Assembly (NCBI GenBank): GCA_020832545.1
Contig: JAFIEK010000022.1
Location: 1-63,924 of the forward strand
Source: Pararhodobacter sp.
Lineage (GTDB): Bacteria; Pseudomonadota; Alphaproteobacteria; Rhodobacterales; Rhodobacteraceae
Direction of reading: 5' to 3'
DNA length: 63,924 nucleotides
The notes beneath the pieces are model-generated. The model made no database searches, was not told the origin of the DNA, and saw nothing but the letters and a program-made list of their open reading frames with translations. Both the position numbers and the translations under genes were made by a program. Shown one piece after another: positions 1 to 63,924 of this stretch. Each line of letters opens with the position of its first letter. Within the stretch, counting starts at the first letter, position 1.

Positions 1-53
1 CCCTCTTGGCCGCTCGGCCAATTCACCCCCCGGCGTATTTTCAGGCAAGATGA
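1..53 (+). repeat. Dispersed intergenic repeat, copy A (truncated by window edge)
   Basis: The segment holds a small hairpin (TTGGCC-GCTC-GGCCAA, about 6-22), the linker TTCACCCCC, and the core CGGCGTATTTTCAGGCAAG..TGA at 31-53. The same order of parts recurs at 58091-58154 (inverted), 31331-31471 (two head-to-head copies) and 61353-61416, and the core alone at 22889-22908. In complete copies a GGGGGC..GCCCCC hairpin precedes; here only its tail (ccctc) is inside the window. Function unknown; all copies are intergenic. Confidence 0.7.
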
Positions 54-135
54 GAATGGCAGCGGGGCCGCGGGCATCGCCGTTAACCGCTTCTATACAA
101 GTTCAGGATAGCCTTTCGGGAACGGAGGGCGACTG

Positions 136-486
136 ATGAACCTGTATCACTGCATGATCGAACTGAAATCCGACGCGCGGGCGCTGGCATTCGCCATGGC
201 AATGGAAAGCTGGATGGCGTTGCTGCAAAGCGAAGGGCGGATCGAGGCCTGGCGCCTGATGCGGCGCAAGCTCAATCTCGCCGGTCCAGGCTGCGCCGAT
301 TTCCTGCTGGAGATCGAGGTCAAGGATCTGACGCAGCTGGATGCGGCCTTCCGCTTTCTTGGCCGGGGCGAAGATGAAACGACGCGCCGCTATGACCAGA
401 TGCGCCAGCATGTCGCCTCGGTGGAATTCGGCCTCTACCGCCCCTTCCCCGATCTTGAAGGCGCCGAACGGCTGGCGTTAGTGTGA
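136..486 (+). CDS. DUF6614 family protein
   Basis: A 116-residue protein beginning MNLYHCMIELK, with a GGAGGG ribosome-binding site just upstream. It matches, by recall, a small family of unknown function common in Rhodobacteraceae (DUF6614). The visible sequence suggests a compact alpha/beta fold: an N-terminal strand, a helix rich in Ala/Met, a central RLMRRKLNLAG stretch and a DFLLEIEV strand. There is no signal peptide or membrane segment, so a cytoplasmic location is inferred. It converges on moaE with only 32 bp between the stops. No function is proposed. Confidence 0.75.
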   Translation: MNLYHCMIELKSDARALAFAMAMESWMALLQSEGRIEAWRLMRRKLNLAGPGCADFLLEIEVKDLTQLDAAFRFLGRGEDETTRRYDQMRQHVASVEFGLYRPFPDLEGAERLALV

Positions 487-518
487 TGCAGAGCGCAGGC
501 CGGGGAATGCTGTCGCAG

Positions 519-962
519 CTACCAGCGCCTGAGCGCGGCCTCGTCCTCATCCTTCGCGGCCACCCAGCCGGTACTGCCGCGCGCCGTGGTTTCCTTCTTC
601 CAGAACGGGGCGCGCGATTTCAGAAAATCCATCAGAAACTCGGCAGCGGCAAAGGCATCGGCACGGTGGCGCGCGGCAGTGGCGACCATCATGATGATCT
701 CGCCAGGGCTGAGCGGGCCGAACCGATGGATGATCAGCGCATCCGACAACTGCCAGCGGGCGCGGGCCTCAGCCTCGATCGCCTCCAACGCGCGTTCGGT
801 CATGCCGGGGTAATGCTCGATCTCCATTTCGCGCAACTGCCCGCCGTCATCGCGAACGATCCCCGCGAAGGTGACCACGGCACCGGCGTCCGTGACTGAC
901 GCCGCAAACCCCGCACATTCCGCGCCATACTCAAACGCCTCGGACTGAACGCGCACGGCCAT
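519..962 (-). CDS. moaE: Molybdopterin synthase catalytic subunit MoaE
   Basis: The 147-residue product is the large subunit of molybdopterin synthase, which adds two sulfurs to precursor Z (cPMP) to make molybdopterin in the cytoplasm. Family hallmarks are visible: GAVVTFAGIVRD near the N-terminus, EHYPGMTERAL, HRFGPLSPGEIIMMVA, HRADAFAAAEFLMDFLK and the C-terminal FWKKE with the catalytic lysine region. Length is normal. It starts 3 bp after the moaD stop, so the two subunits are co-translated, as is usual for this heterotetramer. Confidence is high. Confidence 0.95.
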   Translation of the reverse strand: MAVRVQSEAFEYGAECAGFAASVTDAGAVVTFAGIVRDDGGQLREMEIEHYPGMTERALEAIEAEARARWQLSDALIIHRFGPLSPGEIIMMVATAARHRADAFAAAEFLMDFLKSRAPFWKKETTARGSTGWVAAKDEDEAALRRW

Positions 963-965
963 GGC

Positions 966-1217
966 TTAGCCCCCGGTCATCGGCGGGAAAAAGGCGATCT
1001 CGCGCACACCGGCCAGTGACGCATCAAAATCGGCCAGTTCCTGATCCAGCGCCACCCGCACCGACGCCAGATCCGAGAAGGCCAGCGCATACCGTTCTTC
1101 GCGCGCCCGCAGTTCTTCGACCAGATCCGCGACGGTTTCCGCCTCGGTCTCAACCATTTCGCGCGGCTCGCCGATCCGCTCGCGCAGCCAGGCAAAATAC
1201 AGCACACGCAGTTTCAT
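966..1217 (-). CDS. moaD: Molybdopterin synthase sulfur carrier subunit MoaD
   Basis: An 83-residue ubiquitin-like sulfur carrier. It ends in PPMTGG; the terminal Gly-Gly is the site that is adenylated and thiocarboxylated before sulfur transfer to cPMP in MoaE. The start MKLRVLYFAWLRERIG was chosen because it begins the conserved fold and its ATG overlaps the pgsA stop by 4 bp (ATGA); an upstream in-frame Met would add 16 unrelated residues. Placement pgsA-moaD-moaE in overlapping order suggests one transcript. Confidence is high. Confidence 0.93.
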   Translation of the reverse strand: MKLRVLYFAWLRERIGEPREMVETEAETVADLVEELRAREERYALAFSDLASVRVALDQELADFDASLAGVREIAFFPPMTGG

Positions 1218-1882
1218 TTTCCGTAATCCTTCAGATGCGGCAGGGCCTTGCGCAAATAGTCCCAACCGGTGATCAGGGTCAGCGCCGCAGCGATCCAGAT
1301 CAGCACCAGACCGAGTGTCCAGACAATCTCGCCGCCGAAATTGGCCATCTGCAAGAGGTTCACATCGGCGGTGATGCCCGTTGCCTCCATTTCAAGGATC
1401 AGCACGCGGTTACGCGCCAAGGCCTGTTCGCGAATGTACTCCAGCCCCAATGCGCCAAACAGCACAGAAATCGCCACCATTTGTGCGGTAGTCTTCCATT
1501 TCGCCAGTTTCGTCACCGCCAGCGTGCGCGAGACATTCCCCAGATACTCGCGCAGGCCTGAGACGAAGACCTCGCGAAACAGGATGACCGTGGCAGGCAG
1601 GATCAACCATGGGTCCATGCCCGAGTAGCCGGTGATCACCAACAGCGCGATGACCACCATCGCCTTGTCGGCGATCGGGTCAAGCATGGCACCAATGCGG
1701 CTCTCCTGCTTCCAGAGCCGCGCCAGGTAGCCATCAAAATAATCGGTAATCGCCGCGCCCAGAAACAACACCAGCGCAAACCAGTCGGCCCAGGGCCGGG
1801 CGAAGTACAAAAACATGATGGCCACGCCGGGAGCGGCGAGCAAGCGAAGCGTGGTCAGCAGGTTCGGGATCGTCCAGCGCAT
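1214..1882 (-). CDS. pgsA: CDP-diacylglycerol--glycerol-3-phosphate 3-phosphatidyltransferase
   Basis: An integral inner-membrane enzyme of about 222 residues that makes phosphatidylglycerol phosphate, the committed step to phosphatidylglycerol and cardiolipin. The CDP-alcohol phosphatidyltransferase signature D-G-x2-A-R-x8-G-x3-D-x3-D is complete (DGYLARLWKQESRIGAMLD followed by PIADK). Several hydrophobic segments flank it. The start MRWTIPNLLTTLR is preferred over a Met six residues upstream because the family usually begins at this motif. It lies 190 bp downstream of uvrC and overlaps moaD. Confidence 0.93.
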   Translation of the reverse strand: MRWTIPNLLTTLRLLAAPGVAIMFLYFARPWADWFALVLFLGAAITDYFDGYLARLWKQESRIGAMLDPIADKAMVVIALLVITGYSGMDPWLILPATVILFREVFVSGLREYLGNVSRTLAVTKLAKWKTTAQMVAISVLFGALGLEYIREQALARNRVLILEMEATGITADVNLLQMANFGGEIVWTLGLVLIWIAAALTLITGWDYLRKALPHLKDYGK

Positions 1883-2072
1883 GGCTCTGTCTAGGACCAA
1901 ATGCGCGGCGTTGGAAGAGGGATTGGCAAGGCAGCGGGGGTGCGGCGGCGGGAAAGCGTTCGTCGGCGATCACGTCCCGGCAATTTTGGCAATCGACCGC
2001 CACGCACAAAACAGATCCGCCTCCGAAGGTGATTTTCAGTCGGTTCGGCCCCGGGCGGATCCAGGTGCGCGC

Positions 2073-3929
2073 CTATTCCCGTGCGTTAAAGAAGTCATGG
2101 ATCTTGCGCGCCAGTCCCTCGGATATGCCCGGCACCGCCATCAGATCGGGCAGGCCCGCGCGCGTCACCGCCTTGGCCGAGCCGAAATGCGCCAGCAGCG
2201 CGCGCTTGCGTGCGGCCCCTACGCCCGGCACCTCGTCCAGCGGTGTGCTGGTCGAGGCCTTGGCACGGATCGCGCGGTGGCTGCCGATGGCGAATCGATG
2301 TGCCTCGTCGCGCAGGCGCTGGATGAAGTAGAGCACCGGGTCATTGTGGCGCAGCGCGAATGGCTGGCGGCCCGGGCGGTGGAATTCTTCCTTGCCCGCG
2401 TCGCGGTCGATCCCCTTGGCAACACCGACCATCGGAATATCCTCAACCCCCATCTCCCGCATGATCCCGGCCACGGCCGAGACCTGCCCCGCCCCGCCGT
2501 CAATCAAGATCAGATCGGGCCAGGCGCCGCTCTGGCGGTCGGGGTCTTCCTGCACCAGCCGTTCGAACCGGCGGGTCAGCATCTCTTTCATCATGCCGAA
2601 ATCATCGCCCGGGGTCAGCGCATCGCCCTTGATGTTGAATTTGCGGTACTGGCCCTTCACAAACCCTTCGGCCCCCGCCACCACCATCGCCCCCACAGCA
2701 TGCGCGCCCTGAATATGGCTGTTGTCGTAGATCTCTACCCGCTGCGGTGGGCCGTCCAGATCAAAGGCATCGGCCAGCCCGGCCAGCAGTTTCGACTGCG
2801 CCGCCCCCTCGGCCATCCGCCGCCCCAGGCTTTCACGGGCGTTGCGCGCGGCATTCTCCACCAGTTCGGCCTTCTCGCCCCGCTGCGGCACGCGGATATC
2901 CACATTGCGGCCCGCACGCGCTGACAACAGCTCATGAATCAGATCTTCATTGTCGATCGGATGCGACAGCAGGATCTGGCCCGGGGGCGGCTTGCCATCA
3001 TAGAATTGGGCCAGAAAGGCCTCAAGAATCTCGCCCTCCTCTGCCCCTGCGCCGGTGCGAGGGTAGAAATCGCGGTTACCCCAGCTTTGATTGGCGCGGA
3101 TGAAGAAAACCTGCACGCAGGCCTGCCCCTTCTCCAGATGCAGCGCGATCACATCGGCCTCGGTCACGCCGCGCGGATTGATGCCTTGCGTCTGTTGCAC
3201 CTGGGTCAGCGCGCGGATCCGGTCGCGCAGGGCAGCGGCGCGCTCAAATTCCATCGCGTCCGAGGCCGCCTGCATCTGCTCTGCCAGTTCGGACTGGATA
3301 TGCGTGGTCTTGCCCGAGAGAAAGCGCTCGGCATCCGACACCAGCCCTGCATAGTCCTCGGGCGTGATCAACCCCACACAGGGGCCAGAGCAGCGCTTGA
3401 TCTGATAGAGCAGGCAGGGGCGCGAGCGGTTGTGAAACACGCTGTCGGTGCAGTTGCGCAACAAGAACACCTTCTGCAACTGGTTCAGCGTCCGGTTCAC
3501 CGCCGAGCCAGAGGCGAAGGGGCCAAAATAGCTGCCCTTGTCGCTGCGTCGGCCCCGGTGCTTGCGGATCTGCGGGAAGGCGTGGTTTTTGGCGATCAGG
3601 ATATTGGGAAAGCTTTTGTCATCGCGCAGCAGCACGTTGTAGACAGGCTTGAGTTGCTTGATCAGGTTCTGTTCCAGCAGCAGCGCTTCGGTTTCGGTGC
3701 GCGTGCTCAGAAACATCATCGAATGGGTTTCGCTGATCATCCGCGCGATCCGTGCCGAATGGCCGGATGCGCGGGCATAGTTCGACACCCTCGCCCGCAG
3801 GTTGCGCGCCTTTCCGACATACAAAACCCGCGCCTCGGCATCGAGCATGCGGTACACGCCGGGCGAATTGTCGAGCATGCGGACGTATGAGTGGATGAGG
3901 GCGTGGCCGGTCGGGGCGGGTTCGCTCAT
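2073..3929 (-). CDS. uvrC: Excinuclease ABC subunit UvrC
   Basis: A 618-residue nucleotide-excision-repair nuclease that makes both incisions around UvrAB-bound lesions. It has an N-terminal GIY-YIG nuclease domain ([21 protein letters not shown], residues about 24-100), a cysteine cluster ([15 protein letters not shown], about 170-185), a UVR motif ([18 protein letters not shown], about 220-240), an RNase H-like endonuclease half with [11 protein letters not shown] and LILIDGG, and C-terminal helix-hairpin-helices ([18 protein letters not shown]). Length is normal. Upstream is the AT-rich 3930-4255 gap. Confidence 0.97.
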
Positions 3930-4255
3930 GGGCAGATGGACCAGGGTGATTCTGGATGGGGCTGCACCCTAACAGGCCTGAATTCAAGCCCCAAGCTGTC
4001 CACGATTTCTGTGGATAACACTGTGGATGCAATGGGGGGAGAGGCAGAAATCCTTTGTTTCTTGTGGAGTTTTGTGATGTGCACAAAAAATAGGCAATTT
4101 GCCAACGCCTTGAAAAACCTTATCATTTTTTCTCCTGTTTCGCAAAGCACTGAAAAAACTAAGGATTTCTTAACAGAATCGTGACATTGATCGCGCCGGT
4201 GGACAATCTGACGCGGCTGGCGCGTGCCGCCCCTGCCCGACCGTTCCCCAATCGT
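3930..4255. other. AT-rich intergenic region with DnaA-box-like motifs (possible origin-like or promoter region)
   Basis: This 326-bp gap separates uvrC from the SDR gene. It holds one perfect DnaA-box sequence (TGTGGATAA, 4010-4018), a second close match 12 bp on (TGTGGATGC, 4022-4030), partial forms (CTGTCCACG about 3997, TTGTGGAGT about 4062) and a markedly AT-rich tract from about 4050 to 4180 with A/T runs. It also must contain the uvrC promoter. Replication-origin function is only a hypothesis; no gene is seen here. Confidence 0.4.
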
Positions 4256-5038
4256 TCATTCAACGCCCTGCACATCCGGCGTTTGCCAGCCAAGATGCTG
4301 GCCGCCATCGACCATAAGGATCTGCCCGGTGACCGCTGGCGCATCCAGAAAGTAGCCCAGAGCGGCGGTGATATCGGCAGGCGATGCACCGCGTTGCAGG
4401 ACAGTGCTGGCACGCTGACGGGCGAAATGCCCGGCGCTTTGCCGCTCGCCTTGCAAGGTAGGGCCGGGGCCGATGGCATTGACCCGGATCGCCGGGGCCA
4501 GCGCCTGTGCCGCAGTGCGGGTGAACGCCCAAAGCCCCATCTTGGCAATGGTATAGGTCATGAACTCGGGCGTCAGCTTCTGCACCCGCTGATCGATCAT
4601 GTTCACCACCAGGGCCCGTGCGACCGGCTCATCCGCATCATCGCGCCCCGCCTCGGGCGCCTGCGATGCGAAAGCCTGGGTCAGCACAAATGGGGCGCGC
4701 AGGTTCGACCCGATATGCCGGTTCCAGCTTTCCAGTGTCGCGCTTTGCAACGTATCGTATTCAAAGATCGAGGCGTTGTTGACCAGCACATCCAGCGGCC
4801 CGCCCAGCGCCCGCGCTGCGGCAGGCACCAGCGCGGCCATATCGGCCTCATTCAGCAGATCGGCCTGCACAACGGCGGCCTGTACGCCCAGCGCGCGGGC
4901 CTCGTCAGCAGTGCGCTCAGCCCCGGCGCGGCTGGTGGCGTAGTGTAGCGCCACATCATGCCCGCGCCCGGCCAGATACAGCGCCATCGCCCGCCCCAGC
5001 CGCTTACCCGCGCCGGTGATCAATGCCTTGCCTGTCAT
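4256..5038 (-). CDS. SDR family oxidoreductase, pteridine-reductase (FolM/PTR1)-like
   Basis: A roughly 260-residue short-chain dehydrogenase. The N-terminal nucleotide motif is TGAGKRLG, with an arginine typical of NADPH-dependent pteridine reductases. The catalytic region reads NMIDQRVQ..MTYTIAK: Asp sits 13 residues before the YxxxK tyrosine, where classical SDRs have Ser. A D-Y-K triad with this spacing is known from PTR1/FolM-type pteridine reductases, so dihydrofolate or dihydromonapterin reduction is inferred. GPGPTL follows as in that group. The ATG at 5038 has a better-spaced GGGG ribosome-binding site than that at 5044. It lies directly downstream of the antiporter gene. Confidence 0.8.
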   Translation of the reverse strand: MTGKALITGAGKRLGRAMALYLAGRGHDVALHYATSRAGAERTADEARALGVQAAVVQADLLNEADMAALVPAAARALGGPLDVLVNNASIFEYDTLQSATLESWNRHIGSNLRAPFVLTQAFASQAPEAGRDDADEPVARALVVNMIDQRVQKLTPEFMTYTIAKMGLWAFTRTAAQALAPAIRVNAIGPGPTLQGERQSAGHFARQRASTVLQRGASPADITAALGYFLDAPAVTGQILMVDGGQHLGWQTPDVQGVE

Positions 5039-5047
5039 CGCCATCCC

Positions 5048-5983
5048 CTACCAGTAGAACAGCGATATGACATAGGCGACGTAAAGGAAAAGCAAGACCG
5101 CACCCCAGACCCGCCCGATATCGCGCCGCAACCAGATGAACCCGCCCAGCAGAAGCGATGAGGCCAGCATGACCCACAGGTCAATCTGCAACATCTCCAG
5201 CGGCACCGGGATTGTGCCCACCAGCCCCGCCACGCCGATGATGCCCAGCAGGTTGAATACGTTCGAGCCCAGCACATTGCCAAGTGCCACCCCGGCCTGT
5301 CGCCGAAAGGCCGCCGCTACGGTTGTGGCGAGTTCAGGAAGCGAGGTGCCAATGGCGACCAGCGTCAGCCCGATGATCGCCTCGCTGACCCCCAGCACGG
5401 TGGCAACCCCGACCGACCCTTCGACCAGAAAATGCGCACCCACCGGCAGACCTACAATCCCGATCGCCAGAAACCCGGCGATCCTGGTGCCTGGCATGCC
5501 TTCGTCTGCCCCCTCCAGTTCTTGAGTGGCAACTCTTTGCTTTCGGGCGCGCAGATAACAATCGGTCAGCATCAGCACCAGTCCGGCCAGCAGGACCAGC
5601 GCCTGCCAGCGACCGAACTCGCCAGTAAAGGCCAGCGCAATAAAGAGCACGCTGGCGGCGATCATGATCATGTAATCGCGTGTCAGATCGCGCGCCACGG
5701 GGATGGCGGCGATCAGCGCGGGTATGCCCAGAACCAGCAGGATATTGGCAATGTTCGACCCCACGACATTCCCCAGCGCCAGCGCGGGCACGCCGGACAG
5801 GATCGCCTGCACCGATACAATCAGCTCTGGCGCAGAGGTGCCGAACGCCACCACCGTCAGCCCCACAATCAGGGCCGGAATGCCCAGCCGCAGGCTGAGG
5901 TTCACCGCCCCCTTGACCAGCGCATCCCCGGCGAGCACCAGTGCCACCAGCCCGCCTACGATCATCACAATGTCCAGAAGCAT
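5048..5983 (-). CDS. Calcium/sodium antiporter (CaCA family, YrbG-like)
   Basis: A 311-residue inner-membrane cation exchanger with about ten hydrophobic segments in two homologous halves. Each half carries the alpha-repeat signature of the CaCA family: VVAFGTSAPELIVS with GNVVGSNIANI in the first half, and VAIGTSLPELATT with GNVLGSNVFNL in the second. These supply the ion-binding acidic residues. The start MLLDIVMIVGG was chosen because its ATG overlaps the stop of the upstream zinc-ribbon gene (TAATG). Ca2+ export driven by Na+ or H+ is the family role; the exact ion is not shown by sequence. Confidence 0.92.
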   Translation of the reverse strand: MLLDIVMIVGGLVALVLAGDALVKGAVNLSLRLGIPALIVGLTVVAFGTSAPELIVSVQAILSGVPALALGNVVGSNIANILLVLGIPALIAAIPVARDLTRDYMIMIAASVLFIALAFTGEFGRWQALVLLAGLVLMLTDCYLRARKQRVATQELEGADEGMPGTRIAGFLAIGIVGLPVGAHFLVEGSVGVATVLGVSEAIIGLTLVAIGTSLPELATTVAAAFRRQAGVALGNVLGSNVFNLLGIIGVAGLVGTIPVPLEMLQIDLWVMLASSLLLGGFIWLRRDIGRVWGAVLLFLYVAYVISLFYW

Positions 5984-6171
5984 TACTTGTACTCGCAGTC
6001 GTCGCGCTTGCAGGGGCCGGGGTTGGTGGCGATCTGGATGCGCTTGCATTTCGGGCAGCGCAGTCGGTCGAGGGCCTTGCGTTTGGGTGGTTTGCCCAGC
6101 CGCAGCAGTTTCTGCACACTGGCCATGACGATCATGAAGACCAGAAACAGCGCAACAACCTTGAGCAGCAT
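5983..6171 (-). CDS. Membrane-anchored zinc-ribbon microprotein
   Basis: A 62-residue protein with one N-terminal transmembrane helix (MLLKVVALFLVFMIVMASV), a basic linker (GKPPKRKALDR) and a C-terminal four-cysteine zinc ribbon (CPKC, then CKRDDC). The cytoplasmic side is the likely location of the ribbon because of the positive linker. It sits between the S49 peptidase stop (1 bp gap) and the antiporter start (1-bp overlap), so it is translated as part of this operon. The start was chosen by that spacing; an upstream Met lies inside the peptidase gene. No function is known to me. Confidence 0.8.
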   Translation of the reverse strand: MLLKVVALFLVFMIVMASVQKLLRLGKPPKRKALDRLRCPKCKRIQIATNPGPCKRDDCEYK

Positions 6172-6172
6172 G

Positions 6173-6982
6173 CTAGACCCCCAACCGCGCCCAAAGCGCG
6201 CGCTCCTCGGCGGCGGCCAGCGCATCCGCTGTCAGCGCCATGCCGAAGCGGGCCAGAAACGGGCGTTTGATGCCATAGGGCACCAGCCGCACCTTCTCAC
6301 CGTAGCGTTCCTTGAGAACCGGCACCGCATGGCCGATCCCGTCAGCCAACCCCAGTCGCACAGCCTCATGGCCCAGCCAGAACGAGCCGTCGAACAGATC
6401 TTCCGCGCCCTGCAACTTGTCGCCACGCCGGTCGCGCACATGCGCGATGAAGGCGGTATGCATCTGTTCCAGCAGGTGGTTCAGGTGCTCCACATCCTCG
6501 GGCTTTTCCGGGCGGAACGGATCAAGCTGGCTTTTAGAGCGCCCGGCAGTATGGACCCGCCGTTCAACCCCGTATTTGCCGATCAGCTCATGCAGGCCAA
6601 AGCCCGCAAAGATTACGCCGATGGAACCAAGGATTGAGCAGGGATCGGCGTGAATGTCATCCGCCGCCGTTGCCAGCCAGTAGCCGCCCGAGGCCGCAGC
6701 ATCCTCGACGAAGGCATGCACCGGCACCCCGGTTTCGCCCGCCAGCCGCCGGATGCGCGCGGCAATCAGCGAGGATTGCACCGGCGAGCCGCCGGGCGAG
6801 TTGATCAGCAGCGCCACCGCCTTGGGCTTTCCGGCGCGAAACGCGCGTTCCAGCACAGGGGCGAGGTCTGCATCACTCAACCGGCCACGGCCCTGCGCGG
6901 CAATCATGCCTTGCAGCCGAACCAGATTGACACGGGGGGCGCGCCCAAGCAGGCGCGCAGGCAGGGCGAGCGCGGTTTTCAT
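6173..6982 (-). CDS. S49 family signal peptide peptidase-like serine protease (SppA/SohB type)
   Basis: A 269-residue single-domain member of the SppA/protease IV family. The conserved core is visible: VALLINSPGGSPVQSS (about residues 55-75), FVEDAAASGGYWLATAAD with the probable catalytic Ser, and CSILGSIGVIF. A lysine in GRSKSQLDPF fits the catalytic Lys. It lacks the tandem domain of full-length E. coli SppA and is closer in size to archaeal or SohB-like forms. The N-terminus is only weakly hydrophobic. It heads an operon with the zinc-ribbon protein, the antiporter and the SDR. Confidence 0.88.
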   Translation of the reverse strand: MKTALALPARLLGRAPRVNLVRLQGMIAAQGRGRLSDADLAPVLERAFRAGKPKAVALLINSPGGSPVQSSLIAARIRRLAGETGVPVHAFVEDAAASGGYWLATAADDIHADPCSILGSIGVIFAGFGLHELIGKYGVERRVHTAGRSKSQLDPFRPEKPEDVEHLNHLLEQMHTAFIAHVRDRRGDKLQGAEDLFDGSFWLGHEAVRLGLADGIGHAVPVLKERYGEKVRLVPYGIKRPFLARFGMALTADALAAAEERALWARLGV

Positions 6983-7091
6983 CGCCCCGATGTAGGGTGC
7001 CCCGGCCCCATGAACAAGCCCGCCGCCGGGTTTACGCTGTTATTTTCGCGCGCCTTTTCGTATTGGGAAGGCAGCGCAACCGGTATGACCC

Positions 7092-7988
7092 ATGATCGAC
7101 AAGCTGGAAATGTTCATCACACTGGCCAACGAGTGCCATTTCGGCCGCGCGGCAGAACGCTACGGCGTGGCGCAGCCCACGCTCTCAGCCGCGATCCGCC
7201 AGCTGGAGGGCGATCTGGGCGTGCAACTGGTAATGCGCGGCGCACGGTTTCAGGGCCTCACACCTGAGGGCGAGCGCGTGCTGGACTGGGCGCGCCGCAT
7301 CGTCACCGACGCCCGGCAGATGCGCGACGAAATGCGCGCGCGCCGCAAGGGCCTGAGCGGGCAGCTGCGGCTGGGGGCCATTCCCACCGCGCTGCCGATG
7401 GTGGCCACGCTGGTGACACCGTTTCTCAAACGCCACCCCAACCTGCGCGTGCAGATCCTGTCGCGCACCTCGGTCGAGATTCTGGCTGAGATGGAGAGCC
7501 TGCAACTGGATGCCGGCATCACCTATCTGGACAACGAGCCCCTGGGCCGCGTGACCACCGTGCCGCTTTATCATGAGCGCTATCACCTGCTGATGCGCGC
7601 CGATGACCCAATGGCGCGGACAGGCGCGGTGCGATGGGGCGATCTGGGCACGGCAAACCTGTGCCTGCTGGTCGCCACCATGCAGAACCGCCGCATCATC
7701 GACCGCTATCTGACGCAGGCCGGGGTGTCGGTGCGCGCCGCGGTCGAGTCGAACTCGATGCTGGCGCTGGTGGCGCAGGTTCTGTCAGGCGGCTGGGCGA
7801 CCGTGATTACCGAGCAGGCCGCCCGGATGTTTGCCAACCGCCCTGACCTTGTGGCCATGCCCCTGTCCGACGGCGCAACCCCGGGCCCCGAAGTCGGCCT
7901 CATCGCCCCCTGGCGCGAGACCCATACCCCGGTTCTGGCCGCGCTGATCGAGGCGGCAGAGCGGTTGGGGAAGAAGGGGGAGGGATAG
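7092..7988 (+). CDS. LysR family transcriptional regulator
   Basis: A 298-residue LysR-type regulator. The N-terminal winged helix-turn-helix is clear (HFGRAAERYGVAQPTLSAAIRQLE, residues 17-40), followed by a linker helix and a periplasmic-binding-like effector domain (RLGAIPTALPMVATLV, GITYLDNEP, GGWATVITEQA). The effector and target genes are not evident: the neighbours are the S49 operon (divergent, 109 bp away) and, after a gap, a convergent RidA-like gene. By LysR habit it may regulate the divergent S49 operon or itself, but this is inference only. Confidence 0.92.
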   Translation: MIDKLEMFITLANECHFGRAAERYGVAQPTLSAAIRQLEGDLGVQLVMRGARFQGLTPEGERVLDWARRIVTDARQMRDEMRARRKGLSGQLRLGAIPTALPMVATLVTPFLKRHPNLRVQILSRTSVEILAEMESLQLDAGITYLDNEPLGRVTTVPLYHERYHLLMRADDPMARTGAVRWGDLGTANLCLLVATMQNRRIIDRYLTQAGVSVRAAVESNSMLALVAQVLSGGWATVITEQAARMFANRPDLVAMPLSDGATPGPEVGLIAPWRETHTPVLAALIEAAERLGKKGEG

Positions 7989-8058
7989 GTGAGGGTTGTG
8001 GGGAAGGTATGCTGGCTTGAACGAAGAGAGGTGAAACGCGGGAAGGAGCCCAAATCCG

Positions 8059-8073
8059 CCGAACCATGTTCGG
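8059..8073 (+). terminator. Hairpin downstream of the LysR gene
   Basis: CCGAAC-CAT-GTTCGG is a perfect 6-bp stem with a 3-nt loop in the 150-bp convergent gap between the LysR gene and the RidA-like gene. No T-run follows on either strand, so a terminator role is weakly supported. Confidence 0.3.
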
Positions 8074-8138
8074 AGAAGAAGACAAAGCGTGGCTCGCGAC
8101 CGGCCCAGTAAGCAAGACCGGCCGCGGCCCTGCCACGC

Positions 8139-8531
8139 CTAAGCGGCCGCGAAAACCTCGATTTCTACGAGCAGGTCTTTTCGTCCAAGTTCCATGATGC
8201 CCGCCAAAACACCCGGCGGGCTGACATCATGTTTCGCCAGTCGCTCCGACATGGGTTCGGCGGCATGCTCAAGAAACGCCTTCATGTCCGTGACATAGGT
8301 ATTCATCCGCACAATGTTGGTCAGCGAAAGACCCGCTTCGGCCAGAACCGTCTCGACGTTGTTGAGTGCCGCCTGAACTTGGCCGGCCATGTCGCCGGGG
8401 TGGAGTGAACTGCCATCAGCGCCGACCGCGCATTGACCGGATACGAAGACCAAACGATTGAAATCGGAGATCATGACGCCTTGATCCATGCCTTCGGGAT
8501 AGGTCCAGGGGTTGAGTTTGCAAATCTGCAT
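8139..8531 (-). CDS. RidA/YjgF-YER057c-UK114 family protein, probably SoxR-controlled
   Basis: A 130-residue Rid-family protein (VFVSGQCAV..HPGDMAGQVQAALNNVETVLAEAG..NIVRMNTYVTDM..PPGVLAGIMEL..VEIEVFAA). True RidA proteins deaminate enamine/imine intermediates using an Arg in the PPARS-type motif; here that stretch reads PPGVLAG and has no Arg. It therefore probably belongs to a Rid subgroup that lacks this activity, and its reaction is unknown. The gene is divergent from soxR and its promoter has the MerR-type long spacer overlapping a SoxR-box-like palindrome, so induction by redox-cycling agents or superoxide is inferred. Confidence 0.88.
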   Translation of the reverse strand: MQICKLNPWTYPEGMDQGVMISDFNRLVFVSGQCAVGADGSSLHPGDMAGQVQAALNNVETVLAEAGLSLTNIVRMNTYVTDMKAFLEHAAEPMSERLAKHDVSPPGVLAGIMELGRKDLLVEIEVFAAA

Positions 8532-8560
8532 TTTGCGCTTCCTCTTGTTAAAGAGTCGCT

Positions 8561-8591
8561 GTTATAAAAGTTAAAGTGAACTTGAGGTCAA
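8561..8591 (-). promoter_or_regulatory. SoxR-type promoter and operator for the RidA-like gene
   Basis: Read on the minus strand there is a -35 TTGACC (8586-8591), a 19-bp spacer and a -10 TATAAC (8561-8566). A 19-bp spacer is the hallmark of MerR/SoxR-activated promoters. Inside it lies CCTCAAGTTCACTTTAAC (8570-8587, minus strand), which matches the E. coli soxS SoxR box perfectly in its left half and partly in the right. soxR starts 26 bp away on the other strand. The motif and spacing are seen directly; activation by SoxR is inferred. Confidence 0.8.
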
Positions 8592-8616
8592 GCCCCACCG
8601 GAGATAGGGACTGGGC

Positions 8617-9081
8617 ATGGAAACGATACTGACCATGCAGCAGATGGTAAAACGCAGCGGCGTGGAGGCATCCGCCTTGCGCTACTATGAAAGCCTTGGT
8701 CTGATTACCGCTGAAAGAAGCACGGGCGGGCAGCGTCGCTTTCCACGCTCCATGCTGCGCCGCGTCGCCTTCATCGTTTTCGCTCAGCGGGTCGGCCTCA
8801 GCCTCGATGAGATTGGGCGAGAGCTTGCCAGATTGCCAACCGGGCGCGTGCCGAAAGGCGAGGACTGGTCCAGGCTTTCCGCAACCTGGGTAAGTCGGAT
8901 CGATGAGCGGATCTCCGAGCTTGAAAGACTGAAGGCCGGGCTCGACGACTGCATCAGTTGCGGCTGTCTTTCATTGGATCAATGCGCCCTGTCAAATCCG
9001 GATGACCGCGCGGGACGATTGGGGCCGGGGCCGAGATACTGGCTGAGAAACCGAACGATGAGCGGTTTGCGCAGCAAATGA
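8617..9081 (+). CDS. soxR: Redox-sensitive transcriptional activator SoxR
   Basis: A 154-residue MerR-family regulator. The N-terminal helix-turn-helix reads MVKRSGVEASALRYYESLGLI (split by the usual wing), followed by a dimerisation helix and the C-terminal [2Fe-2S] motif CISCGCLSLDQC, with all four cysteines in the C-x2-C-x-C-x5-C order of SoxR. SoxR senses superoxide or redox-active compounds by oxidation of this cluster. The divergent RidA-like gene, rather than soxS, is the apparent target, as is usual outside enterobacteria. It converges on pyrB. Confidence 0.94.
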   Translation: METILTMQQMVKRSGVEASALRYYESLGLITAERSTGGQRRFPRSMLRRVAFIVFAQRVGLSLDEIGRELARLPTGRVPKGEDWSRLSATWVSRIDERISELERLKAGLDDCISCGCLSLDQCALSNPDDRAGRLGPGPRYWLRNRTMSGLRSK

Positions 9082-9170
9082 CAAGACCTGATCACGCGCA
9101 AGCGGGTATGTTTGCTTTGTCCGCATCGCCCACATCAAACCACCGCACCTCAAAACCCGCAATCCGCCCG

Positions 9171-10130
9171 TCACCCCCCACCCAGCGCCTTCTTCAACCG
9201 GCTCTCCCGCAGGTTCCGGGCCAGCAGGTCCATCGCCGCCATGCGCACCGCGACCCCCATCTCAACCTGCTCCTGAATCACCGAGCGGTTGATGTCATCG
9301 GCGATGGTCCCGTCGATCTCGACACCCCGGTTCATCGGGCCGGGGTGCATGACGATGGCATCGTCCTTGGCATAGCCCAGTTTTTCGGCGTCCAGCCCGT
9401 AACGGTGGTAGTATTCGCGCTCAGAAGGGATGAAGCCGCCGTCCATCCGTTCTTTCTGCAAGCGTAGCATCATCACCACATCCGCACCCTCCAGCCCCGC
9501 GCGCATGTCATCAAACACCTCGCAGCCAAACTCGGCCACGCCTGCGGGCATCAGCGTCGGCGGGCCGATCAGGCGCACGCGGTTCTCCATCTTGCCCAGC
9601 AGCAAGAGGTTTGAGCGCGCCACCCGGCTGTGCGCGATGTCGCCGCAGATTGCCACTGTCAGCCGGTGCAGCCGCCCCTTGGCGCGGCGGATGGTCAGGG
9701 CATCCAGCAGCGCCTGTGTGGGGTGCTCGTGCCGCCCGTCGCCCGCGTTCAGCACCGCGCAATTCACCTTTTCCGCCAGCAGGTTCACCGCGCCCGAGGC
9801 CGGGTGCCGCACCACCAGCAAATCCGGGTGCATGGCGTTCAGGGTCAGCGCGGTGTCGATCAGCGTCTCACCCTTTTTCAGGCTGGAATGCGCCATGGCC
9901 ATGTTCATCACATCCGCGCCCAGCCGCTTGCCCGCCAGTTCGAATGACGCCTGGGTACGGGTGGAAGATTCGAAAAACATGTTAATCTGGGTAAGCCCCG
10001 CCAGCACATCGGAATGCTTCTGCGCCGAACGGTTAAGGTCAACATACCGGTCCGCCAGATCCAGCAGCGTGGTGATCTCGACCGGGTGGAGATGCTCGAT
10101 CCCCAGAAGGTGGCGGGCGGTGAAGGTCAT
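9171..10130 (-). CDS. pyrB: Aspartate carbamoyltransferase catalytic subunit
   Basis: A 319-residue enzyme that condenses carbamoyl phosphate and aspartate in de novo pyrimidine synthesis. Signature motifs are present: [19 protein letters not shown] (carbamoyl-phosphate site), [18 protein letters not shown], and [12 protein letters not shown] near the C-terminus. The reading frame stays open far upstream through the opposite-strand UDG gene, but the protein family starts at [14 protein letters not shown], giving the ATG at 10130. pyrC, often adjacent in this group, is not next to it here; the downstream neighbour is the convergent soxR. Other pyrimidine genes in the window are pyrF and pyrG. 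Confidence 0.95.
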
Positions 10131-10283
10131 GGCCGGTCTCCTGCTGCGCTGGCCGGGGTATAGAAAGCGCGCGGCGATGGGGCAAGGGGCAAGCGGCCCC
10201 GCCCGCAACCGGAGGCGCACAAACCCGCGCGCTGCGGCATCGCGGCAGTTCCATCGCGCGCGGCAATCGGATAGCGTCACGCC

Positions 10284-11078
10284 ATGAACGCGGCACTGGA
10301 CTGGCACCTGGCAAAGGCCCTGCTGGAATGGCAGGTGGAACTTGGCGTGACCGAGGCGATTTCGGATGCGCCGATCGACCGGTTCGCAGAAACCGACGAG
10401 GTGCCGCTGCCCCTCGCCGCCGCGCGCCAACCTGCACCCGCCGCCGCTCCCGTTGTCACCGCTCCCGCAATTGATGCAAGCGCCGAGGCCGAGCGCCTTG
10501 CCGGTGCCGCCAGCGATCTGCCTGCGCTGGCCGAGGCGCTGGCAGCGTTCCCCCATTGCGATCTGCGCAAGGGTGCGCGCAGTTGCGTCTTTGCCGATGG
10601 CAACCCGGCAGCACGTGTGATGATCATCGGCGAGGGGCCGGGACGCGAGGAGGATCAGCGCGGCCTGCCCTTCGTCGGTCAGGCCGGGCGGCTGCTGGAC
10701 CAGATGTTCGCTGCCATCGGGCTCGCACGCAATGCGCCCAGCCCCGAAACCGCGCTCTACATCACCAATACCGTGCCCTGGCGCCCCCTCGGCAACCGAG
10801 AGCCCACGCCGGAAGAACTGGCCATGCTGCGCCCCTTTCTGATGCGCCATATCGAACTGGCGGACCCCGAACTGGTGGTACTGATGGGCAATGTCGCCTG
10901 CCACTCGGTGCTGGGTCAGCGTGGTATCCTCAAGCTGCGCGGCCAGTGGCAGACGGTTCTGGGCCGCCCCACCCTGCCCATGCTGCACCCGGCCTATCTG
11001 TTGCGCAACGCCGAGGCCAAGCGCGAGGCCTGGGCTGATCTGTTGTCCCTGCAAGCGCGCATGAGAGCCCTGCCATGA
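10284..11078 (+). CDS. Uracil-DNA glycosylase, family 4-like
   Basis: A 264-residue base-excision-repair enzyme that removes uracil from DNA. After a low-complexity Ala/Pro-rich N-terminal segment (about residues 45-75) the core begins: [16 protein letters not shown] with cysteines of the presumed [4Fe-4S] site, [30 protein letters not shown] (motif 1; GEGPG with acidic residues), [16 protein letters not shown] and [10 protein letters not shown] (motif with catalytic-site His). The KRRIH insertion of UdgX is absent, favouring family 4. Its stop overlaps the moaB start by 4 bp, so the two genes are co-transcribed. Confidence 0.9.
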
Positions 11079-11626
11079 CCCTGCCCCGCCGTCTTGATGA
11101 AACCCGCGCCTTTCTGCCAGTGCGCTTTGGTGTGCTGACCGTATCTGATACGCGCAGCGCCAGCGATGACCGCTCGGGCGATACTCTGGTCGAGCGGATT
11201 GCAGGTGCCGGGCACGAACTGGCCGCGCGTGCGCTCTGCCGCGATGAGCGTAGCGAGATTGTCGCACAGTTGCGTATCTGGGTGGCCGATCCGCAAATTG
11301 ATGCGATCCTGAGCACTGGCGGCACCGGGTTGACCGGACGCGATGTCACGGTAGAGGCGCATCGCGATGTCTATGAGAAGGAAATCGAGGCCTTCGGCAC
11401 CCTTTTTACCTATATTTCCATCCAGAAGATCGGCACTTCGGCCATTCAGTCGCGCGCCTGTGCCGGGGTGGCAGGCGGGACTTATCTGTTCGCCCTGCCC
11501 GGCAGCCCCGGTGCCTGCCGCGATGCCTGGGATGATATTCTGGCGCCGCAATTCGATTATCGGCACCGGCCCTGCAACTTTGTCGAGATTATGCCGCGAC
11601 TTGACGAACATTTGCGACGGAAATAA
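11075..11626 (+). CDS. moaB: Molybdenum cofactor biosynthesis protein B
   Basis: A 183-residue MoaB/MogA-fold protein, involved in the adenylation or metal-insertion stage of molybdenum cofactor assembly. Visible motifs are [20 protein letters not shown] at the N-terminus, [15 protein letters not shown] (the molybdopterin-binding TGGTG) and [18 protein letters not shown]. The start ATG overlaps the UDG stop (ATGA). Together with moaD and moaE at the left end, the window carries three Moco genes in two places. A strong hairpin terminator follows. Confidence 0.94.
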
Positions 11627-11651
11627 CCGCCGCAGGCGTTAGATCAGGACA

Positions 11652-11676
11652 GGCCGGTTGAACCGGCCCAGGTTTT
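11652..11676 (+). terminator. Rho-independent terminator after moaB
   Basis: GGCCGG-TTGAA-CCGGCC forms a perfect 6-bp GC stem (11652-11668), followed by CAGGTTTT. It lies 26 bp after the moaB stop and before the RND adaptor gene. Confidence 0.65.
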
Positions 11677-11719
11677 CGTGCCCCGGTCTATCTATTCCGG
11701 TTTTCGTGAAAGAGCGACT

Positions 11720-13195
11720 ATGCGTTTTATGACCCGCAGCCTTGTGGCTGTTCTCCTTGCCGCGATGACGCTGGGGCTTCTGGGCCTCGCCGCAGGCACC
11801 ATTCGCACCACGCTCGAAGAACGCGCCGAGCGCAGCCAGATGCCGCGCACGGCGCGCGAGCGGGTGTTTGCCGCGCGCGTGGTGGCGATCGAAACCGGCG
11901 CACGGACCCCGGTTTTGTCGGCCTTTGGCGAAGTGCGCGCCCGGCGCACGCTGGAGTTGCGCGCCCCCGTCGCCGGGCGGGTGCTGGAGATCGCTCCGGG
12001 CGTCGAAGACGGGGCCGAGGTGCGCGCGGGGCAATGGCTGCTGCGCCTTGATCCGGTCGATGCAAGCGCCGCACGTGATCTGGCGCGCAACGATCTGGCC
12101 CGCGCCGAGGCGGAGCTGCGTGATGCCATCCGCGCGCTGGACCTTGCGCAGCAGGATCGCGCCGAGTCCGAGGCGCAGGCCGATCTGCGCCAGCGCGCGT
12201 TCGAGCGTCGCCGCACCCTGACCGAACGCGGTGTGGGCTCTGAGGCGGTGGTCGAGGAGGCCGAGCTGGCTTTCGCCGCCGCCCGCGCCGCCGTCATCGC
12301 CCGCCGTCAGGCCGAGGCCCAGGCCGAAGCCCGCACTGAAACCGCTGAAACCGCGCTGGAGCGTCAGCGCATCGCACTGGCCGAGGCCGAGCGGCGGTTG
12401 AATGATACCGAGCTTGTCGCCGCCTTCGACGGCATTCTGGCCGATTTCACCGTTCAGGCCGGGGGACTTGTGGGCACGAACGAGCGGCTTGGTCAGGTAG
12501 TCGACCCTGATGCGCTGGATGTCGCCTTCCGCCTGTCCACGGCGCAATATCTGCGCCTGCTTGATGACACCGGCGCGCTGATCCCGGTGCCGGGCGAAGT
12601 GGCGTTGGAGCTGGGCGGACTGGAGATTTCCTCGCCCGTCACGCTGTCGCGTGTCAGCCCTTCGGTGGGTGAAGGGCAGTCGGGGCGGCTGATCTTTGCC
12701 GATCTGGCCGCGCCGCGCGGCTTCCGGCCCGGCGATTTCGTCACCATCCGCATCACCGAGCCGCAACTGCCCGATGTCGCGCTAGTGCCGGCTGCGGCTG
12801 TCGATACCGAAGGTGGGGTGCTGGTGCTGGCCGCTGATGAGCGGCTTGAGGCGGGGCGTGTCGAGATTCTGCGCAGACAGGGCGATATGGTGCTGATCCG
12901 CGCCCCGCATCTGGAAGGGCGCGAGATCGTGGCGGCGCGCAATCCGCTTCTGGGCGAGGGCATCCGCATTCGTCCGCTGCGTGATGCCGCGCTTGAATCA
13001 GATGCCGCGCCTGAACCACAGGCCTCGGGCCTCGTCCCGCTGGACGCCGAGCGCCGCGCCGCGCTGATTGCCCGGGTCGAAGGCAATGCGCGCATGCCCG
13101 CGCCGGTGCGCAGCCGCATTCTGGCGCAGCTGCAGGATGATCAGGTCCCCGCCCTGCTGCTGGAGCGGCTGGAAAACGGCATGCAGGGGGGCTGA
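11720..13195 (+). CDS. RND efflux periplasmic adaptor subunit (membrane fusion protein, HlyD family)
   Basis: A roughly 491-residue periplasmic adaptor that links an RND pump to an outer-membrane channel. After an N-terminal membrane anchor (MTRSLVAVLLAAMTLGLLGL) come the lipoyl half (RRTLELRAPVAGRVLEIAPG), a long Ala/Glu/Arg-rich alpha-hairpin (about residues 115-225), the second lipoyl half (NDTELVAAFDGILAD) and a beta-barrel region (GRLIFADLAAPRGFRPGDFVTI). The C-terminal 50 residues are an extra helical tail. Start at MRFMTRS because earlier residues are not part of the signal anchor. The pump gene begins 3 bp after its stop. Confidence 0.92.
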   Translation: MRFMTRSLVAVLLAAMTLGLLGLAAGTIRTTLEERAERSQMPRTARERVFAARVVAIETGARTPVLSAFGEVRARRTLELRAPVAGRVLEIAPGVEDGAEVRAGQWLLRLDPVDASAARDLARNDLARAEAELRDAIRALDLAQQDRAESEAQADLRQRAFERRRTLTERGVGSEAVVEEAELAFAAARAAVIARRQAEAQAEARTETAETALERQRIALAEAERRLNDTELVAAFDGILADFTVQAGGLVGTNERLGQVVDPDALDVAFRLSTAQYLRLLDDTGALIPVPGEVALELGGLEISSPVTLSRVSPSVGEGQSGRLIFADLAAPRGFRPGDFVTIRITEPQLPDVALVPAAAVDTEGGVLVLAADERLEAGRVEILRRQGDMVLIRAPHLEGREIVAARNPLLGEGIRIRPLRDAALESDAAPEPQASGLVPLDAERRAALIARVEGNARMPAPVRSRILAQLQDDQVPALLLERLENGMQGG

Positions 13196-13198
13196 GCC

Positions 13199-16100
13199 AT
13201 GTCGCGCGCACGGTTTCTCAAGATCACGGCCCATGGGTTGTTTCGCTATTTCACCCGCCACCGCACCGCCGCGAACCTGCTGTTGGTGCTGATGCTGGCA
13301 GGTGGCCTCTTTGCCGCGCCGCGCATGCATGCGCAGTTCTTCCCTGATATCGTGGTTGATAATGTCTCGGTCGTCGTGGCCTGGCCAGGTGCCGGGGCCG
13401 AAGATGTGGACCGCGGGGTTCTGCAACTGCTGGAACCGGCAATGATGACGGTCGAGGGGGTGGCAGGCACTTCGGCCACAGCCTCGGACGGGCGCGCGCG
13501 GATCTCGCTGGAGTTTGAACCGGGCTGGGACATGGCGCGCGCGGCTGCGGATGTGCAGGAAGCGCTCGATCTGATTACCACCCTGCCCGAAGACGCCGAA
13601 GAGCCGCGCATCGCGCGCTCAAGCTGGGGCGACCGGGTGACCAATGTGGTGATCACCGGCCCGGTGGCTGTCGATCAACTGGCCCGCTTTGCCGACGAAT
13701 TCGCGGCCCGGCTCTATGACGCCGGGATCACACGCACCACCATTCAGGGCATCGCCAGCCCAGAAATCACGGTCGAGGTACCCTCGCTGCGACTGGTGCA
13801 ACATGACATCACCATGGCCCAGATCGCTCAGGCCATCGCCAGTGCCAGCGCGGTCGATCCGGCGGGGGAATTGTCTGGCGGGGCGTTCCGCGTGCGCACC
13901 GGCACCGAGCGACGCACCGCCGAGGAGATCGGCGCAGTGGTCCTGCGCACCCAGCCTGATGGCACCGCCCTCACGGTCGCAGATCTGGCCACCGTGCAGA
14001 CCGGCGCGATTGACCGCAACCGCGCCTACTGGATCGGCGACACACAGGCGATCACCCTACGGGTGGAGCGTTCACAGACCGGCGACGCCATTGCCATACA
14101 GAACGATGTCCAGCGCATTGCCGATGACATGGCGCTGACATTGCCCGAGGGCATGCGCATCGAACTGACCAGCGCGCGCGCCGACATGATCGCCGGGCGG
14201 CTGGCGCTACTGGTCACCAACGGGTTGATGGGGCTGGGGCTGGTGGTGCTGCTGTTGTTTCTGTTTCTCAACGCGCGCACGGCATTCTGGGTCGCGGCGG
14301 GCATACCGGTGGCGATGCTGGCGGCCATCGGCATGATGTATCTGGCGGGCATGAGCTTCAACATGATCTCGCTATTCGCGCTGATCATCACGCTGGGGAT
14401 TGTGGTAGATGATGCGATTGTGGTGGGCGAACACGCCGATTACCGCTTTCGTACGCTGGGCGAGGCCCCCGCCGAAGCCGCCGAGAACGCCGCAACCCGC
14501 ATGGCGCTGCCGGTTTTTGCTGCCTCCATCACCACGATCACCGCGTTTGCCGGGTTGATCGTGATCGGCGGGCGCTTTGGCTCGATGATCGCCGATATTC
14601 CCTGGACGGTGATTCTGGTGCTGATCGCCTCGCTGATCGAATGCTTCCTGATCCTGCCCAACCACATGCATCACGCGCTGGTGGGTGCGGCGAAGGAACA
14701 TTGGTATGACTGGCCCTCGCGGCAGGTCAATCGCGGCTTTGACTGGGTGCGCGAACGCGCGTTTCGTCCGGCGATGCGGGTGGTGCTGGCCGGGCGCTAT
14801 GTGGTGCTGGCGGGGCTGGTGCTGTTGTTGGCGGTGCAGGTGTCATCGATCCTGCGCGGCGATGTGCCGTGGCGCTTCTTTGTCCAGCCTGAACAGGGCA
14901 CTCTGTCAGGCAATTACCTGATGTCGGCGGACGCCACGCGCGCCGACAGTCTGGCGATGATGCGTGAGTTGCAGCGCGCCGCCGATGCGCTGGCCACCCG
15001 GCTGGAGGCAGAGCACGGCACCTGGCCGATTGTGAGCGCGGTGGCCGAGATCGGCGGCAATGCCGGGCGTGCGCTGGCAGGGGCCGGAACCCGCTCATCC
15101 GATCTGGCGGGGGCCATCACCATCGACCTGATCGATGCCGATTTCCGGCCCTATTCCTCGTTCGAATTCACCGCCATGCTGCAAGAAGAGGTCGGGCGCC
15201 CGGCCATGCTGGACGAGTTGAGCTTCCGCAGCTTCGGCATGGGTCCGGGGGGTGATTCGCTGTCGGTCGATATTTTTGGCGCCGATACCGAAACGCTGAA
15301 AGCCGCCGCCGAGGCGTTGAAAGCCCAACTGGCCGTATACCCGGATGTGACCGGGCTGGAAGACACGCTCGCCTATGACAAGGAAGAGCTGATCCTGACG
15401 CTGACGCCGCAGGGTCAGGCGCTGGGGTTTTCCACCGACACGCTGGGGCGTGAGCTGCGCCAGCGGCTGACCGGGATCGAGGCTGCGACCTTCCCTGAAG
15501 GTGTGCGCTCAGGCGCGATCCGGGTGGAACTGCCCGAGCATGAGCGCGTGGGCGATTTTCTGGAAAACACACTGCTGCGCTCGGCCTCGGGGCGGTATCT
15601 GCCGCTGGGCGACATTGTGCGGATCGAGGCGCGGCAGGGTTTTTCCACCATCCAGCGCGAGAACGGGGTGCGGCTGGTGACCGTGTCAGGATCGATCTCA
15701 GAGGATGACGCGCAGGCCGCCCGCGCCGTCAACGAGGCGCTTCAATTCTCGCTTCTGCCCCAGTTGCAGGAAGAATTCGGCGTCACTACCCGACTGTCAG
15801 GGCTGGCCCAGCAAGAGCAGGAGTTTCTGAGCGACGCGCTTCTGGGCCTGATCGCATGTCTGATGATCATCTATGCCACGCTGACATGGATCTTCTCCAG
15901 CTGGTTCCGGCCGCTGGTGGTGATGGCGGTCATTCCGTTCGGGCTGATCGGGGTGATCTACGGTCACGCAAGTTGGGGCATGGCGCTGTCGATGTTCTCG
16001 GTGGTGGGGATGCTGGGCATGGCGGGGATCATCATCAACGATTCCATCGTTCTGGTGACGACAGTCGATCAGTATGAGCGTGAGCGCGGACTGATTCCGT

Positions 16101-16621
16101 CAATCGTCGATGCGGCCGCCGACCGCCTTCGTCCGGTCATGCTGACCACGCTCACCACGGTTCTGGGGCTTGGGCCGCTGCTGTTTGAACGCTCCAGCGA
16201 TGCGCAGTTTCTCAAACCCACGGTGGTGACACTGGTTTATGGACTGGGCTTTGGCATGGTTCTGGTGCTGCTGATCGTGCCCGCGCTGCTGGCCGTAGGC
16301 CATGACATGAGCCGCATGACCCGCTCATTGCGCCGCGCGCTGCGGCTGCCCAAGGCGCAAGTGGGCGCGGCGGTGCGGGTGGTGCCGGGGCTGGCGGTGG
16401 CGCTGGTGCTGGCGATCTTCGCCGCCACGCTGGGCTGGACGGTGGCGACCGGCGCACAGGGGCCGCTGACCGCACTGATCTGGCCAGACGCCGGGGCGGC
16501 GCTTGTCCCGGCGCTGGGGGTGTTTGCGGGGCTGGCGGCGGGGGTGGTGCTGGTCATCTGGGCAATGGGCACTGCCACGATGGCGCTGTCGCCCGGCGGC
16601 AACGGCGCGCGCACGCGGTGA
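13199..16621 (+). CDS. RND efflux pump permease (AcrB/HAE1-like)
   Basis: A 1,140-residue inner-membrane proton-driven transporter. It has the RND plan: TM1 near residue 20, a large periplasmic loop, TM2-6 (GLGLVVLLLFLFLNARTAF, ALIITLGIVVDDAIVVGEHA), a second periplasmic loop, and TM8-12 (FSVVGMLGMAGIIINDSIVLV). The TM4 motif GIVVDDAIVVGE carries the paired Asp residues of the proton relay. A C-terminal extension adds two more hydrophobic segments (VVPGLAVALVLAIFAATLGW and a final one at 1,105-1,130), which is longer than standard. No outer-membrane factor gene is adjacent. The substrate is unknown. Confidence 0.93.
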   Translation: MSRARFLKITAHGLFRYFTRHRTAANLLLVLMLAGGLFAAPRMHAQFFPDIVVDNVSVVVAWPGAGAEDVDRGVLQLLEPAMMTVEGVAGTSATASDGRARISLEFEPGWDMARAAADVQEALDLITTLPEDAEEPRIARSSWGDRVTNVVITGPVAVDQLARFADEFAARLYDAGITRTTIQGIASPEITVEVPSLRLVQHDITMAQIAQAIASASAVDPAGELSGGAFRVRTGTERRTAEEIGAVVLRTQPDGTALTVADLATVQTGAIDRNRAYWIGDTQAITLRVERSQTGDAIAIQNDVQRIADDMALTLPEGMRIELTSARADMIAGRLALLVTNGLMGLGLVVLLLFLFLNARTAFWVAAGIPVAMLAAIGMMYLAGMSFNMISLFALIITLGIVVDDAIVVGEHADYRFRTLGEAPAEAAENAATRMALPVFAASITTITAFAGLIVIGGRFGSMIADIPWTVILVLIASLIECFLILPNHMHHALVGAAKEHWYDWPSRQVNRGFDWVRERAFRPAMRVVLAGRYVVLAGLVLLLAVQVSSILRGDVPWRFFVQPEQGTLSGNYLMSADATRADSLAMMRELQRAADALATRLEAEHGTWPIVSAVAEIGGNAGRALAGAGTRSSDLAGAITIDLIDADFRPYSSFEFTAMLQEEVGRPAMLDELSFRSFGMGPGGDSLSVDIFGADTETLKAAAEALKAQLAVYPDVTGLEDTLAYDKEELILTLTPQGQALGFSTDTLGRELRQRLTGIEAATFPEGVRSGAIRVELPEHERVGDFLENTLLRSASGRYLPLGDIVRIEARQGFSTIQRENGVRLVTVSGSISEDDAQAARAVNEALQFSLLPQLQEEFGVTTRLSGLAQQEQEFLSDALLGLIACLMIIYATLTWIFSSWFRPLVVMAVIPFGLIGVIYGHASWGMALSMFSVVGMLGMAGIIINDSIVLVTTVDQYERERGLIPSIVDAAADRLRPVMLTTLTTVLGLGPLLFERSSDAQFLKPTVVTLVYGLGFGMVLVLLIVPALLAVGHDMSRMTRSLRRALRLPKAQVGAAVRVVPGLAVALVLAIFAATLGWTVATGAQGPLTALIWPDAGAALVPALGVFAGLAAGVVLVIWAMGTATMALSPGGNGARTR

Positions 16622-16648
16622 CGGGCCCGCGTTTGGCGCGGCCCCGGC

Positions 16649-17503
16649 TTACCCGCCGGTGCAGCCCTGATGCACCACCATCCGGGTGTCGGTGAGAATG
16701 GTAAACGTCACTTCGCTGCGCTGAATGCTTACTGTGCCCTGCTGCGGCGCGCGCACCCGGGCACGGCCCACCAGTTCGCCGCCTTCGCGCCGGGTCTGGC
16801 TGTCAGACACCCAATACCCGGTACCCGGCAATTCCATCACCATATGCTCGCGCGCACCCAGTTGTGGCAGCGTGGCGCGCAAGGTCAGCTCTACCCCGCG
16901 CGCACCCGGCTCTACCCGGCAGATGGCCTGCGTCAGGCCCGCGCCCGCGCCGGGCTCGGCGCGTTGCGACAAGGCGGTGGCGATCAGCGGATCATGCGCG
17001 CCCGCATCGCGCAACGGCAGGCTGAGCGACAGATCGACCGGCACACAGGTATCGCGGCAGACCCCGATGGTGATCTGCGCGCTCAGCGCCATCGGGCGGC
17101 CACCCCGTGTTGGCGTAAATTCCAGCGGCAGGACCAGTTCACCGTCATAACCGATCGAGCGGAACCCGTTTTGATCGAACACAATGGGGCGCGGCCAATG
17201 CGTGGTAACCGAGGCCACATTCTGTGAGCCCGACCAGTCCAGCCGCGGGGCAATCCCGGCTTCGCCGGGAATGCGCCAATAGGTTTTCCAACCGTCAGCA
17301 AGTCGCAGATGCAGCGCCGCCATATGGGTGCCGTGCTCGGTGCGCCAGCCGGGCCGCAGCTCGGCCTGAACAAGCTGCGCGGGGTTGAGCGCCTGCGCCT
17401 GCACGGTCGCGGGGGCCGTGGCGAGGCTGACCGCAGGCAGCACAGCCAGACCAAGGGCCAAACCGCGCAGGGCCGCGAAAACGGAAGGAGGGGTGTGTTT
17501 CAT
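16649..17503 (-). CDS. Exported DsbD N-terminal (alpha)-domain protein
   Basis: A 284-residue protein with a signal peptide (LRGLALGLAVLPAVSLATA, cleavage probably near VQAQA). The body resembles the DsbD alpha domain: GTHMAALHLRLADGWKTYWRIPGEAG, LVLPLEFTP, and a cysteine pair in GVCRDTCVPVD. In full DsbD this domain passes electrons to periplasmic thiol partners, but here the membrane beta domain and thioredoxin gamma domain are absent and no ccdA-like gene is beside it. Role in periplasmic thiol or copper-related redox is inference. It converges on the RND pump gene (27-bp gap). Confidence 0.8.
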   Translation of the reverse strand: MKHTPPSVFAALRGLALGLAVLPAVSLATAPATVQAQALNPAQLVQAELRPGWRTEHGTHMAALHLRLADGWKTYWRIPGEAGIAPRLDWSGSQNVASVTTHWPRPIVFDQNGFRSIGYDGELVLPLEFTPTRGGRPMALSAQITIGVCRDTCVPVDLSLSLPLRDAGAHDPLIATALSQRAEPGAGAGLTQAICRVEPGARGVELTLRATLPQLGAREHMVMELPGTGYWVSDSQTRREGGELVGRARVRAPQQGTVSIQRSEVTFTILTDTRMVVHQGCTGG

Positions 17504-17668
17504 GCCCGAAGGGTTACTCAGCCCCCGGTCCAACCGGAAGTCACATTTCAGCGATACCGCCCCCTATCGCAACTCTGTGTCCTTTTCGCCCCGCCCTGCC
17601 TCTTGGATTCAGCCCTGCATCACGGCAAGATCATCACATCGCCCCATAGGTGGACATGAAAGGCGCTG

Positions 17669-18235
17669 ATGGACTTTGATCTGACGGGCAAACTTCTGAT
17701 CTCAACCCCGGCAATGGGCGATACGCGCTTCCATCGCAGCGTGCTCTATCTGTGCGCCCACACCAGCGAAGGCGCCTTTGGCCTGGCGGTCAACCGCCCC
17801 ATTCCCGGGCTGACCTTTACCGAGGTCATGGACCAGCTCAACATCCCCGTGACCGGCCCCCTGCCTCAGCGCCCGGTTCTGGCCGGTGGCCCGGTTGAGG
17901 CGGTGCGCGGCTTTGTCCTCTTTCGCGGGGCCGAGGCACCCGATGCCCCTGATTGCAGCGCACTGGCTGACGGGCTGTCGCTGTCCACTTCGCCCGCGAT
18001 CCTGGCCGCTATCGCCCGTGGCGATGCACCAGCGGCGTGGTTTCTGGCGCTGGGTTATGCCGGGTGGGGCCCCGGGCAACTGGAAGACGAGATTGCCCAG
18101 AATGCCTGGCTGACCTGCGAGACCGATGACGCGCTATTGTTCAGCCCTGAGACCGGAAGCGCGCTGTGGAACAAGGCGCTGCAATCGATGGGGGTTGACC
18201 CACTCAGCCTGTCGGCCATGTCCGGGCGCGCCTGA
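17669..18235 (+). CDS. YqgE/AlgH family protein
   Basis: A 188-residue cytoplasmic protein of the YqgE/AlgH family. Recognisable segments are LTGKLLISTPAMGDTRFHRSVLYLCAH at the N-terminus, GAFGLAVNRPI, PVLAGGPVE and LALGYAGWGPGQLEDEIAQNAWL. The family is widespread in Proteobacteria and its biochemical function is not established; AlgH was named from alginate regulation in Pseudomonas. Full length. It converges on the MarR-type regulator with 22 bp between the stops. Confidence 0.92.
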   Translation: MDFDLTGKLLISTPAMGDTRFHRSVLYLCAHTSEGAFGLAVNRPIPGLTFTEVMDQLNIPVTGPLPQRPVLAGGPVEAVRGFVLFRGAEAPDAPDCSALADGLSLSTSPAILAAIARGDAPAAWFLALGYAGWGPGQLEDEIAQNAWLTCETDDALLFSPETGSALWNKALQSMGVDPLSLSAMSGRA

Positions 18236-18257
18236 AGGGGGGCTGTGCCGGGCGCCT

Positions 18258-18746
18258 TCAGCCGCCAGCCTCATCCTCATCCTCATCGGGCAGCGTTTCG
18301 GCCACGACCCGCAGATCATTGAGCATGTCCAGCAGCTCCTGCATCCGGGCCTCGCCGAACTTGCTGTCGATATAGTGGCGAATGCCCTCTGAGCGCACCA
18401 CCAGCCGGTTGAACACCGCCTGCCCCTCGGGCGCCAACTTGACCGTGTGGCGGCGCGCATCGTTGCAAGAGACCTGCACGATCAGCCCGCGCTCGGCCAG
18501 CGCCCGCAATATCCGGGTCAGCGAGGGCGGCAGGATCACGCAGCGCTGGCACAAGGTGCCCGCATCCAGCGGCTCGCCATCCGCCAGCGCCCGGATCACC
18601 CGCCACTGCGGCAGCGTCAGGTTCTCGGCATCCGCGAAGCGTTTGAAACGCCGCATCGTCACTTCGCGCGCGCGCAGCAGCGCCACGGTCAGCGATCGCT
18701 CATAATATTCCTTGCCAGAGGGGATGCCCTGAGGTGCGTCGTCCAT
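18258..18746 (-). CDS. MarR family transcriptional regulator, HpaR-like
   Basis: A winged-helix regulator of about 162 residues. The DNA-binding part reads LTLPQWRVIRALADGEPLDAGTL..ILPPSLTRILRALAERGLI, followed by a wing with NDARRHTVKLAPEG, closely resembling HpaR (homoprotocatechuate-operon) regulators. No aromatic-degradation genes are nearby, so the ligand and targets are unknown. It ends in an acidic tail (DEDEDE). The start is uncertain: ATGs at 18770, 18749 and 18746 are in frame; the last has a GGAG at workable spacing and was chosen. It is divergent from ileS. Confidence 0.85.
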   Translation of the reverse strand: MDDAPQGIPSGKEYYERSLTVALLRAREVTMRRFKRFADAENLTLPQWRVIRALADGEPLDAGTLCQRCVILPPSLTRILRALAERGLIVQVSCNDARRHTVKLAPEGQAVFNRLVVRSEGIRHYIDSKFGEARMQELLDMLNDLRVVAETLPDEDEDEAGG

Positions 18747-19003
18747 CATGCTCCGACCATCTGTTTTCATGCGGTAATAGTCACTGCTGCATCTGCAAAA
18801 GCAAGTGGTTTCTGGGCATATTACCCGCGCTGCCCCTCTGGACCGTGCCCCGGCGCGGGCCTATAAGCGCGCATATGTGGACCCGGCACGCGCATATCCC
18901 GCGAATTACCGGCCCGGCGCGCTGATCAGCCGCCGGGACTATGGTGCTGACCCAATCGCACCGCCGAATGCCCAATGCCCCTCTTCTGCCGAAGGTTTAC
19001 GCC

Positions 19004-21967
19004 ATGTGCGCCGATACGCCCGATACGACACCCAAAACCATGCCTGACTATCGTGACACGCTGTTCCTGCCTGATACCGACTTTCCGATGCGCGCGGGGC
19101 TGCCCGCGCGGGAGCCGGAATGGCTGGCCCGCTGGGAGAAGATCGGCATCTATGACCGTCTGCGCGAACGTGCCGCCGCGCAGGAAGGTGGCCGGGCGCC
19201 CTTTATCCTGCATGACGGCCCGCCGTATGCGAACGGCCATCTGCATATCGGGCACGCGCTGAACAAGACGATCAAGGACATCATCGTGCGCTCGCACCAG
19301 ATGATGGGGTATGATGCCCGCTATGTGCCGGGCTGGGATTGCCACGGCCTGCCGATCGAGTGGAAGATCGAGGAACAATACCGCGCCAAGGGGCTGGACA
19401 AGGACGCCGTGCCGGTTGTCGATTTCCGCCAGGAATGCCGCCGCTTCGCCGAGGGCTGGATTGATGTGCAGCGTGAAGAGTTCAAGCGACTGGGCATCAC
19501 CGGCAAATGGGATGACCCCTACCTGACCATGGATTACCACGCCGAAGCGGTGATCGCGGGCGAGTTCATGAAGTTTGTCATGAACGAGACGCTCTATCAG
19601 GGCTCCAAGCCCGTGATGTGGTCACCGGTTGAAAAGACGGCGCTGGCCGAGGCGGAGGTGGAGTATCACGACCATACGAGCCATCAGGTGTGGGTTAAAT
19701 TTCCAGTGCGCGATTCTGTTAAGCCATGGAAGCCCGGTGACAAACTTGGAACTGATTTGCTTCAAGCTTCCGTGGTTATCTGGACCACTACCCCTTGGAC
19801 CATCCCGCAGAACCGGGCGGTGGCCTTCGGACCCTCCATCGCCTACGGCCTCTACCGCGTGACCGAGGCGGACGAGAAGGCCACTGTGAAGGTTGGCGAA
19901 ACTGTGCTGCTGGCTGATGCACTGGTCGAAGCGGTCATGCTGGCGGCCAAGGTGACGGGCTTCGAGAAGCTGCGCGCGGTTTCGGCTGACGAATTATCCG
20001 GGCTGACCCTCGACCACCCCTTCCGCGACATTGCCGAAGGCAACGGCGAATGGGATTATGACGTCCCCATGCTCCCCGGCGACCATGTCACCGACGAGGC
20101 GGGCACCGGTTTTGTCCATACTGCCCCCAGCCACGGCGATGACGACTATGTGCTGGGACAGAAGCACGGACTGCCGATGACCTATAATGTCACCGAGGAC
20201 GGCAGCTTCCGCACGGACCTGCCGCTCTTTGGCGGGCAGCACATCATCGCGCCCGATGGCAAGGAAGGTCCGGCCAATGTCAGCGTCATCAAGCAACTGG
20301 CCTATGCGGGTGTGCTGTTCGCCAAGGGCAAGATCAAGCATTCCTACCCGCATTCATGGCGCTCCAAGGCGCCCGTCATCTATCGCAACACGCCGCAATG
20401 GTTTGTCGCCATCGACCGTACGCTGGACGACGGCATGGGCCAGCACGGCGACACCATCCGCCAGCGCGCGCTGAAATCCATTGAAGAGCTGGTCAAATTC
20501 ACCCCAGTCTCAGGCCGCAACCGCCTGCATTCGATGATCGCCGCGCGCCCGGACTGGGTGCTGTCGCGCCAGCGAGCATGGGGCGTGCCGCTGACATGCT
20601 TTGTGAAGAAGGGCGCAAAACCCACCGATCCTGATTTCCTGCTGCGCGACCCGCAGGTCAACGCCCGCATCATTGCGGCGTTCGAGGCCGAGGGCGCGGA
20701 TTGCTGGTATGTCGAGGGCTTCAAGGACCGTGTGCTGGGTGGCCTGCATGATCCTGATGCCTATGAGCAGGTCTTTGACATTCTTGATGTGTGGTTCGAC
20801 TCTGGCTCAACCCATGCTTTCGTGCTGCGCGACCGGGCGGACGGGGCGCCGGACGGCATCGCCGATGTCTATATGGAGGGCACGGACCAGCATCGCGGCT
20901 GGTTCCATTCCTCGATGTTGCAGGCTTGCGGCACCAAGGGGCGCGCGCCGTATCGCAACGTGGTGACGCACGGGTTCACGCTGGACGAAAAGGGCATGAA
21001 AATGTCCAAATCGCTGGGCAATACCGTTGTCCCGCAAGAGGTGATCGACCAGTACGGCGCGGATATCCTGCGGCTGTGGGTGGCACAGGTGGACTTTACC
21101 GCCGACCAGCGTATCGGCAAGGAGATCCTGAAAGGCGTGGCCGACAGCTATCGCCGGTTGCGCAACACGCTGCGCTTTCTGCTGGCCAATCTCAAGGACT
21201 GGGATGAGGGCGAGCGCGTCGCCACCGCCGACATGCCCGAACTTGAGCAATGGATGCTGCACCGGATGGCCGAGCTGGACGCGCAGGTTCGCAAGGGCTA
21301 TGCGGCCTATGACTTCCAGGGCGTGTTTCAGAAGCTGTTCACCTTTGCCACCGGCGATCTGTCGGCGTTCTACTTCGACATCCGCAAGGACGCGCTCTAT
21401 TGCGACCCGCCGGGCAGCCCCAGCCGCCGCGCCGCGCGCACGGTGCTGGACCTGCTGTTCCACCGGCTGACCACCTGGCTGGCCCCGCTGCTGGTGTTCA
21501 CGATGGAGGATGTCTGGCTATCGCGCTTCCCCGGTGATGACAGCTCGGTACATTTGCAGGACATCCCCGACACGCCCGCCGACTGGCTGAACCCGGCGCT
21601 GGCCGCGAAATGGGCGGGTATCCGGCAGGCACGCCGCGCCGTCACCGCCGCGCTGGAGGTTCAGCGCCGCGACAAGGTGATCGGCGCCAGCCTTGAGGCC
21701 GCGCCGGTGGTCCATGTCGAGGATGCGGGCGTACTGGAAGCGCTGCGCAGCGTGGCCTTTGCCGATCTGTGCATCACCTCGGATATCGCCCTGACCGCCG
21801 ACCCCGCCCCGTCCGAATCCTTCCGCCTGCCCGAAGTGCCGGGTGTGGGGGTGGTCTTTGAAAAGGCGCAGGGCGCGAAATGCCAGCGCTGCTGGAAGAT
21901 CCTGCCTGATGTCGGCACCCATGCCCACCCGGGAACCTGCAAGCGCTGCAACGACGCGCTGGGATAA
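19004..21967 (+). CDS. ileS: Isoleucyl-tRNA synthetase
   Basis: A 987-residue class I aminoacyl-tRNA synthetase. HIGH (GHLHIGHALNK, about residue 80) and KMSKS (KMSKSLGNTV, about 665) signatures are present, with the CP1 editing domain between them (TTTPWTIPQNRAVAF; DEAGTGFVHTAPSHGDDD). A C-terminal zinc finger (CQRCWKILPDVG..CKRC) is intact. The start MCADTPD was chosen because synthetase homology begins shortly after it (YRDTLFLPDTDFPMRAGLP); the frame is open further upstream without family resemblance. A perfect hairpin follows the stop. Confidence 0.97.
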   Translation: MCADTPDTTPKTMPDYRDTLFLPDTDFPMRAGLPAREPEWLARWEKIGIYDRLRERAAAQEGGRAPFILHDGPPYANGHLHIGHALNKTIKDIIVRSHQMMGYDARYVPGWDCHGLPIEWKIEEQYRAKGLDKDAVPVVDFRQECRRFAEGWIDVQREEFKRLGITGKWDDPYLTMDYHAEAVIAGEFMKFVMNETLYQGSKPVMWSPVEKTALAEAEVEYHDHTSHQVWVKFPVRDSVKPWKPGDKLGTDLLQASVVIWTTTPWTIPQNRAVAFGPSIAYGLYRVTEADEKATVKVGETVLLADALVEAVMLAAKVTGFEKLRAVSADELSGLTLDHPFRDIAEGNGEWDYDVPMLPGDHVTDEAGTGFVHTAPSHGDDDYVLGQKHGLPMTYNVTEDGSFRTDLPLFGGQHIIAPDGKEGPANVSVIKQLAYAGVLFAKGKIKHSYPHSWRSKAPVIYRNTPQWFVAIDRTLDDGMGQHGDTIRQRALKSIEELVKFTPVSGRNRLHSMIAARPDWVLSRQRAWGVPLTCFVKKGAKPTDPDFLLRDPQVNARIIAAFEAEGADCWYVEGFKDRVLGGLHDPDAYEQVFDILDVWFDSGSTHAFVLRDRADGAPDGIADVYMEGTDQHRGWFHSSMLQACGTKGRAPYRNVVTHGFTLDEKGMKMSKSLGNTVVPQEVIDQYGADILRLWVAQVDFTADQRIGKEILKGVADSYRRLRNTLRFLLANLKDWDEGERVATADMPELEQWMLHRMAELDAQVRKGYAAYDFQGVFQKLFTFATGDLSAFYFDIRKDALYCDPPGSPSRRAARTVLDLLFHRLTTWLAPLLVFTMEDVWLSRFPGDDSSVHLQDIPDTPADWLNPALAAKWAGIRQARRAVTAALEVQRRDKVIGASLEAAPVVHVEDAGVLEALRSVAFADLCITSDIALTADPAPSESFRLPEVPGVGVVFEKAQGAKCQRCWKILPDVGTHAHPGTCKRCNDALG

Positions 21968-21972
21968 ACCAT

Positions 21973-22005
21973 GGCCCCGGCGCAGGCTTCTGCCGTGCCG
22001 GGGCC
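21973..22005. terminator. Bidirectional hairpin terminator between ileS and the Fe-S scaffold gene
   Basis: GGCCCCGGC (21973-21981) pairs perfectly with GCCGGGGCC (21997-22005), with a smaller GCAG/CTGC stem inside. It sits between the convergent ileS and scaffold genes, starting 6 bp after the ileS stop. No strong T-run is present. Confidence 0.6.
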
Positions 22006-22037
22006 GACCATACCGCCCATCATGATTGGAACTGTGC

Positions 22038-22487
22038 TCAGGCAGAGCTGCCCTCGGCCTGCCGCGCGGCCTCGGCGGCGGCCTGAACGGCCAGCAGGAT
22101 CGAGGTGTGGCGGTTCTTGAACTCACGCGCCGGGATCAGCGCCTCGAACCCCTCAAATGGCGCATCGGGCACCGGGCCATCGCGTTTCAGCATCGCCTCA
22201 AGCTGCGCGGCGGCCTGTTCCAGCTCATCCACTGAGCGCCCCAGCACCGCCCCCCCCAGCACCGCCGCCGAGGCCTGCCCCAGCGCGCAGGCCTTCACCT
22301 CTTGTGCGAACCGACTGACCTGCCCGTCCTCCATATCCAGATCCACCGTCACCGTGGACCCGCAGAGCGGAGAGCGTTTGCGAATGCTCGCCTGCGGGGC
22401 CTCCAGCCGGCCCAGATGCGGAATATCGGCGGTCAGCGCCAGAATGCGTGCCGAATAAAGCTTGATCAGATCGGTCGTTTCGGACAC
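22038..22487 (-). CDS. Iron-sulfur cluster assembly scaffold protein (NifU N-terminal/SufU-like)
   Basis: A 149-residue NifU-N/IscU-fold protein. Two of the three scaffold cysteines are visible (SPLCGSTVTVDLDM and KACALGQASAAVL); the third position reads RHTSILL, so the canonical third Cys is missing, which I believe is common in this alphaproteobacterial subgroup. It may bind or transfer clusters differently from SufU. The start is a GTG (VSETTDLIKLY) with GGGAGGG at good spacing; an upstream ATG would add 13 residues and overlap the divergent hisI start. It is a stand-alone gene. Confidence 0.8.
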   Translation of the reverse strand: MSETTDLIKLYSARILALTADIPHLGRLEAPQASIRKRSPLCGSTVTVDLDMEDGQVSRFAQEVKACALGQASAAVLGGAVLGRSVDELEQAAAQLEAMLKRDGPVPDAPFEGFEALIPAREFKNRHTSILLAVQAAAEAARQAEGSSA

Positions 22488-22524
22488 GAGATACCCTCCC
22501 GAGGTTACACAGAGGATATAGAGC

Positions 22525-22884
22525 ATGCCCTTCGATCCGCAATCCCTGCGCTATGACGACAAAGGTCTGATACCGGCGATCGCGCAGCACCATGAAACGG
22601 GCGAAGTGCTGATGGTGGCCTGGATGAATGCACAGGCCGTCGCCCGCACGCTGGAAACCGGCAAGGTGACCTATTGGTCACGTTCGCGTCAGGCGTTCTG
22701 GGTCAAGGGTGAGACCTCGGGCCATGTGCAGACGCTGATCGATTTCCGCGTGGATTGCGACCGCGATTGCCTGCTGGTGATTGTCGAACAGAAGGGCCCG
22801 GCCTGCCACACCAACCGGCGCAGCTGCTTTTACACGGCAGTGCGCGACGGGGCCGAGGTGGAGTTGATGAAGCCCGAAGCGTAA
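22525..22884 (+). CDS. hisI: Phosphoribosyl-AMP cyclohydrolase
   Basis: A 119-residue enzyme for the third step of histidine synthesis (opening of the PR-AMP purine ring). Motifs are VLMVAWMNAQAVARTLETG, TYWSRSRQAFWVKGETSG, and the metal-binding D-x-D/Cys region VDCDRDCLLVIV..GPACHTNRRSCFY. It is the monofunctional HisI; no HisE domain follows. The gene is not in a his operon: it is divergent from the Fe-S scaffold gene and convergent with gluQ. A core copy of the dispersed repeat lies 4 bp after its stop. Confidence 0.96.
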   Translation: MPFDPQSLRYDDKGLIPAIAQHHETGEVLMVAWMNAQAVARTLETGKVTYWSRSRQAFWVKGETSGHVQTLIDFRVDCDRDCLLVIVEQKGPACHTNRRSCFYTAVRDGAEVELMKPEA

Positions 22885-22888
22885 AAGA

Positions 22889-22908
22889 GCGTATTTCTGG
22901 CAAGATGA
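22889..22908 (+). repeat. Dispersed intergenic repeat, core-only copy E
   Basis: GCGTATTTCTGGCAAGATGA matches the core of the dispersed element (compare 31-53 and 61395-61416) but lacks the hairpin half. It fills the short convergent gap between hisI and gluQ. Confidence 0.55.
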
Positions 22909-22913
22909 AAGGG

Positions 22914-23744
22914 CTAAAGGCCAAGCATGGCGCGGATGTCAATGGGGGTCGCCCCTTCGGCCCGGTAGCGTGCCAGCGCGCGGGCATCGTCGCGCTTGGC
23001 CAGCCGTTTGCCATTCTCATCGCGGATCAGGCGGTGGTGGTGGTAGAGCGGCGTGGGCAGGCCCAGAAGGCGTTGCAACAACACGTGGATCGGCGTGGCC
23101 TCGAAGAGATCGGTGCCACGGGTGACCAGCGTGATCCCCTGCGCAGCGTCATCGACCACGACCGACAGGTGGTAGGACGTGCCGATATCGCGCCGCGCCA
23201 GCACGATATCGCCCACGGTCTCAGTCATGTCTGACGGCCCGTGGCGGCCGGGGTAAAGCGGGCCGGTCTCGGTGAAAGCAAATGCGCCAGCTTGGTGCAG
23301 CGCCTTGCGCATGTCCAGCCGGATCGCTGCATCCACAGTGTCATGGCCCGCCTCTCGGCATGTGCCGGGATAGACCGGGCCATCGGGACCGATCAGCGGC
23401 GCGCCCTCCTGCGGGGCGGACAGAGCGGCGCGGATATCGCTGCGGGTGCAGGTGCAGCGGTAGGTCAGGCCCATGGCGGCAAGCTGGTCCAGCGCGGCAG
23501 CGTAATGGGCCATTCGCGCGGACTGGCACATCACCGGCGCGGGCCAGTCCAGCCCCAGCCAGCGCAGATCATCAAGGATCGCCGCCTTATGCTCAGGCTT
23601 GCAGCGGGGGCGGTCGATATCCTCGATCCGCAAAAGAAAGCTGCCGCCCTTCGCCAGATCCCATGCCGTCAGAGCCGAAAACGCATGGCCCAGATGCAGC
23701 GGGCCGGTGGGCGACGGGGCAAAGCGGGTGATCAGCCCAGCCAT
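22914..23744 (-). CDS. gluQ: Glutamyl-Q tRNA(Asp) synthetase
   Basis: A 276-residue paralog of glutamyl-tRNA synthetase lacking the anticodon-binding domain; the family glutamylates queuosine in tRNA(Asp). The class I signature is [15 protein letters not shown] (HLGH in place of HIGH). A zinc site is visible (CTCTR, later YPGTC), and the KMSKS-like loop is [11 protein letters not shown]. Length fits GluQ rather than GltX (about 470). It overlaps the 3' end of trmFO by 13 bp, so the two tRNA-modification genes are probably co-transcribed. Confidence 0.93.
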
Positions 23745-25069
23745 GCCGTGAACGCTGCCTTGGCGCGGTCGGTATAGGCCTTGTAGCGGTCCTTGCGCCC
23801 GCGCCGCCCGCCACGCGCATCAATCGGCGGGAAGAGGCCGAAATTCACGTTCATCGGCTGAAAGGTCTTGGCCTCTGCCCCGCCGGTGATGTGGTGCAAC
23901 AGCGCGCCCATGGCGGTTTCGCGCGGCGGAGAAACAAGGCTCTCGCCCCTGATCTCAGACGCCGCCATGCGCCCCGCCACCAGCCCCATCGCCGCTGATT
24001 CGACATAGCCCTCAACCCCGGTGATCTGGCCCGCAAAACGGATATTCGGGCGGGCCCGCAAGCGCATCTGATCGTCTAGCAGAGTGGGCGAATTGAGGAA
24101 GGTGTTGCGGTGAATGCCGCCCAGCCGGGCAAAGGCCGCCTGCTCCAGCCCGGGGATCATGCGAAACACCTCGGTCTGGGCGCCGTATTTCATCTTGGTC
24201 TGAAAGCCCACGATATTATAGAGCGTTCCCAGCGCGTTATCGCGCCTGAGCTGGACGACAGCATGGGCTTTGACCGTCGGTTGGTGCGGGTTGGTCAGCC
24301 CCACCGGCTTCATCGGGCCGTGGCGCAGGGTTTCGCGCCCGCGCTCGGCCATCACCTCGATCGGCAGGCAGCCGTCGAAATAGCCAGCGGTCTCGCCCTC
24401 ATGAAACTCGGTCTTGGGGGCGGCCAAAATGGCGTCGATGAAGGCCTCATACTGGTCGCGGTCCATCGGACAGTTGAGATAGGCTTTGCGCTCTTCCTCG
24501 GTCTCGCCCTTGTCATAGCGCGACTGGAACCAGGCCTTGCTCAGATCAATCGAATCAAAATGAACGATCGGGGCGATGGCATCGAAGAAGGCCAGTGCCT
24601 CGGCCCCGGTGACCGCCTGAATGGAACGCGCCAGTGCCTCCGAGGTCAGCGGGCCGGTGGCGATGATCCAGTGCCCGGCCTCGGGCAGGTCCGCAACCTC
24701 GCCGGGTTCAACGCGGATGTTGGGATGGGCGCGCAGCCGGGCGGTGACAGCGGCGGCAAAAGCCTCACGGTCCACGGCCAGCGCCCCGCCTGCGGGAAGG
24801 GCATGAGTATCGGCCATGGCCATCAAAAGGCCGTTTGCCGCACGCATTTCCCAGTGCAGCAGGCCGACGGCATTCTGCTCATCATCATCCGAGCGGAAGG
24901 AGTTGGAACAGACCATCTCAGCGAAATCACCACTGTGATGGGCGAAGGTGCCAGTCTGCGGGCGCATTTCATGCAAGACGACGCGCACGCCGGCCTCGGC
25001 GGCCTGCCAGGCGGCCTCGGACCCGGCCATGCCGCCGCCGATGATGTGAAGCTCGGTTGTGTCGCTCAT
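23732..25069 (-). CDS. trmFO: Methylenetetrahydrofolate--tRNA-(uracil-5-)-methyltransferase TrmFO
   Basis: A 445-residue FAD-dependent enzyme that makes m5U54 in the tRNA T-loop using methylene-THF. The FAD-binding motif [19 protein letters not shown] is at the N-terminus; [25 protein letters not shown], and [19 protein letters not shown] are family-specific. The start MSDTTELHI is preferred because it directly precedes the FAD motif; an ATG seven codons upstream is also in frame. It runs into gluQ. A terminator of the upstream trcR gene lies between trcR and trmFO. Confidence 0.95.
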
Positions 25070-25100
25070 GTGGCTGAAATAGCCCCGCACCCATGAATTG

Positions 25101-25137
25101 AAAAGCCCCGGCGCTGAACTGGGTGTCAGGCCGGGGC
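25101..25137 (-). terminator. Rho-independent terminator after trcR
   Basis: On the minus strand GCCCCGGC (25137-25130) pairs with GCCGGGGC (25112-25105) across a 17-nt loop and is followed by TTTT (25104-25101). It starts 13 bp after the trcR stop. Confidence 0.75.
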
Positions 25138-25149
25138 GCTCAGACGTGC

Positions 25150-25923
25150 TCAGCGGCGCGGATCGGTATCGTCGTCCTGGTCTTCATCTTTGTCGTCTTC
25201 GTCCTTCGGCAGGTTGAAGAAGCTCTCGACATCCGAATAGTCGACCGTGTCCGGCTTGTCTTCGGTATCGGTGGAGAGGGTAAAGTTCTCCAGCCCCGCC
25301 ATGTTGGACGGCAACTTCGGCTCAGGCGTCATTTCCAGCGACTGCTCGGTGGAGACCAGCTTGCGACGCTCGTCATCATTCATCACCCCGCCTTCGGCGG
25401 TCTTTTTCTTGGCCGCCTTCTGCACTTCGCCATCCAGCTCTGATTGGCGGCACAGGCCCAGCGCGACCGGGTCGATGGGCTGAATGTTCTGGATATTCCA
25501 GTGCGTACGCTCGCGGATTGCCTGAATCGACGGGTTGGTGGTCCCCACCAGCTTGCGGATCTGCGCATCGGCCAGTTCGGGGTGGAACTTGACCAGCCAC
25601 AAAATGGCCGCCGGACGGTCCTGGCGCTTGGACAGCGGTGTGTAACGCGGCCCGCGGCGCTTTTCCTCGCCGACTGAGGCAGGGTTGTACTTCAGCTTGA
25701 GGGTGTAGGCGGTATCGGCCTCACCCTTCTTGATCTCAATCTCGTCAAGCTGGTTATGCGCGATCGGGTCAAAACCCTTTACACCGGTGGCCACGTCGCC
25801 ATCAGCGATCCCCTGCACTTCCAACTCATGCAGCCCGCAGAAATCTGCGATCTGCTTGAAGCTGAGCGTGGTATTGTCCACCAGCCAGACAGCGGTGGCC
25901 TTGGCCATCAGGGGTTTTGCCAT
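25150..25923 (-). CDS. trcR: Cell-cycle transcriptional regulator TrcR (DUF1013)
   Basis: A 257-residue DUF1013 protein. The N-terminal part has a helix-turn-helix-like segment ([24 protein letters not shown]) and the middle is the conserved family core ([50 protein letters not shown]). In Caulobacter the DUF1013 protein TrcR associates with RNA polymerase and affects cell-cycle promoters. The C-terminus here is a long acidic low-complexity tail (from about residue 190, ending in [15 protein letters not shown]). The start MAKPLMAKA was chosen over a Met five codons upstream. It is divergent from the RNase T2 gene. Confidence 0.88.
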
Positions 25924-26072
25924 TGGTCTTGTCCTCACTCTACCTTACGGGGCGTACGGGCATGGGCGCGCAACTGCCGGGGCCTCCGGCCGCAACCACC
26001 CGGTCGCGTATCCTCGATTTCGGGGAATGGGGCGTATATAAGACGCAAAACGACCCAAGAAAAGCGAAAAAC

Positions 26073-26744
26073 ATGCGTATCGGCGATAAAGCCCGCGCTC
26101 TGGCGGTGCTGGTCGCGCTCTTGTTACTGGTTGTGCCCATGCCCACGACGGCGCGGGCGCAGGACCGGGCGGGCGCGTTCGATCACTACGTGCTGGCGTT
26201 GAGCTGGATGCCCGCCTTCTGCACGCTGGAGGGCGCGCGGCGCGAGGATGCACGCTGCGCACCCGGTTCGGCATTGGGGTGGATGGTGCATGGCCTCTGG
26301 CCGCAGCACGCAGGCGGTGGCTGGCCAGAGTACTGCCCCACCCCTGCGCGCAACCCCTCGCGGCGCGAGACGGCCGCGCAGAGCGATCTCTTTGGTGCGG
26401 CGGGGGCGGCATGGCACCAGTGGAACAAGCATGGCCGCTGCACCGGACTGAGCGCTGACGGCTATTACGCGCTGACCCGCGCGGCGCTGGAACGGTTGGT
26501 CCTGCCCGCCGTGTTCGACACGCTGCACAGTGCCGTGCGTGTTTCGCCCGGGGCTGTTGAGGCGGCGTTTGTTGCGGCCAATCCGGCGCTGGAGCGCGAC
26601 ATGATGATCACCACCTGCCGGGCTGGGGTGATCGTGGAGCTGCGCCTGTGTCTGACCCGCGAACTGGAGCCACGCCCGTGCGATGCCGCGCTACTCCGGC
26701 GCAGCTGCCCGCTGCCGGAAGCACGGCTGGAAGCTCTGCGCTAG
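26073..26744 (+). CDS. Exported ribonuclease T2 family protein with altered CAS II motif
   Basis: A 223-residue protein with a signal peptide (ALAVLVALLLLVVPMPTTARA). The T2 fold motifs are CAS I, MVHGLWPQ, with catalytic His, and CAS II, WHQWNKHGRC, with the second His. The usual CAS II is HEWxKHGxC; here the catalytic Glu is Gln (codon CAG at about 26418). Six or more cysteines suggest disulfides. Family members degrade RNA in the periplasm or outside the cell; activity may be reduced. The start MRIGDKAR is chosen because the signal peptide begins there. It converges on the PACE gene with a 5-bp gap. Confidence 0.88.
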   Translation: MRIGDKARALAVLVALLLLVVPMPTTARAQDRAGAFDHYVLALSWMPAFCTLEGARREDARCAPGSALGWMVHGLWPQHAGGGWPEYCPTPARNPSRRETAAQSDLFGAAGAAWHQWNKHGRCTGLSADGYYALTRAALERLVLPAVFDTLHSAVRVSPGAVEAAFVAANPALERDMMITTCRAGVIVELRLCLTRELEPRPCDAALLRRSCPLPEARLEALR

Positions 26745-26749
26745 GCCCT

Positions 26750-27181
26750 TCAGCCCTTCGCCAACCGCCATTCAGGCAGCGGAAACAGCCGGTCATAGGC
26801 CCAGTTGAAGGCAAAGGTATAGACCAGATAAAACCCCGCCACCCCCAGATCCATGACAAAGGCGGCCCAAAGGCTCAGGTCCAGATACCATGCGATGAAG
26901 GGCAAAAGGGCGGCAAGCAGCCCGGCCTCGAACAAGAGGGCATGGACGACGCGCGTGCGCAGGCTTTTGAGGGTGGTGCCGGTCAGGCGTTGCAACGCGT
27001 GGTCGAAGCCCCAGTTGTAGAGATAGTTCCAGAGCGTGGCCAGCGTGGCGCCGACCAGCGCCACCGCGCCCATATCCTTGATCGGCACGGCAAAAACCAG
27101 CGCACCCAGGGGTGTCAGCAGGGCAAGGCCGAAAACTTCGAAACTGAGGGCATGGCGCAGACGGTCAAATGGGGTTCGCAT
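26750..27181 (-). CDS. PACE family multidrug efflux transporter
   Basis: A 143-residue inner-membrane protein with four predicted transmembrane helices arranged as two bacterial transmembrane pairs. Each pair starts with a similar motif: RLRHALSFEVFGL (residues about 7-19) and RVVHALLFEAGLL (about 78-90), containing the membrane-embedded Glu. An NW motif (WNYLYNWGFD; FAFNWAYD) closes each pair. PACE proteins such as AceI export cationic biocides like chlorhexidine or natural polyamines. The start MRTPFDR was chosen because the first helix follows it; a longer open frame upstream has no such features. Confidence 0.88.
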   Translation of the reverse strand: MRTPFDRLRHALSFEVFGLALLTPLGALVFAVPIKDMGAVALVGATLATLWNYLYNWGFDHALQRLTGTTLKSLRTRVVHALLFEAGLLAALLPFIAWYLDLSLWAAFVMDLGVAGFYLVYTFAFNWAYDRLFPLPEWRLAKG

Positions 27182-27390
27182 GGGCAGACTCGGTTGCAGC
27201 CGGGCCGTCCCGTTGCGCTGTCCCGATACGGGGGAGGTCGTCCTCGCTTGCCTCAAGAATAGGGCCGGGCGGCGGGGCGTTCAAGTCCCGGACGCTGAGA
27301 GCAAGTGGTCTGGCGGATGTGTCGCTGATCACACCCGACCGCAGGCAGGATCGACGGAGGCGCTGACCGCTTGGAGCTCATCAGCCGATT

Positions 27391-28023
27391 TCAAATTCGT
27401 TTGTTCTGGTTAAAATAAATATAATCTGCTGCACTAGCGGGCCGATCCCGATCCAAGTGGAAGCGCTGTGTCGGAAAGAACCGTTCTTCATATCGCGCAC
27501 GTATAGATTCAACATCGCCATACCGTTGGTCACGTGATCTTTCCAAAATACGAGACATTGCGACTTCAAAGCTAATCTCGATCCAGATTTTGAAGTGAAA
27601 TTTTTCCCTCAACTCTTTCCTAAATAAAAAGACACCTTCGACAATCAGGATACCAGGGCCGCTAAGTTCTATGCAGCACTTGCTAACTTGATCGGTTTCA
27701 AGGTCCAGTACAGGGTATTCGGCCTTGAACTCTGCGGTTTTCCGAGCGGGGTCAAGAATATGATCAACCAAACTCGTATAGTCGAAGTTGTCTTCGAAAT
27801 ATCCTTGTACTTGATCGCTATTTTTGTGGCGGATTGATTTGGGATGAAGCAAGTCGTCCAAGTTTACTTGCGCCGTTTGAATGCCGCAGTGAACAAACGC
27901 GCTCTCAATAAGGTTGGCCAAAGTAGACTTCCCAGAGCCATCAATCCCTGAGATACCAACAATCAAGTTTTGATCCGGAGCAGAGCGAAATTCTCTGACC
28001 ATCTTCGAGAGCAAATCATCCAT
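27391..28023 (-). CDS. Uridine kinase-like P-loop kinase, probably horizontally acquired
   Basis: A 210-residue P-loop kinase with Walker A GISGIDGSGKST (residues about 24-35), NLDDLL (substrate/Asp site), GILIVEGVFLF (the IVEG motif of uridine kinase-type enzymes) and a lid with ILERSRDQRYGD. It resembles uridine kinase/phosphoribulokinase-family proteins annotated as nucleoside kinases; the substrate is not determined. Base composition is clearly more AT-rich than both neighbours and codon choice differs, suggesting transfer. The start MDDLLSKMV was chosen; an in-frame ATG at 28095 would add 24 residues. About 210 bp upstream of its 3' end, toward the PACE gene, nothing else was seen. Confidence 0.78.
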   Translation of the reverse strand: MDDLLSKMVREFRSAPDQNLIVGISGIDGSGKSTLANLIESAFVHCGIQTAQVNLDDLLHPKSIRHKNSDQVQGYFEDNFDYTSLVDHILDPARKTAEFKAEYPVLDLETDQVSKCCIELSGPGILIVEGVFLFRKELREKFHFKIWIEISFEVAMSRILERSRDQRYGDVESIRARYEERFFPTQRFHLDRDRPASAADYIYFNQNKRI

Positions 28024-28135
28024 GGTACGAACCGAGCATATTTGAGACTGCCGGCAACGATTTCTTTCAATGTCTGTAAACCTGAATGTCCGCATTGCCT
28101 GCAGTCGAAATGCAGCCGGTCCCCTCCTCGCCTGA

Positions 28136-29620
28136 TTACCCTTCGTCTGCGGGCGCGTCGGTGGCCTCGTCTTCTGCCCCCGGTTCCGCTTCAACCGCTG
28201 GTGCCGGGTCCGGCTCGGTCAGGATACCGCCCGCCCATATGCCGCTGACCACCTGCCCCTCGGCATAGCGCAGAACACCGCGGCCCTCGCGCTGGCCATT
28301 GACGAACGCGCCCTCGTAAACATCGCCGGTGGCATAGGTGGCCACGCCCTCACCCTCGATCCGGCCCTCGCGCCACATCCCGTCATAGACAAAGCCGTCG
28401 GCCATTTCGATCCGGCCCTCACCATCGCGCTCATTGTCCGAAAAATTGCCCTCGTAGCGCGCGCCATCGGGATAGATCATGACCCCCTGCCCCTCGCGCA
28501 TTCCGGCCTCGAACCGACCCTCATAAATGCGTCCGTCGGGGAATGTCATGCGGCCCTCGCCATGCGGGCGGCCATCCTGAAACGCGCCCTCATAGCTCAG
28601 ACCGTCGCCGAAATCAGCCTCGCCCTGACCTTCGCGCCGCCCCGCCGACCAGTTGCCGGTATAGCTGGAGCCGTCGGCAAAGGTGACCGTTCCGCGCCCG
28701 TCAGGCAGGCCATCGCGGAACTGGCCCTCATAGCGCGAGCTGTCCGGATGGGTCAGAACGCCGTCGCCGCTGATCTGATCGGTGACCCAGTTGCCGACAT
28801 AGACATGGCCATCTGCGGCGGTCAGACGCCCGCGCCCGTGGCGCTGGTCATCGACGAATTCACCCTCATAGATGCCGCCATCGGCAAAGGTGATCCGGCC
28901 CAGCCCCTGCATCATACCGTTGACGAATTCGCCTTCACGGCGATCACCGTTCGGCAGGGTCAGCTGGCCTGCGCCATGCAGCATGCCCTCGGCCCATTCG
29001 CCATCATAGACCGTTCCGTCCGGGCGCGTCAGCCGCCCCTCGCCGTGGCGCTGGTCATCCGCCATTTCGCCGATATAGACCGAACCGTCGGGATAGGTGA
29101 TGGTGCCGCGCCCCTCGCGCTGGCCATGCACCCACTCGCCCTCATAGTTCAGCCCGCCGGGCCGCTCCATCACGCCTTGCCCGTGGGGCTGGCTGTCGTC
29201 GAACTCGCCAGTATAGACCACGCCGGTCGCATAGCGGCGCGTGCCCTGCCCCATGATACGCCCGCCGTCCCAGTTGCCCTCGTAGGAGGACCCATCGGCA
29301 AACACCATCCGGCCCTGACCATGCGGGCGACCATCCTCGAATTCGCCCTCATAGACCGCGCCGTTAGGATAGCGCGCGGTGCCCTCGCCGGTGATCTGCC
29401 CCTCGACCCATTCGCCGGTATATTCGAACCCGTTTGGCAGCCGATAGGTGCCGGTGCCATGCTGCAACCCATCCAGAAACGTGCCCTCATAGATGCCGCC
29501 ATCAGCGTATTGGCGGGTGGTCACGTCGGAAAGCTGCGCAACCGCCGGGGGGGCTGCAAACAAGGCGATCAGCGCAACGCAGGCCAGACCGGCGCGCGTG
29601 GGAAGGTAGTGTCTCGGCAT
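28136..29620 (-). CDS. Exported MORN-repeat protein
   Basis: A 494-residue protein: signal peptide (AGLACVALIALFAAPPAVA), then 18 complete MORN repeats and one partial repeat in an unbroken 23-residue period (YEGxFxxGxxxGxGxxxxxdG), from about residue 43 to 467, and a short acidic Glu/Ala/Pro tail. MORN repeats form an elongated beta-sheet stack and in other proteins contact membranes, phosphoinositides or proteins; no enzyme domain is present here. The predicted location is periplasmic or extracellular. It is monocistronic as far as visible; the AT-rich kinase gene lies downstream. Confidence 0.9.
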   Translation of the reverse strand: MPRHYLPTRAGLACVALIALFAAPPAVAQLSDVTTRQYADGGIYEGTFLDGLQHGTGTYRLPNGFEYTGEWVEGQITGEGTARYPNGAVYEGEFEDGRPHGQGRMVFADGSSYEGNWDGGRIMGQGTRRYATGVVYTGEFDDSQPHGQGVMERPGGLNYEGEWVHGQREGRGTITYPDGSVYIGEMADDQRHGEGRLTRPDGTVYDGEWAEGMLHGAGQLTLPNGDRREGEFVNGMMQGLGRITFADGGIYEGEFVDDQRHGRGRLTAADGHVYVGNWVTDQISGDGVLTHPDSSRYEGQFRDGLPDGRGTVTFADGSSYTGNWSAGRREGQGEADFGDGLSYEGAFQDGRPHGEGRMTFPDGRIYEGRFEAGMREGQGVMIYPDGARYEGNFSDNERDGEGRIEMADGFVYDGMWREGRIEGEGVATYATGDVYEGAFVNGQREGRGVLRYAEGQVVSGIWAGGILTEPDPAPAVEAEPGAEDEATDAPADEG

Positions 29621-29789
29621 GCGAACCCCGTGCGTCTTCGGCGCCTACTCGCGCGCCCGTTGCCCAGACCCTAGTGGAGGCATGCCCCTCATGGCAAGCC
29701 CGTTGCCCGTCACGACGCCGTCACGAAAGGCTTGCCGGGCAAGCCCTTGCGCACGGGTGCGCTTGACATATCACGTACTCAACCTGTGC

Positions 29790-30065
29790 TCAGCCATTGC
29801 CGCGCAGGGCTTCGGGGTGATCGGCCAGAAAGACTTTGAGCGTGGCGTAAAGCGCGCGGGCGCGGGGCGGATCATCCGCATGAAGTGCTGCACGGATATC
29901 ATCGCAGATCATGCGCTGCACCTGTTGCGGGCCATGATGGATATGCATCAGATAGTCCCCCAACTCGGCGGCCTCGACCGGGCCGATATGCTCATGCTCG
30001 GCGATGGCCGCGATTTCGTCCCGGGTCAGGCAGGCCATGTCGATGATGTCGTTTTCGTTGATCAT
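29790..30065 (-). CDS. Conserved hypothetical small protein
   Basis: A 91-residue acidic, helical protein (MINENDIIDMACLTRDEIAAIAEHEHIG...). A GGAGGAGA ribosome-binding site precedes the ATG. His-rich stretch LMHIHHGPQQVQRM could bind metal but no known motif is recognised. No signal peptide or membrane segment. It follows pheS on the same strand after an 80-bp gap. I recall similar short proteins in Rhodobacteraceae but cannot assign a function. Confidence 0.7.
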   Translation of the reverse strand: MINENDIIDMACLTRDEIAAIAEHEHIGPVEAAELGDYLMHIHHGPQQVQRMICDDIRAALHADDPPRARALYATLKVFLADHPEALRGNG

Positions 30066-30145
30066 GTCGTCTCCTCCTTGTCCAAGGATAGCACGAAAAA
30101 CCCCGGTGGGGCGTTGCGCTCGATCAAAGGGTAAAGGCAGAGCGG

Positions 30146-31216
30146 TCAGCCGGCGTGCAGGCTCGGGGCTTCCAGCGCACCAAAACCGTAGTGGCGCAGC
30201 CAGCGCAGATCGCTTTCAAAAAAGGCGCGCAGGTCGGGGATGCCGTATTTCAGCATCGCCATGCGGTCGATGCCCATGCCAAAGGCGAAGCCCTGCCATT
30301 CATCGGGGTCGATCCCGCCCGCGCGCAGCACGTTGGGGTGCACCATGCCCGAGCCCAGAACCTCCATCCAGCCGTTGCCCTCGCCCACCTTGAGCTGACC
30401 ACCAACCCAGGAACACTGGATATCCACCTCGGCGGAGGGTTCGGTGAAGGGGAAATGGCTGGCCCGGAAGCGGGTCTTGACGCGCTGGCCGAAGTAAGCG
30501 CTGAAAAACTCCTCCAGCACCCATTTCAGATTGGCCATGGTGATGTCGCGGTCAATCGCCAGACCCTCGATCTGGTGGAACATCGGGGTATGCGTCAGGT
30601 CCATGTCCATCCGGTACACCCGGCCCGGTGCAATCACCCGGATCGGCGCGCCCTGATCTTGCAGAGCGCGGATCTGAACCGGGCTGGTATGGGTACGCAG
30701 AACATGCGGCGGGCGGTTGTCGCCGTCAGCGCGGTGCATGAAGAAAGTGTCATGCTCCTGCCGTGCGGGGTGTTCGGGCGCGATGTTGAGCGCGTCGAAA
30801 TTGTACCAGTCGGTCTCGATCTGAGGGCCCTCGGCCACGGCGAACCCCATGTCGGCAAAGATCGCGGCCATCTCTTCGGTGACCTGACTGACCGGATGAA
30901 TGGTGCCGCGCGGGCGCGGACGGGCGGGCAAGGTAACGTCGAGCCACTCGGCCTTCAGACGCTCATCGAGAGCGGCATCGTCAAGTGCGGCCTTGCGGGC
31001 ACGCAAGGCGGCATCAATCTCGTCTTTCAGACCGTTGAGGGCCGGGCCCGCCTGCTGACGCTCCTCGGGCGACATGCGCCCCAACTCGCGCATCATGAGG
31101 CTGATCTCGCCCTTCTTGCCTAGTGCTGCCAGCCGCACCCCCTCCAGCGCATCTGCCCCGGCAGCAGCACCGATCTCAGCCAGATATTTCGCCCGAAGTT
31201 CCGCGATGCCGTCCAT
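30146..31216 (-). CDS. pheS: Phenylalanyl-tRNA synthetase alpha subunit
   Basis: A 356-residue class II synthetase subunit. Family motifs are visible: [39 protein letters not shown]-type sequence ([14 protein letters not shown]), [29 protein letters not shown] and [14 protein letters not shown]. The coiled-coil N-terminal arm (residues 1-90) is present. The start [12 protein letters not shown] was chosen; the open frame continues upstream into repeat DNA. It follows rpmI-rplT on the same strand but is separated by a 415-bp repeat-filled gap. pheT is not in the window next to it. Confidence 0.96.
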
Positions 31217-31330
31217 GATGCCTGTTCCCGTAACGCGCGTGATCCGGGCTTGGCCTAGCCATATTCCCCAGCGAATGCAAGCGGACCTGCCCTGCTCAAG
31301 AGCGACAGTCAGGGTGGGCCGGAAGCAAAA

Positions 31331-31471
31331 GGGGGCTTTGCCCCCTCTTGGCTTTGCCAATTCACCCCCAGGATATTTGTCGACACAAAATGACGCATCT
31401 CGCCTCTGCATTTTGTGTCGGCAAATATCCCGGGGGAGTCGCCAGGCACGGCCGGCGGGGGCAGCGCCCCC
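31331..31471. repeat. Head-to-head pair of dispersed repeats (composite palindrome, copies C and C')
   Basis: In the 415-bp gap (31217-31631) between rplT and pheS, copy C runs forward: hairpin GGGGGCTTTGCCCCC (31331-31345), small hairpin TTGGC-TTT-GCCAA (31349-31361), linker TTCACCCCC, core at 31370-31393. Copy C' runs in reverse: core at 31409-31437 and hairpin GGGGGCAGCGCCCCC (31457-31471). The cores ATATTTGTCGACACAAAATG and CATTTTGTGTCGGCAAATAT form an inverted repeat with a 15-bp centre. It probably also ends rplT transcription. 31472-31631 shows GC-rich hairpins but no gene. Confidence 0.75.
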
Positions 31472-31631
31472 TTGCCGCGCGCTACAAGCGCGCGGCCCGG
31501 CCCAACGGGATGAGCCGCCTCGCAGGAGGCGCGAAGACGGGCGGGAGCCGTCCCGGCGTCCTGCCGTCGCGAACAGCCATGCAAAAGGCCGCCCGATAAG
31601 GCGGCCTGGAGCGTTGGCGTTTCAGCCGTGT

Positions 31632-31994
31632 TCAGGCGGTTGCGGCGCGGGCTTTCTCGACGATCTGGCCGAAAGCCTCGGGCTCGTGCACCGCCAGATC
31701 GGCCAGCACCTTGCGGTCAACCTCGATCCCGGCGCTGGCCAGGGCGTGGATGAAGCGCGAGTAGGTCAGTGTCGGGTCAATCGCGCGCACCGCCGCGTTG
31801 ATCCGCTGGATCCACAATGCGCGGAAGTTGCGCTTGCGGTTCTTGCGGTCGCGGGTGGCGTATTGATTGGCCTTGTCGACCGCCTGGGTGGCTGTACGGA
31901 AATTGCGCGAGCGCGCACCGTAGTAGCCTGCTGCGGCCTTGACGACCTTGCGGTGGCGGGCGTGGGTAACTTTACCGGATGTGACGCGGGACAT
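31632..31994 (-). CDS. rplT: 50S ribosomal protein L20
   Basis: A 120-residue basic protein, an early-assembly 50S component. Sequence [48 protein letters not shown] is diagnostic. It is 12 bp downstream of rpmI in the conserved rpmI-rplT pair. infC, which precedes the pair in many bacteria, is not here; the upstream neighbour of rpmI is a divergent flavoprotein gene. L20 autoregulation via a leader is known in other bacteria but no such leader was identified here. Confidence 0.97.
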
Positions 31995-32006
31995 GTCTGG
32001 TCCTCC

Positions 32007-32207
32007 TCAGCGGGCGTAGGGCATGTAGGTCTTGACGATCTTCGTATCCGGCTCGCTCAGCACCATGGTGCCGCGCGCGTCGCGGATGAATTTCGTCGAG
32101 CGTTTGATCATGCCGTGGCGTTTGCCAGCCTGGGCTGATTTGATCTTCCCGGTCGCGGTGACCTTGAAGCGCTTCTTGGCACTTGCCTTGGTCTTCATCT
32201 TGGGCAT
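32007..32207 (-). CDS. rpmI: 50S ribosomal protein L35
   Basis: A 66-residue basic protein with the typical start [20 protein letters not shown] and [19 protein letters not shown]. Small component of the large ribosomal subunit. First gene of the rpmI-rplT pair, with a GGAGACGGAAATG ribosome-binding region. The 178-bp gap upstream holds the divergent promoters for this operon and the flavoprotein gene. Confidence 0.97.
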
Positions 32208-32385
32208 TTCCGTCTCCTGTCTTGTCTGAGCGGTACTGACGCGCGACTCGGCATGCCTCGAAGGCCGGCCACGCGGGGTTTGAAGCGCGCTCTATAAGGT
32301 GCGTATGCGCGCGATGCAAGAGCCTGTTGCCGTACCGGTCGTTGCGCACTAGACAGAACCGGACGCGGGCATGGAAGGGTTGCGG

Positions 32386-33579
32386 ATGGCTGAGCGCTTC
32401 GATCTGATCGTGGTGGGTTCAGGCCCGGCGGGCAGCGCGGCGGCGACGGTTGCCGCGCGTGCCGGGTTGCGGGTGGCGCTGGTCGACAAGTCGGCGTTTC
32501 CGCGCGACAAGCTGTGCGGCGGCGCGGTCACCGGGCGGTGTGTGCAGTATCTGGACACAATCTTCGGACAGCAGATCACACCCGGCCTTTTCCGCACCCT
32601 CACCCGTCTGCGCCTGGCCTACAAGGGCGAGACGATGGGCGTGATCAAGGATGCCCCGCCGCTACACATGACAATGCGCCGCGACTTTGACGCCGCCCTG
32701 CACCGCCATGCAGCGGCCGCCGGGGCGCAGGTGTTCGCACCCGCGCGCATCACCCGGATCGATCCGGCCGCGCCACGCGTCGAGCTTGCCGACGGGCGGG
32801 TGCTGGAAGCCGCGCTCCTGATCGGTGCCGATGGCTGCAACAGCGCCACGGCCCGTGCCCTGTTCGGTCGCCCTTTTGACCCTGCGGATGTCAGCTTTGC
32901 GCTGGAGGTGGAATTGCCACGCCGCAAAGGCCAGTTCCGCATCACCGAGATCGACCTTGCCGCCGCCAACTGGGGCTATGGCTGGGTTTTTCCCAAGAAC
33001 AACAGCATCACTGTTGGCGTGGGAGGCATGCACCTGCGCAACCCCGACATGAAAATTCATATGCGCAGCTATCTTGAGCAGTTTGTCAGCGCGCAAGAAG
33101 CCGAGACAGCGATGCAGGGCTGCAAGGGTGCCTTTCTGCCAGCCGGGGTCTACCGCAAGGTGCCGGGCGCGGGCCGTGTGCTGCTGGCCGGTGACGCCGC
33201 CGGACTGGTGGACCCGGTGACCGGCGAGGGCATTGCCTGGGCAATGCGCAGCGGGCAGCTGGCGGGTGACGCCTGTGTCGCGGCCCTGAAAGCCGGCAAC
33301 CCGGACACGGCGCTGCGACTTTACAGGCAGGAACTGGCCTATGTTCAGCGCGAGATCGACCGCGCGCGCCAGATCCAGCGCCTGATCTTCTTCAGCCCGC
33401 AAAGTGCGACGGTCGTGCGCACGCTGGTGCGCAAACCCCGGATCCAGCGCGCGTTCCTGCACATCCTGTCGGGCGAGAGGGATTATCAGGACATCAGCGG
33501 CAAGACCCTGCTCAACATGTCCATGCAATTCGGCAAGTCGCTGCTCACGCGCCCGCGCGTTTCTGGCGGCGCTCAGTAG
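32386..33579 (+). CDS. Geranylgeranyl reductase family FAD-dependent oxidoreductase
   Basis: A 397-residue flavoprotein. The N-terminal dinucleotide-binding motif is VVGSGPAGSAAATVAARAG; FPRDKLCGGAVT is the family's second signature; GADGCNSATAR and LLAGDAAGLVDPVTGEGIAWAM contact FAD. Members reduce geranylgeranyl groups of chlorophylls or archaeal lipids, or act on other isoprenoids; this copy lacks photosynthesis-gene neighbours, so its substrate is unknown. The ATG at 32386 has GGAAGGG seven bases upstream and was preferred over the ATG at 32371. Its 3' end overlaps the convergent small membrane-protein gene by 7 bp. Confidence 0.88.
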   Translation: MAERFDLIVVGSGPAGSAAATVAARAGLRVALVDKSAFPRDKLCGGAVTGRCVQYLDTIFGQQITPGLFRTLTRLRLAYKGETMGVIKDAPPLHMTMRRDFDAALHRHAAAAGAQVFAPARITRIDPAAPRVELADGRVLEAALLIGADGCNSATARALFGRPFDPADVSFALEVELPRRKGQFRITEIDLAAANWGYGWVFPKNNSITVGVGGMHLRNPDMKIHMRSYLEQFVSAQEAETAMQGCKGAFLPAGVYRKVPGAGRVLLAGDAAGLVDPVTGEGIAWAMRSGQLAGDACVAALKAGNPDTALRLYRQELAYVQREIDRARQIQRLIFFSPQSATVVRTLVRKPRIQRAFLHILSGERDYQDISGKTLLNMSMQFGKSLLTRPRVSGGAQ

Positions 33580-33800
33580 AGCAGCCGCGCCAGCATCTGT
33601 AGCGCCAGATCGGGGATATTCTGCCAGTCGTAACCGCCTGCCGGGTGTGTGAGATGCGCCCAACCAACCATCCCCAGGCCCATGACAAGCAAGATCAACC
33701 CGGGAACGGGCCTGCGGCGGTCCGCCCATGCCGAAACCATGGCCACGAACGCCAAGGGCAGGAACAATAGCCCCGCCAACAGGATCACATCGCGCTCCAT
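33573..33800 (-). CDS. Small two-helix membrane protein
   Basis: A 75-residue protein with two hydrophobic segments (VILLAGLLFLPLAFVAMVSAW and GLILLVMGLGMVGWAHL) joined by a basic turn (DRRRPVP), then a polar tail containing YDWQNIPDLALQMLARLLY. An inner-membrane location is inferred. It lies upstream of pyk on the same strand order reversed (it is 3' of pyk, 50 bp after the pyk stop), so it may be co-transcribed with pyk. No function recognised; overlap with the convergent flavoprotein gene is 7 bp. Confidence 0.7.
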   Translation of the reverse strand: MERDVILLAGLLFLPLAFVAMVSAWADRRRPVPGLILLVMGLGMVGWAHLTHPAGGYDWQNIPDLALQMLARLLY

Positions 33801-33849
33801 GCGCCCCCTATCCGGCCCTGCACGGGTTGTGCAGGCACCGAGGGCGCAA

Positions 33850-35295
33850 TTATTCAGCCTCGGCGCGGTAAATCAAGCGCTCGTCGCAGGGCGCGACACG
33901 CAGGATGTTGGTGGTCCCCGGCACGTTGAAGGGCACCCCCGCCGTGACCACGATCTGGTCCACTTCAGTGGCCAGATTCAGATCGCGCGCCGCCCGTGCC
34001 GCGCTGACCACCGCTGATTTGAAGCGGTCGATCGGCCCGGTAGCCACGCAATGGATACCCCAGGTCAGACACAACCGGCGCAACGTGGCGGGGTTGGGGC
34101 TGAGCGCGATGATCGGAACCTGCGGACGTTCGCGCGCCACCTTCATCGGCGTCGAGCCCGATTCGGTGAAACAGCAGATCGCCTTGACCTCGGTGGTCTC
34201 GGCAATCTCGCGCGCGGCGGCGACGATGCCATCGGCGATGCCGATGTGATCGATCCGGCGCGAGGCATTGATGACCTCACGCCATGTCGGGTCCCCTTCG
34301 ACCGAGATGGCGACATTGTCCATGGTGCGCACGGCCTCAACCGGGTAGGCCCCGGCCGCCGATTCCGCCGAGAGCATCACGGCATCGGCCCCCTCATAGA
34401 TGGCAGTGGCCACGTCCGAGACTTCGGCGCGTGTGGGCATGGGGCTTTCGATCATCGATTCCAGCATTTGCGTGGCCACGATCACCGGCTTGGCCGCAGC
34501 ACGCGCGCGGCGCACCAGCCGCTTCTGGATCGGCGGCACGGCATGCACCGGCAGTTCCACCCCCAGATCGCCGCGCGCCACCATGACCCCGTCCGAGACC
34601 GCAAGGATCTCGTCAAAGCACTTGACCGCTGCCGGTTTCTCGATCTTGGCCATGATCGCCGCACGGCCCCGCGCCAGCGCCCGCGCCTCGGTCACATCCT
34701 CGGGGCGCTGCACAAAGCTAAGTGCCAGCCAGTCCACGCCAAGTTCGCAGGCGAATTCCAGATCGCGCCGGTCCTTTTCTGACAGTGCCGCCATCGGCAA
34801 AACCACATCGGGCACGTTCACGCCCTTGCGGTCAGAAATCATGCCGCCGACTGTCACCACGCAATCGGCAAAATCAGGGCCACATTGCTGCACCGTCAGC
34901 CGGATCTTGCCGTCATTGACCAGCAGCTCCACCCCGGGCTCAAGGGCCGCGAAAATCTCAGGGTGCGGCAGGTTCACGCGGTGCATGTCGCCCGGCGCTG
35001 TGTCCAGATCCAGCCGGAATGCTTCGCCTTCGTCCAGTTCGGCGGCACCGGCGCCAAAGGTGCCCACTCGCAGCTTTGGCCCTTGCAGATCGGCCAGAAT
35101 GGCAATCGGCCGCCCCGCCTCTTTCTCGATGCGGCGCACCAGCGCATGGCGCGCGCGCAACTCGTCATGGGTGCCATGGCTCATGTTCAGGCGGAAGACA
35201 TCGGCACCGGCTTCGAACAGTGCGCGGATCATCTCATGGTCGGACGATGCCGGGCCCAGTGTGGCCACGATCTTCACATTGCGATTGCGTCTCAT
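33850..35295 (-). CDS. pyk: Pyruvate kinase
   Basis: A 481-residue glycolytic enzyme converting PEP and ADP to pyruvate and ATP. Diagnostic segments: KIVATLGPASSD, FRLNMSHGTHDE, ILADLQGPKLRVG, the active-site IMAKIEKPAAV, MVARGDLGVELP and KPVIVATQMLESMI. The C-terminal allosteric domain is complete (AICCFTESGSTPMKVARERP). The start MRRNRNVKIVATLGP was chosen because the family begins there; an earlier Met adds ten residues. Upstream is the divergent DUF1244 gene. Confidence 0.97.
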   Translation of the reverse strand: MRRNRNVKIVATLGPASSDHEMIRALFEAGADVFRLNMSHGTHDELRARHALVRRIEKEAGRPIAILADLQGPKLRVGTFGAGAAELDEGEAFRLDLDTAPGDMHRVNLPHPEIFAALEPGVELLVNDGKIRLTVQQCGPDFADCVVTVGGMISDRKGVNVPDVVLPMAALSEKDRRDLEFACELGVDWLALSFVQRPEDVTEARALARGRAAIMAKIEKPAAVKCFDEILAVSDGVMVARGDLGVELPVHAVPPIQKRLVRRARAAAKPVIVATQMLESMIESPMPTRAEVSDVATAIYEGADAVMLSAESAAGAYPVEAVRTMDNVAISVEGDPTWREVINASRRIDHIGIADGIVAAAREIAETTEVKAICCFTESGSTPMKVARERPQVPIIALSPNPATLRRLCLTWGIHCVATGPIDRFKSAVVSAARAARDLNLATEVDQIVVTAGVPFNVPGTTNILRVAPCDERLIYRAEAE

Positions 35296-35452
35296 CGGTT
35301 GGTTCCTTTTGGCCTGTGCCTGCAAGTTTGGCCTTTGCCCGCCGTTTCTATCGCCGAATTATGAACCAACGGCAACCACCCGGCACATTTCCCCCGCTTG
35401 ACCTGACCCGTGTCAGAGGCCAGTTCTGGAACAGACCCTGTAGGAGGACATC

Positions 35453-35767
35453 ATGGACGACGCCACCCGCACCCGCATCGAAGCCGCCGCTTTTCGTCGC
35501 CTGCTGCACCATATGATGCATGACCGCCCGGACGCACAGAACATCGACATGATGAACCTTGCCGGGTTTTGCCGCAACTGCCTGAGCCGCTGGTATCAGG
35601 AGGCCGCCGAGGCCGAGGGGATCACACTGGACAAGGCCGGAGCGCGTGAAATCGTCTATGGCATGCCCTATGACGAATGGCAGGCAAAACATCAGCGCGA
35701 GGCTACCCCCGAACAGCAAGCCGCATTCGCAACATCCTTCGCCGAGAATGTCGGAAAACGGGACTGA
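35453..35767 (+). CDS. DUF1244 domain-containing protein
   Basis: A 104-residue protein with the DUF1244 pattern: EAAAFRRLLHHMMHDRPDAQNID, MMNLAGFCRNCLSRWYQEAAE and AREIVYGMPYDEWQAKHQ. A strong GGAGGA ribosome-binding site precedes the ATG. The two Cys in FCRNC and nearby His may bind metal, but the family has no established function. It is divergent from pyk and followed 126 bp later by sdaA on the same strand. Confidence 0.92.
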   Translation: MDDATRTRIEAAAFRRLLHHMMHDRPDAQNIDMMNLAGFCRNCLSRWYQEAAEAEGITLDKAGAREIVYGMPYDEWQAKHQREATPEQQAAFATSFAENVGKRD

Positions 35768-35893
35768 CGCCCGGTTTCACACCATTCTGCTGTGTGGGTG
35801 CCAGAGCGTCAGAAACGGCCACGCGAATGTCGTTGCCAACCCTCCGTCGCACCGTGTTTGCTATACGAGGCAGATAGGCATAGGAGGATTTCC

Positions 35894-37267
35894 ATGTTTC
35901 TTTCTGTCTTTGACATGTTCAAGATCGGCATCGGCCCCTCTTCCAGCCACACGATGGGGCCGATGGTGGCGGCGGGGCGGTTTCTGGACCGGCTGCGCGC
36001 CTCCCCCTTCACAGCGCGGGGGCTGCGCGCCTCGTTGCATGGCTCGCTGGCCTTCACGGGCGTCGGGCACGCAACGGATCGCGCGGTGATCCTTGGGCTG
36101 GCCGGGTTCGCGCCCGACACCTATGACGCCACGCAGGCAGAAGTCGCGCTGAGCGATATCCGCACCCGCCGCACTGTCACGCCGCCGGGGCTGGCCCCGC
36201 TGCGCTTTGATCCGCAGAGCGATCTGATCTTTGACTACGGCCCGCCCCTGCCCGGCCATGCAAACGGGCTGATCCTGATGGCAACCGATACGCAGGGCGA
36301 TGTGATCTTGCAAGAGACCTGGTATTCGATCGGCGGCGGCTTCGTGGTCAGCGAGGCCGAACTGGCCGCCCAAAACAGCGCCAGCGCAAAAGGTGCATAT
36401 CCCTTCCCTTTTGAGTCGGCGGCCAGCATGCTGGCGATGGCACGCGAGAGCGGGCTGAGCATTGCCGCGATGAAGCGCGCGAATGAACTGAAGACCATGC
36501 CGGCCACTGAGCTGGATACCCGGATGGCACGGATCTGGGAGGTGATGAACGCATGTATCGACCGCGGCCTGAGCACCGAAGGCACGCTGCCCGGCGGCCT
36601 TGGCGTGACGCGCCGTGCCCCTGCGATCCATCAGGCGCTGCTGTCTGAACGTGGCCTGAACCAGACCCCGCCGCATGTGATCAACGACTGGATGTCATGC
36701 TACGCCATGGCCGTGAATGAGGAAAACGCCGCCGGGGGCCAAGTGGTCACCGCCCCCACCAACGGCGCGGCCGGGGTGGTGCCTGCGGTGATCCGCTACT
36801 GGCTGGACCATGTGCCGGGCGCCAGTGTGCAGCGAGTGGGCGAGTTCCTGCTGACCGCCGCAGCCATTGGGGGGTTAATCAAGCACAATGCCTCGATCTC
36901 AGGCGCGGAATGCGGCTGTCAGGCTGAAGTGGGTGCGGCGGCGGCGATGGCGGCGGCGGGGCTTTGTGCAGTCATGGGCGGTACGCCAGCGCAGGTAGAA
37001 AACGCCGCCGAGATCGCGCTGGAGCATCATCTGGGCATGACCTGCGACCCGGTGAAGGGGCTGGTGCAGGTGCCGTGTATTGAGCGCAACGGGCTGGGCG
37101 CCATAAAGGCGGTCTCGGCGGCCTCGCTGGCGCTGCGCGGCAACGGCCAGCATTTCATGCCACTCGACAACTGTATCGAGGCCATGCGCCAGACCGGCGC
37201 GGACATGAGCGACAAATACAAGGAAACGGCACTGGGCGGGCTGGCCGTCAATGTGCCCAACTGCTGA
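35894..37267 (+). CDS. sdaA: L-serine ammonia-lyase (iron-sulfur type)
   Basis: A 457-residue [4Fe-4S] L-serine dehydratase that converts serine to pyruvate and ammonia. The N-terminal [12 protein letters not shown] motif and the iron-sulfur cysteines ([35 protein letters not shown]) are present; [17 protein letters not shown] is also typical. Single-chain form with beta and alpha domains fused. The start [12 protein letters not shown] has TAGGAGGA at good spacing; upstream in-frame codons are not coding-like. Pyruvate kinase lies near but in the opposite direction. Confidence 0.96.
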
Positions 37268-37309
37268 AGCGCCGCTGACAAAGGCAAAGACGTTGCCCCG
37301 GCCAACGGC

Positions 37310-37717
37310 TCAGTGTGTCACCCCCGCCTCCGGTTCCGCATAGCACACCGCTTGCAGCTTGTTGCCGTCCAGATCGCGGACATAGGCGGCATAATAGGTC
37401 TCGCCGTAATGTGGTCGCGGGCCCGGTGGGCCTTCGCAGCGCCCGCCCTGCGCCAAAGCCGTTTCATGGAAACGGTGCACCGCATCCCGAGTATCGGCAA
37501 CAAAGGCGATATGGGTGCCATTGCCCCAGGTGGCCGGTCGTCCATCTTCGGGCGTGTACAGATACAGCGTCGGCATCCCGCCCTTCTCATAGGCGAGCGG
37601 CTTGCCCGGGGGTTTGGGCAGGCGCGCGAAGCCCAGAACCCCCAGCACCGCGTCATAGAACCGACCCGCGCGCACCGGGTCATTGGTGCCTAGCGTAACA
37701 TGGCTGATGACGGACAT
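37310..37717 (-). CDS. VOC (glyoxalase/bleomycin-resistance) family protein
   Basis: A 135-residue single-module VOC protein (HVTLGTNDPVRAGRFYDAVLGVLGF; THIAFVADTRDAVHRFHETAL; YYAAYVRDLDGNKLQAVC). Metal ligands can be proposed at the N-terminal His and the C-terminal Asp/Glu positions of the betaalphabetabetabeta modules, but the reaction is unknown. The start MSVISHVTLG was chosen for fit to the fold. It lies alone between sdaA (convergent) and the thiamine diphosphokinase gene (same strand, 109 bp upstream). Confidence 0.88.
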   Translation of the reverse strand: MSVISHVTLGTNDPVRAGRFYDAVLGVLGFARLPKPPGKPLAYEKGGMPTLYLYTPEDGRPATWGNGTHIAFVADTRDAVHRFHETALAQGGRCEGPPGPRPHYGETYYAAYVRDLDGNKLQAVCYAEPEAGVTH

Positions 37718-37826
37718 CGCATTCTCCCTTCTGCCCGACCACAGAATAAAACGGGAACATTTTTTCGGCAAGTGCTTTGCCCGCCCACACCGCATCGCCC
37801 GGAAAGCTGTGCTGTATCCGGGCTGC

Positions 37827-38507
37827 CTATGGCCAGACCGGTGCCTGCGTCAGCCCGTCCAGCACCGCCTCCAGCGAAACGGCTGGCACCAGAACCAGTA
37901 TCGCCGGTTCTGTCGGCTTCAGCATCACCGGCCCCTCGGCCACGATATTCGAGGTGCCGATCATACCAACCGGGTCAAAAGCCAGCCCCGCCGTGGGCCA
38001 GACCAGCCCGGCGCTTTCGCACCGCACCGGGGCCATAGGAAACAGCGATAACCGGCTGCCGGGCGGCAACGACAGTTGCAACCGGGGCGGGGCCAGAAAA
38101 CACAGGTCCACCCCAGCATCGATCACCACGCGCGCATGGCGGTTGCGTACCAGTGTGCTCATCGCGGCCAGCGTGTGATCCAGTCGCGCACCGGTGAAGC
38201 CCAGCGCCAGCATCACCGGTGCACGCACCCGCGCCAGCGCCTTGTCAAAATCGGTGTCGTCCTGCTCCGGCACCTGCCACAGCCGGTCCGGTGCGATCGC
38301 CGCGCGCCCCTCGGGGCTTATTGAATCCAGATCACCTATCACCAGTTCAGGCATAAGCCCCAGCGCCAGCGCCTGATCGGCCCCGCTGTCGACCGCCACC
38401 AGCGCGGGCGCAAGCGCCAGCGCCTGCGCCAGCCGCTCCGGCACCATCTCGCCGCCGCCCAAGAGCGTGATCCCTGTCTGTGATGTGAACCGGTCCCTCA
38501 TGCCCAT
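37827..38507 (-). CDS. Thiamine diphosphokinase
   Basis: A 226-residue enzyme that pyrophosphorylates thiamine to thiamine diphosphate. The catalytic region is recognisable: LVAVDSGADQALALGLMPELVIGDLDSIS, then DDTDFDKAL, and LGFTGARLDHTLA, all standard for TPK (DGA/GDxDS/TD-x-K/GGRxDH types). The C-terminal nucleotide-binding sheet is present. Start at 38507 or two codons later. The upstream neighbour is the divergent repeat-protein gene. No TPP riboswitch was identified. Confidence 0.88.
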   Translation of the reverse strand: MGMRDRFTSQTGITLLGGGEMVPERLAQALALAPALVAVDSGADQALALGLMPELVIGDLDSISPEGRAAIAPDRLWQVPEQDDTDFDKALARVRAPVMLALGFTGARLDHTLAAMSTLVRNRHARVVIDAGVDLCFLAPPRLQLSLPPGSRLSLFPMAPVRCESAGLVWPTAGLAFDPVGMIGTSNIVAEGPVMLKPTEPAILVLVPAVSLEAVLDGLTQAPVWP

Positions 38508-38640
38508 GTCTTGTCAATTAAGGCGCGCACAGGCAAGCTTGGCCACATTGCGAGCACCAAATTACCCCCAAGATTTCATTCAAACGCGCGGCTAACAGGT
38601 AAATTGACCATTCAGTGTGACGAAAAAGGGCGAAAGCGTT

Positions 38641-40902
38641 ATGGTCGGTCCCAGCAAGATCCTCACGGTGTCATACGGCACGTTTTCCTGCACCCTCGAA
38701 GGGTTTGACGAGCCATTCTCCACCATGAAGGCGATTGCGGAATATTTCCGCGATCTGGCTGCCGAGGACCGGTATTTCGGTGCCGAGCCGCCCACCCCTG
38801 ATGCCGAGATGCTGCACCGCATTGCCGAGCGCGAGATCAAGCGCCGGGTGGACGCCCGAATCGAGGACAATGGCGTAACCCTGCGACCACGGATTGAAGG
38901 GCCCGCCGAGTCCTGGGAGACCGAGGGGCAACCGACCACGTCTGCGGTTACTTCCGCGCAGCCCTATGAAACCCCGGCGACCGAGCCTGATTCGGCGTTT
39001 GTTGCGCCCGCGGTTCAGCCCGCTGCGCCGCCCGCCCATACCGTGGCCTCACCCGATATCGCGTCAATCGCCGGGATTTCCGACAAACTGCAACGGATAC
39101 GCGCCGCTGTTGCACAGGCCCGCGCCTTTGAGAGCAGCGAGGATGAGTCTGCCCCTCCTGTTCCCGCACCGTCCCGTGCCGAGGCTGAGCGTGCAGAGGC
39201 TGAGCGCCTCGCCGCCGAGGAAGCCGAACGAGCTGAGGCCGAACGTCTCGCCGCAGAGGAGGCCGAGCGCGCTGAGGCCGAACGCCTCGCCGCAGAGGAG
39301 GCCGAGCACGCTGAGGCCGAACGCCTCGCAGCAGAGGAAGCCGAACGCGCTGAGGCTGAGCGCCTTGCCGCAGAGGAAGCCGAACGCGCTGAGGCCGAGC
39401 GCCTCGCAGCAGAGGAGGCCGAGCGCGCTGAGGCCGAGCGTCTCGCCGCAGAGGAGGCCGAGCACGCTGAGGCCGAACGCCTCGCCGCAGAGGAGGCCGA
39501 GCGCGCTGAGGCCGAGCGTCTCGCCGCAGAGGAGGCCGAACGCACTGAGGCCGAGCGCCTTGCCGCAGAGGAGGCCGAACGCACTGAGGCTGAGCGCCTT
39601 GCCGCAGAGGAGGCCGAGCGCACTGAGGCCGAGCGCCTTGCCGCAGAGGAGGCCGAACGCACTGAGGCTGAGCGCCTTGCCGCAGAGGAGGCCGAGCGCC
39701 TCGCCGCAGAGGAAGCCGAACGCGCTGAGGCCGAGCGCCTTGCCGCAGAGGAGGCCGCGAAAGCGCCCGAGCCGGATGCGCGACCGCGCCGCCGGGTTGT
39801 TGTGGTGCACAACGATACGCCCCCGGCGCGCCAGGACGACACGCTCGCCAGCGAGGCGGCGGAGCAGCCAGCAGAGCCCAGCGAGCAGGTTACAGCCGCG
39901 ACAGCACTGGCACCGGAAATCACCCCTGAAGAGATCACACCCGAACTGGCCATCACCCCCCAGACCGACGCCGAGGCCGAAGCTGAAAGCGATGGAGAAG
40001 ACGAGTCACTGGAAGTGCGCGTCGCCCGGGCGCTTGGCCAGACCGGCCTGCCCGCCGAGGCCGAGGCAGAACTGCTGCGCGAACTGGTCGCCGTTGAACG
40101 CGAAGCCGAAGATATGCGCGCCGGGGACACCCGCCGCCGCGAGCTTCTGGAACAGACCGAAACCGAGGAGGCGGTGGATCGGCTGATCAGCCAGGCCGAT
40201 TCGCAACTGCAACAACCCGAGGCACAACGCCGCCAGTCAACGATCTCGCATCTCAAGGCCGCCGTAGCCGCCACCCGCGCCGATGCCGCCGAGGGCAATC
40301 AGCGCGATGATCAGGCAGAGGCGAAGGACCTGGCGCGCTACCGCGATGACCTTGCGCGCACAGTGCGCCCCAGCGCCGACGACACCGACACCATGCTGCG
40401 CCGCCCTCAGCGCCCCAGCGCCGCTGCCCGCACCGAGCGCCCGCGCACCGAGCAGCCGCCGCTGGTGCTGGTCTCTGAGCAGCGCATCGACCGCCCGGCA
40501 GCGACTGAAACAGTCCGCCCGCGCCGGGTCAGCGCCGGGTCGCTGGCAATGGAAGAACTGTTTGACGAAGACGACGCACCGCAAACAGCACAAAGCACCC
40601 CCGGCCGGGCCTATATCGATTTCATCGCGCCCCACAACCTGTCCACGCTGACCGAGATGATCGAGGCCGCCGCCGCCTACGTCACCCATGTCGAAGGCTG
40701 CCCCGAGTTCACTCGCCCGCAGGTGATGCGCCATGTCGTGGCGACCGGCATGCAGATGACCAGCAACCGCGAAAATCTGCTGCGCGCCTTTGGGCTGTTG
40801 CTGCGGCAAGGGCTGATCCGGCGCTCGCGCCGGGGTCAGTTCGAACTGATGCAGGAGTCTGATTTCGCGGGGCTGGCGCGCCGTTTCGCCCAGCGCGGCT
40901 GA
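38641..40902 (+). CDS. Large Ala/Glu repeat protein with conserved ends
   Basis: A 753-residue cytoplasmic protein of unknown function. Three parts: a conserved N-terminal region ([43 protein letters not shown], residues 1-75); a highly charged middle with 15 copies of a 13-residue repeat [13 protein letters not shown] (residues about 185-372), predicted to form a long helix or coiled coil, flanked by Pro/Ala/Glu-rich disorder; and a conserved C-terminal domain ([43 protein letters not shown]) that looks like a winged helix. The start MVGPSKIL was used; a GTG at 38617 is an alternative. A strong terminator follows. Confidence 0.8.
39193..39756 (+). repeat. 39-bp minisatellite inside the repeat-protein gene
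   Basis: Fifteen in-frame tandem units of 39 bp encode [13 protein letters not shown], one shortened to 8 codons. Units differ mainly at synonymous sites and at the last residue (R or H) and first residue (A or T); units 10-13 share the Thr variant, pointing to local duplication. It keeps a long open frame on the opposite strand, which is an artefact. Confidence 0.95.
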
Positions 40903-40924
40903 AGCCCGGCGCACCAACACACTA

Positions 40925-40952
40925 GCCCGGCAGCGATCACTCGCTGTCGGGC
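40925..40952. terminator. Strong hairpin terminator after the repeat-protein gene
   Basis: GCCCGGCAGCGA pairs with TCGCTGTCGGGC (one mismatch position) across TCAC, followed by TTCCTT on the plus strand. It lies 22 bp after the repeat-protein stop and overlaps the last codons of the convergent DUF2842 gene. Confidence 0.75.
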
Positions 40953-41173
40953 TTCCTTGTGGCATCCGGGTCTGCCTGCCCGACGCCCTTGAAGAGCGCC
41001 TTGAGCGGAAAGGCCCAGATCACCCCCAGCGCAACATAGATCAGCAACTCCAGCCAGAAGGGCGGGCGGTCAAAAAGCGCCAGAACGCTGATCGCCACTA
41101 CGATATAGGCCGGCAGTGCCACGATCAGCACCAGAACCGACAGCCGCCTCCGGGCTTTCCACGACAACGCCAT
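40937..41173 (-). CDS. DUF2842 family small membrane protein
   Basis: A 78-residue protein with two transmembrane helices (LSVLVLIVALPAYIVVAISVL and FWLELLIYVALGVIWAFPL) and a polar C-terminal tail (GQADPDATRKPDSE). Matches by recall the alphaproteobacterial DUF2842 family, whose function is unknown. Its ATG overlaps the purA stop (TGATG), so it is translationally coupled to purA. Its 3' end lies within the terminator hairpin of the convergent gene. Confidence 0.85.
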   Translation of the reverse strand: MALSWKARRRLSVLVLIVALPAYIVVAISVLALFDRPPFWLELLIYVALGVIWAFPLKALFKGVGQADPDATRKPDSE

Positions 41174-42465
41174 CAGTCTGAAAACGGGTCAGTGACGAGG
41201 ATCGTATCGTCACGTTCGGGCGAGGTGGACAACAGCGCGACCGGGCACTGGATCAACTCCTCGATGCGGCGCACATACTTGATCGCCGCGCCCGGCAGTT
41301 CAGCCCATGAGCGCGCGCCTTCCGTGCTTTCCTGCCAGCCGGGCATTTCCTCATAGACCGGCGTTGCGCGCGCCTGAAGATCGGCGGCGGTGGGCAGGTA
41401 ATCCAGCAACTCGCCGTCCAGCTCATACCCGGTGCAGATCTTCAGCGTCTCGAACCCGTCGAGCACATCAAGCTTGGTCAGCGCAATCCCGGTCACGCCG
41501 GATGTCGCACAGGTCTGACGCACCAGCACGGCATCAAACCAGCCGCAGCGGCGCTTGCGCCCGGTGACAGTGCCGAACTCGCGGCCCCGCTCGCCCAGCC
41601 GCTGACCTGTGTCATCGTGCAATTCGGTAGGGAACGGCCCCTCGCCTACGCGGGTGGTATAGGCCTTGACGATTCCCAGCACGAAATCGATCGCCGTAGG
41701 GCCGAGGCCGGTGCCGGTGGCGGCCATGCCCGCCAGCGTATTGGAACTGGTGACATAGGGATAGGTGCCAAAATCGACATCCAGCAGGCTGCCCTGCGCG
41801 CCCTCAAAGAGGATGCGCTTGCCTGCGCGGCGGGCCTCGTTCAGAACTTTCCAGACCGGCGCTGCATAGGGCAGGATCTTTGGTGCCACCTCCAGCAGTT
41901 GCGCCTTGAGCGCCTGCGCATCCACCGGTTCAAGCCCCAAGCCTGCGCGGAGCGCGTTGTGGTGGGTCAGCAGGCGACCGATGCGCAGATCCAGCGTCGC
42001 CTCGTCGGCCAGATCGGCCACGCGGATCGCGCGGCGGCCCACCTTGTCTTCATAGGCCGGGCCGATGCCACGGCCGGTTGTTCCGATCGGGGCCACCGTA
42101 TTCTGGTTTTCGCGCGCCCGGTCCAGTTCGCCATGCACCGGCAAGATCAGCGAGGTGTTCTCGGCGATCAGCAGCACATCGGGATTGATCTCAACGCCCT
42201 GCCCCGTCAGCTTCTCGATCTCAGCCAGAAGCGCCCAAGGGTCCAGCACCACACCGTTGCCGATGATCGACAGCTTGCCGCCCCGCACGATCCCCGAGGG
42301 CAGCAGGCTGAGCTTGTAAACCGTGCCGTCAATGACCAGCGTATGGCCCGCATTGTGACCGCCCTGAAAGCGCGCGATCACATCAGCGCGCTCAGAGAGC
42401 CAGTCAACAATCTTGCCCTTGCCCTCATCGCCCCACTGGGCACCCACGACAACCACATTGGCCAT
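41173..42465 (-). CDS. purA: Adenylosuccinate synthetase
   Basis: A 430-residue enzyme for the first committed step from IMP to AMP (IMP + Asp + GTP). Signature [16 protein letters not shown] at the N-terminus, [28 protein letters not shown] (active-site Lys region), and the C-terminal [31 protein letters not shown] plus RRCGWFDAV. Full length. Upstream, 197 bp away, is the divergent secG; downstream is the overlapping DUF2842 gene. Confidence 0.97.
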
Positions 42466-42662
42466 ATATCAGGTCCTTCGCATCGGTTGGAAACCGAGGC
42501 TCGTATATCGGCCCGCAGCGCGCGGGGAAACCGGAAAATGGGCAGGCGACCGGCAATCGACACAGACTGCCCGAAAAGCGACACCTGACTTGGCGGCCCT
42601 TTGGACTTGCACGGCCAGCGGCCTGCGCATAGATAGGCACGAAATCGATCAAGGGCCTTTTC

Positions 42663-43013
42663 ATGCAGAACGTCGTGCTCATCATCCACCTTCTTCTGGC
42701 GCTCTCGCTTATCGGCGTGGTGTTGCTGCAACGCTCCGAGGGTGGCGGTCTGGGCATTGGCGGGGGCGGCATGGGGCCGCAAGCCGGTCGCCCGCCCCTG
42801 ACCGGGCTGGCCAAGCTGACATGGGGCTTCGCCATTGCGTTCATCTGCACGTCGCTGACGCTGACGGTCATCGCCGCCCAGCAAAGCGCTGAGACCTCGG
42901 TTCTGGACCGGATCGGCGTGGAACGCGAACCGACCGCAGCACCGACGCTGCCGGATGTGCAACTGCCTCCCACCGGTGGCGACCAGCCTTTGCTGCCGCC
43001 GCGTCAGGACTGA
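42663..43013 (+). CDS. secG: Preprotein translocase subunit SecG
   Basis: A 116-residue SecYEG component with two membrane helices: [20 protein letters not shown] and [20 protein letters not shown]. The [16 protein letters not shown] cytoplasmic loop is characteristic. The C-terminal tail is Pro-rich and polar. The gene is followed 142 bp later by pyrG on the same strand, a common secG-pyrG arrangement. Confidence 0.94.
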
Positions 43014-43155
43014 GGCATCACCAATATCTGGGCCTTCTGGCCTAAAAGAGACAGCATGTAGCGCCCCGTATTGCGGTTCGCCCGGGATTGGATTATACAT
43101 CGTCTCCCGTGATCCGCGCCTTTTTGCGTGGCGTTCAACACGGGGGTTTGCCTGC

Positions 43156-44799
<1,644 letters not shown>

Positions 44800-44800
44800 G

Positions 44801-44822
44801 GGCCTGCACGGGATAGCAGGCC
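44801..44822 (+). terminator. Hairpin after pyrG
   Basis: GGCCTGC (44801-44807) and GCAGGCC (44816-44822) form a perfect 7-bp stem with an 8-nt loop starting 1 bp after the pyrG stop. No T-run follows, so termination is probable but not certain. The rest of the 217-bp gap up to 45016 is AT-richer and probably holds the promoter of the signalling operon. Confidence 0.5.
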
Positions 44823-45016
44823 GCGGAGGTTTCGGGCTGGCCCGTATTTCGTCGCGACAGCCGCGCATGTTGCGTTTGCAGCGGGTGTTTCACACGTTAA
44901 AAATTGTGTATTGCTTGCCCTTGAGTTCGTCAGTACATTTTTTCAGTTGCGTTGTGAGATAACTGTTTATTCCATAGAAATCAGGCGCCTAACGCCATAT
45001 CTCAGACGAGATTCGC

Positions 45017-45544
45017 ATGACAGTCAGTGAACAAGTTCGTGAGGCCCCTGTCGATCTGGAACGGGATCTCTTCCTGCGTGTCTTGCTGCGGGAGTTGTCA
45101 GGAACCCTTGAGGACGTGGTTGGTATTGCCGAGGCGTCAGGATATATCAGCGTCGTTGGCGGGGCGATGGGCGACCGGATCAACAAGGAATATCAGCGCG
45201 CTCTGTCCGTGGACCGTCTGACACGCGATCAGGTTCGCGATGTGCTTGTTGATCTTAAGCGACGCATTCAGGGCGATTTCTATATCATCGAAGAACACGA
45301 GGACCGGATTGTTCTGGGCAATCGCGCCTGCCCGTTTGGCGACCTCGTCGAAGGCAGGCCCTCGCTGTGCATGATGACCTCCAATGTTTTCGGCGCGATC
45401 ACGGCGCAGAACCTTGGGTATGCACGGGTGGATATTGAGGAGGCGATTGCGCTTGGTCACGCGGGTTGCCGGATCGTGGTGAACCTGACGCCAAGTTCCG
45501 CGACCGACGCAAATGGCCGGGAATATTTCAGGATCGAGGAATGA
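45017..45544 (+). CDS. Methanogen output domain 1 (MetOD1) protein, first gene of a signalling operon
   Basis: A 175-residue cytoplasmic protein matching by recall the MetOD1 family. The N-terminal half is helical ([42 protein letters not shown]); the C-terminal half has strands with three cysteines ([26 protein letters not shown]). The cysteines could hold a metal or cluster, but this is not established. Its stop overlaps the histidine-kinase start (ATGA), and the kinase in turn overlaps the response regulator, so the protein is probably a sensor or modulator supplied in trans to that pair. Confidence 0.75.
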
Positions 45545-46584
45545 TCGGAACCGAGCCAGGAGTTGACACCTCGCACGGGTTTGACTTCCTCTCTGACCCG
45601 GTTCTTGTGGTAACTCTGGAAGGCCACATCCTTGAGGTCAATACCGCTGCCAAAGCGACCTTCGGTCCACGGCTGAGTGGCGGCACGCTGGCAGACATTG
45701 TTCTGGGCGACCCCATGGCTTTGGCGCAGTTCCTGCGCCGCGCCAGCGGTTCGACATCGCCCCGCCCCGGGAAATTCGCCTTTAACGGCAAAGACGGTAG
45801 ACAACAGTTGCGGATAGAGGCGGCAAGATCCCGGCAGATCGCTGCCAGGCCGCAGGTCATCCTGCGCCTGTTGTCGCAAACGTCTGATCGTTTCGCGATG
45901 CTGGACCGGCGAGTGAAGGATCTTGATGCGCAACTTCATCAGAGGCTTCAGAAGAATGCAGAGCTTCACGAAGCGCTGCGCCAAAACCAGACCCTGCTGC
46001 GCGAGTTGCAGCACCGGGTCAAGAACAACATCCAGATGATGATGTCGCTGATCAAAATTTCGGCCAGAGGGCATGAGTCCCCAAACGTGGCAGCCGTTAT
46101 TCACACCCTGTCCGGTCGCCTTCGTGCCATGGCGGCGGCGCAGGAGGCGCTGTATCAGGCCGACAAGCTGGAGACAGTCTCATCACAGTGCTTTCTGGAG
46201 GATGTGGTCAGATCGGCGGCACGCGCGTGCGGCGCAATGAACGCCGTTTCCCTGACGCTCGACGATGCGGAACTTAGCAGCTACGAGGCCCACAACCTCG
46301 CATTGATCGCAAATGAGTTGTTGACCAACGCAGCGAAGCACGGTCTGCGGAACGGACAGGGCCGCATCAGTGTTACATTCGCGGACAATGGCGACCACTA
46401 CAGCTTCGGTGTTGCCGACGACGGCCCGGGCATACCGCCCGACGCCGCGTCGCGCTCGTCAGGTCTGGCGCTGGTGCGCGGGCTTTGTCGGCAGATCGGC
46501 GGCCGGCTGGAGATTGACAGCAACAATGGCACAAGGTGCACGGTTGAGTTTCGCGCTGACCGGCAGAAAAAGATGGACGCATGA
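45541..46584 (+). CDS. Sensor histidine kinase (HisKA_2 type) with PAS domain
   Basis: A 347-residue soluble kinase without transmembrane segments. An N-terminal PAS-like domain ([23 protein letters not shown]; residues about 15-120) is followed by a coiled coil, the HisKA_2 phosphoacceptor region [18 protein letters not shown] with the His, and an HATPase with the N box ([11 protein letters not shown]), G1 (DDGPGIPP) and G2 ([10 protein letters not shown]). The start overlaps the MetOD1 stop and its own stop overlaps the response-regulator start. The cognate partner is therefore the next gene. Confidence 0.9.
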
Positions 46585-47147
46585 GGCAGTCTTTCAAACC
46601 GCTTCGCATGCCTGTGAGCAAGAGCCAGGGCGCCGCGAACCTGCTGTGCAGGCCGCTCCCCTGTCGCCCTTGTCAAAGCAGCAGTTCGGACCCAGAAAAC
46701 GAGGGGCCGGTGCCACCGCGCTCTGCCGGGGCGACGACTGAACCGGCTGACCGCATTTCTCACCGCTCGCCGCGTGACACGCTCCGGGTGGTAATCGTGG
46801 AGGATGAGGCCATCATCTCGATGGAGTTGGAAATGCTGCTTGAGGACCTGAACGCAGACGTGGTCGGCACCGCCATGACCGCTGCAGAAGCCGAAGCGCT
46901 GGTGGCGGCGCACAGGCCCGATTGCATCACGATGGACATCAATATCAGGGGTGACCGGGACGGCGTAGATGCTGCGCGCGACATTTTCAGAAAATACGGT
47001 GTCCGACCCATTTTCGTGACAGCTTACGGCGATGCCGAAACGCGCAAACGGGCCATGCCCGCGCATCCGATCGGCTGGATCAGAAAACCGATCGAGAAAG
47101 AAGAACTTGACGAGATGCTGCGCCGGGTGAAGCGGCGTGGCCGCTGA
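46581..47147 (+). CDS. Response regulator with single receiver domain
   Basis: A 188-residue protein. Residues about 70-188 form a CheY-like receiver: acidic pair VVIVEDEA, phosphoacceptor Asp in CITMDINIRGD, Thr in FVTAYGD and Lys in WIRKPIEKEEL. There is no output domain. The first 65 residues are basic, Pro/Ser-rich and probably disordered; they may be real or the true start may be later, though no good ATG is near. The ATG overlaps the kinase stop. Output probably by protein-protein contact, as in other HisKA_2/HWE systems. Confidence 0.85.
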   Translation: MRQSFKPLRMPVSKSQGAANLLCRPLPCRPCQSSSSDPENEGPVPPRSAGATTEPADRISHRSPRDTLRVVIVEDEAIISMELEMLLEDLNADVVGTAMTAAEAEALVAAHRPDCITMDINIRGDRDGVDAARDIFRKYGVRPIFVTAYGDAETRKRAMPAHPIGWIRKPIEKEELDEMLRRVKRRGR

Positions 47148-47207
47148 TCACCCCGCAGCCGATGCGTCTGCATGGGTGCAGCGGCGACGATGGAGGGCTT
47201 CGGCGAA

Positions 47208-47681
47208 ATGAAACTTGCCCATATCAATTTGGTTGCCCGCGATGCAAATACACTTGCGGCATTTTACGTTGATGTCTTCAAATGCGAGCATCTGCGCCAG
47301 CCCAGGCGGCTGTCGGGCGAGAACGTGTCGCGCGGTAACGGTCTTCCGAATTCCGAAATATACTCGATCTGGCTGAAGTTTCCCGGCAGCGCTGCTCCGT
47401 TTCTGGAGGTGCATGAGCACAAAGTCACCACTGCCAGGAAACTGCCAAAGGTGAATGAACCCGGGTTTGGTCATCTTTCCTTTCAGACGGACGATATCAG
47501 CGCGGCTCTGTCGGCGGTCATCGAAGCGGGCGGGACGCAGCTTGGCGAAATCACTGATCTGGGGTCAGCGGGAAAGCCGTTCCTTGTTGTCTATGCGCGC
47601 GATCCAGAGGGCAACATTCTTGAGCTTGAACAACCCTTCCCGCAACCTTCCGCCCGCCCCGCATCAGTGACATCGCTCTGA
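47208..47681 (+). CDS. VOC (glyoxalase) family protein
   Basis: A 157-residue VOC protein: INLVARDANTLAAFYVDVFKC (first module), SIWLKFPGSAAPFLEVHEH, HLSFQTDDISAALSAVIEAGG and VVYARDPEGNILELEQPF (second module). A GGAGGG lies upstream of the chosen ATG. Substrate unknown; dioxygenase, glyoxalase and fosfomycin-type enzymes all share this fold. It follows the response-regulator gene by 60 bp on the same strand but is not overlapped, so operon membership is uncertain. Confidence 0.87.
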   Translation: MKLAHINLVARDANTLAAFYVDVFKCEHLRQPRRLSGENVSRGNGLPNSEIYSIWLKFPGSAAPFLEVHEHKVTTARKLPKVNEPGFGHLSFQTDDISAALSAVIEAGGTQLGEITDLGSAGKPFLVVYARDPEGNILELEQPFPQPSARPASVTSL

Positions 47682-47709
47682 CGCGCGGAACGGGCAAAAA
47701 TCAACCACG

Positions 47710-48852
47710 TTACCGCAAGCTTTGCAGCAACTCCTGCGACGGTGTTCCAGTGACGGGCAGGCCTCTGTTGGTTTGATAGGCGCGGATCGCGGTTTCGGTG
47801 TTGCGGCCAATCACGCCGTCTGCACCCTGCGTATCGAACCCGCGTGCCGTGAGGCGTTGCTGCAGGGTGATCCGGTCTGCCTTGGTCAGCCCGTTTTCAT
47901 CAGGTGGAAAGCTGCCCCGCAATGGCCCGGCCCCACCGATCCGATCGGCGAGATGCCCAACCCCGATCGCATAGGCATCAGAGTTGTTGTAGCGCTTGAT
48001 AACCCGGAAATTGCTTGTCGTGTTAAAGCGTGGCCCACCAGCCTGCGGCTGGATCACCGTGCCCGATGGCCCGCCACTGCCAACCTCGCCGCCCCAGCCC
48101 AGACCGCGGGTCCAGCCGTTGCGTTGCAGATACGCCGCTGCCGAGGCCAGTGCGTCGCTTGGGTCGTCCGACCATATGTCGCGCCGCCCGTCGCCGGTGA
48201 AATCAACTGCGAATTGCAGATATGACGTGGGGATGAACTGGGTATGCCCCATCGCGCCCGCCCAGCTGCCGGTCATGCGTGAGGCCGTGATATCGCCGTT
48301 CTGCAAGATCCGCAGCGCCGCCATCAGCTGCTGCTCAAAGAACTGCCCGCGCCGCCCGTCAAAGGCCAGCGTCGAGGTGGCCGAGATCACCGGCACATCG
48401 CCGCGGCGCTCGCCATAAAAGCTCTCCAGACCCCAGATCGCCGTGATGATTTTCGCATCAACGCCGTATCGATCCTCAAGCGTGCTCAGTGTCCGGCGAT
48501 GGCGTGCAAAGGCTGCGCGCCCTTTTTCCACCCGTTCGTCCGACGCGGCGATGGACAAATAATCTTCAAGGGTGCGGCTGAACTCGGTCTGGTTGCGATC
48601 GCGCGTGACAACGCCCGGCAGATAGCCAGTGCCCTGAAACGCCGCCGAAAGCGTGGATTGCGAAATCCCCTGCGACGCTGCGCGCTCACGAAATGACGCC
48701 ACCCAAGCGTCATAGTCGCTGTTTGGCACGGGCCGCAGATCGTCAGGCAATCCGGGCGGGGGGCTGCTCATGCTGGCCGGGAGACGGCGCGAACAGGCAG
48801 CAAGGCCAAGGCTCAGTAGCCCCAGCCCGAAAAGGCGTCGATTGATCTGCAT
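47710..48852 (-). CDS. Lytic murein transglycosylase (MltB-type) with peptidoglycan-binding domain, predicted lipoprotein
   Basis: A 380-residue cell-wall lytic enzyme that cleaves MurNAc-GlcNAc to 1,6-anhydro products. The N-terminus reads MQINRRLFGLGLLSLGLAAC: a lipobox (LAAC) and a twin-arginine-like NRRLFGLG, so Tat export as a lipoprotein is possible. The SLT_2/MltB core holds the catalytic Glu in AIWGLESFYGERRG, plus GAMGHTQFIPTSYLQFAVDFTGDGRRDIW. The C-terminal PG_binding_1 domain includes GADGVIGRNTETAIRAYQ. It is downstream of, and on the same strand as, the GH25 gene. Confidence 0.92.
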   Translation of the reverse strand: MQINRRLFGLGLLSLGLAACSRRLPASMSSPPPGLPDDLRPVPNSDYDAWVASFRERAASQGISQSTLSAAFQGTGYLPGVVTRDRNQTEFSRTLEDYLSIAASDERVEKGRAAFARHRRTLSTLEDRYGVDAKIITAIWGLESFYGERRGDVPVISATSTLAFDGRRGQFFEQQLMAALRILQNGDITASRMTGSWAGAMGHTQFIPTSYLQFAVDFTGDGRRDIWSDDPSDALASAAAYLQRNGWTRGLGWGGEVGSGGPSGTVIQPQAGGPRFNTTSNFRVIKRYNNSDAYAIGVGHLADRIGGAGPLRGSFPPDENGLTKADRITLQQRLTARGFDTQGADGVIGRNTETAIRAYQTNRGLPVTGTPSQELLQSLR

Positions 48853-49052
48853 CGGTCTGCTCACCTCTTGATGCGTTTTCGCTCATTGTGCAGCCTTGGC
48901 GCGCTTCATTCAATGGTGCAGTTCCCGGTTGTGGAAATCAGGCAAGACTCAGCCGGGTTCTGGCGGCGTGATCCGGACCCCACAGAGAATGGCAACAATG
49001 ATCACCGGGGCTGATCGCTGCCCGAACATTCGCGCAGAGGCTGGCGAAGAAT

Positions 49053-49877
49053 TCATCTGCGCCAGCGGGCCCAGTCGGCAACAGAGCCTGCGAAGACGTT
49101 GATGTCAACCGGGCCACGGATGCCGGGCACGACCCCGGTGCCGGTGTATTGCCAGAAGGACCAGCGCTGGCCGGGATAAACCGTCGAGGGGTGGCCTGCG
49201 ACCGAACGCAGCCAGAACTCGGTTCTCGGCAGAGCGCCGATCCCGGTTTCGCGGTAGAAATCGACCGTGGTGTAGACCACCGGGCGCTGGCCATAATGCG
49301 CGGTCAGAATATCAAGGAAGCGCGCGGCCTCGGCCCTGACGGTGGCAGGGTCTGGGCGCAGGGTACAGGTCGGAGACCGATGGTTCCATTCAAGGTCAAG
49401 CACCGGTGGCAGGGCTGCCGGGTCGCGCGGAACGTGCTGGATAAACCAACGTGCCTGATCTTCGGCGGAACGACAGAAATAGTAGAAATGATAGGCCCCG
49501 CGCGGCACACCGGCGCGTGCAGCGCCCTGCCAGTTGTCAGGGAACAAGGGGTCGGTGTGATCGCCACCCTCGGTCGCCTTGATATATGCAAAGGCAACGC
49601 CGGAGGCGCGCACCGCAGGCCAGTCAATAGCGCCCTGCCAGCGCGAGACGTCAATGCCGTGAACCGCATAGGCAGAGGGTGCACGCCCGTCCCAGGGGTG
49701 GGGGTTGTTGTCGCCAAAGGTGGGGAACGGCACCGCAACAGACCGCGACGAGGCGACAGCGGCCTCGGCCCGGGAGGCGGCGGGGGGCGCGGGATAATCC
49801 CCGCGCTCAGGTCCGGAACAGCCGAGAACCAACAAAGGCAGCAGAACTATCAGGGATTGGACTACAGCAAACCGCAT
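49053..49877 (-). CDS. GH25 family lysozyme, predicted lipoprotein
   Basis: A 274-residue muramidase-like protein. Signal peptide VVQSLIVLLPLLVLGC with a lipobox cysteine, then a linker and the GH25 fold: VHGIDVSRWQGAIDWPAVRASGVAFAYIKATEGG, RGAYHFYYFC and LPPVLDLEWNH supply the catalytic Asp/Glu residues; FWLRSVAGHPS and WSFWQYTGTG follow as expected. GH25 enzymes cleave the beta-1,4 MurNAc-GlcNAc bond. A GGAGGA ribosome-binding site precedes the ATG. It is followed 200 bp later by the MltB-type gene on the same strand. Confidence 0.9.
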   Translation of the reverse strand: MRFAVVQSLIVLLPLLVLGCSGPERGDYPAPPAASRAEAAVASSRSVAVPFPTFGDNNPHPWDGRAPSAYAVHGIDVSRWQGAIDWPAVRASGVAFAYIKATEGGDHTDPLFPDNWQGAARAGVPRGAYHFYYFCRSAEDQARWFIQHVPRDPAALPPVLDLEWNHRSPTCTLRPDPATVRAEAARFLDILTAHYGQRPVVYTTVDFYRETGIGALPRTEFWLRSVAGHPSTVYPGQRWSFWQYTGTGVVPGIRGPVDINVFAGSVADWARWRR

Positions 49878-50046
49878 CGTTCCTCCGCCGGGGTGGGGCC
49901 TGACCATGATTGCAGGGGTGGGGCAGCGATGTCACGGGGGTAACGTGAGGTGCTGATCAACTTGGCGCGAGCCGGGCGCACGCGGGTTACGGGCACCGGG
50001 ACGGCAGCCCGGTTGCTTCGCTCAAGCGCTGACACCTGATCGGAAC

Positions 50047-50934
50047 TCATCTCCAGGGCTCCGTCACCTGCCCAAACTCTGACAGAACCCAATCAACCGT
50101 CTGCTTCAATGGCTTTGAGGCGTGCTCATGTTCCGACCAGGACATGAAGAGATATTCGTCTGAAACATCCGGGCTGCGCCAGAGTTCGACCAGCCGGCCT
50201 GCGACAAGGTCCTCGTCGATCATATATGTCGGTGCGATGGCGACCCCGTGACCTTTGACTGCCGCGTCCAGTGCAAGGGCTGACCGGGCAAAATTCAGCA
50301 AACTGTGTCTGCCACGATGGCCAGCACCCTCGATCAGACGTTCCCACCTGCGATGCCCGTCCTGCAAGAGCGGGAACGTCAGCAGTGTCTCGATATCCGT
50401 CGGCCAATCGGGCCCAAGCAGTTGCGGGCTGCACACCGCGACAAGTTGCAGCTCTGCCAAACGCCTTACATGATGGCCCGGAACCCGGTCAGCCAATTTT
50501 CCCGGCCAGATTGCTATCTCGTTTCGCCCGAGGTTTCGAGTTATCAGGTTCTGATGGACCTCGGTGGTCAGGTTGAGGTGCGCAAACCGGGTGTTGAACG
50601 CTTTCAGACGCGGAATGAACCACCTCGACGCAAACGATGGCCCCAGATGCAGGGTGACCTGATCACTTGCACGCTGAAGGTCTGCGCCCGCCGTGGCCAG
50701 AACAGACAGGGCCTTTTCGACCGCATTGCGGTACTTTTCACCGTTGTTCGTCAGGCTGACCCCGCGCGCCTTGCGCTCGAAAAGAACGACACCAAGATCC
50801 AGTTCAAGCTGTTTGATGCGTTGCGAAACTGCGCCATGTGAGAGGTTCAGCACCTCTGCCGCCCGCTGAAAATTGCCGTGCTGTGCAGCGCTGGCAAACA
50901 CCCGCAGTGAGTTCAGATTGACATTCTGGGTCAT
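50047..50934 (-). CDS. LysR family transcriptional regulator (GcvA-like)
   Basis: A 295-residue LysR regulator. Helix-turn-helix NFQRAAEVLNLSHGAVSQRIKQLE lies at residues about 19-42; the effector domain starts at LHLGPSFASRWFIPRLKAF, a pattern of the GcvA-like group, and includes GHGVAIAPTYMIDEDLVAGRLVEL. The start MTQNVNLNSLRVF gives the normal domain order; the frame is open further upstream without homology. It is divergent from the GNAT gene (123-bp gap), which is the likely target by LysR convention. Confidence 0.92.
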   Translation of the reverse strand: MTQNVNLNSLRVFASAAQHGNFQRAAEVLNLSHGAVSQRIKQLELDLGVVLFERKARGVSLTNNGEKYRNAVEKALSVLATAGADLQRASDQVTLHLGPSFASRWFIPRLKAFNTRFAHLNLTTEVHQNLITRNLGRNEIAIWPGKLADRVPGHHVRRLAELQLVAVCSPQLLGPDWPTDIETLLTFPLLQDGHRRWERLIEGAGHRGRHSLLNFARSALALDAAVKGHGVAIAPTYMIDEDLVAGRLVELWRSPDVSDEYLFMSWSEHEHASKPLKQTVDWVLSEFGQVTEPWR

Positions 50935-51057
50935 GAAACACCAAGGCGTTAGTTTTTCTAATGCCTCATGCAGTTTTGATGCTTTGTCAACGCATCCAGG
51001 GTCTGCGATCACCCTCATGAAACCTGATTTCCTATCCCCGCAACCGTAAGGAAAGAG

Positions 51058-52062
51058 ATGACGATCACCATCAGACCCGCCGGACTTTCCGACCTCGATC
51101 CGCTCGCAGACCTCTTGCTGGCCGACGCCGAGAGCCGCTGTGCGCTTCGCCCTGATCTGTGGAAACTGGACAAAGCCCCGCGGCAGAGAATCCTGAACAG
51201 CGTGAAGGCGGCGATGGAGGCCGACAACCCGCCCTTCCGTCAGCAATGGCTTGTCGCCGAGGCTGACCGACGCATTGTCGGTGTGACGCATTCCATTCTT
51301 CTGCCCGTTCCGCCCATCTATGCGGGCAAGTTTGGCCCACCCGGTCTGATCATGGAGGACTGCCATATCGCAGCCGATGCCCCGCCGGACACGCGAAGCC
51401 TGCTTTTTCAGGCCGCTGCGGCCGATCTGACGAAAGCCGGTGCCCGGATACTTCTGGCCTCAAGCGTTGAAGGTGGGGAATGGGAAGCCGAATACGCCCG
51501 CCAGGGGCTCAAACCGCTCACCATGTATTTTGCCAAAACCGGTCTGAGCAATGCCAGCGCGTTCACCGATGTGCGACATGCGCTGGTCAAGGATGTGCCT
51601 GCGATCGTTGCTTCGAGCGCCGTGAATCGGCAGATCCTGAAGGATCTGCACCCCCTGTTCTGGAAACCGCATGACGCGGCGGACAGCCGCTTTGGCGCGT
51701 GGATGACACGCAGCCTGACCCTGAATGACCGCGACATGTCCGTCGCAGAAACCGCCGGGAGGGTGCGGGGGTATGCGATCTCGCAGCCCGCGACAGCGCT
51801 GCATTTCCCGGCACCGCACGACATCTCGAACGTCGGCGTGATTGATGATTTTTTCCACGAAGAGCTGGTGGATGCCCGAGAGCTTCAGGCCGGTGGCATC
51901 AAGTCTGCTACGCTTTTTGAGGCAGCAGAAGCTGCGCGCGGCAGGCGCGGCAACGCCTCGGTACTGGTGGTATGCCCGGCGGCATGGGCATCAAAGATCA
52001 CGCTGTTGAAGAACGCAGGCTACAGCAACGCGATCACATGGTTCATCAAAACGCCCGATTGA
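51058..52062 (+). CDS. GNAT-like acetyltransferase family protein
   Basis: A 334-residue protein. The N-terminal part resembles a GNAT domain (ITIRPAGLSDLDPLADLLLADAESR; WLVAEADRRIVGVTHSI; LIMEDCHIAADAPPDTRSLLFQAAAADLTKAGARILL), and a second similar half follows (VRHALVKDVPAIVAS..VGVIDDFFHEE..ASVLVVCPAAWASKITLLKNAGYSNA), so a tandem GNAT architecture is likely. The acetyl-CoA loop is not canonical and the substrate is unknown. Divergent from a LysR gene that probably regulates it. Confidence 0.7.
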   Translation: MTITIRPAGLSDLDPLADLLLADAESRCALRPDLWKLDKAPRQRILNSVKAAMEADNPPFRQQWLVAEADRRIVGVTHSILLPVPPIYAGKFGPPGLIMEDCHIAADAPPDTRSLLFQAAAADLTKAGARILLASSVEGGEWEAEYARQGLKPLTMYFAKTGLSNASAFTDVRHALVKDVPAIVASSAVNRQILKDLHPLFWKPHDAADSRFGAWMTRSLTLNDRDMSVAETAGRVRGYAISQPATALHFPAPHDISNVGVIDDFFHEELVDARELQAGGIKSATLFEAAEAARGRRGNASVLVVCPAAWASKITLLKNAGYSNAITWFIKTPD

Positions 52063-52083
52063 CGGCGAAAGCAGAACGCCCCC

Positions 52084-52170
52084 ATGGCCAAGGGGCGCGG
52101 ATGGCGCGATGCGAACATGGCTAAACGGCTTGGCACGATGATCGACAAGCTGCCGCAACCGGACGGTTAG
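52084..52170 (+). other. Short 28-codon ORF in the GNAT-pyrF gap, possible gene remnant
   Basis: ATG to TAG encodes MAKGRGWRDANMAKRLGTMI and eight more residues. It lies 21 bp after the GNAT stop and converges on pyrF. It looks protein-like (basic, no low complexity) but is too short to classify; it may be a remnant, a microprotein or chance. Confidence 0.25.
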
Positions 52171-52193
52171 CAATATGTGCCGTTCTGCCAGGA

Positions 52194-52988
52194 TCACCCC
52201 GCCAATGCCGCGACCGCCGCACGAAGACGGGCTGCACTGGGTCCCTGTGACGCGACGGCGCGTGCCGACGACACCACCAGCCGCTCGCGCACCTCTGGTG
52301 GCAAGGCGTCAAGATCCTCCATCCGCCCTCCCTGCGCGCCGATACCGGGAACGAGAAAGCGCGCGTCAGGCATGATCTGCGCGGCGCGGCGCAGGTCAAC
52401 CGGATCGGTTGCGCCAATTACGGCACCGGGGAATCCGGGGGCGTAGTCTGCGCCCATCCCGGCGATCCCCTCTGCCACATGCTGCCAGAGCGGGGGCGCG
52501 CCGTGGCCCTGCACCGCAGCACCCTCAGGGTTGGAAGAGCGCGTGACGACAAAGACATAGGCACCCGCCGCAAAAGCGCGGTCAAGCAGCGGGCGTAACG
52601 CATCCAGCCCCAGATACGGCACAGCCGTGACCGCATCAACTTGCAGCGGAGCGTCGGGGCCAATCCAGGCCTGTGCATAGGCGTCCATCGTTGGCCCGAT
52701 GTCGGCGCGCTTGGCGTCAGCGATCACGGTTAGGCCCGCTTCACGCGCTTCGCCGATCAGGGTCTCCAGCACGGCGTATCCCGCAGCCCCGAAGCGCTCG
52801 AAATATGCGACTTGCGGCTTGACGACCGGGCATGCACCACCTGCCGCCGCAAGCAGCGCGCGCCCGAACGCAAGCGCACCTTCGGGTGCGTCAGGCAGGC
52901 CCCACGCGGCTAAATCTGCGGCGGAAGGGTCGATGCCAAGGCAGGCGATGGGGCGGCCTGGATGGCGGGGGTGTGGATTGAATGGCAA
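52194..52988 (-). CDS. pyrF: Orotidine 5'-phosphate decarboxylase (type 2)
   Basis: A 264-residue enzyme that makes UMP from OMP. The type 2 (long) form signature is VIADAKRADIGPTMDAYAQ, with the catalytic Lys/Asp set; GIDPSAAD near the N-terminus and FLVPGIGAQGGRMEDLDAL near the C-terminus are also typical. Full length. It lies downstream of the nrdJ region on the same strand with about 280 bp between the original nrdJ end and its start; not an obvious operon. Confidence 0.95.
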   Translation of the reverse strand: MPFNPHPRHPGRPIACLGIDPSAADLAAWGLPDAPEGALAFGRALLAAAGGACPVVKPQVAYFERFGAAGYAVLETLIGEAREAGLTVIADAKRADIGPTMDAYAQAWIGPDAPLQVDAVTAVPYLGLDALRPLLDRAFAAGAYVFVVTRSSNPEGAAVQGHGAPPLWQHVAEGIAGMGADYAPGFPGAVIGATDPVDLRRAAQIMPDARFLVPGIGAQGGRMEDLDALPPEVRERLVVSSARAVASQGPSAARLRAAVAALAG

Positions 52989-53268
52989 GGGCGACCTCCA
53001 GGCAAGGGAATGGGTATGCTTCTGCCTATCATGACCCTGACACCGCGGGTAAGGTTATGGTCCGCTGCCTTGCATCGCCGAAACCCGCTTACCGAGGTCC
53101 GGCCCCAAGCTGCCGGTCGCCCCGCGCTATGTGGTGCACCACGCACCAACCTTCCGCCATTCATGCGTGCCTGCCCTGCCCCCCGCAATGCGGGGAGCTG
53201 TCTTCATTATGCAGGCACAGAACATGGCCAGACGCGCAAGATCTGCTGCGGCCGAGGGCCGGATCCTC
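52989..53268. other. Intergenic region between pyrF and the nrdJ-end duplicate, with one hairpin
   Basis: No gene is recognised. CCCCGC-AAT-GCGGGG (53181-53195) is a perfect 6-bp GC hairpin about 75 bp after the first nrdJ-end copy and could be the original nrdJ terminator. The pyrF promoter should lie here. A TGA in frame with the duplicated nrdJ codons is at 53267-53269. Confidence 0.45.
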
Positions 53269-53322
53269 AGCTACACCCGCTCGTCCCGCCGCAGGTGTTG
53301 CACTTCATGCAGGTGCCGTTGC
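53269..53322 (-). repeat. Duplicate of the nrdJ 3' end (putative left attachment site)
   Basis: 54 bp identical to 54014-54067 except one base (53291 G versus 54036 A, a synonymous Cys codon). Read on the minus strand it encodes [17 protein letters not shown] and then a TGA (53269-53267), i.e. a complete nrdJ C-terminus with its own stop. Sequence identity stops abruptly on both sides. This is best explained as the original nrdJ end displaced by an insertion. Confidence 0.85.
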
Positions 53323-53389
53323 TGCGGCGGTCGTGCTTATCGCCCAGCAATAAATTAGCGGCTATAATGAGCAACAAACTAACGACACC

Positions 53390-53998
53390 CTAGAACACTA
53401 CTCGCTCGTGTTTCGGCCTTGGTCGCGCCAATTCGCGCTTAAAGACATCAAGCCGAACCATTCTCTGAGCCTTTTTCACATAACGAACATCAGTAAAAGC
53501 TCGGTGGGCTAATTGAATCGGATCCATCGAATCGTTCAGCAATTCAACTCCGCATTGGAGGAATACCGCGGCGTAATTTGCTTCCAGTTCCTCTAGAGTC
53601 GGCGGAATGTTGGACATGCCATTTGGCCCTGAGAACAACTGAAAGTTTTTCGTGATTGCGCCTCTAGCATGATGATTGAGTGCCAAATGGCCGGCTTCAT
53701 GCGCAAGAATAAAGTTGGATAGTTTGCAGCCACGCTTTGCATTTTCCATCAGCCTTTCATCCACAGTAAGCGTAACCCGGTCGGCAAGAGCAATCACCCC
53801 TGCTTTCCGTTTAAAGTCCTGAGTTTCTTTGGATCTGTAGGCTTTAATTTTCCAACGGCCTTCCTCGTCACACAAATCTTCCCAGTACTCGTCCATACGA
53901 AAAAAGTTCATGTCGGCGCAATAACTGCGCCGACACCCAACCATCTCTTCGAATACCTCAACAGCTCTGCGGGTAGTAAGAGTTTGATCTTTCTGCAT
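53390..53998 (-). CDS. ImmA/IrrE family metallo-endopeptidase
   Basis: A 202-residue zinc peptidase-like protein. The HExxH motif is in ILAHEAGHLALNHHA (about residues 99-113), and a downstream acidic helix EELEANYAAVFLQCG supplies the likely third ligand, as in ImmA/IrrE. There is no helix-turn-helix domain and no signal peptide. ImmA proteins cleave repressors of mobile elements; stand-alone members also occur in toxin-antitoxin-like pairs. Start ATG 53998 has AGGAGC at good spacing; it begins 13 bp after the regenerated nrdJ stop, so it is probably expressed from the nrdJ transcript. AT-richer than neighbours. Confidence 0.82.
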   Translation of the reverse strand: MQKDQTLTTRRAVEVFEEMVGCRRSYCADMNFFRMDEYWEDLCDEEGRWKIKAYRSKETQDFKRKAGVIALADRVTLTVDERLMENAKRGCKLSNFILAHEAGHLALNHHARGAITKNFQLFSGPNGMSNIPPTLEELEANYAAVFLQCGVELLNDSMDPIQLAHRAFTDVRYVKKAQRMVRLDVFKRELARPRPKHERVVF

Positions 53999-54011
53999 CT
54001 GCCCGCTCCTG

Positions 54012-57000
54012 TTAGCTACACCCGCTCGTCCCGCCACAGGTGTTGCACTTCATGCAGGTGCCGTTGCGCACCAGCGTGTAGTTGCCGCATTCGCCGCAGG
54101 GGTCGCCCTCATAGCCTTGCATCCGGGCCTTTGTGCGCGGGTCGATTGTGGCGAGAGCCACGGTCTCGGATGAGGTTTGCGCGCGCATGGCCACCGCCGT
54201 TTCGCCGCTGGCCATCAGCGCCGTGGCATCGAATGACCGGGTGGTGTTGCCGCCTTGCAGCACCACCAGTTCCTGCGGCAGACGCTTGCGCAGATAGCCG
54301 GTAGAGCTGATCTGGCGCAGCACTTCCAGCCCGCGTGAGGCCGCGTCATCGCTCAGATCCGAGACATTTGACTTGCCTTCACCCTCGCCGCCGCCCAGAT
54401 CGTCGAACGCAGCGCCCGTCGGTTTGACATGGGCCAGATCGGTGCGGTCCAGATAGCTGACGGCTAGTTCGCGGAAGATGTAATCGAGGATAGAAGTGGC
54501 GTTCTTGATGCTGTCATTGCCCTGCACCATGCCCGCCGGTTCAAACCGGGTGAAAGTGAAGGCATCGACAAACTCTTCCAGCGGCACGCCGTATTGCAGA
54601 CCCACCGACACGGCGATGGCAAAGTTGTTCATCATCGCCCGGAAGCCCGCACCTTCCTTGTGCATGTCGATGAAGATCTCGCCCAGCTTGCCGTCCTGAT
54701 ACTCGCCCGTGCGCAGATAGACCTTGTGGCCGCCCACAACCGCTTTCTGGGTATAGCCCTTGCGGCGCTCGGGCAGTTTTTCGCGATTGCTGCGCACGAT
54801 TTCCTTGATGATCACCTTCTCGATGATCTTCTCGGCCAGCACAGCAGCTTTCTCCTGATTGCTGCCGGTGGCCATGATCTCTTCGGCTTCCTCGTCATCC
54901 TCGACCAGTGCCGCCGCCAGCGGCTGGCTGAGCTTAGAGCCGTCGCGATAAAGCGCGTTGGCCTTGATCCCCAGCGACCAGCTCAGCTCATAGGCCGCCA
55001 GTGTCTCTTCGATGGTGGCGACATTGGGCATGTTGATGGTCTTGGAGATTGCGCCCGAAATGAAGCTCTGCGCCGCCGCCATCATGTGGATGTGGCTGTC
55101 CACCGACAAGAAGCGCTTGCCGGTCTTGCCGCAGGGGTTGGCGCAGTCGAAGACCGAATAATGCTCAGGCTTCAGATGCGGGGCACCTTCCAGCGTCATG
55201 GTACCGCAGACATGGTCATTCGCGGCGTCGATCTGCGCTTTGGAAAAGCCCAGATGGCGCAGCAGATCAAAGCCCGCATCATTCAGCTTGTCGACTGGTA
55301 TGCCCAGCGTCTCGCGGCAGAAGGTCTCGCCCAGTGTCCATTGATTGAACACGAAGCGGATGTCGAAAGCCGACGGCAGCGCGGCCTCGACCTTGGCAAT
55401 TTCCTCGGGGCCAAAACCATGCCCGATCAACGCGGTGTGGTTGATGTCAGGGCAATTGCCCAGCGAGCCATGACCCTCGGCGAAGGCGGTGATCTCGGCG
55501 ATCTGTGCCTGCGTGTAGCCCATCTTGGTCAGTGCGGCGGGCACCGACTGGTTGATGATCTTGAAATAGCCGCCGCCTGCCAGCTTCTTGAATTTCACCA
55601 GCGCGAAATCAGGCTCAATGCCGGTTGTGTCGCAATCCATGACCAGCCCGATGGTGCCGGTAGGGGCGATCACGGTGGCCTGCGCGTTGCGATAGCCGTG
55701 GGCCTCACCCAGTTCCAGCGCCTCGTCCCAGGCGGCACGGGCCAGCTCAACCAGCCGGGTATCCGGGCAATGCGCGGCGTCAAGCGCCACGGGTGCCACG
55801 TTCACCGCTTCATAATCGGCCAGCCCATGCGCGGCGCGGCGGTGGTTGCGGATCACGCGCAGCATGTGGTCGCGGTTTTTGGCAAAGCCCGGGAACGCAC
55901 CCAGCCCTGCGGCCATTTCAGCCGAAGTGGCATAGGACACGCCGGTCATCAGCGCAGTCAGCGCGCCACAGAGCGCGCGGCCCTCGGGGCTGTCATAGCC
56001 CAGCCCCATGTTCATCAGCAGGCCGCCGATATTGGCATAGCCCAGCCCCAGCGTGCGGAACTCATAGCTGCGCTGCGCGATCTCCTTCGACGGGAACTGC
56101 GCCATCATCACGCTGATTTCCAGTGTCACGGTCCAAAGGCGGGTGGCGTGGATATAGGCCTCGGCATCAAACGCGCCGTCAATGTGGAATTTCAGCAAGT
56201 TCATCGAGGCCAGGTTGCAGGCCGTATCATCGAGGAACATGTATTCCGAGCACGGGTTAGAGCCGCGGATCGCCCCATCCGCCGGGCAGGTGTGCCAGGC
56301 ATTGACCGTATCATGAAACTGGATGCCGGGGTCGGCGCAGGCCCATGCGGCGTGGCCTACCTGCTCCCACAACTCGCGTGCCTTGATGGTCTTGGCGACC
56401 TTGCCATCGGTGCGGCGCAGCAATTCCCAGTCGGCATCATCGCGCACGGCCTGCAAAAAGGCATCGGTCACGCGCACCGAGTTGTTGGAATTCTGGCCCG
56501 AGACAGTGACATAGGCTTCCGAGTCCCAGTCGGTGTCATAGGTGGGAAACTCGATCGAGGTATAGCCCTGACGCGCGTATTGCAGGATGCGGTTGGTGTA
56601 AGTATCAGGGATCATGGCTTTCTTGGCCGACCGGATCGCAGCTTTGAGGGCCGGGTTCTTGGCCGGGTCCACCGCATCTTCGCTGGTGCCGTAGCATTCG
56701 CGGATCGCGGTGAAAATCTCGTTGAGGCGCAGCTCATGCGCTTTTGAGCCCGCGACGAGGCTGGCCACTTTCTGCTCCTCGATCACCTTCCAGTTGATGA
56801 ACGCCTCAATATCGGGGTGATCCATGTCGCAGATCACCATCTTGGCCGCGCGCCGCGTGGTGCCGCCTGACTTGATCGCACCCGCCGCACGGTCGCCGAT
56901 CTTCAGAAAGCCCATCAGGCCTGATGATTTGCCGCCGCCCGAAAGCCGTTCACCCTCGCCCCTGAGCGAGCTGAAGTTGGTGCCGGTGCCTGAGCCGTAT

Positions 57001-57677
57001 TTGAACAACCGCGCCTCACGCACCCACAGGTCCATGATACCGCCCTCGTTCACCAGATCATCGCTGACCGACTGGATGAAACAGGCATGCGGCTGGGGGT
57101 GCTCATAGGCCGATTTTGATTTCACCAGCTTGTGGGTGAAAGGATCGACATAGAAGTGCCCCTGCCCCGGGCCATCAATGCCATAGGCCCAGTGCAGGCC
57201 GGTGTTGAACCATTGCGGGCTGTTGGGCGCGGCCATCTGGGCGGCCAGCATGAAGCGCATTTCATCAAAATAGGCGCGCGCGTCGGCCTCTGCGGTGAAG
57301 TAGCCGCCCTTCCAACCCCAATAGGCCCAGGCCCCTGCCAGCCGGTCAAACACCTGCCGCGCCGAAGTTTCGCCGACGAATCGTTCCTCGGCCGGCAGCT
57401 CGGCCAGCGCCTTGTCATCGGGGACCGAGCGCCAGAGGAATTCGGGAACACCCTTCTCGGTCACTTTCTTCAGCCGGGCCGGAACACCCGCCTTGCGGAA
57501 ATATTTCTGGGCAATCACATCCGAGGCGACCTGGCTCCAGCCCTGCGGAACCTCGACACTGTCATTGCGAAAGACCACGGTGCCGTCCGGGTTGCGGATC
57601 TCTGACACCAGTGTGGTGAACGCCAGTGCTGCATAGGCGTCCTGCCCGTCCCTGGTGAATTTGCGCTCGATCTTCAT
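54012..57677 (-). CDS. nrdJ: Vitamin B12-dependent (class II) ribonucleotide reductase
   Basis: A 1,221-residue adenosylcobalamin-dependent enzyme that reduces ribonucleotides to deoxyribonucleotides. The N-terminal region ([18 protein letters not shown]) is followed by the catalytic barrel; [18 protein letters not shown] carries the conserved N-x-C-x-E active-site residues, and [22 protein letters not shown] is typical. The C-terminus has a zinc/redox cysteine cluster ([23 protein letters not shown]). The start MKIERKF was chosen because upstream residues are unlike the family. The last 17 codons are repeated at 53269-53322, showing an insertion at the gene end; the stop is now TAA. Confidence 0.95.
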
Positions 57678-57831
57678 TTGCCTGTCCCTTTTTTCTGTCG
57701 CCTCGTCAGCATCGCCGTCAGCCCCGCCAGACAACCACGTCCGCGCCACACCCGTGCCAGTGCGGCGCCGCCCATGCCTTTTTTTGCGCAATGGGTTCGT
57801 TTGGGTTCTTGGTTGGCCGGGCCCGTGCGTC

Positions 57832-57872
57832 CAACTAGATGTTGTGTCCGCGCCACCGACTAGCACAACCTG
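57832..57872 (-). promoter_or_regulatory. Candidate NrdR boxes upstream of nrdJ
   Basis: On the minus strand ACACAACATCTAGTTG (57847-57832) is a near-palindrome resembling NrdR boxes (ACAC-AT-rich centre-GTGT), and a weaker AGGTTGTGCTAGTCG lies just upstream (57872-57858). They are 155-195 bp before the nrdJ start. The centre spacing (about 25 bp) is not the usual one for tandem NrdR boxes, so the call is tentative. Confidence 0.35.
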
Positions 57873-58090
57873 ACGCAAAATGGGGTGAGGCGTCAACGAA
57901 TTTTTCACACCTTCAGGGCTGATTTTGTGCTTGACCTCTGTTCAACCCATAATTGTTGAACCTGCCCCCGAAGCGCCGTTGCAAGACTGTCACAATTGCC
58001 GCCCCATGGGCGCTTCCGCCGCTGAACCCACCCTGCGTGCGCCACGCCTCCAGATCGAATCCGCCTAAACGAACAGTGCGCGGCGCGTCT

Positions 58091-58154
58091 TCATCTTGCC
58101 TGAAATACGCTGGGGGTGAATGGGCCGAAAGGCCCAGAGGGGGCAAAGCCCCCT
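58091..58154 (-). repeat. Dispersed intergenic repeat, copy B (complete)
   Basis: Read on the minus strand: hairpin AGGGGGCTTTGCCCCCT, small hairpin TGGGCC-TTTC-GGCCCA, linker TTCACCCCC, core AGCGTATTTCAGGCAAGATGA. It is almost the same as copy A at the left window edge and shares its part order with the copy at 31331. It lies in the 561-bp nrdJ/SBP gap (57678-58238), which otherwise holds the nrdJ promoter, candidate NrdR boxes, an inverted repeat at 57940-57961 and a terminator; no gene is seen. Confidence 0.75.
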
Positions 58155-58173
58155 GCTGTTTCCGACACAGCAG

Positions 58174-58197
58174 AAAGGGGGGCTGATGCCCCCCTTT
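58174..58197 (-). terminator. Terminator of the dihydropyrimidinase/ABC operon
   Basis: AAAGGGGGGC and GCCCCCCTTT form a perfect 10-bp stem around a 4-nt loop, 41 bp after the stop of the substrate-binding-protein gene. On the minus strand the stem ends in CTTT. Confidence 0.7.
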
Positions 58198-58238
58198 CCA
58201 GTCGTGTCAGCCAAAGGCCGCGTCAGCCAGAACCGGTG

Positions 58239-59228
58239 TCAGTCAAAGGCCGCATCGGTGACGGCATGGGTCCATGCCCCTTCCGGCGCGGCAGAGATCA
58301 CCGGGTCCGAGCCACCGCCCAGCAGCGTGGCCACCGTGCGCTCATAGGCTTCGATATCCAGCACACCATTCGAGCCTTCAGTCAGCAGCCCGACTTCGCT
58401 TACCATGCGGATCTGGTGCTCTTCGGTCTGGGCGCCGGTTTCGTCGTTATCCAGCACGATCATCGCCGCTTCTTCTGGGTTTTCCGCCGACCATTCCCAG
58501 CCGCGCATCGAGGCACGGACGAATCGCGCCATGCGATCGACGAACTCGGGGTCTTCCAGCCGGTCTTCCAGCACATAGAGCCCGTCTTCCAGCGTCGCGA
58601 CGCCCTGATCTTCATATTTGAAGGTGATCAGCTGATCTTCGCTGATACCGGCATCAATCACCTGCCAGTATTCATTGTAGGTCATGGTCGAAATGCAATC
58701 GGCCTGGCGCTGCAACAGCGGGTCAACGTTGAAGCCCTGACGCAGCACTTCCACGCCATCATCACCGCCTTCGGTCGGAATACCCAGCGTCGACATCCAG
58801 CTCAGGAACGGATATTCGTTGCCAAAGAACCAGACGCCCAGCGTGCGACCCGGGAAGTCTTCCGGCCCCGTCACACCGCTCTCGGCCAGACAGGTCAGCA
58901 TCATGCCTGAGCGCACGAAAGGCTGGGCGATGTTGACCAGCGGCAGTCCCTGCTCGCGCGCGGCCAGTGCGGCTGGCATCCACTCGACAATCACATCGGC
59001 ACCGCCGCCTGCGATCACCTGCGGCGGCGCAATGTCAGGGCCGCCGGGGCGGATGGTGACGTTGAGCCCCTCTTCCTCATAATAGCCGTTCTCAAGCGCC
59101 ACATAGTAGCCCGCGAACTGGCCTTGGGTGACCCATTTCAGCTGCAGGGTCACATCGTCCATCGCATACCCCGCGCCCGCACTCAGCGCAAAGGCCGCCG
59201 TCAGCCCGGTCAATCTTGCTTTCATCAT
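58239..59228 (-). CDS. ABC transporter substrate-binding protein (NMT1/THI5-like)
   Basis: A 329-residue periplasmic binding protein with a signal peptide (LTGLTAAFALSAGAGYA). The NMT1/THI5 pattern is visible: VTLQLKWVTQGQFAGYYVALENGYYEEEGLNVTIRPGGPDIAP. Members bind pyrimidine-like or other small ligands. It is the last gene of an operon with dihydropyrimidinase, an ATPase and two permeases, so a pyrimidine, hydantoin or related ligand is inferred, as in other hydA-linked importers. GGAGG lies 9 bp before the ATG. Confidence 0.9.
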   Translation of the reverse strand: MMKARLTGLTAAFALSAGAGYAMDDVTLQLKWVTQGQFAGYYVALENGYYEEEGLNVTIRPGGPDIAPPQVIAGGGADVIVEWMPAALAAREQGLPLVNIAQPFVRSGMMLTCLAESGVTGPEDFPGRTLGVWFFGNEYPFLSWMSTLGIPTEGGDDGVEVLRQGFNVDPLLQRQADCISTMTYNEYWQVIDAGISEDQLITFKYEDQGVATLEDGLYVLEDRLEDPEFVDRMARFVRASMRGWEWSAENPEEAAMIVLDNDETGAQTEEHQIRMVSEVGLLTEGSNGVLDIEAYERTVATLLGGGSDPVISAAPEGAWTHAVTDAAFD

Positions 59229-59286
59229 CGCATCTTACCTCCATGTTACCCAGCCCCCTGCGCGATCTCACGCCCAGGGCCGGCGT

Positions 59287-60423
59287 TTATCTGCCGCGTT
59301 GCGAGGGGTGCCAAAAGGTCACCCGCCGCTCCAGCAGAGCCCAGAGCCCATAGAACGCTGATCCTGCCAGCGCCGCTACGGCTATTTCTGCCCAGACCAT
59401 GTCAAGCTGCAAGCGCCCGACCTCGGTCGATATCCGAAAACCCATGCCCCGCGTGGGTGAGCCGAAGAATTCCGCCACGATCGCCCCGATCAGCGCCAGT
59501 GTTGCCGAGATTTTCAGCCCGTTGAAAACAAACGGCATCGCGGCGGGCAGGCGCAGGGCGATCAGCGTCTGTGGCCAACTGGCCGACCATGTGCGCATCT
59601 GGTCGCGCTGCATGGCGTCTGTCGCAGCAAGGCCCTGCACGGTGTTGACCAGCATGGGAAAAAACACCATCGCCACCACGACCGCCGCCTTTGACGGCCA
59701 GTCAAAGCCGAACCACATCACCATGATCGGCGCGGTCCCGATGATTGGCAGGGCGGCCAGAAAGTTGCCCACCGGCAAAAGGCCCCGGCGCAGAAAATCG
59801 AAGCGATCCACGATCAGCGCGAACAGCACCGCCGCGCCCACACCGATGGCAAAGCCTGACAGCGCGCCCTTGACGAAGGTCTGAACAAAATCGACCCACA
59901 GCACATCGGTCGAAGCTGCGATGCGCGCGGCGATGGCCGAGGGGGGCGGCAGGATCACCCGCGGCACCGACAGTGCACGCACCACCACCTCCCAGAACCA
60001 GATCAGCGTCAGGCCAAACACAACCGGTGCCAGCAGTGCCTGCAACCGCCCGGCCAGCCCCTTGCGCAAACGCAGACCGGCCAGAAACGCCACCAGCATC
60101 CACGCCCCCAGCCAGACCGCCACCACGGCGGGCCAGAACGCCGCGCCCTCGGCCCCGGTCTGGCGAAAGGCCAGCCCAACGGCCGCCGTCAACAGACCGC
60201 TCCAGATTGCCAGCAGAAGCAGTGCGTAGAACCAGCGCGAGTTGGGTTTACGGCGGCTTCTGTCGACGATCAGCGACAAAAGCACCGCCGCCACCAGTGC
60301 GACGATCACCGGAAAACGCGGCTGCGCATCCGCCGCCGTCAGACCCAGAACCACGGCGGTGAGCGTGGCCAGCGCAAAGCCCAGCCGCTGCCAGCCGCCC
60401 GTCGCCTGCACCAGCCCCGTCAT
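59287..60423 (-). CDS. ABC transporter permease (SsuC/TauC-type)
   Basis: A 378-residue inner-membrane permease. The N-terminal part adds several helices (GFALATLTAVVLGLTA; FPVIVALVAAVLLSLIV; WPAVVAVWLGAWMLVAFLAG) before the usual six-helix BPD_transp_1 domain, whose EAA loop reads ATDAMQRDQMRTWSASWPQTLIALRLPAAMPFVFNGLKIS. It is longer than typical TauC-like permeases (about 260 residues). The start overlaps the stop of the other permease by 4 bp. Together they form a heterodimeric channel. Confidence 0.9.
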   Translation of the reverse strand: MTGLVQATGGWQRLGFALATLTAVVLGLTAADAQPRFPVIVALVAAVLLSLIVDRSRRKPNSRWFYALLLLAIWSGLLTAAVGLAFRQTGAEGAAFWPAVVAVWLGAWMLVAFLAGLRLRKGLAGRLQALLAPVVFGLTLIWFWEVVVRALSVPRVILPPPSAIAARIAASTDVLWVDFVQTFVKGALSGFAIGVGAAVLFALIVDRFDFLRRGLLPVGNFLAALPIIGTAPIMVMWFGFDWPSKAAVVVAMVFFPMLVNTVQGLAATDAMQRDQMRTWSASWPQTLIALRLPAAMPFVFNGLKISATLALIGAIVAEFFGSPTRGMGFRISTEVGRLQLDMVWAEIAVAALAGSAFYGLWALLERRVTFWHPSQRGR

Positions 60424-61313
60424 TGCGCCATCCCCATCCGCTTCAGCGTTGCGCGCTGGATCAGACCGATCACACCGACCATCGTTGCGGCCAGAATCGC
60501 CGCCGCGAACAGCGCAGACCAGATCTGCACGGTCTGGCCGTAATAGCTGCCGGACAGCAGCCGCACACCCAGGCCGCCCTGCTGAACCGGCAATTCACCG
60601 ACGATCGTCCCCACCAGCGCCGCCGCAATCCCCACCTTGAGGGACGCGAACAGATACGGCATCGACGAGGGCAATCGCAGCCGCAGGAAGACGGCCAGCC
60701 CTGGTGCGGACCAGGTTTTCATCAGGTCCAGTTGCATGGCATCGGGCGCGCGCAGCCCCTTGACCATGCCCACAACTACCGGAAAGAAGCTCAGGTATGC
60801 CGCGATCACGGCCTTGGGGATCATCCCCGAAATGCCCACCGAGTTGAGCACCACGATGATCATGGGCGCCAGCGCGATGATCGGAATGGTCTGGCTGGCA
60901 ATCGCCCAGGGCATCACGCTGGCATCCATCGCCCGGTTGTAGACAATGCCCACGGCCAGCGTGATCCCCAGTCCGGTGCCGATGGCAAAGCCCAGCATGG
61001 TGGCCGAAAACGTCACCCAGCCGTGGTAAACAAGGCTGCGATTTGACAGCGTGCCGGTGTTCCACCAGCCGCGCCGCCCGGTCATTTCCTCTACCCAGGT
61101 GGAATTCCACAGCTCGACCGCCACCTGATGCGGCGCGGGCAGGCGCGGGCGGTCCTGCGCCATGGTGCGGCTGACAAGCTCGGTGAAGGTGATCTCAGCG
61201 CCCGCGCGGGCGGCCTGATCACGCTCCCACTGTGCATTCATCGGCACAACGGCCAGATACCAGCCGATCAGCAGCGCGAAAGTGACAGTCAGGACGGGAA
61301 GGATGTTTTTCAT
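60420..61313 (-). CDS. ABC transporter permease (SsuC/TauC-type)
   Basis: A 297-residue inner-membrane permease with an N-terminal helix (ILPVLTVTFALLIGWYLAVV), a periplasmic segment of about 70 residues, and the BPD_transp_1 domain with EAA loop LRAPDAMQLDLMKTWSAPGLAVFLRLRLPSSMPYLFASLKVG. Partner of the downstream permease. The start MKNILPVL was chosen since upstream in-frame residues are Arg/Cys-rich and unlike a protein start. A dispersed repeat (61353-61416) separates it from the ATPase gene. Confidence 0.9.
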   Translation of the reverse strand: MKNILPVLTVTFALLIGWYLAVVPMNAQWERDQAARAGAEITFTELVSRTMAQDRPRLPAPHQVAVELWNSTWVEEMTGRRGWWNTGTLSNRSLVYHGWVTFSATMLGFAIGTGLGITLAVGIVYNRAMDASVMPWAIASQTIPIIALAPMIIVVLNSVGISGMIPKAVIAAYLSFFPVVVGMVKGLRAPDAMQLDLMKTWSAPGLAVFLRLRLPSSMPYLFASLKVGIAAALVGTIVGELPVQQGGLGVRLLSGSYYGQTVQIWSALFAAAILAATMVGVIGLIQRATLKRMGMAQ

Positions 61314-61352
61314 ACGTTTACCCCGGCACCTGCGACAATGACACCTGCGGGA

Positions 61353-61416
61353 GGGGGGCACTGCCCCCCACCGTCGGCTGACGCCGCCGCCCCCCGGCGT
61401 ATTTTTGGCAAGATGA
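61353..61416 (+). repeat. Dispersed intergenic repeat, copy D, inside the ABC operon
   Basis: Hairpin GGGGGGC-ACT-GCCCCCC (61353-61369), then a GC-rich linker and core CGGCGTATTTTTGGCAAGATGA (61395-61416). It lies in the 128-bp gap between the ATPase and first permease genes, where the rest of the operon is nearly gapless. It could attenuate transcription or form a stable mRNA structure between the two segments. Confidence 0.7.
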
Positions 61417-61441
61417 GGGGGCGGCGTTTAGTGCGGGGGTG

Positions 61442-62233
61442 TCAGTCATCCACATGCCCCGCCCTCAGACCTTCGCGCACGCGATGCGCGATTGCGATGA
61501 ATTCAGCACTGTCGCGGATATCCAGCGGGCGCTCAGACGGCAGCGTGCTTTCGATGATATCGGTAATCCGCCCGGGGCGCGGCGACATCACCACAATCTT
61601 GGTGGACAGATACACCGCCTCGGGGATCGAATGGGTGACAAAAGCGATGGTCTTCTCGGTCCGCGCCCAGAGTTTCAGCAACTCCTCATTCAGCCGGTCG
61701 CGCACGATCTCATCAAGCGCGCCAAAGGGTTCGTCCATCAGCAGGATATCGGCATCAAAGGCCAGCGCGCGGGCGATGGAGGCGCGCTGCTGCATGCCGC
61801 CGGAAAGTTGCCAGGGGAATTTCTTCTCAAACCCCTTCAGTTCCACCAGTTCGAGCACCCGCGCAACCCGCTCGCGCTGATCAGCGCGCGCGTAGCCCAT
61901 GATCTCCAGCGGCAGCCGCACATTGCCCTCGATGGTGCGCCACGGATAGAGGCCCGCCGCCTGGAACACATAGCCATAGGCGCGCGCACGGCGTGCCGCT
62001 TCAGGCGACAAGCCGTTGACAGTGATCTTGCCCGATGTGGGCTGCTCCAGATCGGCAATGACGCGCAACAGGGTCGTCTTGCCGCAGCCCGAGGGGCCGA
62101 TAAAGCTGACAAATTCGCCCTTGTTGATGGTCAGGTTCACGTCCTTGAGGGCGTGAACCGGGCCGTCATTGGTCTGAAAGGTGAGGTTGAGGGTCTTTGC
62201 CTCGATCACCGCATTGGACGCGCTCACCTGCAT
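61442..62233 (-). CDS. ABC transporter ATP-binding protein (SsuB/TauB-type)
   Basis: A 263-residue ATPase. Walker A is GPSGCGKTTLL, the Q-loop is YVFQAAGLYPW, the ABC signature LSGGMQQRASIARAL, Walker B ILLMDEPFGALDE, and the H-loop FVTHSIPEAV. It energises the importer. The ATG overlaps the dihydropyrimidinase stop (TGATG), placing transport under the same translation unit. The start MQVSASN was chosen by this overlap; a longer frame lacks support. Confidence 0.95.
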   Translation of the reverse strand: MQVSASNAVIEAKTLNLTFQTNDGPVHALKDVNLTINKGEFVSFIGPSGCGKTTLLRVIADLEQPTSGKITVNGLSPEAARRARAYGYVFQAAGLYPWRTIEGNVRLPLEIMGYARADQRERVARVLELVELKGFEKKFPWQLSGGMQQRASIARALAFDADILLMDEPFGALDEIVRDRLNEELLKLWARTEKTIAFVTHSIPEAVYLSTKIVVMSPRPGRITDIIESTLPSERPLDIRDSAEFIAIAHRVREGLRAGHVDD

Positions 62234-63687
62234 CACACCCCCGTCGCGGGGACGCCGCTGCGCACGACAGGGCGCGGGGCGGTCAGGTCTTTCCACTGGC
62301 TCAGCGCGCGGTTCACCGCCGGGCGGGCCTCGCGGGCGACAAACTGGCCGTGGCCCTCCTGCGGCCGCATCTCGCCGTCATGGACAGCCACACGCCCGCG
62401 TGTCAGCGTGAATCGTGGCAGGCCCTTGACTTTGTGGCCCTCGAACACGTTGTAATCAATGGCAGACTGCTGGGTGCTTGCGGTGATGGTTTTTTCCCTC
62501 GACGGGTCCCAGACAACCAGATCGGCATCCGCGCCCACCAAGACCGCGCCCTTTTTCGGGTAGCAGTTCAGGATCTTGGCGATGTTGGTGGAGGTGAGCG
62601 CCACAAACTCGTTGGGCGTCAGTCGCCCGGTGTTCACACCTTGCGTCCAGAGCATCGGCAACCTGTCCTCCAGCCCACCGGTGCCGTTAGGGATTTTTGA
62701 GAAATCACCGAGACCCATGCGCTTCTGCTCAGTGGAAAACGCACAATGATCGGTGGCCACGACTGACAGAGAGCCCGATTGCAGGCCGGCCCAGAGGCTT
62801 GCCTGATGTTCCTTGTTGCGAAACGGCGGCGACATGACGCGGCGGGCGGCGTGGTCCCAGTCGGCGTGGAAATACTCGGACTCGTCCAGCGTCAGATGCT
62901 GGATCAGCGGCTCGCCAAAGACGCGCTTGCCCTGTTGGCGGGCGCGACGGATGGCCTCATGGCTGTCCTCGCAGGAAACATGGACCACATAGAGCGGCAC
63001 GCCGGCCATATCGGCGATCATGATCGCTCGGTTGGTCGCCTCACCCTCCACCTGCGGGGGGCGGGAATAGGCGTGGCCCTCAGGACCATTGTTGCCCTCG
63101 GCCAAAAGGCGCGCGGTCAGATCGGCCACCACATCGCCGTTTTCGGCATGAACCATCGCCAGCCCGCCCAAGTCGCCCGCCCGGCGGAAGCTGGCGAACA
63201 GTTCATCGTCATTCACCATCAAGGCGCCCTTGTAGGCCATGAAATGCTTGAAACTGGTGATCCCGGCCTTGACGCTGTCTTCCATCCCGCGCCAGACCTC
63301 TTCACCCCACCAGGTGATGGCCATGTGATAGCTGTAGTCGCAATGCGCGCGGGTGGATTTGTTGTGCCACATCTTGGCGGCATCCATCAGACCCTGCCCC
63401 TGCCCGGGCAACACGAAATCGACCACCATCGTGGTGCCCCCGGCCAGCGCGGCACGGGTGCCGGATTCAAAATCATCGGTCGAATAGGTGCCCATGAAGG
63501 GCATCTCCAGATGAGTATGCGGGTCAATCCCGCCGGGCATGACATAGCAGCCCGAGGCATCCAGCTCGGTATCTCCCTTCAGGTTCGGGCCAATCTCGGT
63601 GATCGATCCGTTCTCGATTCGGATATCGGCCTGATAGGTCAGGTCATGGGTGACGATGGTGCCGTTTCTGATGACGGTGTCGGGCAT
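62233..63687 (-). CDS. hydA: Dihydropyrimidinase (hydantoinase)
   Basis: A 484-residue metal-dependent amidohydrolase that opens dihydrouracil/dihydrothymine (or hydantoin) rings, the second step of reductive pyrimidine breakdown. Binuclear metal ligands are visible: GGIDPHTHLEMPF, the carboxylated-Lys region ITSFKHFMAYKGALMVND, MVHAENGD, VVHVSCEDSHEAIR and VVATDHCAFSTEQK. The C-terminal sheet is complete. First gene of an operon with an NMT1-type ABC importer (ATPase, two permeases, binding protein). Reductase and ureidopropionase genes would be expected upstream, beyond the window. Confidence 0.95.
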   Translation of the reverse strand: MPDTVIRNGTIVTHDLTYQADIRIENGSITEIGPNLKGDTELDASGCYVMPGGIDPHTHLEMPFMGTYSTDDFESGTRAALAGGTTMVVDFVLPGQGQGLMDAAKMWHNKSTRAHCDYSYHMAITWWGEEVWRGMEDSVKAGITSFKHFMAYKGALMVNDDELFASFRRAGDLGGLAMVHAENGDVVADLTARLLAEGNNGPEGHAYSRPPQVEGEATNRAIMIADMAGVPLYVVHVSCEDSHEAIRRARQQGKRVFGEPLIQHLTLDESEYFHADWDHAARRVMSPPFRNKEHQASLWAGLQSGSLSVVATDHCAFSTEQKRMGLGDFSKIPNGTGGLEDRLPMLWTQGVNTGRLTPNEFVALTSTNIAKILNCYPKKGAVLVGADADLVVWDPSREKTITASTQQSAIDYNVFEGHKVKGLPRFTLTRGRVAVHDGEMRPQEGHGQFVAREARPAVNRALSQWKDLTAPRPVVRSGVPATGV

Positions 63688-63924
63688 TCGGGCGCTCCCT
63701 CGTTATGAAGCGCTGGCAGGATTGGTGCCGGTAAATGGCGAAAAACATTCCAAAAATCCGGTCCTTTGCCCTGTCAACGCGGTGTTCATGGGCGGCTTGG
63801 GGGGTCTTGGGGGGCGCAAAGCCCCCCAGGCGGGGGGGGTGGGGGGGGGGGGGGGGGGCCCCCCCCCCCCCCGGGCCACCCGCTGTGGGGGGGGACCCCG
63901 CCGGGGGGGCACACCCCCCCCCCC
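63688..63924. other. Upstream region of hydA ending in a G/C homopolymer, probably a contig-end artefact
   Basis: 63688-63830 is ordinary intergenic DNA with a hairpin GGGGGGCGCAAAGCCCCCC (63809-63827) that matches the hairpin half of the dispersed repeat. From about 63831 the sequence is almost only G and C in long single-base runs, which looks like sequencing or assembly failure at a contig end. No gene is called here. Confidence 0.7.

Follow-up and report, generated by a model that had tools for sequence, protein, structure and literature searches.

An ImmA/IrrE-like peptidase gene between repeated ends of nrdJ: a candidate mobile one-gene cassette in Rhodobacteraceae and a distant genus

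The window analyzed here is a 63,924-nt stretch of DNA from Pararhodobacter sp. (GCA_020832545.1, contig JAFIEK010000022.1), in which a repeat search recovered the last 54 bp of nrdJ twice as direct repeats (53269-53322 and 54014-54067; spacing 745). The features of the locus, all on the minus strand, are as follows:

54012..57677, minus strand: nrdJ, class II (B12-dependent) ribonucleotide reductase, 1221 aa (NCBIfam NF005736, Pfam, translation)
54014..54067, minus strand: inner nrdJ 3' end, the copy now in use (repeat search, sequence)
53390..53998, minus strand: immA-like gene of type A, 202 aa, HExxH peptidase (ORF, alignment, fold, PADLOC)
53267..53377, minus strand: possible mini-ORF with a TTG start, 36 aa, in frame through the displaced tail (putative, from sequence)
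53267..53322, minus strand: outer, displaced nrdJ 3' end, closed by a separate TGA stop (repeat search, codon comparison)
53323..54067, minus strand: inserted unit of 745 bp, its edges being movable within the repeat by at most 54 bp (repeat search)

The nrdJ product scores 2224.8 bits against the NCBIfam model for B12-dependent ribonucleotide reductases (NF005736; cut-off 1737). As the first-pass annotation of this DNA had stated, the two tails form direct repeats of 98% identity (53/54) with a sole, synonymous mismatch (TGT/TGC), and each has its own stop, TAA in the inner tail, where it terminates nrdJ (54012-54014), and TGA in the outer one (53267-53269). Chance is ruled out for the outer tail, since it scores 51 in the window and a reversed-tail control stayed at or below 13 across 169 flanks. 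The tails enclose one ORF, the immA-like gene. Its ATG, which has an SD-like AGGAG, comes 16 bases after the nrdJ stop codon begins; from the immA stop onward the frame of the putative mini-ORF remains open. The insert is also less GC-rich, as had been noted (in 300-base windows, 0.47-0.51 compared with about 0.58-0.70 within 2 kb of it). Neither a recombinase nor an adjacent repressor gene is seen in it, only the tail lying beside the peptidase gene, and a tRNA search of the window found none.

The same annotation had placed an ImmA/IrrE gene right behind the nrdJ stop; the placement stands, and the family name is less firm. The protein falls under the Pfam cut-offs for both M78 (E=0.089) and M48 (E=0.0029), has no match in NCBIfam, and reaches the PADLOC capP profile with E=0.0041. 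Its predicted fold (pLDDT 86.6) recovered CapP (7t5t) as the best PDB match in Foldseek, with a probability of 1.00 but E=3.5e-3 and a TM of 0.48. It combines the HExxH zinc motif with a predicted ImmA/IrrE fold, and H100, E101 and H104 are invariant across 16 sequences; by sequence it is at best a divergent member of the family. The Pfam M78 gathering score was passed by none of four type A proteins, by all five of type B, by the single one of type C, and by 4/4 tested from a second genus described below; matches to PADLOC capP are weak in type A and extend to types B and C. ImmA of ICEBs1 shares the peptidase family in the broad sense only, and, unlike that element, the window insert has neither ICE genes nor an ImmR-like gene. 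CBASS-associated CapP (of CapP/CapH) and PprI/IrrE (PMC10904395) have the HExxH motif in common with the window peptidase; they differ in that type A lies under the Pfam M78 cut-off, that the window insert lacks an HTH repressor gene, and that the peptidase sits behind nrdJ.

Other genomes carry an ImmA-like gene behind nrdJ as well. In a Rhodobacteraceae sample of about one genome per genus (157 flanks, mostly 1.5-3 kb, read of 352 genomes with a match), an ImmA-like gene lies directly 3' of nrdJ in 10/157 flanks, four of them of type A and six above the Pfam M78 cut-off; for scale, the window's own genome has three M78 genes in 4.37 Mb. Among the named relatives of the window gene, which are of type A only, 13 of 16 loci lie behind nrdJ and the remaining three beside uvrB. 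The immA start mostly comes 13-17 bases after the nrdJ stop codon begins, which bears out the operon-like placement proposed earlier and suggests that the peptidase would be co-made with ribonucleotide reductase. The displaced tail is not confined to immA: small genes of unrelated kinds have it behind them too (G014, G094), and one locus (L218) displays accretion in the order nrdJ, immA, tail and a gene for 99 aa. Six small inserted proteins aligned to no convincing common family, only the pair from L119 and L218 reaching 31% identity. The inserts are single genes of 0.4-1.1 kb, and in two loci immA is broken, by a nonsense change (L208) or a frameshift (G805). Artefacts do arise in such data, an N gap accounting for G049 and a contig overlap for G478 (both excluded from the counts, as were G127 and G321, each of which has two distinct nrdJ genes, one per contig); nonetheless, tandem tails with differing genes recur across many genera, and several of them lie on contigs of at least hundreds of kilobases, so that an assembly artefact, or a tandem duplication local to the window's genome alone, is hardly credible. 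The nearest neighbor of ImmA is the nearest neighbor of NrdJ in only 4/13 loci (L208 omitted), with weak congruence left in a Mantel test (r 0.32, p 0.045); we count these mismatched sequence neighbors in favor of horizontal movement. With related insertions recurring at this position, the unit would seem to be a mobile gene cassette of a little-known type.

Its polarity is seen in the genus of G378, where the sequence after the outer tail matches 10/10 empty congeners, above every shuffle and for both occupied genomes, as against 0/10 for the sequence after the inner tail. The outer tail is therefore native there, and a tail plus immA was inserted, which agrees with the earlier proposal of an insertion that renews the nrdJ end. 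The empty sites predicted in relatives were thus found for other occupied genomes but not for the window, behind whose nrdJ no alignable sequence was recovered in 11 congeners (0/11) or 31 other genomes (0/31); the loci with empty congeners make the same polarity probable for the window insert. Absence of the outer repeat from most relatives had been named as evidence against insertion, and the picture is divided: the outer tail is kept in 7/13 type A loci behind nrdJ and absent in 6/13. Where retained, it measures 35-123 bp in Rhodobacteraceae (26 in one decayed case) and, judged by eye from translations, near 95 bp in three cases and near 190 bp in one (G689) in the second genus. The right edge is therefore not a single point, and the idea of the 54-bp tail as a fixed attachment site is not supported.

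The second genus, which to judge by its tail sequence may be Methylobacterium-like, is distant from Rhodobacteraceae (27 flanks read of 59 genomes; occupancy is biased, because L263 and L265 were chosen for having two tails). It has five ImmA inserts in which the nrdJ 3' end is visibly replaced, and the intact ones read encode M78 proteins. At 60-120 bases past one nrdJ codon block GC3 is 0.30-0.50 in the five ImmA-occupied genomes and 0.75-0.90 in six empty ones, which places the left edge within about 60 bases of that block in 5/5. We rejected the block as an exact edge, since the GC3 comparison resolves only to about 60 bases; likewise rejected was a clean G689 insertion with a 6-bp overlap, as the native sequence resumes about four codons further when set against the empty L266. 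In Rhodobacteraceae, by contrast with the second genus, GC3 inside nrdJ shows no clear step in any of 23 occupied genes.

These edges bear on how the cassette enters. Homologous recombination predicts variable left edges, and the near-fixed one of the second genus is a better fit to a site-specific process, such as a non-autonomous, cis-mobilizable islet that attaches at the nrdJ 3' end and relies on a tyrosine or serine recombinase supplied from elsewhere, in the manner of the accreting elements at ssrA or tRNA genes. Like site-specific elements, the nrdJ cassettes regenerate the gene end, accrete, and are flanked by direct repeats that end at the nrdJ stop. However, the inserts between two tails (one or two ORFs each) revealed no recombinase on inspection, though a CIME need not have its own, and the right edges lie anywhere from 35-123 bp before the end of the stop to about 190 in G689. 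Furthermore, same-contig tail pairs are at most 1062 bp apart in 394 genomes of the family, 385 of the class and 59 of the genus, a survey blind to islands whose outer tail has decayed or is gone; the larger integrase-bearing islands expected at this site were hence not found among the family genomes, and the earlier view of a shrunken tyrosine-recombinase island is not supported. A shrunken phage or ICE island was likewise rejected, no type A ImmA having been found in IMG/VR, phage or plasmid records. On balance, we consider the islet unlikely, albeit worth keeping in view, and the first-pass interpretation as a whole partly supported.

Integron gene cassettes, too, are single genes in one orientation that accrete at one site behind an outside promoter; those at nrdJ differ in that their flanking repeat is host-gene coding sequence. 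The ssrA-specific genomic islands of Dehalococcoides have a 20-bp repeat and an inferred insertion point, with an integration module including a serine recombinase in 16 cases and 15 members devoid of that module, termed possible cis-mobilizable elements (PMC3146451). They share with the nrdJ cassettes insertion at a conserved-gene 3' end, direct repeats of that end and tandem accretion, whereas the nrdJ cassettes are 0.4-1.1 kb, have a variable right edge and a protein-gene target, and show no recombinase.

The displaced tail may itself be a coding module. It lies in the coupling frame with the cassette gene at 9/12 loci (L127, with no cassette ORF identified, was omitted), an excess with P about 0.004 by hand calculation if loci are independent and about 0.04 if related loci are merged; starts open into the tail also in the other two frames at 8 of the same 12. 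In the second genus, four ImmA proteins end either with the NrdJ tail itself or with a zinc ribbon resembling it. Their C-termini match an NrdJ-tail HMM at 3.8e-19 to 1.2e-4, against 5.2e-4 for the best of 1600 shuffles; the type A, B and C proteins tested with that HMM have no such ribbon. As the orphan tail is often translatable, coupled or fused, it is probably also a zinc-ribbon partner of the peptidase. One could go further and see a selected three-part unit of NrdJ, a tail-guided peptidase and an NrdJ-tail mini-protein acting as decoy, antidote or adaptor, the repeat reflecting a need for the tail peptide instead of the way the DNA was inserted. Besides the coupling and fusion, homology stops at or within the stop codon in 12/13 outer tails (sooner in L218), and the tail persists in L214 and L221 despite ImmA proteins only 58% identical. 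Yet the outer tail is missing in 6 of the 13 type A loci and occurs behind unrelated small genes, and the codon differences (24 synonymous, 5 nonsynonymous over 13 loci) have no power to separate an att site from a coding module, since a native tail, once displaced, has that pattern too. Gene conversion, moreover, could keep the copies alike; this or a long target duplication could also account for the tails without any codon difference (G094, G403, L208, L212). We regard the selected unit as distinctly improbable.

The reading we favor, with confidence only a little above even, is a recurrent, horizontally moving, recombinase-less one-gene cassette that entered the nrdJ 3' end through nrdJ-derived flanks and is expressed with nrdJ. 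It would supply a fresh nrdJ end followed by a gene for an ImmA/IrrE (CapP)-like peptidase, which starts close enough for the peptidase to be produced together with ribonucleotide reductase, and leave the original tail as an orphan behind it. Entry would most likely be by recombination after uptake of another strain's DNA, with the nrdJ end as left flank and the second tail as right flank. To judge from CapP and PprI/IrrE, single-stranded DNA probably switches the peptidase on, with NrdJ itself or a repressor as candidate targets. A bolder version, which we rate as quite unlikely, is a mobile module that swaps the NrdJ C-terminal end and brings an ssDNA-activated peptidase with a copy of the zinc tail, the tail docking the peptidase on NrdJ or acting as a decoy and doubling as the homology arm for spread without a recombinase; DNA damage or phage replication would then switch dNTP synthesis.

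No paper treating nrdJ and ImmA together was found in the literature searched. If the favored reading holds, single genes could move between genera to one fixed address via a spare core-gene end and without an obvious recombinase, and a damage-activated peptidase family would be tied physically, and perhaps functionally, to a DNA-precursor enzyme, offering a testable link between the sensing of damage or infection and dNTP supply. As a separate observation, a contig filed as viral (L085, 31303 bases, of which 1911 were examined) begins inside an nrdJ tail.

The nrdJ locus of the window, which encodes the class II (B12-dependent) ribonucleotide reductase (RNR), has the following features:

54012-57677, minus strand, nrdJ
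53390-53998, minus strand, ImmA/IrrE-like ORF directly after nrdJ
53269-53322, minus strand, second copy of the 54-bp nrdJ 3' end, with its own stop
52194-52988, pyrF (TIGR02127), beyond the second copy

Coordinates and sequence agree with this layout of nrdJ, ImmA/IrrE-like ORF and repeated 54-bp end, which the first-pass annotation had described correctly. The two 54-bp ends, hereinafter the inner tail (the nrdJ end in use) and the outer tail (the displaced copy), show a single, synonymous difference. The ORF has an SD-like AGGAG and starts 16 bases downstream of the nrdJ stop, counted from the first base of that codon; its GC content is below that of the neighboring DNA. Against Pfam, its product reached the cut-off of neither M78, the ImmA/IrrE peptidase family (E=0.089), nor M48 (E=0.0029); 3/3 relatives tested singly also missed the M78 cut-off, NCBIfam offered no name, and a profile search found no related peptidase among PDB sequences. 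H100, E101, and H104 are identical throughout 16 sequences, and among PDB folds Foldseek places the AlphaFold model (pLDDT 86.6, pTM 0.85) nearest to CapP, with a probability of 1.00, E=3.5e-3, and a query-length TM of 0.48; no PDB match has E below 0.001. PADLOC also calls the protein capP (E=0.0041). The whole window genome has three M78 genes. Single-stranded DNA activates CapP and PprI (PMC10904395), and we hypothesize that a damage-activated peptidase might here be paired with the RNR tail.

Comparable insertions recur in Rhodobacteraceae. In the window's genus, the nrdJ end is present in 17 of 18 genomes and duplicated in two, the window genome (G000) and G014, where an unrelated 114-aa gene separates the copies. 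Across 394 family genomes, about one per genus, the tail pattern matched in 352 and matched twice in eight, of which five have genuine same-contig pairs (G000, 745 bp; G054, 664; G094, 477; G378, 798; G403, 1062); the double tail of G049 is an N gap, and those of G127 and G321 are separate nrdJ genes. Outer tails were detected in 7 of 169 surveyed flanks, with scores of 26-111 (reversed-tail control, ≤13). ImmA-like genes lie behind nrdJ in 10/157 flanks and form three protein groups: type A, that of the window (G000, G294, G378, and G388; that of G294 has no in-frame ATG near the nrdJ stop), type B (G212, G054, G260, G122, and G022), and type C (G403). All five type B proteins and the type C protein pass the M78 cut-off, and the PADLOC capP call is strong for one of the former and for the latter. 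Other short ORFs begin ≤35 bases from the nrdJ stop in eight more flanks, as candidate inserts not each proven, and farther from it in G094. A 74-aa ORF behind nrdJ in G052 (L133) ends in KGTSGCS, the last NrdJ residues, and is perhaps a remnant of a displaced tail.

Scanning genome contigs with a type A alignment retrieved 16 loci, all Rhodobacterales by genus or group name; L213, L220, and L221 belong to the surveyed genomes G384, G388, and G378, respectively. Thirteen, including L217, lie directly behind nrdJ. The first-pass annotation had reckoned absence of the outer repeat in most relatives as evidence against its reading; an outer tail (26 to 123 bp) was present in seven of these (L206, L207, L208, L212, L214, L218, and L221) and not found in six. 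The remaining three genes stand tail to tail with uvrB (L213 judged on sequence only):

L210:5989-6609, uvrB-adjoining type A ImmA gene
L213:6001-6594, uvrB-adjoining type A ImmA gene
L219:5776-6591, uvrB-adjoining type A ImmA gene

The uvrB gene is a second fixed address of these genes, again a DNA-metabolism gene. Type A ImmA was absent from searches of IMG/VR, plasmids, and phages. The immA of L208 (6001-6606, Roseovarius pacificus) has an early stop beside an intact displaced tail. An IMG/VR contig of 31303 bases filed as viral (L085:1-1911) starts inside an nrdJ tail, followed by a 45-aa ORF.

Insertion is demonstrated in the genus of G378, where the tail occurs in 12/13 genomes, two occupied by an inserted gene and ten empty. 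In both occupied genomes, the 120-bp stretch following the outer tail matches 10/10 empty sites, above all 100 shuffles, and the one following the inner tail matches 0/10. When 31 further empty flanks were compared, the outer flank matched 25 for L207, 20 for L212, 7 for L208, 2 for G403, and 1 for G094; the inner flank matched none for all nine loci. The search for empty sites urged by the first-pass annotation succeeded in this genus but not for the window itself: its outer flank, like those of G014, G054, and L218, matched 0/31, so that polarity in these four is by analogy.

In a class-wide scan of 385 genomes (tail in 158), the only tandem tails besides those of G000 were in G689, of a second, distant genus; an apparent pair in G478 was an overlap artefact. 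Four of 59 genomes of the G689 genus have tandem tails (G689, G805, G843, and G852), and all four inserts encode an ImmA-like protein, frameshifted in G805. The frameshifted gene (L263) lies beside an intact displaced tail. A fifth genome, G844, has the ImmA-like gene without a second tail. All four intact proteins score over the cut-off for M78, at E 1.9e-6 to 1.2e-11. A foreign-looking 'LGF' linker precedes the nrdJ tail in 6/27 flanks, five of them with ImmA, and 'LPF' in the other 21, none with ImmA (two with <350 bp of flank). Over the 60 bases that precede the ALK block, GC3 ranges from 0.70 to 0.95 in the five genomes with ImmA and from 0.80 to 1.00 in six empty ones. At 60-120 bases past the block the values are 0.30-0.50 versus 0.75-0.90, and in the first 60 bases past it the contrast is smaller (0.25-0.75 versus 0.70-0.95). 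This pattern indicates that the nrdJ end was most likely swapped along with immA. The intergenic DNA of this genus is not alignable (outer flank matching 0-2/19, inner 0-1/19).

The displaced tail may also be read as a coding module. Its frame permits restart at the cassette-gene stop in 9/12 Rhodobacteraceae loci, with an ATG or GTG overlapping that stop in six (L007, L069, L207, L212, L218, and L221), an ATG 14 bases past it in L206, and CTG only in L068 and L208. By hand calculation, this excess has P of about 0.004 if loci are independent and of about 0.04 once related ones are merged; at 8/12 loci, other frames likewise contain start codons from which the tail can be read. The window is not among the nine, its tail frame being open from the immA stop with TTG as sole start. 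In the second genus, the displaced tail is fused in frame to ImmA in G843, and its frame extends back into the broken immA in G805. The ImmA proteins of G852, G844, and G689 end in a ribbon of their own, matching an HMM of 123 NrdJ tails at 1.1e-8, 6.3e-6, and, marginally, 1.2e-4 (E-values for a single-sequence database; 1600 shuffles gave 5.2e-4 at best). No match came from the tested proteins of type A (one), type B (two), and type C (one).

Relationships among the ImmA proteins conflict with those among the NrdJ proteins: nearest neighbors are identical in just 4/13 loci, and a Mantel test leaves some congruence (r 0.32, p=0.045), with ImmA identities of 0.33-0.65 restricting the comparison. 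In L218, nrdJ is followed by immA, the displaced tail, and a 99-aa gene starting right after that tail; these two serial inserts are accretion. The data show that the nrdJ end is renewed or replaced, that the inserted genes sit in operon-like positions, and that such cassettes recur and accrete. We lean toward an account in which the cassettes would enter by recombination through nrdJ-derived flanks, since nrdJ is the usual target, the inserts read contain no recombinase, the right edge varies, and in 9/11 cases the tail most similar to the outer one, out of 200 compared, is the inner tail of its own locus. The near-constant left edge in the second genus counts against such recombination; movement by a recombinase acting in trans appears less likely.

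Of the described arrangements consulted, the closest is that of the ssrA islands of Dehalococcoides, some of which lack integration modules (PMC3146451). The literature searched contained no paper combining nrdJ and ImmA, and no report of an insertion of this kind was among the matches listed. Other features also lie behind nrdJ. An RNA-like conserved element occurs 46-558 bp behind it in 55/90 Rhodobacteraceae loci (two from one genome), and cassettes stand between the two; a regex did not find it in the window flank, and Rfam gave no match at gathering or at E up to 0.5. Twenty-four of its sequences are collected as follows:

L027:1370-1449 and 23 further loci, RNA-like element (alignment A4)

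Its hairpin is closed by CAGGC/GCCTG, with compensatory changes at 3/13 pairs, one of them in 11/24 sequences. In G003 (L057:4942-10761), of the window's genus, no second nrdJ tail was found; there, nrdJ is followed by a TniQ-domain ORF (Pfam) and then by GajA and GajB of the Gabija defence system (PADLOC E 1e-217 and 1e-184, respectively).
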